From Methanosarcina vacuolata Z-761 (GTDB lineage Archaea; Halobacteriota; Methanosarcinia; Methanosarcinales; Methanosarcinaceae), in contig NZ_CP009520.1 of NCBI RefSeq assembly GCF_000969905.1, forward strand, positions 3,100,001 to 3,164,000: 64,000 bases of DNA, written 5' to 3'. The notes under the pieces were generated by a model. The model worked only from the letters and a program-made list of their open reading frames with translations, did no database searches and was not told where the DNA came from. The first letter of the stretch is position 1; each line of letters starts with the position of its first letter. Position numbers and translations under genes: made by a program. This document shows, piece after piece, positions 1-64,000 of this stretch.

Positions 1-2
1 AT

Positions 3-1913
3 GAATCAAATTACAATTACAACGTGTATATGCGGGACATATCAACTTCCAAACAGACCAAAATTGCAGATGGAAACAGTCCTGACATATATAATAGCAG
101 GATAACATATGGTTATGAGGATACAGATGGGAGAACCATAGCTGTTTACGATATTAATACTAAGGAAACTACAAATGTACACTCTTCTAGCCAGATATTT
201 AGTCCCCGTATATACAGTAATAAAGTAATATGGTCAAACTTCTATTCCAGGGACGGATTTATTGAAATGTATGACCTTATTACCAAAAAAACCATAGATG
301 TTACCAGTGATAATACAGGTAATACCTTATATGGACCTGATGTCATTGCTGATGCGGGAGATGACACCGGTACTCATATTAACATAAACGGAGACAAAAT
401 CGTATATTCAAAATCTGGCGATGACCAGTTTGGTTATGCAGGTGTATACGTTTATGATATTCCTTCCGCAAAAAGCACTCAAGTCTACATTTATCCAAAA
501 GAGACTTACACTACACCTGATATATACGAGAACACTATTGTATGGGGAATAGACAGTAACCACGGTGGGGGAGCAGCTAACGATAGCGACAATAATGGTA
601 TCTATTTGAGTGATCTTTATTACATAAACACCTTGCTACCGGCAGCTGAATTTACTGCCAACGTAACTTCTGGAACTGCACCTTTAGTTGTGTTATTTAC
701 TGCCAGCGGCATTGATGGAGTTTCGGCTTCATGGCTCTGGGACTTTGGGGACGGAATTACCTCTAAAAATGAAATGAAGGCGACGCACACATTTACGAAA
801 CCTGGCACATATAACGTTACTCTAAAGGTAACCAGTGCCGCTGGCAATATTTCTATAGACAAAACGGGTTACATAAAGGTCACAAATTCGACCACTCCAG
901 AAACGGGGGTTCCGGTTGCAAATTTCAGTAGTAACGTTTCCGAGGGGTATGCTCCTCTGGAAGTACAGTTTAATGATTATTCCCAGAATGCAACCTCAAG
1001 GGCATGGGACTTCAATTCCGACGGAAATGCTGACTCAAGTGACCCGAATCCTGTTTATGTATATGAGACTCCTGGTACGTATTCTGTTAACCTGACAATC
1101 TATAATGCAAACGGTTTCTCTTACCTGATTAATACAATAACTGTACTGGAAAACAATTCCAGCGACGACAGTAACTCAAACAGTGACGGAAACAGCAAGA
1201 GCGGTGGTAGTAAAAGCAGTGGTAGCGGAGGTGGAGGAGGTGGTTCTCCTGAGCCTGCAAAAAACATTGAAGTAAAGGAACTTTCACAGGTGTTCATTAC
1301 AAATGGAAAAGAGGTAAAGTTTGATTTTACTAAGAATGCAACCTGCGTTGTTTCTGTGAACTTTGATGCAAAGAAGACTTTGGGCAAAACCACAACCACC
1401 GTAGAGATGTTAAAAGGAAAATCTTCTCTGGTTTCCGAATTACCCTCTGGAGAGATATACAAATCTTTTAATGTTTGGGTTGGGAATGGTGGAATTGCAA
1501 CCTCAAAGAACATAGAAAAACCGACCGTTTGTTTCAAGGTTGAAAAATCCTGGATTGAGGATAAAAAGATCGATCCAGCTTCAATCACCCTTAACAGTTA
1601 CAGAGAGAAAAAATGGGAACAGCTGGAGGTAGAACCATCAGGAAAAGATGACAAATTCCTGTATTTCACAGCAAAAACCCCGGAATTCTCTTCCTTTGCA
1701 ATAACAGGCACAGCAAAAAAAGCCTCTGATGAAACTGTGACAGAACCCCAGCCTGAGACAGAGACAGGAGCAGTTAATAATAACTATATAAATCAAAACG
1801 AGACTGGGAACGAAGGAACGGAAGCTGAACAAAAAATTACATCGACACCTGGATTTGAAATCGGTTTAGGAATAGCTTGTATCCTTAGCGTATTCCTTTA
1901 TAAACGTAAGTAA
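3..1913 (+). CDS. PKD-domain surface protein with PGF-CTERM anchor (5' end outside window)
   Basis: The reading frame is already open at base 3, ahead of the first ATG at 24, so the gene starts before the window. The N-terminal ~200 residues have beta-propeller/TolB-like repeats (recurring YDI/YDL and VWSN/IVWG strands). Two PKD domains follow, the first with the WDFGDG motif and the second with the variant WDFNSDGN. Next comes a Ser/Gly-rich linker, then a region resembling the PGF-pre-PGF domain. The C-terminus is a PGF-CTERM signal: TPGFEIGLG, a hydrophobic stretch, then KRK. From the family, such proteins are exported, cut and lipid-anchored by archaeosortase A in the S-layer. The ligand is unknown. 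Many N-x-S/T sequons fit a glycosylated surface protein. Confidence 0.85.
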   Translation, partial: ESNYNYNVYMRDISTSKQTKIADGNSPDIYNSRITYGYEDTDGRTIAVYDINTKETTNVHSSSQIFSPRIYSNKVIWSNFYSRDGFIEMYDLITKKTIDVTSDNTGNTLYGPDVIADAGDDTGTHININGDKIVYSKSGDDQFGYAGVYVYDIPSAKSTQVYIYPKETYTTPDIYENTIVWGIDSNHGGGAANDSDNNGIYLSDLYYINTLLPAAEFTANVTSGTAPLVVLFTASGIDGVSASWLWDFGDGITSKNEMKATHTFTKPGTYNVTLKVTSAAGNISIDKTGYIKVTNSTTPETGVPVANFSSNVSEGYAPLEVQFNDYSQNATSRAWDFNSDGNADSSDPNPVYVYETPGTYSVNLTIYNANGFSYLINTITVLENNSSDDSNSNSDGNSKSGGSKSSGSGGGGGGSPEPAKNIEVKELSQVFITNGKEVKFDFTKNATCVVSVNFDAKKTLGKTTTTVEMLKGKSSLVSELPSGEIYKSFNVWVGNGGIATSKNIEKPTVCFKVEKSWIEDKKIDPASITLNSYREKKWEQLEVEPSGKDDKFLYFTAKTPEFSSFAITGTAKKASDETVTEPQPETETGAVNNNYINQNETGNEGTEAEQKITSTPGFEIGLGIACILSVFLYKRK

Positions 1914-2352
1914 AAAAGCAGAATCTCAGTTCAATACTTAAGGCAACAGATGAGAGGATTAAACTCTCATTTTGTTCTTTTTGGTTCTTTAATCCTGGCA
2001 CATGGAGTTTTATCTATATATTTATATAATTATTATGTTAATCGATATTGAGATCTCAAATTTTATCATTCTAGTCCAGTGCAAATGAGAGGTTGTAACC
2101 TGTTACCTTAGGCTGAATAAAAAATGATATCTTCAGATACTCTGCAAAAACGAAATTGAAAATAGCAATAGTTTTATATTTAATAAATTTCTTGACAGTT
2201 TTTCGAAAACTTGGAAAAAATATTGTTTTAGGTTTTATTGTTTCAGGTTTGGTACTACAAAGCTGATGAGCTTTTTGTCAGATTTTAAGCCACTGCATCC
2301 ATAGCCGGATTTTCCTGTTTTTATAATCTTTTTGAACCCTCACTTTCTATTT
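1914..2352. other. Intergenic region with one terminator, otherwise featureless
   Basis: About 440 bp between convergent genes. Apart from the hairpin at 1950-1970 I see only A+T-rich DNA without a convincing frame. Confidence 0.6.
1950..1981 (+). terminator. Hairpin plus T-rich tail after the surface-protein gene
   Basis: A perfect 7 bp stem (ATGAGAG / CTCTCAT) with a 7 nt loop is followed by a T-rich run, 37 bp after the stop codon. The position and shape fit a terminator of the upstream gene. Confidence 0.5.
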
Positions 2353-2592
2353 TTACGGCCTTTCTTTTTTAGATATTTTACTTAAGGCCATCACAAGTGT
2401 TAAGACGAATATTATAGCAAGGAATATTATGTTTACGGGGCTGGTTAAATCTGAATAGTTATTGACAAAACCAGCAGTGAGAACATCAGTATTCCCAAGA
2501 CGTAGTCCGTAGTAGGCTCCTTCTATAATTAATACTATAAGTGATACTAAAATGGCTATTAGAAAACTGCGTATTATAGTGTCAGACTTCAT
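2353..2592 (-). CDS. Small two-TM membrane protein, unknown function
   Basis: 79 residues. There is a hydrophobic helix at about residues 8-28 and another at 52-70, with a basic KISKKERP tail, which predicts a two-pass membrane protein with short cytoplasmic ends. It lies about 160 bp downstream of the tubulin-like/GTPase operon on the same strand, so it could be a last member or a separate gene. No family is recognised. It is kept because its hydrophobic pattern is protein-like and no better frame overlaps it. Confidence 0.5.
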   Translation of the reverse strand: MKSDTIIRSFLIAILVSLIVLIIEGAYYGLRLGNTDVLTAGFVNNYSDLTSPVNIIFLAIIFVLTLVMALSKISKKERP

Positions 2593-2749
2593 TCTTGATC
2601 AGCTTTATAACTACACACTGGAATATAAATACGTTTATTTCAGCCGGGTACTCTGCGGGTTTGCCTGGGAGAGTGAAACTTTCCACGAACAGCAGAAAGT
2701 TAAGCTATACTTTGGTCATGGGCAATGTATGGCTGGAACCCGTTGTAAA

Positions 2750-4345
2750 TTATGAAAAAATGGAAAGTAAGTAATCAAAAGCCTTCTCTAAATAAAGAAA
2801 TAAAGATGGGGCTAAATAGATATAAAAATAAGATGCAGTTATGATGATTATAAACAGAGCACTAGTATAAAAAATTATTCTGATATTCCTGCTTTTCTTC
2901 CCTTGTTTTAGTGTTTTTTTTGTTTTCAGGTAGTCTGTACCTTGAATTTGATCCAGATTTTCAGCTTCGTCTTCACTTAGCTTTAAAACAAAATCATTTT
3001 TTTTGATACTAACCAGATCTTCGATCAAAGTCCCGAGAAGGATTCTTCCTTCATCTTTTGGCTTTGGAGGCGCTTCAGCGGCAATGAACTTTAAAAAGCT
3101 AATTTTGTCTGAATATTCAAATAGTTCTAGTGCCTTTTTAATTTCTTCCTTAAAAGATTTGTACTTAGAATTTTTTAAAGAGTTCTGTGCCCGCCTGCCA
3201 CCTAAATTGTTTAGAGATGATTTCTCCAGTGAGGTATTACTAAAGAGCAAATTAAACAGGTCTTCATCATGTTCTTTGTATATACCTATTATAAGGTCTT
3301 TAATTGGGCCTTCAATATATACATTATTTGAGATTAATACTTTATAAAGATCTTTTTTACATTCTGGAGATTCAATTTTGTTATATATATCTAAGAGAAC
3401 CTTTTTAATAATGGAATTACTGATATCAGCAGGTTTTTTGACTAACCCTTGAAATATTTCAACTTTCTCTTTATCCTCAAATTCGTTTAAAACTAGATCA
3501 GAAGGACTACGATAATGCAACGAGTCATTTAATATTTTATTTACAACAGGGCTTATAAAGTCTGATTGAGTTTGACTTCCTTTTGAATGAGAAGTTTTAT
3601 CTTTTAAGGGTTCTTTACTCAGGTCTTTATAAAAATCCCATAATTCTGATTCAGAAGATTTTCTGTATTTTCCGTTTTCTCCGATCTCAAAATCTGGGTT
3701 CGGTTTCATCAAACTAATAGATACTTCCGTCTCCGAAGGATACTGAGAAACATCTACACTAAACGTATATCTATACCTTAATCTTTCAATTAATCTAATA
3801 ATTAAGGAAAGACCACTACTGAGGTCCGAGACCTTAACTGATACTTTTCTGCCAGCAAGAATCTTACCTGCTGTGTATTCTAAAACATCATCATTTATCT
3901 GAATTTCTCTTATATTTATAAAATCCTTTTCATCCCAAAGCCCTACTAACCTGTATTTCTTCAAATCTAGTCTCTCTACCTCAGATTCGACACCTTCATA
4001 TAACTGCTTTAATGACTGAATATCAGAAAATTGCTTTAATAACTGAATATCAGAATTAACTCTATTTTCGGAATGTAAATTTTTGTAGACCTGAATGAAC
4101 ACAATTCTTTCTTCTCTTCCATTATCAGTTTTTACACTCAAACTACATCCCAAAATTACTTCGTTTCCGTATTCTTTTGACTTTAAATAGAAAGCACTCC
4201 TTTTTGTATCAAGCTGCGTTGCCAGTTCAGTGTATTGTCCAAAAAGTATATTGCCTTTTAATAGCTGGCCCGTTGAATTATATATCCCGTAAGGAGCAAA
4301 ATCCTTTGGAGTTCCTTCAAGAGGATTAGAAGCTGAATTTTTCAA
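2750..4345 (-). CDS. Tail-anchored protein of the tubulin-like/GTPase operon, unknown function
   Basis: About 531 residues. The frame is open to a TTG at 4354, but three TTG codons follow a GGAGGG Shine-Dalgarno. The third (4345) has normal spacing and is chosen here. Most of the protein is soluble, alpha-helical and charged (KDLYK, LDIYNKIESPECKK). The last ~40 residues hold a hydrophobic helix (FYTSALFIIIITASYF) and a second amphipathic one, so it is probably a C-tail-anchored membrane protein. It overlaps the GTPase gene upstream by 20-29 bp and is the last gene of the operon. I recognise no domain. By position it is probably a partner or effector of the GTPase. Confidence 0.7.
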   Translation of the reverse strand: MKNSASNPLEGTPKDFAPYGIYNSTGQLLKGNILFGQYTELATQLDTKRSAFYLKSKEYGNEVILGCSLSVKTDNGREERIVFIQVYKNLHSENRVNSDIQLLKQFSDIQSLKQLYEGVESEVERLDLKKYRLVGLWDEKDFINIREIQINDDVLEYTAGKILAGRKVSVKVSDLSSGLSLIIRLIERLRYRYTFSVDVSQYPSETEVSISLMKPNPDFEIGENGKYRKSSESELWDFYKDLSKEPLKDKTSHSKGSQTQSDFISPVVNKILNDSLHYRSPSDLVLNEFEDKEKVEIFQGLVKKPADISNSIIKKVLLDIYNKIESPECKKDLYKVLISNNVYIEGPIKDLIIGIYKEHDEDLFNLLFSNTSLEKSSLNNLGGRRAQNSLKNSKYKSFKEEIKKALELFEYSDKISFLKFIAAEAPPKPKDEGRILLGTLIEDLVSIKKNDFVLKLSEDEAENLDQIQGTDYLKTKKTLKQGKKSRNIRIIFYTSALFIIIITASYFYIYLAPSLFLYLEKAFDYLLSIFS

Positions 4346-5804
4346 TCTCAACAACCCTCCAGGGATTTATTTTTAGACATTTTTGTTGCGTTTCTGCATC
4401 CCCATATCCCATAATCTGAGGTTTCATGGTTGCATCCACACTAACGGTGTACATATAGATCGGTATTTTTTCTGATTTATTCACAATTTCCTTGAATGTG
4501 TTAATTTCATAAAACATTTTATATATTTTATGTTCTATATCTTCCGCTTCTTTTGAGTTTTCAAGAATCTGAGAGAGGTCCTCGAACTTATCAGTCTTAG
4601 TTACTACAATCGCATACGATTTCTCATCCCCAAATGTACTGATGATATGTGAGTATTGACCGAAAAGTTTTGTCAAATTATGTTTACCATCACCATCACG
4701 GAAATTAACGATATAATCCCCATCCACAAGGAAAATGATTTTACCTGCATTTACTAAACTTTTATATATATGGGCAAAAACAACTTTCTCCACAGACTGT
4801 GCAAAGTTATCAGGATTAGATTTTTGCAATTCCGTTACATAACTCATATCTTCTATTTTATTATTCAGTTCGACAGTTTCTGTACCGAAACTGTCGTGAA
4901 GGTCATCAATTGTTTTCTGATATATAGTTGAGTCAAAATCTTTTGTATGTTCTCCCCCATAGTCGATAAATTTCATTCTTACAGGCTTAAATCCTTTTTT
5001 ACCTGATAACTTATATAGTGCAAGATCTGTCCGGAGGTTGCTTTTTGGTAGTTCTCCGTTTTCCAGAGCAGCGAGCATATTTCCAATCTTTAAACTTTCT
5101 TTGTTTTTTTCCGATACAATAAATTCTTTTCTTTCACCTCCTAAAAAAGCTATGAACTGATCATATAACGCAAGCAGCAATAATGTTTTTCCCGATCCTG
5201 ATGGACCATATACAAATACATCATAAGCCCTTATACCGTGAATGGTCTCCTTCAAAAGGAACAAAAATATAAACAAAATTACTATTAAAAATATAAATTT
5301 TGAAATCTCGTTTTGTGGGATTTCTTGAAAAGACTCATTCATAGTAGTAAAAGCTCGAATGATTAGATATAATGAGGTAAATACAAAAAAGGCCATGATC
5401 AACCGACGTAAATACATCGCAAGTCTGTCAAAGGAATTTTTAAAATATGAATAAAAACTTAGGTATCCACCTTCTAACATTCCAAGTATGAATCCGTCAA
5501 CAAGTAAAAATCCACTTACGTAAAAGACATACAAAAATGGCAAGAACACTGAAAGTAAGAAAATTCCTCCAATTATGGAGTTTCGCTCAAGAATCATCCC
5601 AATTGCACTGGAAATAAAAGATGCTACGAGAAAACTGAGAGTGAGCTTTACGTACCATTTTGTATCTGCTATCCAGTAGGACCTACTCATATATAAAAAA
5701 ATAAGAGATAGGAGAAACCCAACTAAAACAAAAATAATTTCTAAATTTGTATTATTTATAGTGATGTCCAGGCCTAAAACTGTACCTTTTTTACTTATTC
5801 TCAA
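4326..5804 (-). CDS. Polytopic membrane protein with cytoplasmic P-loop GTPase domain
   Basis: 492 residues with a TTG start that overlaps the tubulin-like gene by 14 bp. The N-terminal half has about five membrane segments (roughly 22-40, 55-72, 78-100, 134-152, 168-186). Then follows a GTPase-like domain: G1/Walker A GPSGSGKT at 200-207, a G3-like DYGGE at 281-285 and G4 TKTD at 402-405. The domain therefore reads as a GTPase of the TRAFAC type held at the membrane. Makarova and Koonin (2010) predicted a distinct GTPase in operons with a divergent FtsZ-like family, which matches this neighbourhood. Role by inference: a nucleotide-dependent membrane partner of the tubulin-like protein. Confidence 0.75.
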   Translation of the reverse strand: MRISKKGTVLGLDITINNTNLEIIFVLVGFLLSLIFLYMSRSYWIADTKWYVKLTLSFLVASFISSAIGMILERNSIIGGIFLLSVFLPFLYVFYVSGFLLVDGFILGMLEGGYLSFYSYFKNSFDRLAMYLRRLIMAFFVFTSLYLIIRAFTTMNESFQEIPQNEISKFIFLIVILFIFLFLLKETIHGIRAYDVFVYGPSGSGKTLLLLALYDQFIAFLGGERKEFIVSEKNKESLKIGNMLAALENGELPKSNLRTDLALYKLSGKKGFKPVRMKFIDYGGEHTKDFDSTIYQKTIDDLHDSFGTETVELNNKIEDMSYVTELQKSNPDNFAQSVEKVVFAHIYKSLVNAGKIIFLVDGDYIVNFRDGDGKHNLTKLFGQYSHIISTFGDEKSYAIVVTKTDKFEDLSQILENSKEAEDIEHKIYKMFYEINTFKEIVNKSEKIPIYMYTVSVDATMKPQIMGYGDAETQQKCLKINPWRVVEIEKFSF

Positions 5805-8800
5805 GTTTCAAGGCCTCCTTTAATGGCTTCACTTCATAAAGGTTCTTGATTTGCTGGGGTATTTCCTCTATCCTTTCATTATTTGCAATATTTCCTGCTT
5901 CTTCTGGACTTAAGAGAACATTTCGAGTTATGTATTTTCCATCCTGAAGTTTGAGGACGTGATGCAGGATATTTTCCTTATTCTTTGCATAAATTTCCCA
6001 GTACCCTCCTCCAGCTACAAGTGGGTAAATATTGTCAAGAAAACTTGATGCGGCAAAAAAGGTAAGAGCAATCTCCCAGGGTTTCGTATGTCCGTGAGTA
6101 GTAAACAGGGAATCATTGGGATGCTGCAAAGACAGGCTCTGATTGATATCTACGCCGATCTTGCTCTTCATGAGTTCAGAACGTACATATCCGGAGGTGG
6201 ATGATACAACTAAAGCAGCTTTATCAAAAGTCCATCTTTCGGTATCAGTTAGTGAAATTTTTAAATAATTTACTCCAAGTGTTCTACTGTCAAATAAATT
6301 CTGATATTTGGCTCTTGCAAGGTTTATGAGTTTGTCAAGCTCTGATTTTCCGTTCGTATCCATGTCAAGGTTGCCCATATCAGATTTGTCTTCCACAAGA
6401 GACAGTATCTGGGGGTTAACACTTCCAAGTTTAGTTTTGTATATGCCATTCGTCGTTGCAATATCTATTTTTTTATTGATGTTCTCAAAATGTTCATAGA
6501 AAGAATCATAATGTCGAACGAAAGCTGCCCGGGTTGAATATGTTTCGTTCATGGAGACATCGACTTTTTCAAGCATATTCCGCTGAAGGTTCTTTTCTTT
6601 GAGTTCTCCCTCCAGACCTTCTTTGTATTCAGATAGCTCTTCCTTCTTTTTGAAGTAGCTAGCATCTTCCAGATAGAGATCTCTCAGATACTCTCGCAAA
6701 GATTTCCTGATTTTTGCCTTGTCATCGGATATGAATATTTCATCTAGTTTTTCAGTGCTTATATTATTATTAAGATCAGTAAATATAAAATTATTTATAT
6801 GTTCTCGAAGTTCATCATTCTTTTTAATTAAATCTATAGTCAAAAAATTATCCGGTATGACTATAGTAAAGGGGGGATCGAGACGAATACCCCATTGTTT
6901 TTTATTTAAATTGATATAATCTTCTGCTTTTCCAGCTTCTTGTTTATATTTATTTTTCAGTGCCTGTTTGTTCCCTAATATAAGCCTACGAAAGCTGAAC
7001 TTTTCAACTTCTTCGGACATATAGTTATAAAAATAATAATTAGTGATAGCATCAATAAATTTACTTAGGTTTTCAAGATCATATTCATTATCTTTTGAGA
7101 CTGCCTCAATTTCTGTTTTAATATTTTTAGTGCCTGCAGATAAAAACCAATTATTTTTATCTCTCCCCACAACTTTCCCGGTGCTCAGTTTTTCTATATA
7201 TTCATCTAATATTTCTTTCAACTTTCGTTCTTTATCAGGAAGGTATTTGATATTCCTGTTGGTTTGCGCATAGACCCCAAGGTCACTATCGATATCGTTT
7301 AAGATATTATTGATGTTTTCATCTACTCCGGTGGAAACAGAATCTAACTCAGCTATATCTTGCTTGTTGACCTTCAGCTTCGTATTCAGAGTTTGAATTT
7401 CCTGACTCTTAGCGTTCAGCGCTCCATGAAGAGGAGAGATTTCCAGTTTTCCTTTCAGGATATTGATCATTACAGACCTGCACTCTTCATTCTCAACAAC
7501 TGCAACCCGTTTGAATAAACTTGCAGTTTTTTCGAGCGTCTCGAGAGCTTCTGGAATCAAGCGGAATAATTTTTTATCGGTTTCATCTTTGAGTTCAGGT
7601 GGCGTAACGCCTTGAGTGGAATACTTAGCTCGTGAAATATAAGACGTCAGTTCATTATATGTTCCAATCTCATCAAATTGAATATCTGAAATATTATAGC
7701 CAATGAATGTCTTTATATTTTCCACGCTGTGGTACCTGAGCCGTTCTGCGATGTCGTTTGTCCATACTCTTATGATATTTTCACACTCGGTTTTTAGGAA
7801 CCCAAAGACTTCAGTCGTTGGAGCGGATTCTCCATTTATATTGAACTTAATAAGGAGCCCTTCAACAGCCTCGTTTATTTTTTTCCTTGCAACAACAATC
7901 TCCCCGAGTTCGTCAACAATCTGGCTGTACCGCTTCTTTAATTTCCTAAGTTCTTCTACGGGATATTCGATTACATGCGAATCAGCAAACAGAAAAGATG
8001 AATAGGGCTTTCTTGTGTCACATAGGTGAATATCACTGTTCTCTATATGGAAGAAGTTAATGAGAATCTGCGGGAAGACAGAATCAAAGTCACCTACGGC
8101 TTCTAACTCATGCTGTCCGTTGGCATATTCCGTGGGACCCAGGGTTGTAAATATTATATGATCGAAAAGGTTCTCATCACGAAACACATTTAAGTATTCA
8201 AGCTCTGTAAGAGAAATGGCAGCATTAAGCTGTTCTTTTTTTCCTTCTTTTGTTGTTGGAAGCACTGCAAAGAGATATATTTTATTTTCCTGTTTTTTCT
8301 TGATATATCTTGCAAGATCTATGAACATGCCTGAGCCAGTACCTCCCCCGACCCCTACTATAATAGCTGTGGCTTCAGTAGTCGAAAATGTTGGAAATCC
8401 ATTCGACTGCCCTTCACTCAGAACTTTATACAGAATAGCTTTTGAGACAGCCCTTCTGCGATGCACACCACCCCCGAAGTCGTCCATGATGAAGGGATCA
8501 ATACCTTTCAGGCCCTGGAAGGTAACTCCATTTTCGGGATCATTCAACCACCAGGTATTGATCGAGCGGAATCCCTTTATGCTCGCTGAAACTTTAGAGC
8601 TGGTTAAATCGGATACATTTGTAACATTTGCAAGTTCTGGCAGATAGTAGGATTTAAATTCGATGTTTCCCGCGCTCTCCAACTTATTTACTTTCGCCAT
8701 GATTTTTGTTGCCAGCTCCTCATCTATTTCAGATTCATTGGCGTCCGTATCCATTGTATAAATTTTAAGTTTGTTTCTGCCCTTAGAGTAGTAGTGGAGC

Positions 8801-8916
8801 AACCAATCATAATCGCATATCTCACGAGCAAGTTTTTTTCCGCATCCTCCCAAACCTATGATTGTTAGATTAGTAGGATATTTTAAAGATTGCCTTGAGT
8901 CGTCCATGTCTGTCAT
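5791..8916 (-). CDS. Large divergent tubulin/FtsZ-like protein
   Basis: 1041 residues, far longer than FtsZ (~350-400). The GTP-binding fold shows as GLGGCGKKL at 21-29 (N-terminal nucleotide loop), MDTDANE near 55-61, and the tubulin signature GVGGGTGSG at 188-196. Beyond residue ~400 come long helical and coiled-coil regions (about 470-560 and 740-800) and a C-terminal domain with no recognised family. It has no transmembrane helix. It overlaps its neighbours on both sides (4 bp upstream, 14 bp downstream), so it is translationally coupled. Sequence and context fit the FtsZ-like family proposed for membrane remodelling. Polymerisation is inferred, not seen; the FtsZ T7-loop motif NxDxxD is not obvious. 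Confidence 0.8.
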   Translation of the reverse strand: MTDMDDSRQSLKYPTNLTIIGLGGCGKKLAREICDYDWLLHYYSKGRNKLKIYTMDTDANESEIDEELATKIMAKVNKLESAGNIEFKSYYLPELANVTNVSDLTSSKVSASIKGFRSINTWWLNDPENGVTFQGLKGIDPFIMDDFGGGVHRRRAVSKAILYKVLSEGQSNGFPTFSTTEATAIIVGVGGGTGSGMFIDLARYIKKKQENKIYLFAVLPTTKEGKKEQLNAAISLTELEYLNVFRDENLFDHIIFTTLGPTEYANGQHELEAVGDFDSVFPQILINFFHIENSDIHLCDTRKPYSSFLFADSHVIEYPVEELRKLKKRYSQIVDELGEIVVARKKINEAVEGLLIKFNINGESAPTTEVFGFLKTECENIIRVWTNDIAERLRYHSVENIKTFIGYNISDIQFDEIGTYNELTSYISRAKYSTQGVTPPELKDETDKKLFRLIPEALETLEKTASLFKRVAVVENEECRSVMINILKGKLEISPLHGALNAKSQEIQTLNTKLKVNKQDIAELDSVSTGVDENINNILNDIDSDLGVYAQTNRNIKYLPDKERKLKEILDEYIEKLSTGKVVGRDKNNWFLSAGTKNIKTEIEAVSKDNEYDLENLSKFIDAITNYYFYNYMSEEVEKFSFRRLILGNKQALKNKYKQEAGKAEDYINLNKKQWGIRLDPPFTIVIPDNFLTIDLIKKNDELREHINNFIFTDLNNNISTEKLDEIFISDDKAKIRKSLREYLRDLYLEDASYFKKKEELSEYKEGLEGELKEKNLQRNMLEKVDVSMNETYSTRAAFVRHYDSFYEHFENINKKIDIATTNGIYKTKLGSVNPQILSLVEDKSDMGNLDMDTNGKSELDKLINLARAKYQNLFDSRTLGVNYLKISLTDTERWTFDKAALVVSSTSGYVRSELMKSKIGVDINQSLSLQHPNDSLFTTHGHTKPWEIALTFFAASSFLDNIYPLVAGGGYWEIYAKNKENILHHVLKLQDGKYITRNVLLSPEEAGNIANNERIEEIPQQIKNLYEVKPLKEALKLENK

Positions 8917-9629
8917 TCGATAACCTCTCGGCTGTTATTCATTCTTATACCGATTATAATACCGATTATTAGGCCCGCACCCACACCTATAATAAGCCAC
9001 CAGTATGAAGGCCATTCATCATCTTCAGTCAAATGATCAGCAAGTGTTTTTGACTCTGTAACAAGTCCTTTGTCGTGAAGGTCCTGCAGATAGGTCTTGA
9101 AAAAAGGGTCATCTATTTTATTTATTTGTTCTCTGAATGATTCAACTTCCGGAAGTGAAATTTCGAAGGGGCGTGTTTCCACGCTTTCGATCTGATCTCC
9201 TTTGCTATTTATAAGCGTGATTCTATCATAAGCATAGCCCGTATTTTTTTTATATTTAATGAGTGTTACACCATCATACTGTTTTTCTTCAGATATATGC
9301 GGAATTTGCCCTTTAATATTAACAACGATTTTTGTTGTGCTTTCATTAACCGGGAAATCGAATTTGTTGGAGTCACTTGTAACTTTTAAATTTGTGATAT
9401 TATATAAATGAGAATTATCAATTTTAACCAAATCTGTGTCAAAAGATATGTAATCTGCAGCTGGTGAAATATTATTTATTGTTAGTGTATAATTTATTAC
9501 CTGTCCCTCTGAAACTTTATCTTGTGTTTGACCGTTAATCTCAACATTTGTTGCTAATGCTGTACTTCCAAGAAGTAAAAGTAAGAACAGTGATAAAAAT
9601 AAGTAGTTTACACTCTTGAACGATTTCAT
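8913..9629 (-). CDS. Secreted single-pass membrane protein heading the tubulin-like operon
   Basis: 238 residues. A clear signal peptide (KSVNYLFLSLFLLLLLGSTALA, cut near residue 26) is followed by an extracellular beta-rich domain with several N-x-S/T sequons. A C-terminal membrane helix (WWLIIGVGAGLIIGIIIGI, about 209-227) and a short basic cytoplasmic tail end the protein. It overlaps the tubulin-like gene by ATGA. No known family is recognised; the beta pattern resembles DUF11/CARDB-like surface domains. It is probably the outward-facing part of the apparatus, linking the cell exterior to the cytoplasmic filament and GTPase. Confidence 0.75.
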   Translation of the reverse strand: MKSFKSVNYLFLSLFLLLLLGSTALATNVEINGQTQDKVSEGQVINYTLTINNISPAADYISFDTDLVKIDNSHLYNITNLKVTSDSNKFDFPVNESTTKIVVNIKGQIPHISEEKQYDGVTLIKYKKNTGYAYDRITLINSKGDQIESVETRPFEISLPEVESFREQINKIDDPFFKTYLQDLHDKGLVTESKTLADHLTEDDEWPSYWWLIIGVGAGLIIGIIIGIRMNNSREVIE

Positions 9630-10289
9630 TTTTTATTACACCGTCGCTTTAAATTATTCAACAATAGATTTTCTATTAAACAGTTAGAATATTGAAGTCT
9701 TTTTAATTAAATATTTGTTTAAATATTAATATATTATAACTTACACATTTATCGTAAACATGGTAAATATTTAGGTATTAACAAGAATGATAGTCATAAA
9801 CTAAACATTAAGAAATGCAGTTAATCAGTAGAGTCTAATTTCTCATTCGGATATATAACTCAAACCAATGGTAAACCACTGAAAAAGCAGACCAGGAAGA
9901 ATAAGAGCACAGAGATTTCAGTACTCTCAATGGTTATAAAGTCTGAATTGAGTCTTTTCCATGCCCGTTGGTGTTTCTACTTATAAATTTGGATTATAGT
10001 GTTTAACTGTGTATTAATTTGTGCATTGACTATAAATAGTTTACACTATTGAGTGACCTTATTAACTCACAACTTTACCAACAGTTAAATACACATTGGC
10101 AGTCTGTACTGGATTTCACCTGACATTTCGCAAATATTTTTAAGAAAATAACATTATTCTGCAATTATTCAGCCTGAGTAAAACAACATCCGATTCGCAT
10201 AAAGTATGACCTATCCAGATCCATTTCATTTAAGGTTTAAACAAGTGTTGAACTATTTATTTAAATGAAAGAACAAAAAATGACCTCTT
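9630..10289. other. Divergent promoter region with an imperfect inverted repeat
   Basis: 660 bp of A+T-rich DNA between divergent genes, without a convincing coding frame. An imperfect inverted repeat pairs GTGTTTAACTGT (9999-10010) with ACAGTTAAATACAC (10081-10094). Promoters for both the tubulin-like operon and the amidotransferase must lie here, but I could not assign TATA boxes with confidence. Confidence 0.4.
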
Positions 10290-10985
10290 ATGAAAATCCA
10301 CGTTCTCCAGCATTCTTCCATAAATACCCTCGGCACCATTGAAGAGTACGCAAAAACTAAAAACTACAGGCTTGAATCAACCCGTTTTTACGAAACGATA
10401 AGCTCTCCAGAACTTGATACTTTTGACCTTCTTATCATCATGGGCGGCCCGATTGGAGTTTACGACTATAAAGAAAATCCCTGGCTGAGAGATGAAAAAA
10501 CGTTTATCAAGCAGGCAATCGAAGCAGGAAAACCTGTACTGGGAATCTGCCTCGGTGCACAATTGCTTGCCGATATCCTTGGGGCCCACGTATATGAAAA
10601 TAGGCACATGGAAATGGGATGGTTTCCTGTAAAGGCGCCCGGAAGCGAGAATAAGCCGGAATTTCTTGAAGGGCTGCCGGACGAGATAACAGTTTTTCAC
10701 TGGCACTCCAGGACTTTTGACCTTCCCGCAGGGGCCGTTCAGCTTTTTGAAAGCGAAGGCTGCAAGAATCAGGGGTTTATCTACAATGGCAGGGTTGTAG
10801 CACTTCAATTTCACCCTGAAGTAAATGAAGACAGAATTCTGAGTTTGATCAAGCGGTTTGGGGATGTGATGGCAAATGGGCCGTTTGTTCAGAAAAAAGA
10901 GGAAATGCTCGGGCAGAGCAAATATCTGGCTGCCACAAAGGAATTCATGTTTTTAGTGCTGGATAAATTTGAAAAAATGATTTAA
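10290..10985 (+). CDS. Class I glutamine amidotransferase, GMP-synthase-like
   Basis: 231 residues. The triad glutaminase signature is clear: the nucleophile Cys87 in GICLGAQ, and His of FHPEV near residue 173. MGGPIGVYD near 51-59 is the usual upstream motif. The domain stands alone, with no synthase half, as in COG0518-type stand-alone amidotransferases. It hydrolyses glutamine to ammonia, and its acceptor is unknown. It is monocistronic and convergent with the MprF-like gene (about 50 bp between stops). Confidence 0.85.
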   Translation: MKIHVLQHSSINTLGTIEEYAKTKNYRLESTRFYETISSPELDTFDLLIIMGGPIGVYDYKENPWLRDEKTFIKQAIEAGKPVLGICLGAQLLADILGAHVYENRHMEMGWFPVKAPGSENKPEFLEGLPDEITVFHWHSRTFDLPAGAVQLFESEGCKNQGFIYNGRVVALQFHPEVNEDRILSLIKRFGDVMANGPFVQKKEEMLGQSKYLAATKEFMFLVLDKFEKMI

Positions 10986-11032
10986 AGAGTGTTGAACTAT
11001 TCAGCTATTCGGTCATTCAACCGGCAGAAGAC

Positions 11033-13678
11033 TCAGGTGAGTTCTTCGGATGGCTTTTCCGGTGCCTGATGCCCTGTGAGGCTTGCTGTCCGTTTATTTT
11101 CTTTTGAGAAAATTCCTTTCATTCCTCCTGAGATCAAGGCTGCAATATCTTTCAACACAAGGCCCTGTTTTAGCCCTTTGGGAAGAGCAATATATTTCGG
11201 GCTCCAGACAGGGTTGAATTTCTCTTTAAAATCCCGAAGTCCTTTATAGTTATAAAAGTGTTCTCCGTGGGTAAAGATTAAAGACCCGATTTTATGCCAC
11301 ATCGGAGCGAATTGCCGCGTTTCAAGCCCTGACAGTGGAGCCATCCCGAGTGAAAAACGCCTGTACCCTTCTTCTTTTCCCCAGAGCATGAGCTTGACAA
11401 AAAGATATTCCATCGTCCTGTCAGGGGCGTCGGGCTTGTGGCGCATGAGGTCAACACTGATTTCTTCATTATCCGCGCCTGTCCAGATATTTGCAAAAGC
11501 AACGATTTCGGACTCGTTCCTGACAAGGGCAATAGGGAAATTACTCAGGTATTTCTCGTCAAAGTAGCCAATTGAGAATCGCTTTTCTTTTCCTGCTTTC
11601 ATTTCCAGCCAGGCATCCGAGATATTTCGAAGTTCAGGCATAAGGCTCCGAACCTCTTCTTTAGAGACAATTTCAAACCAGTATCCTTTTTTCTCCACAT
11701 TCCTTACGGTATAACGGAAATCTTTGCTTGCACTTCCTTCCAGGGTAAAAGTCTCAAGGGGAACTTTCGCCTCTTCCCCGATTTTTATAAGTGTCAGGCC
11801 AAGGTCAAGATAAACCGGAATATATTTTTCGCTCACCTCATAGAAAGCAGCCCTTCCCTGGTGCAGCTTGCTCATTTCATAAAAGTCCCAGATCAGCTCT
11901 TTTGCCTGGCTGCTGGTTCCAACGATATCTCCCATTGCAACCCAGGTTTTTCCGGAAACTCCATACATTAAAAAAGCCTTCTTTTCATCATCAAAAAGCA
12001 GATATTTGTCCCTGGTAAATACCAGGTTTCCAGCCGTTTCCTCACTTTGATTAATAATTCTTTTTGCAAGCTCCATCTCATCTGCCCCTGGAATGTGAAT
12101 GTCCCTGGAAAAGGGGCTCAGGATTTTTGCCATCCCAAGAACAAGAAGCAGAATGAAAGCTCCAACCGTAGCCCTTAAAAAACTGGAGGCCTGGGAATTG
12201 ACCCCGAACTGCCACCAGAGTTCGTTTGAATATTCCACATTATGGTATGAAAAAAATCCAAGCCATACAAAGCTTACGAAGACCAGGATTATTGCAATTA
12301 CATTACTCCTGCTAAAAGACTGATGCATAAGCGAGGATTTTCTGTAAAAATATTTTCTGCAGGGAAGCAAAAATAAAAACAGGATAAAAAGAATCGAAGC
12401 TTCATGGTAATCAAAGCCTTTCAGGAGGGCAAATATTCCGCCCATCAAAAGTACGGAAAGAGAAAGAATATAGGCTCCGTCAATTCTTTTCCAGAGGCCG
12501 TTTGCCATGAGCAGAAGTAATACTCCCATAATGCTTCCAAAAAGCCTGGAGGCTTCGATTAAAGGAAGAGGAATAATGTAATTGAGGTCATGCAGGTACC
12601 TTGGATCTGAAGGTAGAGCTCCGGAAAAGAGAAGGGAAACTCCTCCAAGGAAAACAAGAATCGAAAAGACCTGAGGCGCTAGCTCGGACAGGCTTGAATA
12701 CGTAGCTTTTTCAATTTTCCTCAGGAATTCGTCTCTCTCTTGATATTCATAGAACATAAGGGCCAGCAGCCCAATAAGGAAGGGCATGAAATAGTAAATT
12801 GTCCTGAAAAGGAGAAGCGGTTTAATTATATCGACCGTACCGAAATACGGTTCCAGCATAAACAGCATAAGGGTTTCAAAAACCCCAAGTCCACCCGGGA
12901 CAGTACTTATCAGCCCTATAATCTGCGCCAGCGCAAAGAACACAAGGACATGAAGCAGGGTAAGATGTGGATTTGAAGGCAAAAGGAAATAGATAATACT
13001 TCCCGAAAGCAGGTAATCTACTGACGATAAGCCAAGCTGCAAGAACGCTATTCTCGGTTCAGGGATCCTGATCTGGTAACCTTTTGTCATGAAATTCAAT
13101 TTTCTGAACGAGAAAAAGAAATAAACAGCAACACTTAGCAGTAAAAGAACTCCAATAATGTTTAACGGGATAGGGATCTCGGGCACGTAATCCGACAGTT
13201 TCACAGGATAGAATGTGAAAAGCAAACCACCGACAAAGCAAAACCCAACCCAGAAAGTGAGTATGCAGAAAATAATAATTTCCCAGATCTGGCGCAGGTT
13301 CAGCCCATTTCTTGAGTACAACCTGTATCTCAGGGAACTTCCTGTCAGGATATTAAAACCAACACTATAACTTATGGACGTACTGATAAAAGAAGCCCTG
13401 GCAGTCTGCTTATAAGGCAGAGGATTATTAATATGGCGAACTGCCAGGTAATCATAACCTGTTAAAGCAAGATAACTCAAGAAGGTTAAAAAGAACGCAA
13501 GCTCTATATGGCTCAGTGGAATGCTGGTAATACTTTTGAGTACATACATCGAGTGCAAATGGCGTACCTGTTTATCCAGAGTCCACAAAGCCAGAGAAAA
13601 TATAACCACTGGCAGAAGGTAGCCTGCAAACCTCTCTATTTTAAGAGTCTTTTCCCTCATACTTTCTTTGTCTGTCAT
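11033..13678 (-). CDS. MprF-like membrane protein: flippase-type domain plus DUF2156 acyltransferase-like domain
   Basis: 881 residues. The N-terminal ~530 residues contain about 13-14 hydrophobic helices, including the UPF0104-like segment around SYSVGFNILTGSSLRYRLY and STVPGGLGVFE. The C-terminal ~300 residues form a DUF2156/GNAT-like cytosolic domain (VFTRDKYLLFDDEKKAF, RRFSLGMAPLSGL). This is the bacterial MprF layout, which transfers lysine or alanine from aminoacyl-tRNA to phosphatidylglycerol and flips the product. In an archaeon the acceptor would be an ether lipid such as archaetidylglycerol; that is inference. Single gene on its strand. Confidence 0.85.
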   Translation of the reverse strand: MTDKESMREKTLKIERFAGYLLPVVIFSLALWTLDKQVRHLHSMYVLKSITSIPLSHIELAFFLTFLSYLALTGYDYLAVRHINNPLPYKQTARASFISTSISYSVGFNILTGSSLRYRLYSRNGLNLRQIWEIIIFCILTFWVGFCFVGGLLFTFYPVKLSDYVPEIPIPLNIIGVLLLLSVAVYFFFSFRKLNFMTKGYQIRIPEPRIAFLQLGLSSVDYLLSGSIIYFLLPSNPHLTLLHVLVFFALAQIIGLISTVPGGLGVFETLMLFMLEPYFGTVDIIKPLLLFRTIYYFMPFLIGLLALMFYEYQERDEFLRKIEKATYSSLSELAPQVFSILVFLGGVSLLFSGALPSDPRYLHDLNYIIPLPLIEASRLFGSIMGVLLLLMANGLWKRIDGAYILSLSVLLMGGIFALLKGFDYHEASILFILFLFLLPCRKYFYRKSSLMHQSFSRSNVIAIILVFVSFVWLGFFSYHNVEYSNELWWQFGVNSQASSFLRATVGAFILLLVLGMAKILSPFSRDIHIPGADEMELAKRIINQSEETAGNLVFTRDKYLLFDDEKKAFLMYGVSGKTWVAMGDIVGTSSQAKELIWDFYEMSKLHQGRAAFYEVSEKYIPVYLDLGLTLIKIGEEAKVPLETFTLEGSASKDFRYTVRNVEKKGYWFEIVSKEEVRSLMPELRNISDAWLEMKAGKEKRFSIGYFDEKYLSNFPIALVRNESEIVAFANIWTGADNEEISVDLMRHKPDAPDRTMEYLFVKLMLWGKEEGYRRFSLGMAPLSGLETRQFAPMWHKIGSLIFTHGEHFYNYKGLRDFKEKFNPVWSPKYIALPKGLKQGLVLKDIAALISGGMKGIFSKENKRTASLTGHQAPEKPSEELT

Positions 13679-14448
13679 TGAGATCAGCGTTTTTCACTTA
13701 CCTTTTTTCTCGCTTAATTCGTTCATAATTTCTAACCTGACTTATTCATAATTTCTAACTAAGCTCTTTATTAATTTCTTATTTAAACCTTTTTAAATTT
13801 TTTACGTAATTTTTTTTTAATTGCTTAGCAAATATTTTTAATTTTGTGTTTTAACAGACAAAGTAATTTCCTTAAAATATATACATATCGGCTCTAATCC
13901 CAGGAAACTTCTCAAAATATTTGTTTTGAGTTAGAGAATTTATTAAGTTGCCTATTGCAGAAGAATTAAAACAAAAAGTAAAGAAGAAATGTAATAATTC
14001 AGGATGTATCAATAAAGCCTGTAAACACCAACTACATGAATTTGAAGAGGATACGAAATTTCCACTCAATTTGAAGAGGATACGAAATTTCCATTCAATT
14101 TGAAGAGGAGACCTAAAAAACAGTTGCCTACCTGAACAGTTAGCCTTAAAAGAAAAACAAGGATAACTTCCCGAAACCGATTCATATTTAAGCGTTTGAA
14201 ATAATACCACGCTACAAATGTTACTTTAAATCTTGCATCAAGTATTTCATTTAAGTCTTATATTAAATCTTATAAGCCTCATATTAAATCTCAGGTTAAA
14301 TCTTATAAGCCTCATATTAAATCTCAGATTAAATCTCAGATTAGTTTCACAGATATATTGCCACAGACATTAACAGAAATTAGATTCGTATCAACAGGAA
14401 TTATACTCACACCTACCCATATCACAAAAATCAGAGAGAGGAAAACCG
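13679..14448. other. Repeat-rich intergenic region upstream of argH
   Basis: 770 bp between divergent genes. It holds the 29 bp tandem repeat (14039-14109) and a region (14228-14345) made of imperfect copies of TTAAATCTTATAAGCCTCAT and CAGATTAAATCT. No convincing coding frame. Confidence 0.6.
14039..14109. repeat. 29 bp tandem repeat, about 2.4 units
   Basis: Units at 14039-14067 and 14068-14096, then a partial third; the core is AATTTGAAGAGGATACGAAA. The units are directly adjacent, so this is not a CRISPR array. A 27 bp stretch of it recurs in reverse orientation at 41245-41271. Confidence 0.85.
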
Positions 14449-15924
14449 ATGAGCAATATTTTACGCAGAGGCAGGCTGGAGGCTGCCCAGGACGAGGAAA
14501 TTTTACGTTATACCTCCTCTATGGAAGCTGACAGGTGGATTTTTGATGCTGACATAGCAGTAGACCTTGCCCATACAGTAATGCTAAAAGAGCAGGGCAT
14601 CATAAATAGGGAGGACTGCAGCAAAATCCTTAGTGGGCTTTTGAAAATCCGGGAAGAAGGGATGGAAAAGCTCGATTTCAGCTATGAAGACATCCATATC
14701 TCTCTTGAGTCAAGACTCATCGATATGGTTGGGGAAGACGTTGGGGGCAGGATGCATTCTGGGCGTTCCAGAAATGATGAGGTTGCGACCTGCATCAGGC
14801 TGGTGCTCAGGGAAGAACTGACCGGGCTGCTTGAAGAAATCCATAAGCTGAGGCAAACGCTTCTTACCCTTGCGGAAAAACATACCGAGACGCTCATGCC
14901 TGGTTTTACTCACATGCAACATGCCCAGCCGACAACGCTTGCTCATCACCTCTGCGCCCACGAAGCCGCTCTTGGCAGGGACTTTGATAGGGTTCAGGAC
15001 GCTTACTCCAGGGTAAACCTCTGCCCGCTTGGGGCTGCTGCTTTTGCTTCCACGGGATTTAACCTGAACAGGAAAAGGACCCAGGAGCTTCTGGGCTTTG
15101 ACGGCTTGCTTGAAAATTCAATGGACGCGGTCAGCACCAGAGACTTTCTTATTGAATGCGCCTCAGGATTTACAAACATCATGATAAACCTGAGCCGCAT
15201 GGCCGAAGAACTTGTAATATGGTCCACTTCCGAATTCAATTTCATAGAACTGGACGACATGTACGCTTCTACTTCTTCAATCATGCCGCAGAAGAAAAAT
15301 CCTGACACTGCCGAACTTATGCGCGGGAAAACAGGAGTAGCAGTGGGCGCACTAATGTCTCTGATTACTATCTGCAAAGGGCTTCCCCTGAGTTATAACC
15401 GCGACCTGCAGGAAGCAACCCCAAATATCTGGCGGTCTGTAGAAACGGTAAGGGCTTCAGTAAGGGTTATGGAAGGGATGATAAAAACTATGAAAGTCCA
15501 CCCTGAAGTGCTTGCTGCCCAGTCAGTTACAGGTTTTACAACCGCTACCGAACTTGCGGATACCTTTGTCCGTGAAACCGGAATTCCTTTCAGGACTGCC
15601 CACCAGATCGTTGGGATGCTCGCAAGGGAAATGGAAAAACCAACTCTAGAAAAAATAGATTCCGTAGCCGAAATTGTGCTGGGCGAATCTCTTTCAAGCC
15701 GGGGGCTCACAGAGAAAATGGTAAAAGAAGCCCTGAGCCCGGTTTCGAACGTAAAGAGAAGAAAAATCACTGGCGGACCAGCTCCCGAAGAAATGCAAAA
15801 TTACCTCTCGAAAAGGCAGACCGAGCTTGAACTTAACAGGCAGGAAATTGCAACCCTGAAAGATATTACAGACTCAGCTTTTGAAAATCTGCTTGCAACC
15901 GTTAATGAGTACAGGAAAACTTGA
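14449..15924 (+). CDS. argH: Argininosuccinate lyase
   Basis: 491 residues, the usual size. It catalyses the last step of arginine synthesis, argininosuccinate to arginine and fumarate, in the cytoplasm. Family motifs: SGRSRNDEV at 104-112, TXMQHAQPTT-type TGFTHMQHAQ (FTHMQHAQPTT region), and the flexible signature loop SSIMPQKKNP at 276-285 that carries the catalytic serine. The ATG at 14449 follows an AGAGAGGAAA Shine-Dalgarno. Monocistronic, with no other arginine gene nearby. Confidence 0.97.
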   Translation: MSNILRRGRLEAAQDEEILRYTSSMEADRWIFDADIAVDLAHTVMLKEQGIINREDCSKILSGLLKIREEGMEKLDFSYEDIHISLESRLIDMVGEDVGGRMHSGRSRNDEVATCIRLVLREELTGLLEEIHKLRQTLLTLAEKHTETLMPGFTHMQHAQPTTLAHHLCAHEAALGRDFDRVQDAYSRVNLCPLGAAAFASTGFNLNRKRTQELLGFDGLLENSMDAVSTRDFLIECASGFTNIMINLSRMAEELVIWSTSEFNFIELDDMYASTSSIMPQKKNPDTAELMRGKTGVAVGALMSLITICKGLPLSYNRDLQEATPNIWRSVETVRASVRVMEGMIKTMKVHPEVLAAQSVTGFTTATELADTFVRETGIPFRTAHQIVGMLAREMEKPTLEKIDSVAEIVLGESLSSRGLTEKMVKEALSPVSNVKRRKITGGPAPEEMQNYLSKRQTELELNRQEIATLKDITDSAFENLLATVNEYRKT

Positions 15925-16290
15925 GTTATGAAGAAACAAACTCCATACTTAAGTATACTTTATGTCGATAAACTAAGTATTAATACTGAGTATTAATATT
16001 ACATTGACCTCTTAAACTCAGTATTAATCTCAGTATTAATATCGGTATTAATCTCAGTATTAATATCACTATCACATTGACCTCTTAAACTTATTAGTAT
16101 TAATTTCAGTATAATTTCAGTATTAATTTCAGTATTAATTTCAGTATTAATACTACTTTGACTTACCAGTATCATGCAAAATGTATAATATTGTAAAAGT
16201 AGCCAGGTATTATACAGGAATGTCTGTATGATACCGGAATACCGATTATCTATACAGCATTAAAATAAGTTATCATAAAAGGGATTATTT
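15925..16290. repeat. Degenerate AGTATTAATxTC tandem repeats
   Basis: Between argH and gatD, about 15978-16155 consists mainly of imperfect copies of a 12 bp unit, AGTATTAATCTC / AGTATTAATATC. The rest is A+T-rich and holds no gene. A promoter for gatD should lie in the last ~100 bp. Confidence 0.7.
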
Positions 16291-17565
16291 ATGGAATTCA
16301 AACAGGGCGACCGGGTACGTATTGAAAAGAACGGCACTGTCTACGAAGGCAAAGTGATGCCGTCCATGGAAGGATATATTACAATAAAAATGAACAGCGG
16401 CTACAATGCCGGTTTTTCCACGGATAAGGTAAAGATAACTCTTCTGGGAAACAATGGAGAAAACAAAAACGGAGGCCGGAACGGCGGAAAAGGACCTAAA
16501 ACGGCAGGAGAAGAGGTCCAGAAATCTGGAAAAAAGCTTCCAAAGGTCGCTATTCTTTCCACAGGCGGAACGATTGCAAGCAAAATAGATTACAGGACAG
16601 GTGCAGTAACTTCCCAGTTCACTGCTGACGATATCCTTGCAGCTATCCCTGAACTCAGAGAGATAGCTGATTTCAAAGGCAGGGTAATCTCAAGCATTCT
16701 CTCGGAAAACATGGATTCGGAGTCCTGGCAAAACCTTGCCCGTGCTGTCGTAGAGGAAATCGAGGCAGGTGCTGATGGGGTAATCGTAACCCACGGGACA
16801 GATACCATGATGTACACGGCTGCAGCCCTTTCCTTTATGATTGAAACGCCTGTGCCAATCGTTATTGTAGGTTCCCAGAGAAGTGCAGACCGTCCGAGCA
16901 GTGACAATGCCATGAATGCAATATGTGCGGCCCTTGTTGCTATTAGTGATATTGCTGAAGTTTCGGTTGTTATGCATGGAACAACCTCAGATGATTTCTG
17001 CGAGATCCACCGTGGAACGAAAGTCAGGAAAATGCATACTTCTCGCAGAGACGCCTTCAAGTCAATAAATTCCCGACCTATAGGAATCGTGGATTACGAT
17101 ACAAGGGAAATAAAAACTTTCATTGACTATATTAAACGTGGAGAAAGACCTCTCAAATTCAAATCAGGCATGGAACCGAAATGTGCCCTTGTAAAATTTA
17201 CTCCCGGTTCAAGTCCCGAAATTCTTGACCATTACATTGACAGCGGGTACAGAGGACTGGTTCTCGAAGGTACCGGGCTTGGGCATGTTTCTACAAAATG
17301 GATTCCCGGGATCCAGAAAGCAACAGATGCAAAAATGCCTGTTATAGTTACGTCCCAGTGCCTTAATGGCAGAATCTGCGACCGCGTCTATGATACCGGC
17401 CGTGATATGCTGAAAGCAGGAGCAATCGAAGGGGAAGATACCCTGCCCGAAACCGCCCTTGTTAAACTTATGTGGGTGCTCGGTCAAACCGATGAATTTG
17501 ACGAAGCTGTCAAAATGCTCAGGGAAGATCTCAGTGGAGAGATTACAAAGTGCTGTTTTAAGTAA
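16291..17565 (+). CDS. gatD: Glutamyl-tRNA(Gln) amidotransferase subunit D
   Basis: 424 residues. GatD is the asparaginase-like glutaminase subunit of the archaeal GatDE complex, which converts Glu-tRNA(Gln) to Gln-tRNA(Gln). An N-terminal beta-barrel extension (about 1-75, [14 protein letters not shown]) is specific to GatD. The L-asparaginase-like domain has the first catalytic Thr in STGGTIA (90-96) and the second motif THGTD (167-171). Full length. Its partner gatE is not in the window. Confidence 0.96.
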
Positions 17566-17574
17566 GAAATCATA

Positions 17575-17652
17575 TATTTATCAGATATTTAAATCAGATA
17601 TTTATCAGATATTTAAATCAGATATTTATCAGATATTTAAATCAGATATTTC
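17575..17652. repeat. 24 bp tandem repeat, about 3 units
   Basis: Unit ATATTTATCAGATATTTAAATCAG repeats just after the gatD stop codon. A short plus-strand frame (IYQIFKSD repeated) runs through it but is only a product of the repeat. Confidence 0.85.
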
Positions 17653-18424
17653 TTTCTTCACTTCTTTTTCCTGAACCTCATTTTTGTTTATAGTTTGAAT
17701 GGTATTTGTTCGAACAGATTTGAGAAAGATTTGAGAAGATCTGCAGGACTCCAAGGAAAAGTTGAGATGGAATGGCTTAGTGATTGGCTGTTAGAGCATT
17801 TACAACAATAAATTGCCATTTTTTTCATATTTTTCCTATAGAGAGGAGAATCAAACCATAAAGGTAATCAATGCAGGTTAAAGCAACACAACGAGTTTTT
17901 GTTTGAAAACAGGATTCAAGATGTTTATCTGAAATGTATTTTTTTACAGAAATATTATTTAACTTGATGAAGTTAGATGTTATTTGTTTCATGAAACTAT
18001 ATTTATAATGGAAAAATTATACTTCATAGTTAACGTGGAAAGGAAATGTGATAAAGTCAAGCTAATATAAAAGTCGGAAACGATAGGAAAAAGAATATTA
18101 TCTTAAAAACGCATATGAAATTCTTCTAATTACAGGCACAAAGAAATGAAAGTACTTGGAAGAACTCTCATGCCAAAAACGCATATGAAATTCTTCTAAT
18201 CACAGGCACAAAGAAATGAATGTACTTGGAAGAACTTTCATGCCAAATAAATTATGTTTCATTTTTACATCAGGTGTCGAAATGTAAATTATATCACAAA
18301 AACCGATTTTTGTTATATCTATAAATCGTCATCTGTCTCACAATATAAAAAATTACTTATATGTTTCAAAACAATGAATTAAAAATTATTTTTTGGGTTG
18401 AAGTTCATTGAGGTAGGCCAGTAA
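17653..18424. other. Leader region of the first TPR gene
   Basis: About 770 bp without a gene. It holds a 70 bp direct duplication (18105-18244) and the duplicated promoter block (from 18288). The rest is A+T-rich with no clear frame. Confidence 0.6.
18105..18244. repeat. 70 bp tandem direct duplication
   Basis: Units 18105-18174 and 18175-18244 differ at only three positions. Each runs from AAAAACGCATATGAAATTCT to TCATGCC. The low divergence suggests a recent duplication or a maintained regulatory element. Confidence 0.9.
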
Positions 18425-18547
18425 ATGGATAATGATATGGTAGAAGAACTGCGGAAAATCGTAGTTGAATCTCTGCAATCTGAAGAAGGAAATTTAAACA
18501 AAGCAGTTGACCTTGCAATTAACTTTTCAACAAAAAATTCGATCTCT
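18288..18547 (+). repeat. Duplicated promoter and gene-start block, copy 1
   Basis: About 260 bp, nearly identical to 21544-21803. It covers a hairpin-like AAAAACCGATTTTT, a TATA-like AATATAAAAAATTA, a conserved leader (CAAAACAATGAATTAAAAAT), the ribosome-binding region GAGGTAGGCC and the first ~40 codons of the TPR gene. Confidence 0.85.
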
Positions 18548-20686
18548 TTCGATCAGTTATTAGATCTGATCACTCTTTGTGGGTCTGAAGGATCCTATGA
18601 ATTAGTATATATATTTGCAAAGACCGCTGCAAGCTTATCAACAGGACCTTCAAAAGCAGTTGCTCATTATAATGCGGGAACTGCTTCTTACTTTTTGAAC
18701 CTACCTGTGGAAGCAGAAGAACAGTATAAGCTTGCTCTGGAAGCAGACTCAAATGATGCAAGCATACACTCAAATTATGGAATTCTCCTGAAACAAATGG
18801 GGCGCCTTGAGGAGGCAGAAAAACAGTATAAACTTGCTCTGGAAACAGACCCAAAACATATCAGTACACACTCCAATTACGGTAATCTCCTTTCAGATAC
18901 GGGGCGCCTTGCGGAAGCAGAAGAACAGTATAAGCTTGCTCTCAAAGCAGATCCCAAACATGTCAATACACACTCCAATTACGGTAATCTTCTTTTAGCC
19001 ATGGGGCGACGCGATGAAGCAGAAGGACAGTACAAACTTGCTCTCAAAGCAGACTCCAAACATGTCAATACACACTCCAATTACGGCAATCTCCTTTCAG
19101 ATATGGGGCGCATTGAAGAGGCAGAAAAACAGTATAAACTTGCTCTGGAAGCAGACCCAAAACATATCAACACACACTCCAATTACGGAAATTTCCTTTC
19201 AGATATGGGACGCCTGGAAGAAGCAGAGGAACAGTATAAACTAGCTCTGGAAGCAGACCCCAAAAACGTCAACGCACACTCCAATTACGGTAATCTCTTC
19301 CAAAAAATGGAGCGCCTGGAAAAAGCAGAAGAACAGTATAAGCTTGCTCTGCAAGCAGACCCCAATGACGCAAGCACGCACTCCAATTACGGCAATCTCC
19401 TTTTAGCCATAGGACGGCGCGATGACGCGGAGGAACAGTATAAACTTGCTCTGGAAGCAGACCCCAAACATGTCAACACACAATCTAATTACGGTAATCT
19501 CCTCCAAAAAATGGGGCGCATTGAAGAGGCGAAACAAAGATATGAAAAAGCACTCGAAATTAGGCAAAAACTCCTCAATCAAGACCCCGAAAACATAGCC
19601 TATCAGTTAGATGTAGCAATAGCAATCAACAATTTAGGCGCCTTACTTTCGGATATGGGGTACATTGAAGAGGCGAAACAAAGGTACGAAAAAGCACTTG
19701 AAATCAGGCAAAGACTCCTCCAAAAAGACCCCGAGAATGCAGCTTATCAATCTTACGTAGGAACGACGCTCAACAATTTAGGTGCCTTACTTTCTGATAT
19801 GGGGCGCATTGAAGAGGCAAAACAAAGGTACGAAAAAGCACTTGAAATCAGGCAAAAACTCCTCCAAAAAGACCCCGAAAACGCAGCCTATCAATCGGAT
19901 GTAGCAATAACAATCAACAATTTGGGTGCCTTGCTTTCTGATATGGGGCGCATTGAAGAGGCTAAACAAAGGTACGAAAAAGCACTTGAGATCAGGCAAA
20001 AACTCCTCCAAAAAGATCCTGAAAACGCAGCATACCAATCTTACGTAGGGACTGCGTTTAACAATCTAGCAGGAATCTACAAAGATATGGGAAGATATGA
20101 AGAGGCAATGAACCTGTATAGCAAATCTCTTGATATCCGTGAAAAATTGCTGGGGCCAGGGTATTCTGATGTTGCAAATACTCTAAACAATATGGCTGTT
20201 CTCTACAGAGAAACCGGGAGATATGAACAGGCCCTTGAAACGTTTAATCGTGCACTAGAAATCCTGAAGAATGTTTATGGATCAGAACATCCTGATTACG
20301 GATCAGAACATCCCGATTACGGATCAGAGCATTCTGATTACGGATCAAAGCATTCTGATTACGGATCAAAGCATCCTGATGTTGCAAATACTCTAAACAA
20401 TATAGCTGTTCTCTACGAAGAAACCGGAAGATATGAACAGGCCCTTGAAACGTTTAATCGTGCACTAGAAATCCTGGAGAATATTTACGGACCAGAACAT
20501 CCTGATATTGCAATTACTCTAAACAACATGGCTATTCTCTATAGGGAAATGAGAAGATATAACGAAGCTCTCAAAATGTTTAATCGCGCACTCAAAATCC
20601 TGGAGAGTGTTTATGGACCAGGCCACCCTTATATTCAAAAAATTCAGAGAAATATAATTAGCATTAACAAAAATACTGGCAGATAA
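18425..20686 (+). CDS. TPR-repeat protein (paralog 1)
   Basis: 753 residues. After a conserved N-terminal ~80-residue helical domain shared with the gene at 21684, about nine near-identical 34-residue TPRs run to roughly residue 375 (consensus EEAEEQYKLALEADPKH). About four 48-residue TPR-like units (IEEAKQRYEKALEIRQKLL) follow, then three 42-residue units like kinesin-light-chain TPRs. A heptapeptide (YGSEHPD) is repeated five times inside the last section. There is no signal peptide or membrane helix. TPR arrays bind proteins; the partner is unknown. The repeats are highly alike at DNA level, pointing to recent expansion or gene conversion. Confidence 0.85.
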   Translation: MDNDMVEELRKIVVESLQSEEGNLNKAVDLAINFSTKNSISFDQLLDLITLCGSEGSYELVYIFAKTAASLSTGPSKAVAHYNAGTASYFLNLPVEAEEQYKLALEADSNDASIHSNYGILLKQMGRLEEAEKQYKLALETDPKHISTHSNYGNLLSDTGRLAEAEEQYKLALKADPKHVNTHSNYGNLLLAMGRRDEAEGQYKLALKADSKHVNTHSNYGNLLSDMGRIEEAEKQYKLALEADPKHINTHSNYGNFLSDMGRLEEAEEQYKLALEADPKNVNAHSNYGNLFQKMERLEKAEEQYKLALQADPNDASTHSNYGNLLLAIGRRDDAEEQYKLALEADPKHVNTQSNYGNLLQKMGRIEEAKQRYEKALEIRQKLLNQDPENIAYQLDVAIAINNLGALLSDMGYIEEAKQRYEKALEIRQRLLQKDPENAAYQSYVGTTLNNLGALLSDMGRIEEAKQRYEKALEIRQKLLQKDPENAAYQSDVAITINNLGALLSDMGRIEEAKQRYEKALEIRQKLLQKDPENAAYQSYVGTAFNNLAGIYKDMGRYEEAMNLYSKSLDIREKLLGPGYSDVANTLNNMAVLYRETGRYEQALETFNRALEILKNVYGSEHPDYGSEHPDYGSEHSDYGSKHSDYGSKHPDVANTLNNIAVLYEETGRYEQALETFNRALEILENIYGPEHPDIAITLNNMAILYREMRRYNEALKMFNRALKILESVYGPGHPYIQKIQRNIISINKNTGR
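20274..20385. repeat. 21 bp in-frame minisatellite inside the TPR gene
   Basis: Five tandem copies of a 21 bp unit (TACGGATCAGAACATCCTGA type) encode YGSEHPD / YGSKHSD. The frame is preserved, so the array lengthens the loop between two TPRs without breaking the protein. Confidence 0.85.
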
Positions 20687-20831
20687 AAAGATCCCTTCTT
20701 CAAGCTGGACGGGAATATTAAAACATTTGCATAAAAAAAATTCTGATTTATAAAAAGAGGGAGAGTAGAGAGTTCTGAATCACATTCCCGAATATAAAAA
20801 AAGTCCGAAAGACAAATTAGATGATGTTTCT

Positions 20832-21164
20832 GTGGATTACAGCGCCAGAGAAACTATCTTTGTACCAGGTGTTTATATACGTATAAATGAAGATACTCTA
20901 AGAGTTTGTTTAAGTAATCACCTGAAACGATTAGAGAAGAAGAGTCGCTGGACTACTCCTTATGCTATATTTGCCACTATTGTAATAGTACTTGTCACTT
21001 CTGATTTTCATGATTTTATCGTCAGTGGCGATACATGGCAAAAATTATTTTATATTGCTGGTATAATATCAGCTTTCTGGTTTATTAGCTCAGTTTTGAA
21101 TGCACGAAAATCAGAAACTGTAGACGATATAATTAACGATTTAATTGAAAAAGCTCAAAAATAA
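20832..21164 (+). CDS. Small two-TM membrane protein, unknown function
   Basis: 110 residues from a GTG start. There are two hydrophobic helices (about 44-60, ATIVIVLVTSDF; and 72-90, FYIAGIISAFWFISSVL). The frame is open upstream to a TAG at 20766 and reads protein-like (NHIPEYKKSPKDKLDD), with no ATG, GTG or TTG there; only a CTG at 20775 behind an AGGGAGAG-like Shine-Dalgarno. The true start may therefore be CTG 20775, giving 129 residues. It lies between the two TPR paralogs, and the second of these ends in a membrane helix. No family recognised. Confidence 0.55.
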   Translation: MDYSARETIFVPGVYIRINEDTLRVCLSNHLKRLEKKSRWTTPYAIFATIVIVLVTSDFHDFIVSGDTWQKLFYIAGIISAFWFISSVLNARKSETVDDIINDLIEKAQK

Positions 21165-21182
21165 CGTTTAAATTATTTATTT

Positions 21183-21545
21183 TCATCTATTTTTGGAGTG
21201 TTCCACGTATTCTATTACCGCACCATCGGGATGTTTTACTGTCATGTTCCTGCCGGTTGGGACCTTATTCGGGCCCCGTATAATTTCTGCACCTTTTTCT
21301 TCCAGATAAGCCTTGAATTCGTCAAGAGAATCGACAAGAAAAGTAGCCTGCGTGCTTTTGAAGGGTTTTAGAGCTTCATCCGAGCCGGCTATTAGCAAAA
21401 TATTCCCTACTTGAACCAGTTCAAGGCCGATTTGCGGGATTTTAAAGCGCATAGCTGCGGGAGAGCCGAGGAGTTCTTCATAGAATTCGAGGGCTGAGTT
21501 AAGGTCGTTTATGTAGAGGCGGGAGAGGGTTTGAAGGATTTTCAT
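21183..21545 (-). CDS. VOC-fold (glyoxalase/bleomycin-resistance family) protein
   Basis: 120 residues from the ATG at 21545. The longer frame to 21599 would run into the duplicated promoter block and adds non-homologous residues. The sequence has the VOC pattern: LYINDLNSALEFYEELLG at the N-terminus, AMRFKIPQIGLELVQVG, and the second motif GRNMTVKHPDGAVIEYVEH. Such proteins use a divalent metal in lyase, isomerase or dioxygenase chemistry. No substrate can be named. Its own promoter must overlap the duplicated block that drives the divergent TPR gene. Confidence 0.8.
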   Translation of the reverse strand: MKILQTLSRLYINDLNSALEFYEELLGSPAAMRFKIPQIGLELVQVGNILLIAGSDEALKPFKSTQATFLVDSLDEFKAYLEEKGAEIIRGPNKVPTGRNMTVKHPDGAVIEYVEHSKNR

Positions 21546-21803
21546 TATATCACAAAAACCGATTTTTGTTATACTTCTATAAATTATCATCTTTTCCACA
21601 ATATAAAAAATTATATATATGTTTCAAAACAATGAATTAAAAATTATTTTTTGGGTTAAAGTTCCATTGAGGTAGGCCAATAAATGGATGATGTGATAGA
21701 AGAACTGCTGAAAATTGTAGTTGAATCTCTGCAATCTGAAGAAGGAAATTTAAACAAAGCAGTTGACCTTGCAATTAATTTTTCAACAAAAAATTCGATC
21801 TCT
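21544..21803 (+). repeat. Duplicated promoter and gene-start block, copy 2
   Basis: Second copy of the block at 18288-18547. Differences are scattered substitutions and small indels. Its left edge coincides with the start codon of the VOC gene at 21543-21545. Confidence 0.85.
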
Positions 21804-23705
21804 GCCAGCCTATTATTAGGTCTAAGCAATTCTTATGGATCAAAGGGATCCTATGAATTAGCTTATATATTTGCAAAGGCTGCTGCAAGCTTATCAATAG
21901 GGTCTGAAAAAGCAGTTGCTCATCATAATGCTGGACTAGCCGCTGATTATTTGAACTTAGTAACTGAAGCAGAAGAACAGTATAAGTTTGCTCTGGAAAC
22001 TGATCCAAAACATATAGCTGCTCACTCAAACTACGGAAGGCTTCTTAAACAAATGGGACGCCTAGAAGAGGCGGAAGAACAGTATAAACTTGCTCTTGAA
22101 ACTAAGCGTGCTCTAGAAACTGACCCAAAACATGTAGTTATTCACTCAAACTATGGAAATCTCCTAGAAGAAATGGGGCGACTGGAAGAGGCGGAAGAAC
22201 AGTATAAACTTGCTCTAAAAATCGATCCTAACTATGCAGCCGCTCACTATAATTATGGAATTTTACTTTCAGAAATAGAGCATTGGAAAGAAGCAGAATA
22301 TCATTATAAACTTGCTCTAAAACTCAATCCCAAACATGTAGATACCCACTTAAATTATGGAAATCTCCTTCAAAAAATGGATCGCCTTGGAGAAGCAGAA
22401 GAACAGTATAAGCTTGCTCTGGAAGCAGACCCCAAACACGTGAATACACACTTAAGTTACGGAGTTCTCCTGCAAGAAATGAGGCATCTTGAAGAAGCAG
22501 AAGAACAGTGCAGACTTGCTCTGGAAGCAGATCCCAAGAATGTGAATGCACACTATAATTACGGAATTCTCCTTGCAGATATGGAACGTCTTGAAGAAGC
22601 AGAAGAACAGTATAAAGTTGCAATAAAGCTAGATCCCAAGGAGCCAAATATCCATGGTGCTTACGGTTTACTTTTATTATCAAAAAATTTAGAATCAATC
22701 GAAGCTATAAACGAAACAAAAATAGCATCCCATTTATTTGAAGAACGTGGGGACAGGATAAAGGAACATTTATCTTTTGCGTGGTTTTACGAAGAACTTG
22801 CAAATAAATATTATAATTTGAGAGATTACCAAAAAAGCGGCAAGTACGCTGACAAATCAGGGGACGAATACATTGAAGCCGGAAAGCAGGCAGGAGAAAG
22901 TTTCAAGGGCACTTCTTTAACCAAAGGCTATACGCTTAAAGGAAGAGCTAAAATTCGAACACTTGAAATTAAAACTCCTTTTTACAAAAATATTATTAAG
23001 AGAATCTGGAACAAGGAATCTTACGAGATTGAAAAATTCACGAAAATCATTGATTGTATAATGGATGCATCCAGATGCTATGAAAAAGCGGCTAACGTGT
23101 CTCCAAAAGATAATCAGTTATGTGATGCCTGTTCATTTTCAATGTTTTGTCTTTCGGACATGCTCGACTATATGCTTGCAGTTACAAAGCAAGAAAAAAC
23201 ACCTCAGCTTGAAGACAAATTGGAAAATTGGAATGAAAAGTTGTCAATTGCTAAAAACGCGTATAAAGAGCATAGTAAAGGAGAACTCTTTATTGAATCT
23301 CTTTATAAATTAAAGGATTGCATACAAAATCTGAATAAATATAGAAAGCATGGAACGAGAGAATATGGAAGAGCTTTTGAGGAATGTCGCAAAGAATTAA
23401 CTGAAATAGCAAATAATATAGAAGGTCCGCTTCAGAAAATCATCGAGGATGCAACGAAAAAAATGGATATCTGTTGTCTCAAACAATTACCTTATACAGG
23501 TACTGAGACTGGATCTATACTTCAACCCAGTAAATTATCTGAATTTTTGAATTGGACTTTAGATCCAAAAAGAATAGGAATAGGAGTATTTGGAATCATA
23601 ATTACAGTTATTGTTAATCATTACAATGAATATCTTTTTTCTTTGATCAAAAGAACTGTAACTATGCTTCTCAGTAAAATACAATCCATTTTAATCTGTT
23701 TTTAG
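21684..23705 (+). CDS. TPR-repeat protein with C-terminal membrane segment (paralog 2)
   Basis: 673 residues. The N-terminal ~80 residues closely match those of the protein encoded at 18425. About eight 34-residue TPRs follow (AEEQYKLALE consensus) to roughly residue 325. A non-TPR helical region (about 330-610) has four Cys near residues 475-485 (LCDACSFSMFC). Near the C-terminus is a hydrophobic helix (IGIGVFGIIITVIVNHY, about 634-650). The protein thus looks membrane-tethered while its paralog is soluble; the pair may act together. Function unknown. Confidence 0.85.
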   Translation: MDDVIEELLKIVVESLQSEEGNLNKAVDLAINFSTKNSISASLLLGLSNSYGSKGSYELAYIFAKAAASLSIGSEKAVAHHNAGLAADYLNLVTEAEEQYKFALETDPKHIAAHSNYGRLLKQMGRLEEAEEQYKLALETKRALETDPKHVVIHSNYGNLLEEMGRLEEAEEQYKLALKIDPNYAAAHYNYGILLSEIEHWKEAEYHYKLALKLNPKHVDTHLNYGNLLQKMDRLGEAEEQYKLALEADPKHVNTHLSYGVLLQEMRHLEEAEEQCRLALEADPKNVNAHYNYGILLADMERLEEAEEQYKVAIKLDPKEPNIHGAYGLLLLSKNLESIEAINETKIASHLFEERGDRIKEHLSFAWFYEELANKYYNLRDYQKSGKYADKSGDEYIEAGKQAGESFKGTSLTKGYTLKGRAKIRTLEIKTPFYKNIIKRIWNKESYEIEKFTKIIDCIMDASRCYEKAANVSPKDNQLCDACSFSMFCLSDMLDYMLAVTKQEKTPQLEDKLENWNEKLSIAKNAYKEHSKGELFIESLYKLKDCIQNLNKYRKHGTREYGRAFEECRKELTEIANNIEGPLQKIIEDATKKMDICCLKQLPYTGTETGSILQPSKLSEFLNWTLDPKRIGIGVFGIIITVIVNHYNEYLFSLIKRTVTMLLSKIQSILICF

Positions 23706-23810
23706 AAAAAGCTGGTTTTACTGTGCTCAGATTTATTTCATTCTAGCCCACAACAAATTATTCCACAACAAATATTACTAACCTCTTTATTATCTGGCTT
23801 CAGGTTTCAA

Positions 23811-25552
23811 CCTTAATTCCCAAATTTTAAGCGCATACTTTTTGTATCCCTATTTTGCTCATTTAATTCGTGTGCAGATGCATACTAACTTACTCATTTC
23901 CAAACAACAATTCAAAAACTATCTATACTATTATGCGCTTATTATATAAGCGCATGAAGTCTATCCTCCGCATCAAGAAAATAAATGGAATTGAGTACTG
24001 GTACGAAGATATTCCTTATTACGATAAGGAAAAGAAACAAATTCGCCATAAATCCAAATATGTTGGCAGAAACATAAACGGTAAACCTGTTAGAGTTCGT
24101 GACGCATTAAACTCTTCCGATGAAATCGTGCAAGATGAGACTTCTTTCGTTTCCAGCAAACCTGTAAATGCTTATAACTATGGTGAGTTCCTTCCATTAC
24201 AGAAAATAGTAGAAGAACTCAAAATTGAAGAGTATCTTGGTGATCTGTTCAATGAAAAAGACAGGAACATGATACTTTCAATGGCACTTAATCGTGTAAT
24301 TCGTCCTACAGCTATGTATAACCTTAAAACCTGGTATGAGAATTCTGTTCTTTCTCTCCAGTGGCCTGAGTTACCCTTGAAAAGTCAAAACATCAGTAAT
24401 CTACTTGCAAAAGTAGGTAATAGCGACATTCCATCCATGTTTATGGGTAAAATGTTTAGAAATCTTGGGACAAAACGCACATTAATGTACGATCTTACCA
24501 GTTTATCGAGCTACTCACAACTAATTAATCTTCTTGAATACGGATACAATAGAGACAATTGCGATCTTCCTCAAATAAATCTCTCCATGATTGTGGATAA
24601 GGAAAAAGGAATTCCGGTGATGTATGACATCTATCCTGGAAGTATTGTAGACGTTACAACTCTTAAAAATACTCTAAAAAAGATAGAAGCTCATGGAATG
24701 GAAAACTATACACTGGTAATGGATAGAGGATTTTTCAGCAAGGGAAACATTGAGGAATTAGTAAGGGAAAAGATTCCTTTTATTATGCCAGCTACAATGG
24801 CACTTAAAAGTGTCAAAGAGCTTATGAGTTCAGTACAAAAAGACATCGAAAGTCCGGAATATCTTCATAAGTTTCACAAAAAACCAATATTTGTAAAGCC
24901 AGTGACTCTTGAGGAAAAGGAATTCAAGATCAATGGATACTGTTTCTATGATCCAAAGAGAGAAATGGACGAAAAAAGCACATTTTACTCCCGTCTTTAT
25001 GATATGAAGGAAAAACTGGAAGAAACAGCAATACCAGGATGGAGAAATGCGGCAGAGGTGTTCAAAGAGAGAGCAAGGGAAATGGCAAGTTTCTATTCGT
25101 GGAAAAAGATAGATGACCATTTCAAAATCAATATCAAGAAAAATGCAGTATCGCAGAGAATAAACAGAATGGGGAAGTTTTTCCTTTTTTATTATGGAGA
25201 ACGTGATTGGGTAGAATGTCTCACTTACTACAGAGAAAGAGATATTGTTGAGAAAGGATTCAAAGTAATGAAAAATGATATTCAGTCGCTTCCACTAAAC
25301 ACAAACAAAGATTCAACAACAAAGGGATTCATTTTTGTCTGCTTTATCGGACTAATTATTAGAATGAAGCTACTGAGTATGATGAAGGAAACAAAAATTA
25401 TTGAGGATTATACAGTAGAGAGTTTACTTTTAGAGCTTGAGAAGATCAGAAAAGTAGAACTGCAAAATGGAGAGGTAATAGTTACAGAACTCACAAGAAA
25501 GCAAAAAGAAATTATGGAAAAATTGAATTTATGCGCTTAAAAAAAGCGGAAG
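23811..25552 (+). mobile_element. Insertion sequence with an IS4/IS1634-like transposase
   Basis: The element surrounds the transposase gene. Inverted ends share TTTTAAGCGCATA (23825-23837, and its complement at 25530-25542). An 11 bp direct repeat TCAGGTTTCAA lies just outside (23800-23810 and 25553-25563) and could be the target duplication. The ends between repeat and inverted repeat differ in length (14 and 10 nt), so the exact borders are uncertain. A third copy of AAGCGCAT at 23948-23955 forms a palindrome with 23933-23941 and includes the likely start codon. Confidence 0.75.
23954..25540 (+). CDS. Transposase, IS4/IS1634-like DDE family
   Basis: 528 residues from the ATG at 23954; the frame opens at a GTG at 23870 but that extension looks non-coding. 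DDE-type landmarks: LMYDLTSLSSYSQ (first Asp, about residue 178), TLVMDRGFFSKGNIEEL (second Asp) and REKGFKVMKND-type YRERDIVEKGFKVMKND (Glu) near the C-terminus. The stop codon lies inside the right inverted repeat. The gene looks intact, so the element may be active. Confidence 0.85.
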   Translation: MKSILRIKKINGIEYWYEDIPYYDKEKKQIRHKSKYVGRNINGKPVRVRDALNSSDEIVQDETSFVSSKPVNAYNYGEFLPLQKIVEELKIEEYLGDLFNEKDRNMILSMALNRVIRPTAMYNLKTWYENSVLSLQWPELPLKSQNISNLLAKVGNSDIPSMFMGKMFRNLGTKRTLMYDLTSLSSYSQLINLLEYGYNRDNCDLPQINLSMIVDKEKGIPVMYDIYPGSIVDVTTLKNTLKKIEAHGMENYTLVMDRGFFSKGNIEELVREKIPFIMPATMALKSVKELMSSVQKDIESPEYLHKFHKKPIFVKPVTLEEKEFKINGYCFYDPKREMDEKSTFYSRLYDMKEKLEETAIPGWRNAAEVFKERAREMASFYSWKKIDDHFKINIKKNAVSQRINRMGKFFLFYYGERDWVECLTYYRERDIVEKGFKVMKNDIQSLPLNTNKDSTTKGFIFVCFIGLIIRMKLLSMMKETKIIEDYTVESLLLELEKIRKVELQNGEVIVTELTRKQKEIMEKLNLCA

Positions 25553-25592
25553 TCAGGTTTCAAACTGAAAAACAACAAGAAAGGTTAGAAAA

Positions 25593-26807
25593 ATGTTAAT
25601 CCTCGATTACCCCTATGTCTCCGAATTACTAAAAAATACTGCTGCGGAATTACAGATTCCTGTTTTAAAAAATGAAATGGCAGCCGGACTAAAGACTGAA
25701 AAAAAGCTAAACCTTCTTGAAGAAGCTGAATTTATCAAATTAATAAAAGAAAAAGGTGAATGTATCCTTTATTCCAATTCAGAAAACTCAATTGGCTGGA
25801 TATCTGAAAATCTTGGTTTTACAGGGCTGCCTGAGAAAATCGAGCTTTTCAAGAACAAAGTAAAGTTCAGAGAGCTGCTTGAAAGGCTTTACCCCGAATT
25901 ATATTTCAAGAGTGTTAAATTTGAAGAACTGGACGAAATCCGGGTTGAGGATATCGAAAAACCGTTTATCATAAAGCCTGCTGTTGGATTTTTCAGCCTC
26001 GGGGTGCATAAGGTTTCCACTAACGAGGAATGGGATTCGGTCCTGAAGTCCATAAAGGCTGAGGTTGAAGAGATCAAAAAGCTTTATCCGGCGCCAGTTT
26101 TGAATGTGGAGAATTTCATTATCGAAGGAAATATCGAAGGGGAAGAGTTTGCGGTTGACGCTTATTTCAACCGTGAAGGAAAGCCGGTAGTCCTCGATAT
26201 CTTCAAACATATTTTTTCCTCGGAAAATGATGTCAGTGACAGGGTGTATTTTACTTCGAAAACGATTATAGAAACCTACAGGGAAGCCATTGAGGATCTT
26301 TTAAAGGAAATCGGAAAGCTGGCCGGGCTCAGGAATTTTCCCCTTCACCTGGAACTTCGAATATCGCAGGACAGGCGAATCCAGCCGATTGAACTGAACC
26401 CGATGCGCTTTGCCGGCCTGTGCGTTACTGATATTGCATATTTTGCATATGGGATTAACACTTACAGGTATTTTCTGGAACAGCTTGAGCCGGACTGGGA
26501 CAAAATTCTTGCAGATAAAGAAGGGAAGAACTTCTGCTTTATTATGCTTAACAAATCGGAAGACCTCAATTTGAAGGACGTAAAGGCTTTTGATTACGAA
26601 AAACTGCTTTCAGACTTTGAAAAGCCTCTGGAACTCAGAAAAGCGGATTACGAAACACGCGGCTACTTCGGGTACATGTTTACCGAAACCAGAGACAGTA
26701 GCTGGAGCGAGATTGAAAGGATTCTGAAATCGGACTTGAGGGAATATATCACTTTCAAAGAAGTAGTGCCCGCAAGTTCTGTGCTCAAAAATAATGTTCA
26801 AAAATAA
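25593..26807 (+). CDS. ATP-grasp domain protein
   Basis: 404 residues. The ATP-grasp fold shows as KPFIIKPAVGFFSLGVH (ATP-binding lysine and glycine-rich loop, about 126-142), FIIEGNIEGEEFAVDAYF (170-190) and the metal-binding PIELNPMRFAGL near residue 268. Such enzymes join a carboxylate, through an acyl phosphate, to an amine or other nucleophile. No substrate can be assigned. It starts 40 bp after the insertion sequence behind AAGAAAGG, so the element may have separated it from its original promoter. Confidence 0.8.
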   Translation: MLILDYPYVSELLKNTAAELQIPVLKNEMAAGLKTEKKLNLLEEAEFIKLIKEKGECILYSNSENSIGWISENLGFTGLPEKIELFKNKVKFRELLERLYPELYFKSVKFEELDEIRVEDIEKPFIIKPAVGFFSLGVHKVSTNEEWDSVLKSIKAEVEEIKKLYPAPVLNVENFIIEGNIEGEEFAVDAYFNREGKPVVLDIFKHIFSSENDVSDRVYFTSKTIIETYREAIEDLLKEIGKLAGLRNFPLHLELRISQDRRIQPIELNPMRFAGLCVTDIAYFAYGINTYRYFLEQLEPDWDKILADKEGKNFCFIMLNKSEDLNLKDVKAFDYEKLLSDFEKPLELRKADYETRGYFGYMFTETRDSSWSEIERILKSDLREYITFKEVVPASSVLKNNVQK

Positions 26808-26929
26808 TGCTCAAAAATAAAGATAATTAAAGAAGTAACTATAAATTTGCCCATTCTAAATAGTGAAGAGCCTTGATTTTTAACCTATCATTTCTATGAA
26901 GGTTCATTTACTGATTTTATTCACTGATT

Positions 26930-27292
26930 TCATTCACTGATCCATGTTTCTGCTTCAAGAAGCTCTTCATTCTTATAGGTCCTCACTGGAAAAGGAACAA
27001 TAAACTTAATGATTTCAACGGCAACATCCATCCAGTCAACGTCTGAAACAACTGCAATCTTTTCAAAGGCTGTAATGTTCAGTATGCCAACCTTGGCGTC
27101 CTCCAGCATGGCATTAAGGGTAAACCACTCAAGTTCCTTATCCATGTGATAAAGAATACGAACCTTACCGTACATCTTGATTTTTTCCTCAACAGCAGGA
27201 ATTAACACATTTTTGTAGTCATCTCCAGTTACTTCTCCACTCACATTGACTGCTACGACATTTCCCGGCAAACCCTGCATGATCTCTATCAT
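26930..27292 (-). CDS. SpoIIAA-like (STAS-fold) protein
   Basis: 120 residues. The sequence fits the SpoIIAA-like family (PF11964): N-terminal MIEIMQGLPGNVVAVNVSGEVTGDDY, central VRILYHMDKELEWF and C-terminal WMDVAVEIIKFIVPFPVRTY. These are small cytoplasmic STAS-like folds in bacteria and methanogens whose function is mostly unknown. It is convergent with the ATP-grasp gene and not clearly in an operon. Confidence 0.8.
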   Translation of the reverse strand: MIEIMQGLPGNVVAVNVSGEVTGDDYKNVLIPAVEEKIKMYGKVRILYHMDKELEWFTLNAMLEDAKVGILNITAFEKIAVVSDVDWMDVAVEIIKFIVPFPVRTYKNEELLEAETWISE

Positions 27293-27858
27293 TTAACTCC
27301 CCCTTCAGTATACAAGAACTGTAGCGCCCCACATATTCAAATGTTTTTTCCTGCAAATTGCTATCCGAGAGCAATTCAATAATTTTCTTAGCCTCATGAC
27401 ATTAGAGTTTTGAGTTTTTGAGTTGGTTTTTGAGTTGAGTTTTTAGTTGGTTTTTGAGTTGAGTTTTTGAGTTGGTTTTTGTAGTTGAGTTTTTGAGTTA
27501 GTTTTTGAGTTGAGTTTTTAGTTGAGTTTCTAATTTATTAATTTGAATGAATATAAACTTTGACTCGGACCATTATATTCATATCATATTCAAAAGACTC
27601 ATCATGAAAAATGAATCGGACTTAAGCGGTTGAACTGAGAAAACAATAGCACCATAACCAGAAGTTGTTGAATGAAGAAATATACAAATCAATAGAAACG
27701 AATCGATAATTATAATTAAAGTTGTAGGTCTAAACATATGACCTGAAGGATAAGATCAAAGGTTTGCAAATTCAGGCGGATATTAGGCTGGTTTGATATA
27801 TCCGTCATTCAAGATTTCAATCAAAAAATTACCTTATTGTAAGGAGATTAGAACGAAT
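27293..27858. other. Repeat-rich intergenic region upstream of the SulP gene
   Basis: About 565 bp. 27405-27530 is a degenerate array of GAGTTGGTTTTT / GAGTTGAGTTTTT units. The remainder is A+T-rich. The sulP ribosome-binding site (AAGGAG, 27841-27846) lies near its end. Confidence 0.6.
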
Positions 27859-29583
27859 ATGAAACCTGCGCAGAATTCCAGAAGATCTTTTCATTTTTCC
27901 CTCTTTCAGGGAATATTACCCCTCAACTCCAAACAGATACCCCTGGAAATTATCGCAGGGATAACATTCGCAGCGTTTGCCATCCCCGAAGTTATGGGAT
28001 ACACTAAAATTGCAGGCATGCCTGTAGTTACTGGAATCTACACGATCCTGTTTCCAATGTTAGCTTTTGCCATTTTTGGTTCATCCCGTCATCTTGTCGT
28101 TGGCGCCGATTCAGCAACCGCGGCAATTATAGCAAGTGGACTAACAACGATAGCCGTGCCGGGATCTTCTCAATATGTTGCATATGCGAGCGCAATCGCT
28201 CTACTCGTAGCAATCTTGCTTTTCCTTGGAGGTTTGTTCCAGCTTGGTTTTCTCGCTGACTTCCTCTCCTACACGGTCCTGATAGGATTTCTCACAGGTG
28301 CTGGTATCTATATATCTATATCACAGATTAGCGGGATGCTTGGGATACCTTCAGAACCAGATGGGACATCTGTGCAGATTATATCTTTAGTAAGAAATCT
28401 CTTTCTTACAAATACCCCCACGCTCCTGGTCTCATTATCCGTAATCGGGGTTATTGTTCTTGGCGAAAAGATCAGCCACAAATTTCCAGGTTCACTAATA
28501 GCGATTATTGGCGCAATTGCTGCAAGCCGGATATTAGACTTTTCTTCTTACGGGATTAGCGTCCTTGGCACAGTACCACAAGGCCTGCCGCAAATTTCTA
28601 TTCCTCAAATCCCGCTTTCAAATCTACCAGATATTTTCAACATATCCGTTTCTTGTTTTATTATTATCCTTGCCCAGAGTGCTGCAACATCTCGTGCTTA
28701 TGCCATTAAGTTTTCCGACACTTTTAATGAAAACACAGACCTCATCGGATTGAGCCTTGCTAATGCAGCAGCCGGGATATCAGGGACTTTCGTTGTCAAC
28801 GGCAGCCCAACCAAGACTGAAATGATAAAAAATGCAGGAGGTAGGACACAGCTTACTCAGCTCACAACAGTCTTAACTGTTATATTAGTCCTGTTGTTCT
28901 TTACCAGGCCATTCGCCTATTTACCCACAGCTGTACTTTCGTCTATGGTATTCCTCATTGGTCTGCATCTTATCGATATCGAAGGGATGACCGCCCTTCA
29001 CAGACAGCGGCCTGTTGAGTTTGCTGTCGCTTTGATAACGGCTATAACGGTCGTAGTTATAGGTGTCGAGCAGGGAATCCTTATAGCTATTATACTCTCG
29101 ATCATTGCTCACCTGCGCCATAGTTACAGGCCACTTAACCTTCTGCTTGTTCCAAAGGCAGGAGGGGCTATGAAGACATTTCCACTGGAAAGTGGGCAGC
29201 AAGCTGTTGAAGGATTGTTAATCTACCGTTTTGGTTCAAACCTCTACTTTGCTAACGAAGACCGCTTCGCGGAAGAAATAATAGACCTTGCCATAAAAAA
29301 TGGCTCACTTAAATGGTTTTGCATTTCTGCCACAAACATTGGAGATATCGATTTCACTTCCGCAGAGACGCTCAAAAAAGTGTATACCCAACTGCAAAAA
29401 CTGGGCATTACTCTTGTATTAAGTGAAGTAGTACAGCCTGTGATGAGTGAGCTGGATAAAGACGGCATAACCCAAATGGTTGGTAAAGACCATATCTTTG
29501 AGTCAGTTCAGGATGTTATAGAGGCATATAAAAGATCAACAGATAGTTCGTCACATAGATCTACAGATAATTTTTCGCACTAA
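27859..29583 (+). CDS. SulP family anion permease with C-terminal STAS domain
   Basis: 574 residues from the ATG at 27859, chosen because AAGGAG lies just upstream; the frame is open to 27793. The first ~420 residues hold about 11-12 membrane helices with the SulP signature region PEVMGYTKIAGMPVVTGIYT. The C-terminus is a STAS domain (GLLIYRFGSNLYFANEDRF then CISATNIGDIDFTSAETL). Family members carry sulfate, bicarbonate or other anions, usually with protons or sodium. The nearby separate SpoIIAA-like gene is a similar fold but on the other strand. Confidence 0.88.
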   Translation: MKPAQNSRRSFHFSLFQGILPLNSKQIPLEIIAGITFAAFAIPEVMGYTKIAGMPVVTGIYTILFPMLAFAIFGSSRHLVVGADSATAAIIASGLTTIAVPGSSQYVAYASAIALLVAILLFLGGLFQLGFLADFLSYTVLIGFLTGAGIYISISQISGMLGIPSEPDGTSVQIISLVRNLFLTNTPTLLVSLSVIGVIVLGEKISHKFPGSLIAIIGAIAASRILDFSSYGISVLGTVPQGLPQISIPQIPLSNLPDIFNISVSCFIIILAQSAATSRAYAIKFSDTFNENTDLIGLSLANAAAGISGTFVVNGSPTKTEMIKNAGGRTQLTQLTTVLTVILVLLFFTRPFAYLPTAVLSSMVFLIGLHLIDIEGMTALHRQRPVEFAVALITAITVVVIGVEQGILIAIILSIIAHLRHSYRPLNLLLVPKAGGAMKTFPLESGQQAVEGLLIYRFGSNLYFANEDRFAEEIIDLAIKNGSLKWFCISATNIGDIDFTSAETLKKVYTQLQKLGITLVLSEVVQPVMSELDKDGITQMVGKDHIFESVQDVIEAYKRSTDSSSHRSTDNFSH

Positions 29584-30400
29584 TCTTAAAGCTTCAACTT
29601 TTTCCAGTGCCTGGAATTTCTGCACTATAACCCTTTTTGCACTGTAATCCTTTTTGCACTGTAATCCTTTTTTAAAGCGATCACTTTGAAATTAGCACAA
29701 CTACACTCCTGCCCTGCACAATGTAGCTGTTCCCGCTGACCTGAGTTTCTTCTCCGGCTCCGGCAATTTCCTGAGGAGAAGGCAGGAACGTATCGACTGC
29801 TCTATACCAGCTTCTACCTATACATTTGAGTTCAGGAATCTCGAACTCAAGAGGCTCCCAGTACATATTCATCATAACATGTATATCTTCTTCGTCTCCG
29901 GGTTCTCCCATGGTAAAAGAAAGGACTCTTGCATGAGGGTCGTCCCAGCCTGGACTGTAGAGCTTGCACCCATGCCAGGAAATATCTTTTAGCCCACGTT
30001 CGTTTTCCTTGCCTGTAAAATATCGGGGGCGAAGGATGGTAGTATGGCGTTTTCGAAAATCACTCATCAATTTCCAGAAGCGGAACATATCGCGATTTTT
30101 CTCTACTAAATTCCAGTCAAACCAACTCGTCTCATTGTCCTGGCAATAAGCATTGTTGTTGCCTTTCTGAGTGCGTCTGACTTCATCTCCCATGCAAATC
30201 ATCGGAACTCCTATAGACAGCAACAGAATTGCAGCGAAATTTTTGATCTGCCTTTCCCGCAAGTTTTCAATTTCTGGGTCTTCGGTATCTCCCTCAACCC
30301 CGCAGTTCCAGCTCAAATTATTGTCAATTCCATCCCTGTTATTTTCCCCGTTAGCCTCATTGTGTTTGTAGTTATAAGAAACAAGGTCGTTAAGTGTAAA

Positions 30401-30416
30401 TCCGTCGTTCCGTCGT
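30401..30416 (-). repeat. 8 bp tandem duplication that frameshifts glgX
   Basis: On the plus strand TCCGTCGT occurs twice in a row (30401-30408, 30409-30416). Removing one copy restores the expected CHDGFTLNDL reading. The net +8 shifts the frame by +2. Confidence 0.9.
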
Positions 30417-31301
30417 GGCACGTCACGAAATTAACACTATTGATCGGAAGCCTTGATTCGGACTGGTAGAGGTCAGGGCTCCCGGCAATCCGGCTTGCAA
30501 CCCTCCTTACAAGCCCGGGATCTCCTCTTACAAAGCGGCGGATCTCATCCCGATAATAACCGTTCCATTCAGCCCACCTCGGGCCCGGGAAGTATCCTAC
30601 CTGATTGAGTGCAGCTGCATCCCAGGCTTCAGCAATCACTTTTATGTATCCGAGAGCATCGTCAAGTTTAATCTGCCATATAACAGGGGGATACTTCATA
30701 ACCTTCCCATCGGTATCCAGCGAAAGGATAGAACCCTCATCAAACCGAAAACCATCAACATGCATCTCTTCTGCCCAGTATTTCAGGCAGTCTACTATCA
30801 GCTTCTGGGGAATAGGATGATTGCAGCTCACTGTGTTTCCACAACCCGAATAATTGCTGTAGTATTGTTTGTCAGGTTCCAGGAGATAATATATGCTGTT
30901 ATCTATACCCTTGAAAGAAAATACCGGACCCAGGTTGTCTCCTTCGGCTGTATGGTTAAAGACCACATCAAGAATTACCTCAATTCCAGCTTTGTGCAGA
31001 GCTCTGACCATGTCCCTGAATTCTTCCATATGAGCTCCGTACTCAGGATTCACACAATAGCCGCTGTGAGGCGCAAAAAAACATATTGGGTCATAGCCCC
31101 AGTATTGTTTTCTTCCGTCAAGGCTTGTTGCATCATCAAAATCATATCCTCTGGAGGGATCAAGAGGACCGCCTATCCGATATGCATAGTGGATTCCAGG
31201 CTTCAGGCCCCGCACATATACATGCCAGAAGTGAAATGTTTTATTAAGAGCAATACTTGTGGCTTCAGTGATTTCAATACTTGTAGCTTCGGTGGTTTCA
31301 A

Positions 31302-31535
31302 GATCCTCGGAAACTTTAACTGAATTCTCAATATTTTCAATATCCCCAGAAACCTTAACTGGATTTTCAATACTTTCAATATCCTCGGAAACCTTAACTG
31401 AGCTCGCAATATTTTCAATATCCTCGGAAACCTTAACTGAGCTCGCAATATTTTCAATATCCTCGGAAACCTTAACTGAATTCTTAATATTTTCAATATC
31501 CTCGGAAACCATAACTGAATTTGCAATATTTTTAG
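31302..31535 (-). repeat. 39 bp in-frame tandem repeat inside glgX, about 6 units
   Basis: The coding repeat is SVKVSEDIENIAS (13 residues = 39 bp) with small changes per unit. It interrupts the N-terminal domain of the debranching enzyme, where relatives have no such insert. Confidence 0.85.
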
Positions 31536-31764
31536 AATGAGTAAATTTTCCAACTCTGTTTGTGTAAAGGATAAGAGCAGGTTTCAGATCATCACATCTG
31601 TGAAAAAGCAGAAGTTCAACGTAATCTGCATGTTCGGAATAAATAGAAAAATTTACTCCATCTTCATCAGGCGTTGCCCCAAGAGGATGGGGATATCCTC
31701 TTTCGATAACATAGTGATACTTCTTAAAAGTCTGTTCGTGATCCGTATCTAATTCTCCTAACAT

Positions 31765-32125
31765 TTTTTGGCTCTAGAAGCATCCCTGAAGTTCTGCAAA
31801 CTGTAACTCAAATCAAACTGTGGCTTAGATTATCCAGCTTTTCGGCCGTTGACAGACTACCTGCTAACTAACCTGTTTACTTTCTTTTCTCCTTTTAAGC
31901 AAATAATTTTTGCTGCCTTTATCTATTCAGGCTCGCAAAAGAGCCATTTCACGAAATATTCCTTTCCAGTAGCCCTTAAGAATTCATCTGTGGCTTTCGA
32001 TACTTAGATATGGTTTTATCCATATTTATTAACCAGTTTACTTTCTACAGAAATTCAGGCAAAATACCTATTTATCAATGAAAGTTTCATTTCCTTTATA
32101 GATAGAAACAGAGGGAGTACTGGTT
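31765..32125. other. Intergenic region between glgX and the ABC exporter
   Basis: About 360 bp between divergent genes, A+T-rich in its right half, with no convincing gene. A TATA-like AGATATGGTTTTATCC region lies near 32006. The promoter of the ABC operon must lie here. Confidence 0.4.
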
Positions 32126-33106
32126 CTGGAAGACAATATCATAGAAGTAACTAACCTTGAATATTTTTTCGGCGAGATAAAAGCCGTCGATAACATCAGT
32201 TTTACGGTAAGAAAAGGGGAGATATTTTCTTTTCTCGGGCCAAACGGAGCTGGGAAGAGTACTGTGATTAATATTCTTACCACTCTCCTGCCTATGCAGA
32301 AAGGCAGAGTAACTATTGCAGGCCATGATTTGAGAACTGAGCCTGAAAAAGTAAGAGAATCAATAGGAATTGTCTTTCAGGAGTTGACTCTTGACAGGGA
32401 TATGACTGTTCGGGAGATTCTGGAATACCACGGAAGGCTCTATTCCATGCCAAAAGCTCAAAGGCAGGCGCGTGTTGACGAATTGCTAAGTCTGGTCGAG
32501 CTTGAAGCAAAGAGGGATGTCCTGACAAGATACCTGAGCGGCGGAATGAAGCGCAGGCTTGAGATTGCGAGGGGACTCATGACCCGCCCGAGAGTGCTTT
32601 TCATGGACGAACCTACAATCGGGCTTGACCCTCAGACAAGAATCAGAATCTGGGATTACGTAAAAGACATCAACCGGCAGGGCACAACCATTTTTCTGAC
32701 AACCCATTATATGGACGAAGCCGACCAGCTCAGTAACAGGATAAGCATCATAGATCATGGGGAAATCATTGTCACAGGCAAGCCCTGGGAGTTAAAAAAT
32801 GCACTTGGTGAAGATCTTATATATCTCGAAACAAGTGATAACAGGGAAGCTTCCAGTCTGTTAATGAAACTTGATACTGTAAAAGGAATTCGAGACAAAG
32901 CAAAAGGAATAATTGCTATGGTCAATATGGACGGTACCTACCTGCTGCCTGAGATCATGGATAAACTTCGGAACGGGGGTATTAAGATCAGGGCTGTTAA
33001 CCTCAAAAAGCCATCAATGGATGACGTTTTTGTTCATTATACCGGAAGGGAGCTCAGGGATACAGGAACCGAAAAAACGATTGTGGCAAAACCAGGAAGG
33101 CGTTAA
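32126..33106 (+). CDS. ABC transporter ATP-binding protein (DrrA/ABC-2 type)
   Basis: About 326 residues. The Walker A region FLGPNGAGKST (32237-32269) lies upstream of the first GTG at 32264, so the gene must start earlier. Between the in-frame stop at 32099 and Walker A there is no ATG, GTG or TTG. The best start is CTG at 32126, 10 nt after GAGGGAG, giving MEDNIIEVTNLEYFFGEIKA. Other motifs: Q-loop VFQELTLDRDM, signature LSGGMKRRLEIARGL, Walker B VLFMDEPTIGLD and the switch His in LTTHYMDEAD. It powers the permease encoded 3 bp downstream, probably for drug, lipid or polysaccharide export. Confidence 0.85.
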   Translation: MEDNIIEVTNLEYFFGEIKAVDNISFTVRKGEIFSFLGPNGAGKSTVINILTTLLPMQKGRVTIAGHDLRTEPEKVRESIGIVFQELTLDRDMTVREILEYHGRLYSMPKAQRQARVDELLSLVELEAKRDVLTRYLSGGMKRRLEIARGLMTRPRVLFMDEPTIGLDPQTRIRIWDYVKDINRQGTTIFLTTHYMDEADQLSNRISIIDHGEIIVTGKPWELKNALGEDLIYLETSDNREASSLLMKLDTVKGIRDKAKGIIAMVNMDGTYLLPEIMDKLRNGGIKIRAVNLKKPSMDDVFVHYTGRELRDTGTEKTIVAKPGRR

Positions 33107-33109
33107 GAG

Positions 33110-33946
33110 ATGCATAAAGGCTTTCTTACCATATACTGGCGTGACATGCTGAGGTTTGTCCGGTTTCGAACTCTTCTGTTTACTTCCCTTGTCCAGCCTG
33201 CACTCTGGCTAGCTTTTTTCGGAGTAGCAATGTCAAACAACTTTGAAAGGCTTACTGCAACTATGCCGGTTATTCCCGGGGTGAGGGTTGTGGGATACCT
33301 GACTTTCATAGGTGCAGGCGTTATTGCCATGACCACGCTTTTTACAAGCCTTTTTGGGGGGACAGTGCTGCTTTTTGACAAAAACTGGGGGCTTATGCGG
33401 GAGACCCTTTCAAGTCCTCTTCCAAGAATCCATATAATCATAGGGATAGGACTTTCAGCCATGACAAAATCCTTTATCCAGGCTACTGTGATCATGGTTT
33501 TTGGGCTTTTACTGGGAGTCCAGTTTTTTGAAGGCTACACAGTAACACAGATTCTGGTTTCACTCATCGGGATCATGCTTTTTATAGGGACATTTTCTCT
33601 CGGGTTTCTTTTCCTTTCGGCTGCAATAGCAATAACAATGGAAAGCCCGGAAGGGATGCAGGCTGTAATAACCCTGCTTACTATGCCTTTCTTTTTCACG
33701 AGCAATGCACTTTACCCTGCGAATTCATTTCCTCCTGTGCTCCGGGCTCTGTCCACAGTCAATCCGCTCACACATCTTGTCAGCGGAATAAGATATTTTG
33801 CAATAGGGAGTGAATTTTCGTCAATTGGACTTCGCTATACTTACACTCAGGGAGAGGTTATTGTCTCCTTCCTGGCTCTCCTGGCTTTTGCGGGAATAAT
33901 GTTTCTTATTGCAAGGTGGAGGTTTACCAGGGTTACAGTTACGTAA
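33110..33946 (+). CDS. ABC-2 type transporter permease
   Basis: 278 residues with about six membrane helices, typical of the ABC-2 (DrrB/NodJ) family. The conserved segment MPFFFTSNALYPANSFPPVLRALSTVNPLTHLVSGIR matches the ABC-2 signature near the fifth helix. It starts 3 bp after the ATPase stop, so the two are co-transcribed and form one exporter. Substrate unknown. Confidence 0.9.
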   Translation: MHKGFLTIYWRDMLRFVRFRTLLFTSLVQPALWLAFFGVAMSNNFERLTATMPVIPGVRVVGYLTFIGAGVIAMTTLFTSLFGGTVLLFDKNWGLMRETLSSPLPRIHIIIGIGLSAMTKSFIQATVIMVFGLLLGVQFFEGYTVTQILVSLIGIMLFIGTFSLGFLFLSAAIAITMESPEGMQAVITLLTMPFFFTSNALYPANSFPPVLRALSTVNPLTHLVSGIRYFAIGSEFSSIGLRYTYTQGEVIVSFLALLAFAGIMFLIARWRFTRVTVT

Positions 33947-34038
33947 TTTCAATACTGCTCATTTTTAACGCTGTAAATAAAAGTAAAAAGGAAAAGTGAG
34001 AGGGTAAAGTGGGAGGGTAAAGTGGGAGGATAAACACT

Positions 34039-34299
34039 ATGGCCTGTACACACAGGAATATGATAAAAATTAAAAACATAGAACAGGGCTCAAAGGGTTG
34101 TGAGGAATGTCTGAAAAGCGGAGATAGCTGGGTACACCTGAGGGTTTGCCTGATCTGTGGGCATGTGGGCTGCTGTGACCAGTCAAAAAATAAACACGCA
34201 ACAAAGCACTTTGAAGAAACCGGGCATCCTGTGATCCAATCTTTCGAGCCAGGTGAGGACTGGAAGTACTGTTATATTGATCGCCAGTATCTTGAGTAA
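34039..34299 (+). CDS. UBP-type zinc-finger protein
   Basis: 86 residues made almost entirely of a UBP zinc finger. Visible ligands: CTH near the N-terminus, CEEC, CLICGHVGCCDQ, H in KHATKHFEETGHPVIQ. In eukaryotes this domain binds ubiquitin C-termini; prokaryotic stand-alone copies are uncharacterised. It follows the ABC exporter by about 90 bp. Just upstream is a three-fold GGGAGGRTAAA repeat that could supply several Shine-Dalgarno sites. Confidence 0.85.
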   Translation: MACTHRNMIKIKNIEQGSKGCEECLKSGDSWVHLRVCLICGHVGCCDQSKNKHATKHFEETGHPVIQSFEPGEDWKYCYIDRQYLE

Positions 34300-34433
34300 A
34301 AGTATAACGCGAATGTCAGATTTTCGAATAATGCTTCGCGTTGCCAGGGCAAAAAATTTTCGACACTGTAATAACAGGAAAACATTTTGAAATACGATAA
34401 TTACTATCTTTTTTGAATCCGCATTCTCTACAG

Positions 34434-34907
34434 CTAATCCTTTTTAGATCCAGCCTGGAAGTAATTAGAATTTTTTGCGGGAATTTTCCCTGATGCTTTT
34501 CCATCTAGAGCTTTTACCCAATTTTCCCCGTCCCATTTTTTCCAGTGCATCATTATCATTGCACGGTTTAACAAAAGTTCTTCCCCTGAGTCTATGAAAT
34601 CGTTTCCATTCTTGAGTCCATGTTCGAAAGTATATCTCAGGCGTCCAGAGTACCATTCCAAAAATCGTGAGAATGCTTCGAATTTCGATATTCTCAGATT
34701 ATGCATAAAGAATGCGATACAGATTTCTTGAAGTTGGTCTTGTCTCGGTAGCCAGATATAATTAATAGAATTATTTCCAGGGTCGAGTAAAACCTCAATT
34801 TTTTCAAAAGCTGGATTATAAACAAAATCACCGGATTGGAATACCCACTTCTGCTGAATTTCCTTCGCTAGTGAGCACATTCTGATATACTTCTCTGATG
34901 TGTCCAT
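34434..34907 (-). CDS. Phage-like hypothetical protein
   Basis: 157 residues from the ATG at 34907, chosen because TGAGGT lies just upstream; the frame opens at 34955. The N-terminal pattern EKYIRMCSLAKEIQQKWVFQSGDFVY and the later IWLPRQDQLQEI resemble small proteins common in bacterial prophages. I know no function for them. No membrane segment. It sits between the zinc-finger gene and a 23 bp repeat array, with no other phage genes nearby, so it is an isolated carry-over. Confidence 0.6.
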   Translation of the reverse strand: MDTSEKYIRMCSLAKEIQQKWVFQSGDFVYNPAFEKIEVLLDPGNNSINYIWLPRQDQLQEICIAFFMHNLRISKFEAFSRFLEWYSGRLRYTFEHGLKNGNDFIDSGEELLLNRAMIMMHWKKWDGENWVKALDGKASGKIPAKNSNYFQAGSKKD

Positions 34908-34975
34908 TTCAACCAACCTCAAAAGGAAATATCGAGTAATGGTTAAAAGGTTCACCTGAGCTATGTGAAAGTATT

Positions 34976-35098
34976 AACCTTAAATGGTTAATATAACAGA
35001 CCTTAAATGGTTAATATGATCGACCTTAAATGGTTAATATGATTGACCTTAAATGGTTAATATAATAGACCTTAAATGGTTAATATAACAGACCTTAC
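34976..35098. repeat. 23 bp tandem repeat, 5 full units plus part of a sixth
   Basis: Units begin at 34976, 34999, 35022, 35045, 35068 and 35091 with consensus GACCTTAAATGGTTAATATR. The strict 23 bp spacing recalls iterons or a multi-site operator. Unit 1 reads TTAACCTTAAATGGTTAA, an inverted TTAACC/GGTTAA pair. Confidence 0.9.
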
Positions 35099-35153
35099 AA
35101 GGGAATCACAATTTTTTTCAGTTGTTTTGAACCTATGATGGCACCAGTTACCT

Positions 35154-35783
35154 CTAGTGTTTAAACAAATTGATGTCAATCGAATTTCCCATAGCAACAT
35201 AACCAGCAGCGTTTGGATGGCACCCGTCTCCAGAATCGTACTCTTGTCTCAGATTATCATGACCATCGCCCAGCACAGAGTTGAAATCTATCACTTTATA
35301 GCCTTGTACATTTGAATATGATAGAATCCACTTGTTCAGGTTGTTTGTTTTTATTTTCAAATTCCGTGGAACATAAGTCATTGGTGTGATTGAGCAAAGT
35401 ACTGGTGTAATTCCATTTTGTATGGAATTCTTGCACATTGCAGCTAGATCATCTTCAATAACCTGTTCAGGCTGTCCAAGGAGAAGGTCATTGATACCGC
35501 CCATTATTATAACAAAATCCGGATGGTGTGATATCACATCTCTATCAAACCTGGCTAGCATCTCGTAAGTCTGATCTCCGCACTCACCAGCGTTGTGTAT
35601 TACTGCTCCAGACAATCGTGATTGCAATATTGAAGGATATGAAGTTCCATTTCCACAAAAACCGTATGTGATGGAATCACCCATACACACTACAGATATT
35701 TTATTGTTATTTAGTGTATTATTTTTTAGTGTATTATTTCCGATGTCTGCATGACCAGAAAGGGATATAGATGACACAAACAT
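35154..35783 (-). CDS. SGNH/GDSL-family hydrolase, possibly missing its signal peptide
   Basis: 209 residues. SGNH blocks: I CMGDSITYG (catalytic Ser), a Gly-containing segment NAGECGDQT, III MGGINDLL (Asn) and V DGCHPNAAGY (catalytic Asp and His). Family members are esterases or lipases on lipids or carbohydrate esters. The N-terminus MFVSSISLSGHADIG looks like the end of a signal peptide, with a stop codon three codons upstream, so the 5' end may have been lost or the start lies in another frame. Monocistronic. Confidence 0.8.
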   Translation of the reverse strand: MFVSSISLSGHADIGNNTLKNNTLNNNKISVVCMGDSITYGFCGNGTSYPSILQSRLSGAVIHNAGECGDQTYEMLARFDRDVISHHPDFVIIMGGINDLLLGQPEQVIEDDLAAMCKNSIQNGITPVLCSITPMTYVPRNLKIKTNNLNKWILSYSNVQGYKVIDFNSVLGDGHDNLRQEYDSGDGCHPNAAGYVAMGNSIDINLFKH

Positions 35784-36150
35784 GAGTTGTTATATATTCA
35801 GTGTATTCATAAATTTTCTTCTCATATTCGACTCGTAAATCTGGATTAACTTAAAGCTTTTGCCATCTTCTCAGGGCTTATGGAGGGATCTTCACATAAT
35901 CTCAGACGCATTGGAGCGTCAAAAATGGTACAACCCAAAACGAAATATTATTCGTCTGCCGGAATTCGCACCAGAATTCTGAATAAAAGGCTGACAACCG
36001 AAGAAATTGAGAATATCAAAAAGCTCATTCTCGCGAGAAGAACTTCTTTTCAGAAACTTAATTTCCAAAAATATATCCCTTTTTTCTCCGTTTTATATTT
36101 TATTTAATAAAAAATAATTATATAAATATAAACCGATAAAAGGAGTAGCA

Positions 36151-36861
36151 ATGAGTTTAGCAGGTCAAACAGCTCTTGTAACTGGAGGGAGCAAAGGGAT
36201 AGGAAGAGCTATCTGCCTTGCTCTGGCAAAAGAGGGAGCAAACGTCGTTATTGCAGCAAGGAATGAGAGTGAAATCAAAGAGATCGTAAATAAATTAAAA
36301 GCAATGGGCAGTAAAGCCATGGCTGTCCAGGCTGACGTGCAGAATGAAGAGGACGTAAGACGCCTGATTTCAATGACAATTGACAAATGCGGCAGGCTTG
36401 ATATCCTTATCAACAACGCAGGAGTGGCTTACAAAAAGAAGCTGGAAGATACCACCCTGGAAGAGTACGAACAAATGATGGATACCAACTTAAAAGGAGT
36501 TTTTCTCTGCACAAAGTATGCGATTCCATACGTCAGAGAGAGCAATAATGGAAAAATAATCAATATATCTTCGGTAGGAGGATTACACGGGCTTCCGAAT
36601 TTTTCCGTATACTCTGCCTCTAAATTTGGAGTAAACGGAATAACAGAATCTATTGCGTCCGAGTTAGAAGGAGAAATAAAAGTCTACGCTATCTGCCCTG
36701 GCGCTGTGGATACGGGTATGTACAGGTCACTATTTTCGGACAAGCCTTCGCTCAAGCCAGAGCACATCGCAGAAAAAGTGCTGGAACTTGCCTCGCCTGA
36801 TTCAAAAGTTACATCCGGAAAGATAATCGAGATGCAGGCTCTTCCAGTCCCTCAGCTTTAA
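36151..36861 (+). CDS. Short-chain dehydrogenase/reductase (SDR), paralog 1
   Basis: 236 residues, classical SDR size. The NAD(P)-binding motif TGGSKGIG is at 10-17. ILINNAGVA and the active-site YSASK (Tyr and Lys four apart) are present, as is PGAVDT. ATG follows AAAGGAG. Oxidoreductase of unknown substrate; FabG-like. A close paralog lies 310 bp downstream, in tandem. Confidence 0.9.
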   Translation: MSLAGQTALVTGGSKGIGRAICLALAKEGANVVIAARNESEIKEIVNKLKAMGSKAMAVQADVQNEEDVRRLISMTIDKCGRLDILINNAGVAYKKKLEDTTLEEYEQMMDTNLKGVFLCTKYAIPYVRESNNGKIINISSVGGLHGLPNFSVYSASKFGVNGITESIASELEGEIKVYAICPGAVDTGMYRSLFSDKPSLKPEHIAEKVLELASPDSKVTSGKIIEMQALPVPQL

Positions 36862-36879
36862 TTATAAATACCAAGGAGC

Positions 36880-36990
36880 AGGCCTCCGATAACTATAGGA
36901 CAGTTATGGGACAGTTATGGAACAGTTATTGGACAATTCTGGCAGCTTTATAACAGGTAGCTCTGGCAGCTTTATAGTATCTAAATTATC
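36880..36990. repeat. Short tandem repeats between the SDR paralogs
   Basis: Imperfect copies of GGACAGTTAT (36896-36935) and two copies of GGCAGCTTTAT (about 36940-36980). No gene in the 310 bp gap. Confidence 0.7.
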
Positions 36991-37171
36991 TTTTTGCCAG
37001 GTCTTCTGCATTCTTTTGCCGGACTTTCCTTTTCTTTTTAAGAGAGAACTCTTGATTGCAGTTTAGAAATAGTGCTTCCAAAATTATAACCTTATCCTGC
37101 TTGACAATTAATAAAATGACTGTAGAGTGACTGCTGACTGTAGATTAACTGCTGACTGTAGAGTGACTGCT

Positions 37172-37882
37172 ATGAGATTGAAAGGCCAGACAGCCATTGT
37201 AACCGGCGGGGGAAAAGGAATTGGCAGGGCCATCTGCCTGTCACTGGCAAGAGAAGGAGCCAACATTGTAATTGTTGCAAGAACCGAAAGAGAAATTAGA
37301 GAAACTGCCAGGCTGGTGGAGAGGGAAGGGAGAAGGGCCCTTGCAGTAAAGACCGACATTCGAAAAGAAGATGAAGTCATAAACATGATTTCAGAGGCAG
37401 TAAATGCTTTTGGAAAAATTGATATCCTCGTGAACAATGCAGGAGTGGCATACAGGAAATACCTTGTAGAGACTTCAACTGAAGAATATAATGAGATTAT
37501 AGATACAAACGTGAAAGGTATGTTTTTCTGCACAAAATACGCTCTTCCTCACCTACTTAAAAGAGGAGAAGGCAGGATTGTAAATATATCTTCGGGAGCG
37601 GGAAAGCATGGCATACCGAAGCTTTCGATATATTGCGCTTCAAAATTTGCAGTAATTGGTTTTACAGAGTCTCTTGCTTACGAAGTAGGAGGTGGACTTC
37701 AGGTTTATGCAGTCTGTCCTGCAGGTGTGGATACCGACATGTACCGCTCGCTTTTTTCAGATGAACCTGTTCTCAAGCCTGAAGATGTTGCAAACAAAGT
37801 TTTGGAGCTTTGTTTACCAGAAACCGTTCTTCCTTCAGGTTCTTCAGTAGAAATTTACAGGCGGCCTATGAGGATATTTTGA
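37172..37882 (+). CDS. Short-chain dehydrogenase/reductase (SDR), paralog 2
   Basis: 236 residues from the ATG at 37172. The longer frame from 37127 is translated tandem repeat (TADCRLTADCRVTA) and is rejected. Motifs: TGGGKGIG, ILVNNAGVA and YCASK, giving the same layout as the SDR at 36151. The two probably arose by tandem duplication. Substrate unknown. The gene is followed 52 bp later by a phosphoribosyltransferase gene on the same strand. Confidence 0.9.
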   Translation: MRLKGQTAIVTGGGKGIGRAICLSLAREGANIVIVARTEREIRETARLVEREGRRALAVKTDIRKEDEVINMISEAVNAFGKIDILVNNAGVAYRKYLVETSTEEYNEIIDTNVKGMFFCTKYALPHLLKRGEGRIVNISSGAGKHGIPKLSIYCASKFAVIGFTESLAYEVGGGLQVYAVCPAGVDTDMYRSLFSDEPVLKPEDVANKVLELCLPETVLPSGSSVEIYRRPMRIF

Positions 37883-37934
37883 TTTTAATATTTGTACGGA
37901 AAAAAGGCATAATTTTTGAATATAAGGTGGAAAC

Positions 37935-38603
37935 ATGTTCAAAAACCGTAAAGACGCAGGGGAAAAGCTTGCAAAAGCTCTTGAAAAATACAGGATTGAA
38001 AATCCTATTATTCTTGCTATTCCACGTGGGGGAGTGGAAGTTGGACTGCAGGTTGCAGCGAAGCTGAATACCGATTTTTCTCTAATTATTTCAAGGAAAC
38101 TACCTTTCCCTGACAATCCTGAAGCCGGATTCGGGGCAATAGCCGAGAACGGAAGTACGTTTATTTTAGAAAATGCACACAACTGGCTTTCAGGAGAAAC
38201 CATTGAACGGATAAAACAGGAGCAAATTGCTGAGATTGAAAGGCGCATAAAAGCTCTCAGAGGAGGAAATTCCCTGTCCGAGCTTGAGGGAAGAACTGTA
38301 ATTCTAATTGATGACGGCATTGCAATGGGCTCTACAATGCGGGCAGCCATTGAACTTTGCAAAAACCGGAAGGCCAGAAAAATAGTGGTTGCAGTGCCTG
38401 TAGCAGGAGTAGAGGTCGCAGAAGAGCTTCAAAAAATAGTAGATGAGCTCGTGGTGCTTGAGATTCCTGCATATTTCAGGGCTGTTGCTCAGGCTTACGA
38501 GAGATGGTACGATGTTTCGGATGAAGAGGTGCTGGACCTGCTCAGAGAGAATATCAGGAAAAAAGAACTGAAAGATCAGGAATTTCATGAGCTTGAAACC
38601 TGA
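37935..38603 (+). CDS. Phosphoribosyltransferase-fold protein
   Basis: 222 residues. The PRPP-binding motif is VILIDDGIAMGSTMRAAI (about 118-135), close to the type I phosphoribosyltransferase loop. The N-terminus FKNRKDAGEKLAKAL and IPRGGVEVG match the COG1926-type predicted phosphoribosyltransferases. The exact reaction is unknown. It may be co-transcribed with the upstream SDR. Confidence 0.85.
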   Translation: MFKNRKDAGEKLAKALEKYRIENPIILAIPRGGVEVGLQVAAKLNTDFSLIISRKLPFPDNPEAGFGAIAENGSTFILENAHNWLSGETIERIKQEQIAEIERRIKALRGGNSLSELEGRTVILIDDGIAMGSTMRAAIELCKNRKARKIVVAVPVAGVEVAEELQKIVDELVVLEIPAYFRAVAQAYERWYDVSDEEVLDLLRENIRKKELKDQEFHELET

Positions 38604-39468
38604 AAAATATCTTCCTCTACTGTTCTATATCAAATGATCTGTACAGTTAAATGATCTCTACTGTTAAATGATCTCTACTGTTAAATGATCTCTACTGTTA
38701 AATGATCTCAGTGTTTGCATAATTTCTGTCAATTAATTCATATTAAATAATCCATTTGAATAACTATGGAAATATTATATAATTAGTAATCTTAAAAAAC
38801 CAAATTCTCTTACATTAATACTCTGTTACATTAATACTCTATTATAGTACTCTATTACAATTAGTAATTATGCAATAACTTCTCTGCTTTTCCAGAATGA
38901 AGTTCTGGAGCAGATTTAGAAGCCTTCCACAAAATATATCCAAAGACTTCTTTTTTAAAATTAAACATTTTTATTGAAGTTCTGGAACAGATTTAGAAGC
39001 CTTCCACAAAATATTTCCAAAAACTTCTTTTTCAAAATTAAAAATTCTTATTGAAGTTCTGGAAAGGCACATCCGAATAAAAACTTTACGTTATTTTGAA
39101 TAACGGAAAAGCTTTGTTCTCTTAGAGTTTGTCCATGTTATCTTCAGATAGGAGATTTAAAGCTGCTAACCCTGAGGTAAAGAGAATATGAATATATCAA
39201 AAATAGTTGTATATAGATCTATAGATTATATAGAGCGCTCGAAAATATATGGAAACTATAAAATATAATGAAATGGTCTGAAATAGCATACAAGCTCAGA
39301 ATTAAGAGAAGTGTTCAGGAATTAATGAAAATAATAAATCTTTGGATAAATGAAACAGATAAACTTATTATAATAACTAAAAATCGGAGTTTATGGTTAT
39401 TATTAGTTAAGGGTTATTATTATAATTACTAAAAGATTTGAGGTTTAATATTTCTGGAGCAGAAAAAA
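38604..39468. other. Long repeat-rich intergenic region upstream of the phosphate transporter
   Basis: 865 bp with no convincing gene. It includes a 17 bp repeat array at 38632-38707 (AAATGATCTCTACTGTT, about 4 units) and a 77 bp direct repeat (38899-39070). The last ~250 bp is very A+T-rich and should contain the promoter of the phosphate-transport genes. Confidence 0.6.
38899..39070. repeat. 77 bp direct repeat, 2 units plus part of a third
   Basis: Units 38899-38975 and 38976-39052, starting GAAGTTCTGGAGCAGATTTA, then a partial third copy. The units are about 90 percent identical by eye. Confidence 0.85.
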
Positions 39469-40503
39469 ATGGATGTACTTATCATAGCGCTTATTTTAGC
39501 GGGCCTTTATATGGCCTGGAATATAGGGGCAAATGACCTCGCAAATGCTATGGGGACTTCAGTTGGAACAGGATCCTTATCAATCAAGCAAGTGATTGTT
39601 ATTGCTGCTGTTTTTGAACTTTTAGGCGCCGTATTGTTCGGTGGACGAGTAACCTCTACAATTGCCAATGGGATTGTCCCCATCAGCATCATTGGCAAAG
39701 TCCACCCAGGTATTGTGGCGGTCGGGATGCTGGCTGCGATTCTTGCGGCAAGTTTCTGGGTAACTCTCACCACTTTTTATAACCTTCCCGTTTCAACCAG
39801 CCATTCTATAGTTGGCTCAGTGCTCGGCTTCGGGCTGATTGCAGCTTACAATGGAACGATCTCTTTTTCTGACATCCACTGGGGAGAGCTTCTGAAAATT
39901 GTTGCCAGCTGGTTTATATCTCCAGTTCTTGGAGCGGTTTTTGCTTATCTGACCTTTTCCCTGATAAGAAAAATCTACCTTCATAGAGCTATAGACCTGC
40001 CTTTTGTTGAGAAAAAATTCATATCCTTACAACTCATTACTGGTTGTTATATTGCATTTGCACACGGGTCAAATGACGTAGCAAATGCGATTGGTCCTCT
40101 CTGTGCAGCACTTAATGTTATGGGAGTTTCAGGGACAGAATCCGGAATTCCTTTCTGGGTGCTTTTACTGGGAGGTCTTGGAATGGTAATAGGAATGGCC
40201 ACCTGGGGCTATAAAGTAGTTCTAACAATTGGCTCAAAGATTACGCAACTTACTCCTACACGTGGTTTTTCTGCCCAGTTCGCAACAGCGACAGTGGTTT
40301 TGCTTCACAGTTACAGTTCCCTTCCGATTTCGACTACACATACTCTTGTCGGCTCGGTTATAGGGGTTGGACTTGCAGGCGGGATTGCAGCCGTTGACCT
40401 GCGCGTGATCTGGAAAATTATTTCTTCCTGGGTAGCAACAGTTCCTATAGCCGCACTTACATCGGCATTGATCTTTGTAGGATTAAAGGTGATCTTTTTA
40501 TGA
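39469..40503 (+). CDS. PiT-family inorganic phosphate transporter
   Basis: 344 residues, about ten membrane helices, with the duplicated PiT signature: NIGANDLANAMGTSVG in the first half and AHGSNDVANAIGPL in the second. Imports phosphate (often as a metal-phosphate complex) with protons or sodium. It overlaps the next gene by ATGA (40500-40503), so the PhoU-like partner is translationally coupled. Confidence 0.93.
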   Translation: MDVLIIALILAGLYMAWNIGANDLANAMGTSVGTGSLSIKQVIVIAAVFELLGAVLFGGRVTSTIANGIVPISIIGKVHPGIVAVGMLAAILAASFWVTLTTFYNLPVSTSHSIVGSVLGFGLIAAYNGTISFSDIHWGELLKIVASWFISPVLGAVFAYLTFSLIRKIYLHRAIDLPFVEKKFISLQLITGCYIAFAHGSNDVANAIGPLCAALNVMGVSGTESGIPFWVLLLGGLGMVIGMATWGYKVVLTIGSKITQLTPTRGFSAQFATATVVLLHSYSSLPISTTHTLVGSVIGVGLAGGIAAVDLRVIWKIISSWVATVPIAALTSALIFVGLKVIFL

Positions 40504-41189
40504 AAGACTACATCCGTTCTGTCCTTGACGTGGTTGCTGAATCTCCCTTTTTGCCTCTGGAAACACACGCAAAAAAGGGAGTGCTGGCAGTTGAAAAGCT
40601 GGCTGAAGCAATGGAAGCCTACTGTGCAGGAAACCAGTCCATTCTGGAGGAGAGAACAGATGAGATTGACAAACTGGAACATGAGGCTGATAAACTCAAA
40701 CAAAAGATAAGAGCAAGCATTCCCTCATCAGTAAGATTGCCCGTGAATAAAAAAGACCTCCTTTCCTTTCTTAAGCAGCAGGACTCTATTGCGGATTATG
40801 CTCAGACGGCTGCCTACTGGATGACCCTTCGGTCCTGTAAGGATGTCCCTGAGGAAATCAAAAAAGGCTTTCTGGAACTGATGAACACTTCCCTGAAGAC
40901 TGCAAGGCTTTACGATGAACTTGCTGGCGCACTTTACAAGCTTCTCGCAACTTCCTTCAGCAAGGAAGAAATCAAAGAAACTATGACCATCATCCCTGAA
41001 GTCGAAAGACTGGAACATGATGTGGATGTGCTTGAAACCGCACTCCTGAAAAATATCTTCGAATACGAGGATGTTCTCGGAGGCGCAGGCGTCTGCCACC
41101 TTATGGGACTTGTCGAAAGAATAGGAGGCATCGCTGATAAATCCGCAAGCGCTGCTGACCGTCTGAGGACAATGATTCTCAGAAGATAA
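40500..41189 (+). CDS. PhoU-like (DUF47/TIGR00153) protein
   Basis: 229 residues, all helical, of the DUF47 family that regularly accompanies PiT transporters. Typical segments: EERTDEIDKLEHEADKLKQKIR and PEVERLEHDVDVLETALLKNIF, each carrying the E/D-x3-D metal-binding pattern of PhoU three-helix bundles. It probably controls the phosphate transporter it overlaps. Confidence 0.9.
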   Translation: MKDYIRSVLDVVAESPFLPLETHAKKGVLAVEKLAEAMEAYCAGNQSILEERTDEIDKLEHEADKLKQKIRASIPSSVRLPVNKKDLLSFLKQQDSIADYAQTAAYWMTLRSCKDVPEEIKKGFLELMNTSLKTARLYDELAGALYKLLATSFSKEEIKETMTIIPEVERLEHDVDVLETALLKNIFEYEDVLGGAGVCHLMGLVERIGGIADKSASAADRLRTMILRR

Positions 41190-41352
41190 CTTTTTAGTTA
41201 TCATCTTTTTACAACACATTTTCCTTTTCGGCTATAACATTTACCGTATCCTCTTCAAATTGAGTGGAAATCCCTCAATTTCCATTCAATGAACTTTTTT
41301 CTCTGATGAGTTGATCCAGAGGAGCCAGAGATGGTATCTCGAATTTGTTGGC

Positions 41353-41465
41353 GAATCTATCACATAGAATCTGTCACATAGAATCTGTCATATAGAATCT
41401 GTCACATAGAATCTATCACATAGAATCTGTCACATAGAATCTATCACATAGAATCTATCACATAT
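41353..41465. repeat. 14 bp tandem repeat, about 8 units
   Basis: Unit CTGTCACATAGAAT / CTATCACATAGAAT. It abuts and partly replaces the 3' end of an IS66 transposase relic. Confidence 0.9.
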
Positions 41466-41746
41466 GTACTGATATGTATTTACACCCAGTCTCTTTGCTG
41501 TCTGAAAAATCGTCATAAATGTGTCATTTGCCTTTGTTCCTTTCTCTGTTATGGTTTGAAAGCTCACATCTCTTTTTCTGACCTTTGCTCTCGCCGCCAG
41601 TTCCACCACATTATTATGCAGCGGAAACTCTGGCAGAACCAGTACCTTTAACAAATGTTCCCTGCTTTCCTTCTCCTTAGCGATTCTTTCATCCAGCTGT
41701 TCATATCCTGTTTCTTTTTTACAAGTCTTTCCTCCCCAACCTGTTT
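41460..41746 (-). pseudogene. IS66-family transposase, C-terminal relic
   Basis: The minus strand reads [19 protein letters not shown], then LPEFPLHNN, ELAARAKVRKRDVSFQT and KGTKANDTFMTIFQTAKRLG. These are recognisable from the C-terminal region of IS66-type transposases of Methanosarcina (NN-E-LAAR-VRKRD pattern). Only about 95 residues remain. The rest of the element is missing, and the 3' end runs into the 14 bp repeat. It lies immediately upstream of ilvD on the opposite strand. Confidence 0.7.
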
Positions 41747-41816
41747 ATACTATGAAGTTTTTTCCTATCTATACATTATACTTAGTTTTCATCATGAAAC
41801 TTTAAGGAGATTTAGA

Positions 41817-43478
41817 ATGAGAAGCGATATCATCAAAGAGGGACCTGAACGTGCTCCCAACCGTTCACTTCTGAAAGCGACAGGAGTCACAGATTCCGAG
41901 ATGAGGAAACCATTCATCGCAGTCGTTAATTCCTGGAACGATATAATTCCTGGCCATATTCATCTGAATAAACTTGCTGAGGCTGTAAAAGCCGGGATCA
42001 GGAACGCCGGGGGAGTTCCTTTTGAATTCCATACTATAGGAGTATGTGATGGAATCGCAATGGGACATGAGGGTATGAAATATTCCCTTCCCAGCAGAGA
42101 AGTTATTGAGGACACGATAGAGATTATGGTTAAAGCCCATCAGTTTGATGGGATTGTCCTTATTCCCACATGTGACAAGATTGTGCCAGGTCACCTTATG
42201 GCAGCAGGCAGGCTTGATATCCCTGCAATTGTCGTAACCGGAGGGCCTATGCTTCCGGGTTATGTTGATGACAAATATACAGACCTGATTTCAGTTTTCG
42301 AAGGAGTGGGCGCTTACAGCGCAGGCAAACTCTCAGAACTTGATCTTAAAAGGCTTGAAAATCTTTCCTGCGGAGGAGCCGGGTCATGTGCAGGGATGTT
42401 TACCGCAAACACCATGGCCTGTGTGACCGAAGCGCTTGGCCTGAGCCTTCCTGGCTGTGCAACTGCTCACGCAGTAGATGCAAAAAAGGTCCGGATTGCC
42501 AAGGAATCAGGTGAGCGTATCGTCGAAATGGTTAAAGAAAACCTGACTCCCAGAAAGCTTGTCACTTTAAAGTCTTTTGAAAACGCAATAATGGTAGACA
42601 TGGCAGTCGGGGGGAGCACAAATACCACTCTGCACCTTCCTGCCCTTGCCCATGAATTCGGGCTGAATCTCCCTCTTGAAAAATTTGATGAACTGAGCAG
42701 GACAACACCCCACCTGATCTCGCTTCGCCCTGGAGGCCCTAATTTCATGCTACACTTTGACAGGGCCGGGGGAGTTCAGGCAGTCATGCAGAGGCTTTCC
42801 TCCAAACTTCACCTGGATCAGCTTACAGCAAATGGCAAAACTATCGGGGAAAACCTGAACGAGTTTGAGATTATTAACCCAAAACTCAATAAAGATATAA
42901 TTGCAACTCTCGACAAGCCTATCCATGCCGAAGGGGGAATTGCAGTCCTTAAAGGCAACCTTGCCCCTGACGGTTCGGTCGTAAAACAGGCAGCCGTTGA
43001 CCCTAAAATGCGCGTTTATACAGGCCCTGCCAAAGTTTATGACTGTGAAGAAGCTGCTATGGAAAGTATCCTTGCAGGCAATGTAAAACCTGGAGATATT
43101 GTAGTTATCCGCTACGAAGGCCCAAAAGGCGGCCCTGGAATGAGGGAAATGCTTGCAGCTACAGCCGCAATCGGAGGCATGGGCCTGCTGGAGTCTGTGG
43201 CTCTGATAACTGACGGGCGCTTTTCCGGAGGCACACGCGGACCATGTATAGGACATGTCTCTCCTGAAGCCAGCGAAGGAGGGCCAATTGCTCTGGTAAA
43301 AGACGGGGATATGATAGAGATTAATATTCCTGAAAGAGTTCTGAACCTTAAAGTCCCAGAAGAAGAGCTTGCGAAAAGAAAGGCGGCATTCGTACCTCCA
43401 AAAAAGGAAGTTACAGGCTACCTTGCAAGGTACCAGCGTTCCGTTCACTCTGCAAATACAGGTGGAATAGTGGACTAA
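41817..43478 (+). CDS. ilvD: Dihydroxy-acid dehydratase
   Basis: 553 residues from the ATG at 41817, preceded by AAGGAG; the longer frame from 41655 would translate the IS66 relic backwards and is rejected. Converts 2,3-dihydroxy-isovalerate and -methylvalerate to the 2-keto acids for valine, isoleucine and leucine. IlvD/Edd motifs include [31 protein letters not shown] and [16 protein letters not shown], which hold the Fe-S cluster cysteines, and [11 protein letters not shown] near the C-terminus. Full length. Confidence 0.97.
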
Positions 43479-43806
43479 GCTTTTCAAGGTATTTAAAAAC
43501 TTTATATCGGAAGGGTTCATCCTTCCTCTTTTTTAACCCTCTTCAGCAAATGAAGAATATTTGTTCTTACAAGTAAATAAACCGCCCTGGCTCCGCTCGG
43601 CATCTTCACCATAATAGCCGCCTTAACCGCAACCGTTGCGCCTGTTGATCACAAACCGTTGCGCCTGTTGATCACAAACCGTTGCGCCGGTTTATCACGC
43701 CGATAGGGGTCGGGGACAAGAGTCTCAAACTCAAACACTTCTCGGGTTTTCGCTCAAGCCTTTTTTGAAAAGGCTTGCGGGCAAGCAGTTTTTTGGAAAG
43801 GCTGAT
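43479..43806. repeat. Intergenic region with a 23 bp tandem repeat
   Basis: Contains the ilvD terminator and three copies of a 23 bp G+C-rich unit (AACCGTTGCGCCTGTTGATC, 43631-43698). It also has a hairpin CAAGCCTTT/AAAGGCTTG at 43755-43777 that could terminate the minus-strand regulator gene. No coding frame. Confidence 0.75.
43509..43534 (+). terminator. ilvD terminator hairpin
   Basis: GGAAGG / CCTTCC stem with a 6 nt loop followed by TCTTTTTT, 31 bp after the ilvD stop. Confidence 0.7.
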
Positions 43807-44604
43807 TTATTCATGTGATATTTGTGTAATCTGGATAGAATTCTTGAGCAACTCATCAAAAAGCTCACTTCCAAACTGGAGAGCTGAAGGCTCGTAACTT
43901 ATCAGGCTTTCCCTATCGAAATGCTTCTGGCTTTTCGGGAAAAGGGAAATCATGACAAATCTGTCGGTTGCGGTTAGATTTGCGATCCGGAGTTCTCCAG
44001 AGTACAGGAAAAACTTCACGCTCTCGAATGTCAATATATTCTGGAGGTCTTCGAAGTAATCCTTAGAATAGTGCTCAAAAACAGGGCCGGACATGAGAAA
44101 GGAAAGCTTGACTCCATCTCTGGCAAGTTCCTTACACATCGAAATAAGCGAGGGGTCAAAATAGGCTATACATTCAAGAATACTACTCGATTTAGAGAGG
44201 TTTTCAACGATCTTTGGGTCAAGTTCAAACATCCTGTCCAGATCTGGCTGAATCAGGTCACACTTTCCGAGTTCTCCAAGCCGCCTTCGGAAAGAAGAGG
44301 GAATTCCCTGAAAATCTCGTTCAGCCCAGTAATCAAAATTGTCCTCAAAGACATCAATTATGCTGACAAGAGGCTGCATCTTTTCAACAAGGACTTTTCC
44401 TATAAGTGAAAGGCTGTAGATTTTGTCTTCCTGAACGACCAGGGATTTTTCTTTTAATTTTTTTATTTGAGGCAAAATGGCAGTGGACGTTACCTCAAGG
44501 GCTTCCTTGATCTCATCTATGTTTTTCGGACCGCCTTTCAGAAAGAGCAATAACTGCTTTCGCTTGTCGGAAAGAAAAATCAACTCTAGAAGTTCGAATT
44601 GCAA
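43807..44604 (-). CDS. Methanogen winged-helix transcriptional regulator (DUF1724 type)
   Basis: 265 residues. The N-terminal ~75 residues form an ArsR-like winged helix (LSDKRKQLLLFLKGGPKNIDEIKEAL, AILPQIKKLKEKSLV). The C-terminal ~180 residues match the DUF1724 effector domain of methanogen regulators (GELGKCDLIQPDLDRMFELDP, IANLTATDRFVMISLF). Several members control methanol- or methylated-compound genes in Methanosarcina. The targets of this one cannot be read from the sequence. Its convergent neighbour is ilvD, so it is not obviously operonic. Confidence 0.85.
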   Translation of the reverse strand: MQFELLELIFLSDKRKQLLLFLKGGPKNIDEIKEALEVTSTAILPQIKKLKEKSLVVQEDKIYSLSLIGKVLVEKMQPLVSIIDVFEDNFDYWAERDFQGIPSSFRRRLGELGKCDLIQPDLDRMFELDPKIVENLSKSSSILECIAYFDPSLISMCKELARDGVKLSFLMSGPVFEHYSKDYFEDLQNILTFESVKFFLYSGELRIANLTATDRFVMISLFPKSQKHFDRESLISYEPSALQFGSELFDELLKNSIQITQISHE

Positions 44605-45520
44605 CCCTTTTCAGTCTCCTATTGAATTATATATAGCTAAATAGATTAAAGCTGTCAAAGATATATAAGTTACTACTGTTTTCAACTTTTTAAGTGGACG
44701 ACTTTATTAAAATTATATATTTGTTGGGCGGATTGGTCAAATAGACTGAACTTAAAAATTAGTAGATGAAATTGGGATTGAGATAAGAATGGCTCATTAT
44801 CCAGCACATACCTTGAAATACAGCCCAATAGAGCGCAGGTTATTCTGTTATGTCACAAATGCCTGTAAAGAGTGCCGTTTTCAGCAGCATTGATGTGGTC
44901 AAAAGCCTTGTTGATAAGACTTCTATATCAACAGGACTTAAAAGTGTTTTCGACTATCAAGGACAAAATATGTGAAACGGGAAGAAAAGTAAGTGGGACC
45001 TTCAAGGAAAACATGAAAATTGTATTTAATGATTATTTGGGGAAGTGGAATTATAAAGCAATTCCCAATGTGAAAACATGAAGTATTGGCATGAAAGTAT
45101 CTCTAATTTCGCACTCCTAGCCCTCGTTCAAAATTTCTGATTATATTGGACACCAACATCACATTTTTGTCCTGTTAAATTTGGGTCAGTGTCAGGAATA
45201 TGAACTTGAGAATTCTATGCCTTCATGTAATGTCAGGTTCCTCTTTCTTTACAATAATGAAGATTTCACTAATTATTTCATTCGAATACCCCGCTAGCTT
45301 ACTGTGGGGTGCGCCAGATCAACTTTGATTTGAAAATTTGCAGTGATTATCTCAACTGAAGCTTAGGAAAATGTCTTCTGGAAGTCCTCACTGAAGGCAA
45401 AAGGCCAAAGAGTTTGAAGGCCAAAGAGTTTGAGAAATTTCAAAAAGATACGTTTGAGCAATCAGGAAAATTTTCAGAAAAAACGATAGCAGAAAAACAT
45501 TCTGAAAATTGATAGGACAT
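44605..45520. other. Gene-poor region with a transposase relic and small repeats
   Basis: About 915 bp. It holds the ISAzo13 relic (44787-45081), a 16 bp direct repeat AAGGCCAAAGAGTTTG (about 45400-45432), and an inverted repeat AATTTTCAGAA / TTCTGAAAATT (45469-45479, 45500-45510) just ahead of the small genes. 45082-45400 shows nothing I can name. Confidence 0.5.
44787..45081 (+). pseudogene. ISAzo13-family transposase, frameshifted C-terminal relic
   Basis: Read across frames the sequence gives MAHYPAHTLKYSPIERRLFCYVTNACK, then SIDVVKSLVDKTSISTGLK, then VFSTIKDKICETGRKVSGTF and NDYLGKWNYKAIPN. This order (NPIEHRLF, TKTGL, WNY) is the C-terminal pattern of ISAzo13 transposases. At least two indels (near 44868 and in the A-run near 44941) break the frame. 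The upstream part of the element is absent. Confidence 0.65.
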
Positions 45521-45661
45521 ATGAGGAAGTCGGATAAAAATAATATTAATTCCATTCTACTGGTTGAAAAAGCCGGCTTGACGGCTGCAAGAAAAAGGTT
45601 ACTGAAAGGAATTAATAGTAGTGCCCTTATAATCAGATTTACCGAACCGAGGAGAAGATAA
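45521..45661 (+). CDS. Possible 46-residue small basic protein
   Basis: ATG at 45521; the TAA stop overlaps the ATG of the next gene (TAATG at 45659-45663), so it would be translationally coupled. The product is basic (MRKSDKNNINSILLVEKAGL at the start, FTEPRRR at the end). The Shine-Dalgarno is weak, and the inverted repeat at 45469-45510 lies just upstream. No family is recognised; it might be a gene fragment. Confidence 0.35.
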   Translation: MRKSDKNNINSILLVEKAGLTAARKRLLKGINSSALIIRFTEPRRR

Positions 45662-45960
45662 TGCCTACAAAAGAAGAGATAGAGAGCCAGATTATGGACC
45701 TCTGGGACGAGATCTTTGATCTTGACGACAAAAGTCAGGAAGAATTAGAGGCTAAGTATGCAGAATGGCGGGAAGTAGAACCGCGACTTGATGAAGGGGT
45801 AGATGAACTCGTAATACATATAGAGTCAATGAAAGGAATCAGTGACCAAAGCCTGATTATCTACAAAGAGGTTAAAGAAATCAAAGTCAGGTACAAGCAG
45901 CAGAAGGATGAGATACAGGCAAAAATAGATGCGCTGAATAAAGCAAAAGAAAAGATGTAA
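45661..45960 (+). CDS. Small acidic coiled-coil protein, unknown function
   Basis: 99 residues, mostly charged and helical (EIESQIMDLWDEIFDLDD, KVRYKQQKDEIQAKIDALNK), with a good Shine-Dalgarno GAGGAGA. The C-terminal half is probably a coiled coil. No family recognised. A nearly identical copy of its last ~35 codons, without the rest, lies at 47386-47494, so this locus has been duplicated and one copy lost. Confidence 0.6.
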   Translation: MPTKEEIESQIMDLWDEIFDLDDKSQEELEAKYAEWREVEPRLDEGVDELVIHIESMKGISDQSLIIYKEVKEIKVRYKQQKDEIQAKIDALNKAKEKM

Positions 45961-46172
45961 AGATGTCACTGGCTGCCTTTCTATGCAAAGACCGAAAATT
46001 AAGATACCTTCAATACATTTTATAATTCTTTTGTTCTTGTTTTTTCATTCAAGGCTGCCACTGGCAAGTTCTTCAGAAATAAATTTTTAAGAAGTATCTT
46101 TTTTTTAGCCAGGCTTTTCAAGCCGTCATCAGCAAGATAAACATTTTATAGCAATGCGGAAATTTCTTAATT

Positions 46173-46418
46173 ATGGTAGAAACGTACAGGTTTTCAGCCG
46201 TAGTTCATAAAGAAGGAAAATGGTATGTTTCATGGTGCCCCGAACTTGATATTGCAAGCCAGGGAGAAACAATTGAAGAAGCCATTGAGAACTTAAAAGA
46301 AGCAATCGAACTCTATCTCGAAGACGAAGACGCTCAGATCCCCGCAGCTGGCCAGGTTTTTACCACAACGGTGGAGGTATCTTCCCATGCCAAAACTTCC
46401 CACCCCGTCAGCTCGTGA
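46173..46418 (+). CDS. hicB: HicB-type antitoxin
   Basis: 81 residues. HicB fold: YRFSAVVHKEGKWYVSWCPELDIASQGETIEEAIENLKEAIELYLE, the partly degraded RNase-H-like domain of the family. It overlaps the hicA gene by 32 bp. HicB binds and blocks HicA and usually represses the operon. The order is antitoxin first. Confidence 0.85.
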   Translation: MVETYRFSAVVHKEGKWYVSWCPELDIASQGETIEEAIENLKEAIELYLEDEDAQIPAAGQVFTTTVEVSSHAKTSHPVSS

Positions 46419-46614
46419 AGTTATCAGGGCACTCAGCAGCCAGGGGTTTCAGATAGTATCGCAGAAAGGAAGTCACATCAAAATGAAAAAAATAACTCCG
46501 AGTGAAACACGCATTGTTATCGTCCCCGACCATCCGGAAATTCCGGCAGGAACCTTAAAATCAATTATCCGGCAAGCAGGAATGACAGATGAAGAATTTA
46601 TCCGGCTTCTGTAA
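46387..46614 (+). CDS. hicA: HicA-type mRNA interferase toxin
   Basis: 75 residues with the double-stranded-RNA-binding-like HicA fold: LPTPSAREVIRALSSQGFQIVSQKGSHIKM, with the catalytic His in QKGSH, and VPDHPEIPAGTLKSIIRQAGM. It is longer than the minimal family but intact. Cleaves mRNA when free of HicB. Partner of the gene it overlaps. Confidence 0.87.
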   Translation: MPKLPTPSAREVIRALSSQGFQIVSQKGSHIKMKKITPSETRIVIVPDHPEIPAGTLKSIIRQAGMTDEEFIRLL

Positions 46615-46705
46615 TTCTTTCGTATGTCCAGAACTCTTTAGAGACTCTATTTTTTAACTTTGTCTCTTCTACCTTTTTGCTGGGAAGAGGCACTATTTTA
46701 TCCAT
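46598..46705 (-). pseudogene. Possible truncated HicA start after the orphan hicB
   Basis: An ATG directly abuts the stop of the minus-strand hicB (46706). The first codons read MDKIVPLPSKKV, similar to HicA N-termini, and then lose resemblance and stop after 35 codons. It overlaps the 3' end of the plus-strand hicA. The evidence is weak: a dozen residues and position. Confidence 0.3.
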
Positions 46706-46924
46706 TCAAAACTCAACTTTGACCTTCTGTATCCCGACAAAATCAAGATGTTCCTTTTCTCCCTCTTCGGCTTCAACCTCAAGGTACAGCTCAATTGCTT
46801 CTTTTATTCTTCTGTTTAATTCGTCAAGACTCTCTGCCTGTGTATGACATCCTGGAAGTTCAGGCACAGAAGCTACATAGACTCCATCTTCGTCCTTTTC
46901 AATAACTACAGTAAATTCTCTCAT
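46706..46924 (-). CDS. Orphan HicB-like antitoxin
   Basis: 72 residues: EFTVVIEKDEDGVYVASVPELPGCHTQAESLDELNRRIKEAIELYLE is the full HicB core. No intact hicA is next to it; only a possible 35-codon remnant follows. Orphan HicB proteins may act as repressors or cross-antitoxins for the two complete pairs nearby. Confidence 0.8.
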   Translation of the reverse strand: MREFTVVIEKDEDGVYVASVPELPGCHTQAESLDELNRRIKEAIELYLEVEAEEGEKEHLDFVGIQKVKVEF

Positions 46925-47067
46925 TGACTGGCCTCGTCTTTCAGATATAAATCATATTCCAATGATTTTATTTATAGCTGTGTTAACTTTCTCGTTTACT
47001 CTTTGCAGGTCTGTTTTCAGGAAGAGGATTATATGGAAAAGCTGATTTCAAAGAAGTCTTCAGATCT

Positions 47068-47383
47068 ATTTCTGTAAAAATATATTTCCCGCGCCTACTG
47101 CTCCCCTCTTCCACGCCTATGGTTTTTTAGTTTTTGATCCTTCACCAAATCGATCTGCGACAGAATCTCTAGTGTCGAGTCAATCATCAAGGATTCAATA
47201 ATTCCGAATAATTGCAATCGATTTTATACGACATTTTGTTGTTGACTCAACACTAGATCATGAAATTCTCAAACCGGACCACTGAATGCAAAATTTCTGA
47301 TAGCGACCGGGAATTCCTAAGATACTTGTTAAAAGCTTAAGGAGGGGGTTCTGGAATTTACTGGGAATATCTGTTGGGGAACT
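47068..47383 (+). repeat. ~320 bp dispersed repeat, copy A
   Basis: Starts ATTTCTGTAAAAATATATTT, continues through CTCAAACCGGACC, ATAGCGACCGGGAATTC and GATACTTGTTAAAAGC, and ends near ATCTGTTGGGGAAC. Same orientation as copies B (48133) and C (51954). It is interrupted by the 82 bp MITE. Confidence 0.9.
47172..47253. mobile_element. 82 bp MITE flanked by TA
   Basis: Terminal inverted repeats GTGTCGAGTCAA and TTGACTCAACAC (11 of 12 pair), with TA on both sides (47170-47171, 47254-47255). The uninterrupted sequence of copy B (GAATCTCTAGATC) shows the empty site with a single TA. This is the pattern of IS630/Tc1-mariner-derived miniature elements. Confidence 0.85.
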
Positions 47384-47385
47384 AT

Positions 47386-47494
47386 TTACAGAGAGGTTAA
47401 AGAAATCAAAATCAGGTACAAACAGCAGAAGGATAAGATACAGGCAAAAATAGATGCGCTGAATAAAGCAAAAGAAAAGATATAAAGATGTCAC
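47386..47494 (+). pseudogene. Duplicated 3' end of the 45661 gene
   Basis: About 108 bp almost identical to 45861-45969, encoding EVKEIK.RYKQQKD.IQAKI and DALNKAKEKI with the same stop and trailing AAGATGTCAC. No start or 5' part is present; it begins exactly at the end of repeat copy A. Confidence 0.85.
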
Positions 47495-47598
47495 GGTTTG
47501 ATTTTTCAGGGTAAAGGCTGGAAGTCTGCCGTTTATCTACAACGCTAAAATCATCAGAGGCAGAGTATATTAAATATCAAAATTACCAATTATTCTTT

Positions 47599-47805
47599 AT
47601 GCGGTTTACAATCAAACTTGAAGAATCTGAGGACGGAGGCTATACTGCCCAGTGCCTCGAAATTCCTGCTGCTATTAGCGAAGGAGATACTAAAGAAGAG
47701 GCACTTGAAAACATTAAGGAAGCTATTCAGCTTGTCTTGGAAGTAACAAGAGAGCAAGCTCAGGTACTGGGAGAAATCGCTACTGTGGAGGTTTCAGTTG
47801 GCTAA
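47599..47805 (+). CDS. hicB: HicB-type antitoxin (second pair)
   Basis: 68 residues: RFTIKLEESEDGGYTAQCLEIPAAISEGDTKEEALENIKEAIQLVLE, the HicB core. It overlaps hicA by 8 bp. The module lies between repeat copies A and B. Confidence 0.85.
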   Translation: MRFTIKLEESEDGGYTAQCLEIPAAISEGDTKEEALENIKEAIQLVLEVTREQAQVLGEIATVEVSVG

Positions 47806-48013
47806 ATTGCCTTCGACTTCCGGAAAAAAGGTTATAAAAGCTCTCGGAAAATTGGGTTTTGTCGTTGTAAGGCAGAAAGGAAGCCACGTAATTTTGCAAA
47901 GAGAATCAAACCTGGTCACCGTACCACTTCACGACCCTATTAAAAAATCTACATTAAACGCAATCCTGAAACAGGCTGATGTTTCACTTGAGGAGTTGCT
48001 TGAGCACCTTTAA
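47798..48013 (+). CDS. hicA: HicA-type mRNA interferase toxin (second pair)
   Basis: 71 residues: LPSTSGKKVIKALGKLGFVVVRQKGSHVIL, with the catalytic His in RQKGSH, then VPLHDPIKKSTLNAILKQADV. Starts at an ATG-less TTG overlapping the end of hicB (GTTTCAGTTGGC). Intact. Its sequence differs enough from the first HicA that the pairs are not recent duplicates. Confidence 0.87.
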   Translation: MAKLPSTSGKKVIKALGKLGFVVVRQKGSHVILQRESNLVTVPLHDPIKKSTLNAILKQADVSLEELLEHL

Positions 48014-48529
48014 TTTTAAGTAACTTTTTTGAACAGCTTAATTTTGTGCAAGATTTGATTGACTGAAACGGGGATTTTCGATTGCCTTCAGATGGGACAA
48101 CGCAGAGTATATTTCAAATAGACTACCTAATTATTTCTGTAAAAATATATTTCCCGCGCGTACTGTTCCCATCTTCCCCACCTACCGTTTTTTAGTTTTT
48201 GATCCTTCCCAAACCGATCCGCGACAGAATCTCTAGATCGTGAAATTCTCAAACCGGACCCCTGAATGCAAAATTTTTGATAGCGACCGGGAATTCCTGA
48301 GATACTTGTTAAAAGCGTCCGGAAGTGGTTTTGGAATTTACTGAAAGTCTCTCTTGAGGAACTGGGTGATGTGAAGGAGGTCATTTGAACTTTCCGGAAT
48401 CAGGGAGTTTGAGAATGTTCTAAGGATGCAGGAAAGGAAGAAGGAGGAGAGGGGAAGATTTGGCGGGATTTTCTTACTTTGGTTTTAGATGGGGATTGTG
48501 TTTTGATTGAAATGGAAAAACTGGCTTCT
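48014..48529. other. Gene-free region holding repeat copy B
   Basis: Between convergent hicA and the DUF1016 gene. Most of it is copy B; no coding frame is convincing. Confidence 0.7.
48133..48480 (+). repeat. ~320 bp dispersed repeat, copy B
   Basis: Uninterrupted copy: it has GAATCTCTAGATCGTG where copy A carries the MITE. It extends further right than A (GGAGGTCATTTGAAC, GAGTTTGAGAATGTTCTAAG), a part shared with copy C. Confidence 0.9.
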
Positions 48530-49549
48530 TTACTTTATTTCCTCCAAGAATTTCGAAATTTCTTCAGGAGAAGGTAATTTTCCTTTGAGTTTTTCTGGCA
48601 GGGTAGAAACGATTCTGTACTCAGCAACTCCAATCGGCTTGTTTGATTCGCGAAGAGCATATTCTACAATGGTTTTGTTTCTGGATTTGCAGAGGATGAT
48701 GCCAATAGAGGGATTTTCGTGGGGTTGCTTTACAAAATCGTCCAAGAGGGCCAGATAAAACTGCATTTTTCCTATGTATTCTGGGAAGAATTTGCCAATT
48801 TTAAGTTCTACTGCGATGAGACAATTTATAGCCCGGTGGAAGAGAAGAAGATCGATGAAGTATTCTTCATCTTCTACCTGAATGCGGTACTGACTGCCTA
48901 TAAAGGCGAACATTCCTCCCATTTCACGAAGGAAAACTTCCAGTTTTAAGAGAATTTCCTTCTCCAATTCCTTTTCTGAGTGTTTTTCCTCAAGTTCGAG
49001 GAAATCGAATATATATTCGTCCTTGATTGCTAATTTTGCCTGAGATTGAATTTCTGCTGGAAGGGTTGTTTTAAAATTCGTCTGGTTGAGCAGAGTCTTT
49101 TTGTATGTATCGTTTTCGATCTGAACTATCAGAACGTTTTTTGTCCACCCGAATTTTCGGGTTGTACGTAGATAAAACTCGCGTTCAAGGTCATCTTTAC
49201 ATTTTTCCATAATCACTATATTATGAGTCCACCCAATTTCTCGCACCAATGGTGCGAGTTTTTGATTATCAGTATATGTGAGATAAAACATCCTCATGCG
49301 CCAGATATTTGAAGCAGAGAAACCCCTTACCCCCGGAAACTCCTCTTTTAGGTCTTTTGAAAGCTGGTCGACAACGGACTTGCCCCATGTCTCACTTTTT
49401 TGCCTTTCAACAATCAACTTTCCAATATCCCAGTAAACTGAGATCAATTCCCTGTTTACAGCTTTTAAAGCCTCGTACTGACCTTTAAGGATTCGATTTT
49501 TGATTTCCCCGAACAGTGTCTTATATTCAGAAGTTCCAATATCTTTCAT
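48530..49549 (-). CDS. DUF1016/YhcG-family PD-(D/E)XK nuclease-like protein
   Basis: 339 residues, typical full length. The N-terminal DUF1016 helical domain (VNRELISVYWDIGKLIVERQ, GFSASNIWRMRMFY) is followed by the nuclease-fold C-terminal half, with ELEEKHSEKELEKEIL, YFIDLLLFHRAINCLIAVELKIG (D and ExK catalytic pattern) and IGIILCKSRNKTIVEYAL. Family members are associated with mobile elements and restriction or defence loci. Cytoplasmic. The intact IS1634-type element sits 52 bp upstream of its start and may affect its expression. Confidence 0.88.
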   Translation of the reverse strand: MKDIGTSEYKTLFGEIKNRILKGQYEALKAVNRELISVYWDIGKLIVERQKSETWGKSVVDQLSKDLKEEFPGVRGFSASNIWRMRMFYLTYTDNQKLAPLVREIGWTHNIVIMEKCKDDLEREFYLRTTRKFGWTKNVLIVQIENDTYKKTLLNQTNFKTTLPAEIQSQAKLAIKDEYIFDFLELEEKHSEKELEKEILLKLEVFLREMGGMFAFIGSQYRIQVEDEEYFIDLLLFHRAINCLIAVELKIGKFFPEYIGKMQFYLALLDDFVKQPHENPSIGIILCKSRNKTIVEYALRESNKPIGVAEYRIVSTLPEKLKGKLPSPEEISKFLEEIK

Positions 49550-49730
49550 ATAATCACCCCCTGAAAAAATTACATAAATGAGTTCTATCTTTCTCTTTTA
49601 TTTACATTTCGACCCCCTTTTAATTTTTCCACCGAATTTTCGTAGACTTTGTAGTATTTGCCCCTTTTTGGATTCTAATTGGTTGAAAATATTCATTAGT
49701 TCATCTTCCCTCTATTGAATTCAACCCAAA

Positions 49731-49754
49731 ATTCCATAGCTTCAGCTATGGAAT
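49731..49754. terminator. Perfect hairpin at the transposase 3' side
   Basis: 10 bp stem ATTCCATAGC / GCTATGGAAT with a TTCA loop, inside the insertion sequence and downstream of the transposase stop. It could terminate transposase transcription or block read-through. Confidence 0.6.
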
Positions 49755-49792
49755 TTGATTTTTATGTTCTACGTGCTTTACAACTAAGGGGA

Positions 49793-51631
49793 TTATCCTG
49801 TTTCTGAGTGAAGTCCCAACAGCTCTAACAACTTGCACAGATGATCTGCTTTCCCAGACTTTGAATAAATAATATGTTCATCCCCTACAGTGACAACACT
49901 ATGCAGTGAAAATAACCTTAACAATTTATCCGCAGTAGGATTCACTAAAGGTCTTCCAGCAAAATCAATTAGTGATGGCTCATTTTCATTTTTAAGGTTC
50001 ATTCTGGTGATAACCCTCATCAATACCCTTATGAGCAGTGAAACATGAAGCAACATCATCAACGCATCAATACGCTCAGGTTTTTCTAGGAAAATGGTAG
50101 ATACCATAGTAGGTTTTTTCAATTCTTCAAAATTGGCTTCGATAACTCTTTGTTTTTTGTAATCCTGAAGTATCTGCTTATTGTTTTTTTCATCTGCTGG
50201 AATGTTGGTAATTAAAACAAAGGATTCTTTGTCCTGTTTGTACTCTTCCACACGCTTCTCATTTTCGGTCAATTTATCCAGCTTGACTACAAATTTTTCA
50301 ATAATAGTAGGAGGCTTTTGATCTTTAGAAGGTCTTCCTCTCGACCTTTTTTCTGTGACTATTTTTTCAACACTGAGTTTAATGTCAAGCAATGAGTTTT
50401 TATGCTTCTTAAGGAACGCACCAATTTCTTTTTCTGCGTCTGGTTCACAGGAAAATGGTTCCTTAAACGACTTCTTTACGTCATCCACAATCGCTTGTTT
50501 CTCTTTTTCAATACTCTTTTTTACTTTGCTTTCCGCATCATCACCCTTGATCACAACCAATCGAAGCTTATTTTTATAGATAGTTTTCACAAAACCTTGA
50601 GCATCATATCTTGCAGCTCGTTTTGATTTTTCATCTTCACAACAAATTCCAAGATATTCCCAATCATTCAGCAAATAAGCTTTTTTTATCGCTTTTTCAG
50701 CAATTTTAGAGTTAAAATTGGAAGGACAGTGAGATATAAATCTTATTGGATCTTTATCTCCGTATATAATCTCTATATTCTTTTTGTTAACCAGTTTTGA
50801 ATCTGCTATAAATGTATAGCCACCACAACTATCACCAAAAAGTCCCTGCAAATATTGTATTGCACTCTTAAACCAGGTACTATCTGCAGTATTTCCATCC
50901 AGTGTTTGTTCATATACTGGAATCCCATATTCATCTACAAGCATTCCAGTCATAATTTGCTTCATTTCAGGGTGCTTGTCTTTACTGTGTCCATGAGTTA
51001 CATTCAACCCTTCATAACCTTCCTGTTCACAGACCTTACATTCTCCGTAAAATACATGGGATGTTGTGTCTGCATGAAGTATATGGCTAACAGGGATTTT
51101 GAAATTCACATAAGAATTGGCTGCTATTCTGCTAAATAATCCAGTACTACCTGCCTCAGCAATCCGATCCAGTAATTTCGCAAGATGATCATCATTGAAA
51201 TCAGTACGTAGATAATTCCCACCAAAAAGAAGCTTCAAGTCAAGACCTTCAAGTGCTTCTTCAATGCGGTAAAGAGGACATCTTTTATCATTTCTTAAAA
51301 AGGGAGTTAAAATGATACTTCTTGCAAGTGTTGCAGGAGAAACTGACCACTGATCTTTATCCCATCTAACATTATCATTGATGATCTCGTCAAAGCCGAG
51401 TATGTCAAGAAACTCGCGGCAAACGATTAAAACGAAAGGTGTTTCCGTTTTTTGGGAGAAAGTTTTGGCATTTAAAAGGTGGGATATTTTTTTAAAATTC
51501 TTAGTACCTTTTGCAGAAGGAGAAAGCTTTTTGGTTTTTGCTTTTTGATCCGTTTTTTTCATGTAAGATATTATTTGAAAGATATTATTGAAAAAAACTT
51601 TGACAAAAAATCCATTTGATGTCGTAATCAA
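49793..51631 (-). CDS. Transposase, IS1634 family
   Basis: 612 residues (first likely Met at 51561, MKKTDQ, gives 589). Landmarks: VSPATLARSIIL, the first Asp in ILHADTTSHVFYG, MLVDEYGIPVYEQTLDGNTADS, the second Asp in YTFIADSKLVNKKN, and the Glu in YKKQRVIEANFEELKKP. Full length with no break. Confidence 0.92.
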   Translation of the reverse strand: MITTSNGFFVKVFFNNIFQIISYMKKTDQKAKTKKLSPSAKGTKNFKKISHLLNAKTFSQKTETPFVLIVCREFLDILGFDEIINDNVRWDKDQWSVSPATLARSIILTPFLRNDKRCPLYRIEEALEGLDLKLLFGGNYLRTDFNDDHLAKLLDRIAEAGSTGLFSRIAANSYVNFKIPVSHILHADTTSHVFYGECKVCEQEGYEGLNVTHGHSKDKHPEMKQIMTGMLVDEYGIPVYEQTLDGNTADSTWFKSAIQYLQGLFGDSCGGYTFIADSKLVNKKNIEIIYGDKDPIRFISHCPSNFNSKIAEKAIKKAYLLNDWEYLGICCEDEKSKRAARYDAQGFVKTIYKNKLRLVVIKGDDAESKVKKSIEKEKQAIVDDVKKSFKEPFSCEPDAEKEIGAFLKKHKNSLLDIKLSVEKIVTEKRSRGRPSKDQKPPTIIEKFVVKLDKLTENEKRVEEYKQDKESFVLITNIPADEKNNKQILQDYKKQRVIEANFEELKKPTMVSTIFLEKPERIDALMMLLHVSLLIRVLMRVITRMNLKNENEPSLIDFAGRPLVNPTADKLLRLFSLHSVVTVGDEHIIYSKSGKADHLCKLLELLGLHSETG

Positions 51632-51684
51632 TATGATAAAAAAATAAATTATGTTTAATTTTTAAGGGGGGGTCGAAATGTAAA

Positions 51685-52352
51685 CTTTTACAGGCGCATT
51701 CAGTCGTATCTGCCTTTACGCATAATTTCCATTTGTTTTGTAGCAAATTTCTCGCACCAATGGCGCGAGATTTTAAAAGTTTACATTTTCAGTTTCTTTA
51801 CGTCTCATTTAAATTTACTCAGGTAAATTATTTGTGACTAAAATCCACGTTCAGGAATTTCTTGACTGAGTTTGAGGTCTGTGAATTAGAGGTAAATTAA
51901 TTATTAATGTTCACGCTGGCTCACAATCGAATAAAAGTCAAAACGGTCTGGATATTTCTGTAAAAATATATTTCTCGCACGTACGGCTCCCTCTCTCCCC
52001 ACCTACCGTTTTTTCCAAAATCATGGAATTCTCAAACCGGACCCCTGAATGAAAAATTTTTGATAGCGACCGGGAATTCAGAAGATACTTGTTAAAAGCT
52101 TAAGGAGGGGGTTCTGAAATTTACTGGAAATATCTGTTGGGGAACTGGTTGATGTGGAGGAGGTCATTTGAACTTGCCGGGATCGGGGAGTTTGAGAATG
52201 TTCTAAGGGTGCAGGAGAAGAAATAAGAGGAAAAATGGGAGAGTTGAGGGAGGGTTTTGCTTACTGAGGTTTTTATGCAGGAGGTGAGGAGTGAAGGTCT
52301 GCGGAAAGTATTTTATATATTTATAAGTAGTTGAAATTGTGGAATTATTATT
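51685..52352. other. Gene-free region with a short DUF1016-like fragment and repeat copy C
   Basis: 668 bp. Beside the insertion sequence a 26 bp stretch (51747-51772) almost repeats part of the DUF1016 gene (49236-49262). Then follows repeat copy C. No complete gene. Confidence 0.6.
51954..52280 (+). repeat. ~320 bp dispersed repeat, copy C
   Basis: Same order of conserved blocks as A and B, in the same orientation. It lacks the stretch between TACCGTTTTTT and the CTCAAACCGGACC block. It lies immediately downstream of the methyltransferase operon. Confidence 0.9.
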
Positions 52353-53264
52353 TCATATGATTACAGTAGAAGACTCTAGTTCTTTCAGATCAAATTTTTC
52401 AAGTGTATTGGTGCGATTTTTTTCAGACACATCATAGTTTGTGATCAAAAGCTCGCTCCCTCTTTTTAATTTTTCTTTTTTTACATTAGTCATTCCATAT
52501 GCTAAATTCCAAGGAGTTATATGTGCAAAACTAAAAAGGTCTCTTATTTCAGGCGAATCATCACAAGTTAAAAGCCACTTATGTTTGCATTTTTTTACAT
52601 CTTCAGCAAATTTTTGATGGTCAAAGCTGGTGTGCAAATTGCCATTTATCCCGTACAATTTTGAATTTTTTGACGTTAAATATGGAGGGTCTAAGAAAAT
52701 AAAGACATTATCACCGGGTTTATTTAATAAATAAGTATAATCATTGTTTGTAATCTTTACGCCATTTAACAGATTTGATAATGGTACTAGTTTGTCAATC
52801 ATTGAAGATGTAAATCTTTTGTCATACGATTCTTGAGAGTAACCTCCTGAATCAATAAGTCCCGAGAATGTGATCCTATTCAAAATGAAGAATCTAATTG
52901 CCCTCTCAAATTCACTCCATTCACAAGTTTTATTTCTATAATATTTGAAAAGATCTTTACCTGAGTTGAACTGATTTTTCATTGAAATTACAGCGTCTTT
53001 AAATATTTCCCCATCTTCTTGTAAAAACTTCCAGAAATAGTACAAGTCAGAATTTATGTCGTTTATTGAGAAATTAGTGCAATCCGGCATTTTTTGTTTG
53101 ATTGCAATAAATACCGATCCGCCGCCCACAAAAGGTTCTCTAAAATTCTTAAAGTGCGGAGGTACAAAATCCAAAATTGTTTTTAAAGCTTTAGATTTTC
53201 CTCCTGGATACCTTAAAACAGAACTCACTCTAGAACGCATACTCATCTTCGTCTTCATCTTCAT
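52353..53264 (-). CDS. D12-class (Dam-type) DNA adenine N6-methyltransferase
   Basis: 303 residues. D12 family motifs: RYPGGKSK at 18-25 (motif X), FREPFVGGGSVF at 41-52 (motif I, SAM binding) and the catalytic DPPY at 192-195 (motif IV). The order X-I-TRD-IV is that of Dam/DpnM enzymes. Methylates adenine in a short DNA site; the site is not readable. It overlaps the upstream gene by 4 bp and is last in a six-gene operon, so methylation probably marks self-DNA for the HerA/NurA/SMC-like proteins encoded ahead of it. Confidence 0.92.
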   Translation of the reverse strand: MKMKTKMSMRSRVSSVLRYPGGKSKALKTILDFVPPHFKNFREPFVGGGSVFIAIKQKMPDCTNFSINDINSDLYYFWKFLQEDGEIFKDAVISMKNQFNSGKDLFKYYRNKTCEWSEFERAIRFFILNRITFSGLIDSGGYSQESYDKRFTSSMIDKLVPLSNLLNGVKITNNDYTYLLNKPGDNVFIFLDPPYLTSKNSKLYGINGNLHTSFDHQKFAEDVKKCKHKWLLTCDDSPEIRDLFSFAHITPWNLAYGMTNVKKEKLKRGSELLITNYDVSEKNRTNTLEKFDLKELESSTVII

Positions 53265-54190
53265 TTCTTTTTTTTTGCTTTATCGAGTTCTTCCCATAAT
53301 GCACTATTTTCTGCTATCTTGAATAAGGAATTACTTATTGCGTTTTGATAACAAATATCAGCAAATATGAAATTGGTTAATTCTTCTAAACTGTATACAT
53401 AGTTTTTATGGGTATATAATATATTATTGCAAAAAGAATCAATCTTAGTTTGATCCTCAAAAGAGAGGTTTCCACCGAATACTTTCCATAATAAATAACT
53501 AAGTTTCTCTTCAGAAATCATTCCTTTTTCTTCATCATAAATATCTAACCAACTTTTCCCTTCTTTTTCATTAAATTTGTATATTCTTCTTGTATTTTGG
53601 GGAAGATTAACTAATCTGGCAAAAACTGAATTAACAGGGCTTTCTCTGGTCTCGTCAGGAATACTGTACTTAAAGCCTTCTATTGAGTTATTTAAGAACT
53701 CTATTGTCTTTAAAATAATTTCATGAATATTTTGAATGGCTTTTTTTCCATTTTTTCTATTAAGAGGTGTTTTTTCATGAAAAGATCGAAGGGCAATCAG
53801 AGAGAGAATAACAACTTTTTCCTTGTCGGTCAACTTTTCTCCCCAGCTTATATCATATTTATATTCATCTATATCATCCATCAACTTTGTTAAACTTATT
53901 TTATCTAAGCGCCTTTCTACTTCCCAAACACCCTTCGCAGTCATGACATATTTAGACAAATCATTTCCACATCGAATGAATCCTCTTTCTATTAATTCAT
54001 TAATAATTTGAGGATCTGCATTTTCGGAAAAAACTGCAGAGTTATCCAAGTTCTGCATTACATTATTTTTTCGTTCTCTTAATAGGGTCAAAAAAATAGA
54101 ATCTTTATGTACTTTGGCCGTGCTGGATATCTTTTTTGACAGCTCATCATAAAAACTCTCTTTCAAAACCAACAAGCATTCTTCTGACAT
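53261..54190 (-). CDS. Operon protein of unknown function, probable winged-helix N-terminus
   Basis: 309 residues from the ATG at 54190; the frame is open to a TTG at 54217 inside the SMC-like gene. Residues about 65-95 (PQIINELIERGFIRCGN...YVMTAKGVWEVERRL) look like a winged helix. The rest is helical with no known motif and no membrane segment. It lies between the SMC-like ATPase and the methyltransferase, coupled to both by overlap or near-overlap. A sequence-recognition or adaptor role is possible but not shown. Confidence 0.7.
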   Translation of the reverse strand: MSEECLLVLKESFYDELSKKISSTAKVHKDSIFLTLLRERKNNVMQNLDNSAVFSENADPQIINELIERGFIRCGNDLSKYVMTAKGVWEVERRLDKISLTKLMDDIDEYKYDISWGEKLTDKEKVVILSLIALRSFHEKTPLNRKNGKKAIQNIHEIILKTIEFLNNSIEGFKYSIPDETRESPVNSVFARLVNLPQNTRRIYKFNEKEGKSWLDIYDEEKGMISEEKLSYLLWKVFGGNLSFEDQTKIDSFCNNILYTHKNYVYSLEELTNFIFADICYQNAISNSLFKIAENSALWEELDKAKKKK

Positions 54191-54200
54191 TATTGCACCA

Positions 54201-56372
54201 TCAACAGAGCTCTTCAATCGTTAAATCATTATCGACAGCTTTTGCAAAAACTGCCATTAATATTTTATTCTGTTTGATTTGTTTTGCAAGAATATTTTGG
54301 ATAGGCTTAAGAGAATTAGAGTCCATAGTTGCACCTTCATCAAAAATAACAATCATTCTCCTTTTATCATCTTCTGGCCTATTTAGTATTGCTTGAATAT
54401 ACATACTCATTGATTGACCAGTACTGATGTCTTTCATATCAATTTCCCTGCCATCTTCAAGCAATATCGATTTATTTAAAAAATCGATTTTAGTTGGTTT
54501 CAGGAACTCGTCAATATAAGGAAATTCTGGTATTTTATTTGCAAAATAATGTGAAATCGCTTCATTATATTGCTTTTCAATCTCTGAGTTTAGTTTATCT
54601 CCTTTGGATATCTTATTGATAATTTCATCATACTTAGCAAAATTTTTGTCAAGCGTATCAATCAACTTACTTAGACGATCAATCTTTGTAGCGTGTGAAT
54701 GATATTTGTGAGGCTCTTTGCTTTCTAATGTTTTTAATTTATCCTGCGTTTGTACCTTTATATTTAGGATCTCATTTTGTTTTCTTTTGTGCTCTTCTAA
54801 TTTTTTTCCCCTGTTTTGGATTTCTATTATAAAAGATTCTTCACCTTGCATGAAAACATTACTATACTTTGGATACTGAGCAAGGATTTGTTCTCTTTTA
54901 TTAATTATTTCTCCTGGGTCCGAATTTTCATCGATAACCATATTATTTTTCTTTGCTAAGTTTTTGTAGTAATCTATTTTTTCGATTATAGGCTGAAGCT
55001 CTTGATTTATCCCAGCAATGTTATTATCTATTTTTTCATCATCATTTTTAAGTAATGACCTATCTCTTTTGTCAGACAGCATTCTTAGACTTTCTAAATC
55101 CTGTTGTAAATTTTCAATTTCCGATTCAGTTTCAGATATTATCTCCAGACAAGTATGCAAATCATCATAAATATATTTAAAAGTCTTGTTATTATCATAT
55201 TCCTTTTCAAGTAGTTGTATAAACTCGTCTATACTTTTATCAAAACCGGGAATTGAGATTTCTATAGACCTGTATTGCTTAAATACATTTATGAGTTCCT
55301 GATAAAATGAGCCCTTCTTCCCAGATTCCCGGATATTTTTTTCTCCAAGATAATTATTTATTTTTTTCTTAAAGAATAGAAACTCAGAACATATTTTTGA
55401 GTTTACTGTATATGTTTTTATACATTCTTCCCACTTGATAGCTTTTATCTTGTCTGTATGCAGTTTCACTTCGTCCAAACCACGATTGATAAAAAGCTGT
55501 TCTAAAGTGCAACTTAAGTTATAAACTGATTTTTTTATTTTATTTATATTTGATACAATTTTTTCTTTTTTATTTTCATATTGCGTATTGAATCGTTTTA
55601 CATTAGTACGATTTTTAGATTTATTTTTGTTTTCTATATCAATAGCCTGCATTAAATATAGTGAGTTTTGAATATACTTCTCAAATTCTCTCAGCGACAA
55701 ATAAAGTTCCAAAATACCGATTTCTTCTTGAAGCTCTTCAGTTGCATCATTTATTTTTGTTTCTTTATCAGTATACTCAGATAGAATAAATTTCAATCTT
55801 TCAATTTCTTGATCATTTCTTGAATGCGCAATTTCTGATTTCACTTCCCCAAGATAATTTCTAAAATTAGATATTTTGTAATGATATCTATTTTGTTCGT
55901 TCTTAACTTCACTTAATATTTCTGTAATATGATTCAGAGGATCTTCAGGAATATCATATACTAAAAAATATTTCTCTTTGAATGTTTGCAAAGGGATATA
56001 CGTTTCTTTGTCGTCGATTATTTCTTTAATTGTGATGTCTTTTGAAACAGGATCTTCTTTAGATGAGATTAGTTTGATTTTACCGTCTTTGCTTGTGAGA
56101 ACTAGATTAAAAGTATAATCTTGATTTTGACGTGAAGCCATATATTGTATATCTGATCGAAGAGATTTAGAAATCCGACAATCTGAATCTTCAAGTCTGT
56201 CTCCATAAAGTGCAAGAGCAATGATATTTAAGAATGTGCTTTTTCCTCTTGCATTAGGGGCTTTTATATAAACGGCGTTGCCATTTATTTTTCTTAGCTT
56301 CGGATCTGTATTAAATATACGCTGATGATTCTCCCCTTCTTTTCGTAAAATCTCGTACTCTACTTCTAGCAC
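54201..56372 (-). CDS. SMC/Rad50-like coiled-coil ATPase
   Basis: 723 residues, GTG start behind GGAGGAG. Walker A APNARGKST at 38-46. The middle ~550 residues are highly charged and coiled-coil (two long arms, around 150-260 and 410-620). Near the C-terminus an ABC-type signature STGQS (650-654) precedes Walker B IVIFDEGATMD (674-684). This is the split-ATPase plan of SMC, RecN and Rad50, in a small form without an obvious zinc hook. Probably loads on or senses DNA; inference from the family. It lies between the 46-residue gene and the unknown protein. Confidence 0.85.
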   Translation of the reverse strand: MLEVEYEILRKEGENHQRIFNTDPKLRKINGNAVYIKAPNARGKSTFLNIIALALYGDRLEDSDCRISKSLRSDIQYMASRQNQDYTFNLVLTSKDGKIKLISSKEDPVSKDITIKEIIDDKETYIPLQTFKEKYFLVYDIPEDPLNHITEILSEVKNEQNRYHYKISNFRNYLGEVKSEIAHSRNDQEIERLKFILSEYTDKETKINDATEELQEEIGILELYLSLREFEKYIQNSLYLMQAIDIENKNKSKNRTNVKRFNTQYENKKEKIVSNINKIKKSVYNLSCTLEQLFINRGLDEVKLHTDKIKAIKWEECIKTYTVNSKICSEFLFFKKKINNYLGEKNIRESGKKGSFYQELINVFKQYRSIEISIPGFDKSIDEFIQLLEKEYDNNKTFKYIYDDLHTCLEIISETESEIENLQQDLESLRMLSDKRDRSLLKNDDEKIDNNIAGINQELQPIIEKIDYYKNLAKKNNMVIDENSDPGEIINKREQILAQYPKYSNVFMQGEESFIIEIQNRGKKLEEHKRKQNEILNIKVQTQDKLKTLESKEPHKYHSHATKIDRLSKLIDTLDKNFAKYDEIINKISKGDKLNSEIEKQYNEAISHYFANKIPEFPYIDEFLKPTKIDFLNKSILLEDGREIDMKDISTGQSMSMYIQAILNRPEDDKRRMIVIFDEGATMDSNSLKPIQNILAKQIKQNKILMAVFAKAVDNDLTIEELC

Positions 56373-56373
56373 A

Positions 56374-56514
56374 CTACTCCTCCATCACATCTAGTAATTT
56401 TTCAAGTAGCTCCTCCTCAAAATATCCCTCTGAAATTAATTGCAACACTTTGACTTGTTTGTCGTCATCTATAAGCTTAGATAAAAGCGAAAGTATCGAT
56501 ACATCTGTATCCAT
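56374..56514 (-). CDS. 46-residue acidic protein inside the HerA-NurA operon
   Basis: ATG at 56514 immediately after the HerA stop (TAAATG) and stop 1 nt before the GTG of the SMC-like gene. The product, starting MDTDVSILSLLSKLIDDDKQ and ending LLEKLLDVMEE, is acidic and helical. Its 3' end carries the Shine-Dalgarno of the next gene. The tight packing suggests a real gene. No family recognised; it may stabilise or regulate one of the neighbouring ATPases. Confidence 0.6.
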   Translation of the reverse strand: MDTDVSILSLLSKLIDDDKQVKVLQLISEGYFEEELLEKLLDVMEE

Positions 56515-58122
56515 TTAACTCCCTCTCTTTATTACACCAGCAAAAGCCAATGGAAACTTTAACATTTTTAATTGCGACATCTCATGGATATTTGCAACAG
56601 CAAAACCTTTTTCCAAATTTTGGATTTCACTATCAGAGATATTAATTCCGTGAGTTCTAGCAATTCCTGAATCGGATTTAAAGAAAATTTTAGTATTGAT
56701 AACGTTAGAAAGCCCTCTTGGAATATCGCTAGGATTTTGTGAAGAGAAAATTACACCAATTTCTTGACTCCTACCTTGGCGGCAAATGGTATCTAAATCC
56801 CCAAGTGCTTCTTTAGAACTCTCGGTATTATAAAATTGGTGAACTTCATCTATTATTATAAGAATAGGAACATTACTTCGGTTAGAACTTTTTAAATCAA
56901 CAATCTGATGAAGTAAATGTCTTAGTAATACAGAGCCAAATGTTTTTGATTTTTCATCTTCTAAATCAATTACAGACATCATCCCATGCTGGAGTATATC
57001 TTTTCCACTCAATTTGTAAGCTTGCGAATCGTCAAAATAAGCTCTTGCGATATTTAAATTTCTCAAAATATTAGATGCTGTTCCTGGAGCAAGAGGTGCA
57101 ATCCCAAAATCTCCTCTAGCAAACCTTATTGGAAAACGATTTCTTTCATCTTCTCTTTGGTTAATTTCAGTGAACCAATTAACAAAGTTATTAAAAGTTA
57201 TTTCATTTGCTTCGTTTGTTTCATATCTTTCCTCACGCCAATATCTGAAAATATCAGGTAGATATTGTGCTGCAATATCACTAATGGATTGAAGTATTCC
57301 GTTGAGAGCTTCAGGTTCTATTGTACGCACATCTAAGGAAATTGATTGTGTTATAGTTGGTGTTACCCCTCGAGTTGGTTTGATAGTAGTTGTCGCAGGA
57401 TAATATACTTTGAAATTATCGACTTTGCGTTCTTTTTCCCCAATAAATTTCCACTCCTTTCTAATATCCTCGTTCAAGTGGTTTGAAGGCTTATCCATTT
57501 TCAAAAAGTCAACATCTTTCACATTTATTGCAAGGACTGCTCCTCCCTTGTCAACGAAATGTTGTGCAAGATATTTAGTAGCTACTGTTTTTCCGCTTCC
57601 TGTTTTACCACATACCAAAGTCTGGTAGAAAAATAAATCACTTGGAAGATAAGTGTACAAAAAATTGTTGTTATCATCTACTAGAACTTGATTTTTGTTG
57701 CCGTGTACTGTTGCAAGAAAAACCTTTGGACCTCTTTTTGTGTTTTCATCCAACTTATTATGTCCCATAGCGATGTCAATCTCATCCTGATTTGAACGCC
57801 TTGCTACTGAAAGGATATCAACAACATTTACTTTACCGTCAGTTCTCTCGTTGAGATCTTTAATAACACGTGCAGATATTATATTTTGCCATTTTAAATC
57901 AGCTTTTATTTTTCCTAAATCCATGTCCACAGTCATTGGTGAAGGACTATATGGATACTCTTGACTGCTTTCCTCAACTTGTAAAACAAAAAGAGGTTTA
58001 TTTTCATTATCAGTGTCAATTATAGTTAAATAAGAACCTTTTGGAAGAAGGCCAGATGTCCCTCTTTTGGAAACAAGTTTATATCTATTATCCCTGTCAG
58101 GAGCTACCACAATCCATGTCAT
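56515..58122 (-). CDS. HerA-type hexameric DNA translocase ATPase
   Basis: 535 residues. Walker A GKTGSGKT at 172-179 and Walker B ILIIIDE at 420-426, with the HerA/FtsK sensor-type segment RQGRSQEIGVIFSSQNPSDIPRG after it. The N-terminal ~150 residues may be the HerA-barrel (HAS) domain. HerA hexamers drive DNA through the NurA nuclease dimer in archaea. The stop of the NurA-like gene is 4 bp upstream. This copy belongs to a different operon from the canonical rad50-mre11-herA-nurA one, which is not in the window. Confidence 0.87.
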   Translation of the reverse strand: MTWIVVAPDRDNRYKLVSKRGTSGLLPKGSYLTIIDTDNENKPLFVLQVEESSQEYPYSPSPMTVDMDLGKIKADLKWQNIISARVIKDLNERTDGKVNVVDILSVARRSNQDEIDIAMGHNKLDENTKRGPKVFLATVHGNKNQVLVDDNNNFLYTYLPSDLFFYQTLVCGKTGSGKTVATKYLAQHFVDKGGAVLAINVKDVDFLKMDKPSNHLNEDIRKEWKFIGEKERKVDNFKVYYPATTTIKPTRGVTPTITQSISLDVRTIEPEALNGILQSISDIAAQYLPDIFRYWREERYETNEANEITFNNFVNWFTEINQREDERNRFPIRFARGDFGIAPLAPGTASNILRNLNIARAYFDDSQAYKLSGKDILQHGMMSVIDLEDEKSKTFGSVLLRHLLHQIVDLKSSNRSNVPILIIIDEVHQFYNTESSKEALGDLDTICRQGRSQEIGVIFSSQNPSDIPRGLSNVINTKIFFKSDSGIARTHGINISDSEIQNLEKGFAVANIHEMSQLKMLKFPLAFAGVIKRGS

Positions 58123-58126
58123 TTTC

Positions 58127-59194
58127 TCACCTAAATCCTCTCGCTTGATTCATAGTCGGTTGAAATGTGGATTCCAACATAATTTTGTTCAAATTATACA
58201 TTTTCTTGTTTTCACGTGCAAACTTTTCAGCAATTACAATTGGTCTTATTTGAGAGTTTTTGGTTTCACCTTGAATTAAATAGAAATAAAATATGACATC
58301 CATTAACTGGGTTACTAATTCCTTGTGTATATAGTAGGTTGTAGGATGAAATTCGATTCTTTGGGGTGATGCCTGAAAAGGTTTTATGTAACAGAATACT
58401 TTGGAGTTTTCAGGGACCACTTGATCGGTATACCTAAAAAAATTAGTTCTTTGGCCTATACCTAAATAGTTATGTGCCCAATGCATATCTGAATTAAACT
58501 TTCCATTCAATTCCAGGGTATTGTCAGTAACGAGATTACTCGAGCTATTTTTTACAACAAATATTGGAATGATGTGTTTTCGCAATAATTCCGCATTCAA
58601 CTTAATATTGAATCCAGTCATTTGTTTTCCAACGAAAGGACCGTCGATGAAAAGGATACAGTTCTCTGGTACGTTCGATAAGATAAACTTATTTCTATCG
58701 CTTGCGTAATCTCGTTTAAATACAACTTCTATCTTGTCTTCATTATCCATAGATTCGACATCAGCTGTTTGAACAACATTAGCATCTTTTAAATCACTAT
58801 TTTTTTCTAATAGAAGCTTTGAACGAGTGTAAAAGTTAAAAGATAAACATGTGGATGCTAAGTAATCGTCGTCATCTATCATTATGAGAGAGTGACATGT
58901 TAGGTATCCAGTACCCTCTAAAACTTGAAATACATCAAAAGACTCATCGTAACCTAAAAACATATACTGATTAATAAGATTCTTTCCTTTCAAAGCATCT
59001 AAAGCAATATTGTTAAATTCCTCTTCTAGAGTTAGTTTTCCCGAACTAGAGTGGTAGTCATCTTTTACGATGTTTGGAGAAATAGGTATTTGTGGCAAAT
59101 CAATATCTCTTTTTATGGACTCCACTTTTTCTTTGAATTGAGGATGAAGAAAAAAGTTGTTTGAAAAATGTATCTTCTCCATTTTATCCTCCAA
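58127..59194 (-). CDS. NurA-like nuclease
   Basis: 355 residues, NurA size. NurA-like features: FIDGPF at 182-187 (central acidic DG motif), followed by IPIFVVKNSS; RIEFHP at 279-284; and RPIVIAEKFAREN at 317-329 near the C-terminus, a position where NurA proteins have an A-H/E helix. The first DGS motif is not obvious (possible site around D83-E84, GYDESFD). It is the first gene of the operon, directly ahead of herA, as in archaeal HerA-NurA pairs. The assignment is by pattern and context; a profile search would settle it. Confidence 0.6.
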   Translation of the reverse strand: MEDKMEKIHFSNNFFLHPQFKEKVESIKRDIDLPQIPISPNIVKDDYHSSSGKLTLEEEFNNIALDALKGKNLINQYMFLGYDESFDVFQVLEGTGYLTCHSLIMIDDDDYLASTCLSFNFYTRSKLLLEKNSDLKDANVVQTADVESMDNEDKIEVVFKRDYASDRNKFILSNVPENCILFIDGPFVGKQMTGFNIKLNAELLRKHIIPIFVVKNSSSNLVTDNTLELNGKFNSDMHWAHNYLGIGQRTNFFRYTDQVVPENSKVFCYIKPFQASPQRIEFHPTTYYIHKELVTQLMDVIFYFYLIQGETKNSQIRPIVIAEKFARENKKMYNLNKIMLESTFQPTMNQARGFR

Positions 59195-59697
59195 AAATAC
59201 TTAAAAATAATCACTTGTTTATAGAAATAAGTATGTTATCCTAAATATGTCTTGCGAAAAATCTTGTATTTTCCGAATTAATTGTGTTATTTACAATATG
59301 TAAAGTCATATATTTCAATAGGTAATTTCGGAAGATCCAATAGATAACCATGAAAGTTTTGGAGGCTATGGAGAAAGCAGCGAAGCTATAACTGGAATAA
59401 CAGACCACCGATAAAATAATTTAGAAGAAGCCGCTTTTTCTTTTTATAAAGAATTCCTTTTATCTTTAATGATTTCCTTATTTTCCCACAGAACCACGTG
59501 CAGTACTAAGGAATGATTTAAGTATAATACCAAGGTATTTGTTGCCAAGAATCATTATTGAGATAATGAAAGTATGGATCAATTTCTGAACTGCAAATTT
59601 GAAGTTATATTTTTATCATTCCTAAACTCAACTCTCAATATTTTTTCAAGTATTTGATAATAATACTATTATACCCCGCAGGCAAAATAAACACTTT
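59195..59697. other. Divergent promoter region of the HerA-NurA operon and the MBL gene
   Basis: 500 bp. On the minus side, TTGGAGGATAAA gives the ribosome-binding site of the NurA-like gene, and TTTCTATAAACA about 50 bp upstream is TATA-like. A 30-codon frame (EDPIDNHESFGGYGESSEAI region, about 59322-59415) is probably chance or a gene scrap. Otherwise A+T-rich. Confidence 0.5.
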
Positions 59698-60540
59698 ATG
59701 AAACTCACCGTCCTTGTTGATAATAACACCCTTATTGACAGGTATTTCTTTGCCGAGCCCGGTTTGTCTTTTCTGCTGGAGGATTCAGGCATACGAGTTC
59801 TTTTTGATACCGGGTATTCGGATATCTTCCTTACAAATGCCCGGAAAATGGGGCTTTCACTTCTGGACCTTGATTATCTGGTCCTATCCCACGGGCACCT
59901 GGACCACACCTGGGGACTCGAACATCTGGTACGTTTATTCACAGAAGCAGGGATAGAAAGGCTTCCCAGCAGACCTCCGGTTCTCATTGCCCATCCCCTG
60001 GCCTTCGAAAGCAAAAAAACTGAAGAGATAGGGGAAATCGGAAGTCTGTTCACTCCCAAAAAGCTTTCAGAACACTTCAGGCTACAGCTCTCAAGTACTC
60101 CCCTCTGGCTGAGCGAGAAGCTCGTTTTCCTTGAGGAAATCCCCAGGAAATTCACTTTTGAGGCAGAGACAGCTGTCGGATATGTGCAGGACAGCGAGGG
60201 GAACAAAATTCCAGACCTCCTTCCGGATGACACGGCACTCGTATACAGGGCAGAAGCAGGGCTCGTAATCATCACGGGCTGTTCCCACTCCGGGATCTGC
60301 AATATTACCGAATATGCAAAAGAAGTCTGTGGAGACAGCAGGGTCCTTGATATAGTAGGTGGCTTTCATCTTCTGGAACCCTCAGAAGAACGGATGCGTG
60401 GGACCCTTGAATACCTTAAAAAACTTGATCCCGGCTGCGTGCATGCCTGCCACTGTACGGACTTAAACTCAAAAATCGAGCTTTCAAAGGTTTGCAGGCT
60501 TAAAGAAGTTGGAGTTGGCCTGCAGATTGAGTATTTTTAA
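59698..60540 (+). CDS. Metallo-beta-lactamase-fold hydrolase (COG1237 type)
   Basis: 280 residues. MBL motif SHGHLDHTWG (HxHxDH) near residues 64-73; further metal ligands in ITGCSHSGICN and CHCTD. The N-terminus VDNNTLIDRYFFAEPGLSFLLED matches the COG1237 family, which includes a protein related to dihydropterin/ribofuranosyl-aminobenzene phosphate synthase of methanopterin synthesis, though most members are uncharacterised. Monocistronic. Confidence 0.85.
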   Translation: MKLTVLVDNNTLIDRYFFAEPGLSFLLEDSGIRVLFDTGYSDIFLTNARKMGLSLLDLDYLVLSHGHLDHTWGLEHLVRLFTEAGIERLPSRPPVLIAHPLAFESKKTEEIGEIGSLFTPKKLSEHFRLQLSSTPLWLSEKLVFLEEIPRKFTFEAETAVGYVQDSEGNKIPDLLPDDTALVYRAEAGLVIITGCSHSGICNITEYAKEVCGDSRVLDIVGGFHLLEPSEERMRGTLEYLKKLDPGCVHACHCTDLNSKIELSKVCRLKEVGVGLQIEYF

Positions 60541-60631
60541 CGATTTATTAATTCTCTTCTTCTTTTCTCTTTTTTACTTTGCTTTCAATCAACTTTTCGG
60601 ATAAGGTCAAGAATAAAAAGTAAACGCGATA

Positions 60632-60814
60632 TCAATCAACAATTTCTTCAAAACTCAACTCCCCGGCAGCTAAAGGATGCAGGAGAAGTTTGGACTCATG
60701 GAACTTTTTTATAACTATGTCAATTTTTCTTGAAACTTCCGGAGTGTAGTATGCTTCTATGCAGAGTAGAGAATCATTGCATTTCTTGAGACCATAGGGA
60801 GAAAAACATATTCA
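60632..60814 (-). pseudogene. Possible 3' gene fragment
   Basis: The minus strand reads FSPYGLKKCNDSLLCIEAYY, TPEVSRKIDIVIKKFHESK, LLLHPLAAGELSFEEIVD, then a stop. It is protein-like but has no start codon and no recognised family. It is probably the remains of a gene lying downstream of the HepT gene. Confidence 0.35.
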
Positions 60815-60815
60815 A

Positions 60816-61157
60816 TTATTTCTTTAACTCGTTAACTAACATTTTAATTCTGCTTTCAAGCACTGGAACATCACTTACTATGGTATCCCATACAAGGCTA
60901 TAATCCACATTAAAATAGGCGTGTATTATTCTATCTCGCATACCTGATATATTTCTCCAATCTATATCAGGAGCTAAAGCCCTTATATCTGCAGGAACAG
61001 CTTTTGCAGCTTCACCTATTATCTCTAACTGGCGGACAACTGCGCTTTTTGTTTTCTCATCATTCAGAAAAGTTTCTCTGCCCATTCCCTCAGTGAAATC
61101 TTGTATAGCTACAGCAGCGGACATTATCTCGGAAAGATAAAGGAGAGGGGATCTCAT
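60816..61157 (-). CDS. hepT: HepT-like toxin (DUF86, HEPN domain)
   Basis: 113 residues. HEPN RNase signature R-x4-H-x-Y region as MRDRIIHAYFNVD, plus the helical LEIIGEAAKAVPADIRA segment. It overlaps the MntA gene by 4 bp (61154-61157), upstream on the same strand. HepT is the toxin, neutralised by the nucleotidyltransferase partner, which AMPylates the conserved tyrosine. Confidence 0.88.
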   Translation of the reverse strand: MRSPLLYLSEIMSAAVAIQDFTEGMGRETFLNDEKTKSAVVRQLEIIGEAAKAVPADIRALAPDIDWRNISGMRDRIIHAYFNVDYSLVWDTIVSDVPVLESRIKMLVNELKK

Positions 61158-61465
61158 ACCGGTACCAGCTCTTTTAACACGTCATCTTTCATCATCGGGT
61201 GGAGAGCTCTCTCTGAAACAACATCAACTGGAACTCCAAATAAGTCCTCAAGATAATATCCAAGTCCCACAAGGTGTAAGAGGGTAGCTCCTTCTCCAAA
61301 CCTCACAAGGACATCAATATCACTTTCTTTTTTTTCTTCGCCACGTGCGTACGAACCGAAAACTCCCAGGACTTCAGCTTTGAACTCTTCTTTTATTTCG
61401 TCCTTTTTTTCTAAGATAAGGAGCCGGATCTGGTTAACATCCATATATGTTCCTCTGTATCCCAC
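61154..61465 (-). CDS. mntA: MntA-like nucleotidyltransferase antitoxin
   Basis: 103 residues. Minimal nucleotidyltransferase motif GSYARGEEKKESDIDVLV (GSx10DxD). Partner of the HepT gene it overlaps. Start chosen at the track-limiting ATG (MGYRGTYMDVNQIR); the second Met (MDVNQIR) is an alternative. Confidence 0.88.
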   Translation of the reverse strand: MGYRGTYMDVNQIRLLILEKKDEIKEEFKAEVLGVFGSYARGEEKKESDIDVLVRFGEGATLLHLVGLGYYLEDLFGVPVDVVSERALHPMMKDDVLKELVPV

Positions 61466-61925
61466 AATGTTTGTTTCTACCCACTTTTACGTTAATCTAC
61501 GTTTGAGTGATCTTTCCGCGTATAAAGTACTGTGTCCTTTGCATAATATATAATCTGCTGTATTACAAATTTGTACTTCTTTTTCCGCTTCCATTTTTCG
61601 GAAAGACCGGTCACTACATGACCGTAAACGTAGCCGGGGTCAAGTTTTTGGTTAATTCATTCCAGTCGCGAGGTTAAAGTTTCATCTCCAGAAATCGGAT
61701 AATAGACATATTGCCCTATTCGATATGCCCTATTCTGCGTCTGAACTTAAGGTATATACTATCAAAGTATAATTATAATGCATTAATAATTGATCTTCTC
61801 ATCCGAGTTATAAATATTCGCTATAGAATAAGCATTTATATCAGAAAAAGAATTTTAGACTCTGTTTACGTCATTACCTCTATTCACAATACCTTATTCC
61901 ATACCAGATAAAAGAGGCTCAAACT
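61466..61925. other. Intergenic region upstream of serS
   Basis: 460 bp between divergent genes, A+T-rich toward serS. The 66-codon frame at 61711 is not protein-like. The serS promoter should lie here; an AGAGG Shine-Dalgarno precedes its TTG. Confidence 0.5.
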
Positions 61926-63434
61926 TTGAAATTACAGTTCAATCTTAAAGCTTACTTTAAAACAAGTGCAGACCCTACTCCTGCAAAGGATGTTATAGCT
62001 GCGCTTTTTGAAGAGGCAAACGGTACCCTTCTCACCCGAGGGGCGCCTGAAGGACAGGGAGCAAAGGTTACGGAATGGAAGCTCGGGGAGGACAGGATCG
62101 AGCTTTCGCTCCAGTCCGGCGGGTATGTTAGAGTGCACGATGCAATTTTCCGGCTGAGGAAACAGCTCTCTGAGGCACTAGGTAAGAAATTCAAGATAGG
62201 GATTCGTGGAATTGAGGTTGAGTCTTTCATCATTAGGATGCCGGCTGACCATGAGCTCCGGATGCTCAAAGTGCCTTATATCAAAAGTATGGAAAACATT
62301 GAAGGCGGGATTGAGCTCGAGCTTGAGGTCGGAGAAGCTGAGATGAAGAACCGAGTGCCGGACAGGATTCTCACTCTTCTTGAAGAGAAAATCGAGGCTG
62401 CCCAGTACGGGGCAAAGGCCGAGCACTGGAATCTGCTCTGGCAGAGAGAGCCAATGGAGCATCCCTTCAAGGAAGACCCTACCCAGGCCATGATGAAAGA
62501 AGGCTGGCTCAAGCGAGGTTCAAGCCGTGGGCAGTGGATCCACGGTCCACAGTCCACAAGGATCTTCCGGACTTTCGAAAAAATTGTCCTTGAAGAACTT
62601 CTCGAACCTTTAGGATACAGGGAAATGATTTTCCCGAAACTTGTTACCTGGGAAGTCTGGATGAAGTCCGGGCATGCAAAGGGTGTCTACCCCGAAATAT
62701 ATTATATATGTCCTCCGCAGACAAGAGATCCCGATTACTGGGAAGAGGTTGCCGATTACTACAAGGTTACCCATGAAGTGCCCACAAAACTTATCAAAGA
62801 AAAAATCGCAGAGCCAATCGGAGGCATGTGCTATGCTCAGTGTCCGCCTTTCTGGATGTACGTAGCAGGGGAAACTCTTCCAAACGAGGAAATTCCTGTA
62901 AAGGTCTTTGACAGGTCCGGAACCTCCCACAGGTATGAGAGTGGCGGAATTCACGGAATCGAAAGGGTCGATGAGTTCCACAGGATTGAAATCGTCTGGA
63001 TCGGGACAAAGGAAGGAGTAATAAAGTGCGCAGAAGAACTGCATGATCGCTATATGCATATCTTCAACGACATCCTGGACATCGAGTGGAGAAAAGCAAG
63101 AGTTACCCCCTGGTTCATGGCACAGGAAGGGCTTCTCGGTCTTGCCGAAGAAAACACTGTAGGGACCACCGATTACGAAGCCTGCCTGCCTTACCGTGGG
63201 CCGGATGGAGAATGGCTCGAGTTCCAGAATGTGAGCATCAACGGAGACAAGTATCCCAAAGGCTTCAATGTGAAACTTCAGTCCGGAGAAGAACTCTGGT
63301 CTGGCTGTTCCGGAGTCGGGCTTGAAAGATGGGCTGCGGTCTTCCTTGCGCAGAAAGGGCTTGACCCTGCAAATTGGCCTGAGGAGTTCAGAAAGAGAGT
63401 AGGCGAAATGCCAAATGGCATCCGTTTCCTTTAA
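61926..63434 (+). CDS. serS: Seryl-tRNA synthetase, methanogen type (type 2)
   Basis: 502 residues, TTG start ([23 protein letters not shown]). This is the rare SerRS class found only in methanogens: an N-terminal domain unlike the usual coiled-coil arm, and a catalytic core with a zinc ion. Candidate zinc ligands: Cys in [12 protein letters not shown], the Glu of [19 protein letters not shown] region and Cys in [13 protein letters not shown]. Class II motif 3 is GVGLERW. Charges tRNA(Ser). Complete. Confidence 0.97.
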
Positions 63435-64000
63435 ACTTTTCTTTAATTTTTCCCAAATTTTTCTTCAAACTTTTCTTCAAATTTTTTTCCTTAGAGTTTT
63501 CTTCAAACTTTTTTCCTTACAGTTTTCTTCAAACTTTTTTCCTTACAGTTTTCTTCAAACTTTTTTCCTTACAGTTTTCTTCAAACTTTTTTCCCTAATT
63601 TTTCTTCAAACTTTCTTCCCTAAACTTTCTTCAAACTTTTCTTAAACTTTTTCTTCAAACTTTTTTATTTTCTCTTTTTAGCAGATAGGCAGAAAGTGTT
63701 TCTAACCGATTTGTTTATATACTGATATGATATGTATAGTGAGCCATTAACTAGTTAGATGCCGCTAATTTCTGAGATCTTCTGGCGATTTTCCGGATCA
63801 TATTTTTTGATTATCAGGAGCCTGTAGTTGCCGGAATATAGGGGACGGGTCCAGGTTCGGAAGCCTATTGAAGCTCGGAAGTTTCATCTTGAAAGGGAAA
63901 CGCTAGTGCAAAAAGCACCACAAACTGCGCCTGGCAGCGCAAAGTCTGTGCAAAAGCGCTGAAGGTCATTCATGCTCATTGATTAAGGAAAAAGCTCACC
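63435..64000. repeat. 26 bp T-rich repeat array and unassigned end of window
   Basis: 63440-63670 is a degenerate array of CTTCAAACTTTTTTCCTTAC (26 bp period, clearest at 63500-63600). Beyond it, 63700-64000 shows no gene I can name; a minus-strand stretch RTWTRPLYSGNYRLLIIKK ending near 63755 is protein-like but too short to assign. Confidence 0.6.

Follow-up and report, generated by a model that had tools for sequence, protein, structure and literature searches.

A six-gene operon in Methanosarcina vacuolata

The window analysed here, a 64-kb stretch of the 4.56-Mb genome of Methanosarcina vacuolata Z-761, carries at 52353-59194 a six-gene operon, entirely on the minus strand. Its genes encode a NurA-like nuclease and predicted effector (gene 1, 58127-59182, 351 residues), a HerA-type hexameric DNA translocase (gene 2, 56515-58122, 535 residues), a helical protein of 46 residues between the HerA and ABC genes (gene 3, 56374-56514), an ABC/SMC-like ATPase without zinc hook, the predicted sensor or loader (gene 4, 54201-56372, 723 residues), a winged-helix-like protein (gene 5, 53261-54190, 309 residues) and an M.CbeI-like DNA methyltransferase (gene 6, 52353-53264). 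All six open reading frames listed in an earlier note on this DNA exist and needed small corrections only. The spacing of 0-4 bp or overlaps given there is right for NurA-HerA (4 bp), HerA-small protein (0), small protein-ABC (1 bp) and the 4-bp overlap of gene 5 with the methyltransferase gene, but not for the 10 bp between the ABC gene and the start of gene 5 (ATG 54190). Because a GGAGG ribosome site lies just upstream of it, within a TTG-started reading frame, ATG 59182 is probably the NurA start. The operon is richer in A+T than its surroundings, as the note had said, with a G+C content of 31.8% against 38.4% for the window.

Domain content and a modelled RNase H-like fold identify the product of gene 1 as a divergent NurA. 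The window protein taken singly reaches E 0.002 and 18.1 bits against PF09376, under the Pfam cut-off of 21 bits, and 18 of 18 members of its family match the domain at E <= 0.1 (best 3.6e-12). Its AlphaFold model (pLDDT 82) finds Sulfolobus NurA (2ygk) as best PDB match (Foldseek E 6.4e-7), with the Thermococcus kodakarensis HerA-NurA structures also among the matches, while a search of PDB sequences with the NurA profile gave no relevant match. The motifs DGP and FVKN are common to this protein and the host's own NurA. Gene 2 is assigned to HerA from its HerA_C (2.1e-11) and DUF87 (1e-6) domains, both above cut-off, and from the Walker A/B and sensor Q elements of the HerA/FtsK ATPases; the motifs GKTGSGKT, IIIDEVH and SSQNP are kept in six aligned loci. 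The nuclease and translocase proposed in the earlier note are thus borne out, and this true HerA-NurA pair is the obvious effector, as also claimed. The host has a second pair, HerA of 818 and NurA of 442 residues, encoded together at another genomic place, so that housekeeping repair need not depend on the operon copy.

The small protein of gene 3 belongs to no known family, and each intact locus inspected has an equivalent reading frame at this place, flanked by herA and the ABC gene. Comparison with the copy in L009, a relative at 65-85% identity to the window locus, gives pS 0.90 against pN 0.15, indicating purifying selection. A fusion of the small gene with the ABC gene in L017 was ruled out, since the reading frames differ. 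In a Thermoplasmata bin (L030:4540-5020) an in-frame stop interrupts the small-protein frame and the ABC gene ends early, which may reflect decay, a mixed contig or codon reassignment.

Gene 4 encodes an ATPase of the SMC/Rad50-like class, as the note had it, with conserved Walker A, TGQS signature and FDE motifs; a CxxC zinc hook is absent from all 19 family sequences, some of them partial. No relevant match was obtained with either the ABC or the gene 5 profile among PDB sequences. Gene 5 evolves fast (17-33% identity across loci). In its confident model (pLDDT 89.4) the elements of the N-terminal region follow a winged-helix-like order, the fold noted earlier as possible, but there is no significant match in the PDB or among viral models, the weak top hits, offered as a lead only, being MukF, MukE and MarR-type regulators. 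Its identities covary with those of the ABC ATPase (r=0.90-0.95), and gene 5 is predicted to be the DNA-binding partner of that ATPase.

Conservation and co-evolution of the five-gene core

With the NurA-like protein as query, 21 core loci were found, 16 of them complete and with the constant order NurA-HerA-small protein-ABC-gene 5, a recurrence beyond what chance would give. Complete archaeal loci comprise the window, L009, other Methanosarcinales, Pacearchaeota, Methanosuratincola, Thermoplasmatota and L037, from the same phylum, whose gene 5 was identified from where it lies; the others are from Mucilaginibacter, Chitinophagales, Neobacillus, another member of the Bacillota, Neomarinimicrobiota and one IMG/VR contig. 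The remaining five loci, including ones labelled Prometheoarchaeum and Hyphomicrobiales, run off their contigs or are broken (L030). Many loci come from metagenome bins, where single taxon labels may be wrong, whereas Mucilaginibacter and Neobacillus are named isolates.

The core is rare, being found in 7 of 150 genomes of the order and 5 of 393 of the phylum. NurA searches of about 395 Bacteroidota and 398 Bacillota genomes added no genome beyond the seed genomes, and NurA and HerA had no match in about 50,700 phage and 72,600 plasmid records. This distribution supports a patchy and horizontally moved core. Among the 16 complete loci, pairwise identities of NurA, HerA, the ABC ATPase and gene 5 are strongly correlated (r 0.57-0.92, all p <= 0.0005), with r 0.80-0.95 across 10 loci of the same methyltransferase type. 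Such covarying divergence is what would be expected of parts of one machine, and all five core genes are under purifying selection.

The methyltransferase and its linkage to the core

By annotation, gene 6 encodes a D12 adenine methyltransferase, and the earlier note took it for a Dam-type adenine enzyme. That assignment is rejected: the closest solved relative is 7m6b, which is M.CbeI (E 7.9e-89), far ahead of DpnM (3.9e-13) and Dam (about 1e-6). M.CbeI carried an adenine-specific annotation too, yet proved to produce N4-methylcytosine at GGCC (PMC3425538). As M.CbeI is the closest characterised relative, the mark of gene 6 is predicted to be m4C at GGCC and not adenine methylation at GATC, a specificity carried over from M.CbeI as a fellow member of the subfamily. 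More generally, M.CbeI-like enzymes match D12/Dam adenine models, while the studied member makes N4-methylcytosine at GGCC, and the adenine-specific automatic annotation of this subfamily is probably wrong. The genes beside the window methyltransferase include no recognisable separate restriction enzyme: of a type II restriction-modification system of HaeIII/CbeI type, the methyltransferase is present, with no endonuclease gene recognised next to it.

The tie between operon and methyltransferase put forward in the earlier note is upheld. In the same sample of 150 genomes of the order, four have an M.CbeI-like enzyme (E <= 1e-60), and all four carry the core, with the enzyme adjacent to it; the chance that all four fall within the seven core-bearing genomes is about 1.7e-6 if shared ancestry is ignored. 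A DNA methyltransferase (D12, PF01555, type I or C5) lies within about 3 kb of the core in 15 of the 16 complete loci, and D12 enzymes flank it in 12 of them, on either side and in either orientation. Elsewhere, a PF01555 methyltransferase lies 55 bp downstream of the core (L027; the incomplete locus L013 has one too), a type I hsdM-hsdS-hsdR set about 1 kb from it (Neobacillus, L023), and a C5 methyltransferase is accompanied by GmrSD, FRG and HNH genes (L024). Among the complete loci, L014 alone has no methyltransferase nearby, nor was an M.CbeI-like gene found in its genome. The methylation partner is thus exchangeable, its types varying, yet almost always present. In Mucilaginibacter (L020:1310-3509), the NurA gene is overlapped by a methyltransferase closest to PD-Lambda-5_B (2.1e-125) and an upstream protein of 447 residues that carries a ParB-like GNRR motif, which looks as though the core had received another methylation module.

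Methylation-guided action of the system is plausible, with the reservation that the methyltransferase is swapped from locus to locus whereas the core stays, and that L014 has none nearby. The same facts can be read as a defence core that responds to DNA ends or replication intermediates whatever their methylation, as has been proposed for other SMC-like defence systems, with the methyltransferases being no more than frequent island neighbours or a separate layer of modification. This would account for the varying type, position and orientation of the methyltransferase and for its incongruent divergence (r 0.34-0.48 with the core, falling to between -0.05 and 0.23 once the window copy is left out), from which it follows that the core may not read the methyltransferase's mark; a weak match of the ABC ATPase to LmuB (1.5e-7) also fits. 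The near-exclusive occurrence of M.CbeI-like enzymes beside the core in the sampled order is, however, hard to explain by neighbourhood alone, and we consider a methylation-independent core unlikely, although likelier than the other rival readings.

A chromosomal site with exchangeable defence cargo

The operon occupies a variable segment (52296-59621) replaced by other DNA in sibling genomes. In the close sibling G132, whose SerRS is 98% identical to that of the host, and in G1281, the flanks (51690-52295 and 59622-59857) align with those of the window, whereas the 7.3 kb between them do not and give way to unrelated stretches of about 11.8 kb and 4.9 kb, respectively. The G132 cargo (L054:6060-15567) comprises, read by eye, seven genes (GNAT, TGT-like, DUF4007-like, STAND-like, DUF6079-like, PglZ-like and HerA) and resembles in these motifs the published BREX-related capture (BRC) system (PMC12839542). 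The G1281 cargo (L056:7314-11659), also read by eye, has a methyltransferase with an SPPF motif, a HerA-like ATPase of 669 residues and a 445-residue protein with NurA-like IDGG and DGPL motifs; compared directly with HerA and NurA, its HerA link is weak (BLAST 2e-5) and its NurA link marginal. This cargo may represent a HerA-NurA-methyltransferase system of simpler make-up at the shared hotspot.

The site behaves as a defence hotspot. The window neighbours given earlier (toxin-antitoxin pairs, a DUF1016 nuclease and a recent insertion) were confirmed as a HepT-nucleotidyltransferase pair, a DUF1016/YhcG nuclease and a transposase, joined by a HicB-like gene. Relative to G132, in which the flanks 48132-48639 and 51685-52012 are nearly contiguous, a segment of about 3 kb (48640-51684) that contains both the DUF1016/YhcG nuclease and a transposase of DUF4277 type is an insertion. 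Near the island lie the HicB-like antitoxin gene (46173-46418, a weak Pfam match) and, 1.4 kb from it, a HicA/YcfA-like reading frame recognised by eye (47798-48013).

Other copies of the core likewise lie near defence genes (hsdMSR, GmrSD, FRG and HNH). One core copy, L031, is on an IMG/VR contig near a Mu-F-like gene, and L037 adjoins replication-type genes (read by eye), as would be expected if the operon were mobile-element cargo serving the element itself, for instance by excluding competing elements or processing its own DNA; but a single virus-like contig, the lack of any match in the phage and plasmid records searched and the defence genes adjoining several copies make this improbable. 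About as improbable is a DNA repair or recombination operon like the archaeal Mre11-Rad50-HerA-NurA one, with the ABC ATPase replacing Rad50 and a regulatory methyltransferase, for although the same enzyme classes are linked in thermophilic archaea (PMC2288612, PMC12977600), the operon is patchy and absent from sampled genus mates, has no recognised Mre11 and no zinc hook, is tied to methyltransferases, shares its site with other cargo in siblings and coexists with a separate host HerA-NurA.

Proposed mechanism

The gene set, the shared evolution of the core, the enzyme families, the methyltransferase link and the defence-type location together point to a mobile restriction-modification-like defence system, with HerA-NurA as effector, the ABC ATPase and winged-helix-like protein as sensor or loader and methylation as self-mark, which we think is probably, if by no wide margin of confidence, what the operon encodes. 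Within it, genomic evidence gives good support to the roles in defence and as effector, while methylation would act as the switch and the ABC ATPase as the sensor.

In such a system, the M.CbeI-like methyltransferase would mark host DNA (predicted m4C at GGCC), and the ABC/SMC-like ATPase, the winged-helix-like protein and the small helical protein would inspect DNA for free ends, missing marks or both. The ATPase and its partners would then load or license HerA-NurA, whose HerA hexamer would pump DNA into the NurA dimer for cutting of both strands. Incoming viral or plasmid DNA, typically linear, would be destroyed, the attack proceeding from DNA ends. We infer complex formation, the sensing step, the methylation off-switch and the target of the mark. 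By analogy with Rad50 and DndD-DndE complexes, which are thought to do so in their own systems, recognising DNA and loading or unlocking the engine would fall most readily to the ABC ATPase with gene 5 and the small protein. The T. kodakarensis HerA-NurA pair breaks down both strands of linear dsDNA, and the authors of that work proposed an antiviral role (PMC12977600); by the same token, the operon's pair may be the destroying engine, acting from DNA ends. T. kodakarensis NurA does not cut circular dsDNA (PMC12977600), which counts against our main reading, since an attack on circular DNA would then be unexplained.

A bolder formulation, which we hold tentatively, is that these loci represent a distinct, 'RecBCD-like' immune system of archaea and bacteria: a resection motor of repair type, HerA-NurA, would have turned into a methylation-gated, both-strand exonuclease, licensed by a sensor made of the SMC-like ABC ATPase and winged-helix-like protein and combined with an exchangeable self-mark, mostly N4-cytosine (GGCC).

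It is not yet settled whether HerA-NurA acts in repair or in defence against viruses (PMC12977600). As the pair described here is mobile and apart from the host's own, tied to DNA methyltransferases and placed in a hotspot of HerA cargo, a defence role is directly testable. Beyond Rad50, the cluster offers a further connection of SMC-like ATPases with HerA-NurA, and it suggests that m4C may be the self-mark of a nuclease motor instead of a type II enzyme.

Comparison with known systems

The earlier note did not recognise the gene set, and no matching named system emerged from PADLOC or the literature searched. In PADLOC-DB 2023 no system has all its essential components matched by the operon, the matches being a generic methyltransferase and HerA, weak ones to SMC/ABC and none to NurA. 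The published papers covered, on HerA capture, Dnd, BREX/BRC and HerA-NurA, describe other sets, and an earlier mention elsewhere is possible.

The archaeal Mre11-Rad50-HerA-NurA operon also combines HerA and NurA with an SMC/Rad50-like ABC ATPase. In contrast, the present operon is mobile and patchy, in a host with a separate canonical HerA-NurA pair, and adds a winged-helix-like partner, a small protein and a methyltransferase; membership was rejected, there being no Mre11 match among the six genes and no CxxC in the 19 ABC sequences. Lamassu consists of the SMC-like ATPase LmuB and the effector LmuA, and was also rejected: the match of the ATPase to LmuB is partial, and none of the six genes matches LmuA.

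Sir2-HerA, HerA-DUF4297 and the HerA/FtsK capture systems including BRC pair a HerA-type motor with a nuclease or other effector in defence islands (PMC11291478, PMC10853773, PMC12839542). Here, the effector is NurA, accompanied by the ABC ATPase, winged-helix-like protein and methyltransferase, and none of the PglZ, DUF6079 or DUF4007 parts of BRC/capture systems was recognised in the operon. Pbe/CxC and Dnd likewise have a small protein, a coiled-coil ABC ATPase, a fast-evolving DNA-binding partner and a nuclease, sometimes with cytosine methylases (PMC10853773). They differ from the operon, in which matches to PbeC are weak only (7.7e-5 and 0.0084), no CxC hook and no HKD-SF2 nuclease were recognised, and the model of gene 5 is winged-helix-like, not ribbon-helix-helix; PbeABCD/CxC-DndE membership was rejected on these grounds. 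Finally, M.CbeI/CbeI and HaeIII-type type II restriction-modification systems share a close methyltransferase, whereas in the operon the HerA-NurA core sits in the place of their endonuclease. On these comparisons, the cluster is best seen as a variant of HerA-effector, methylation-linked defence.
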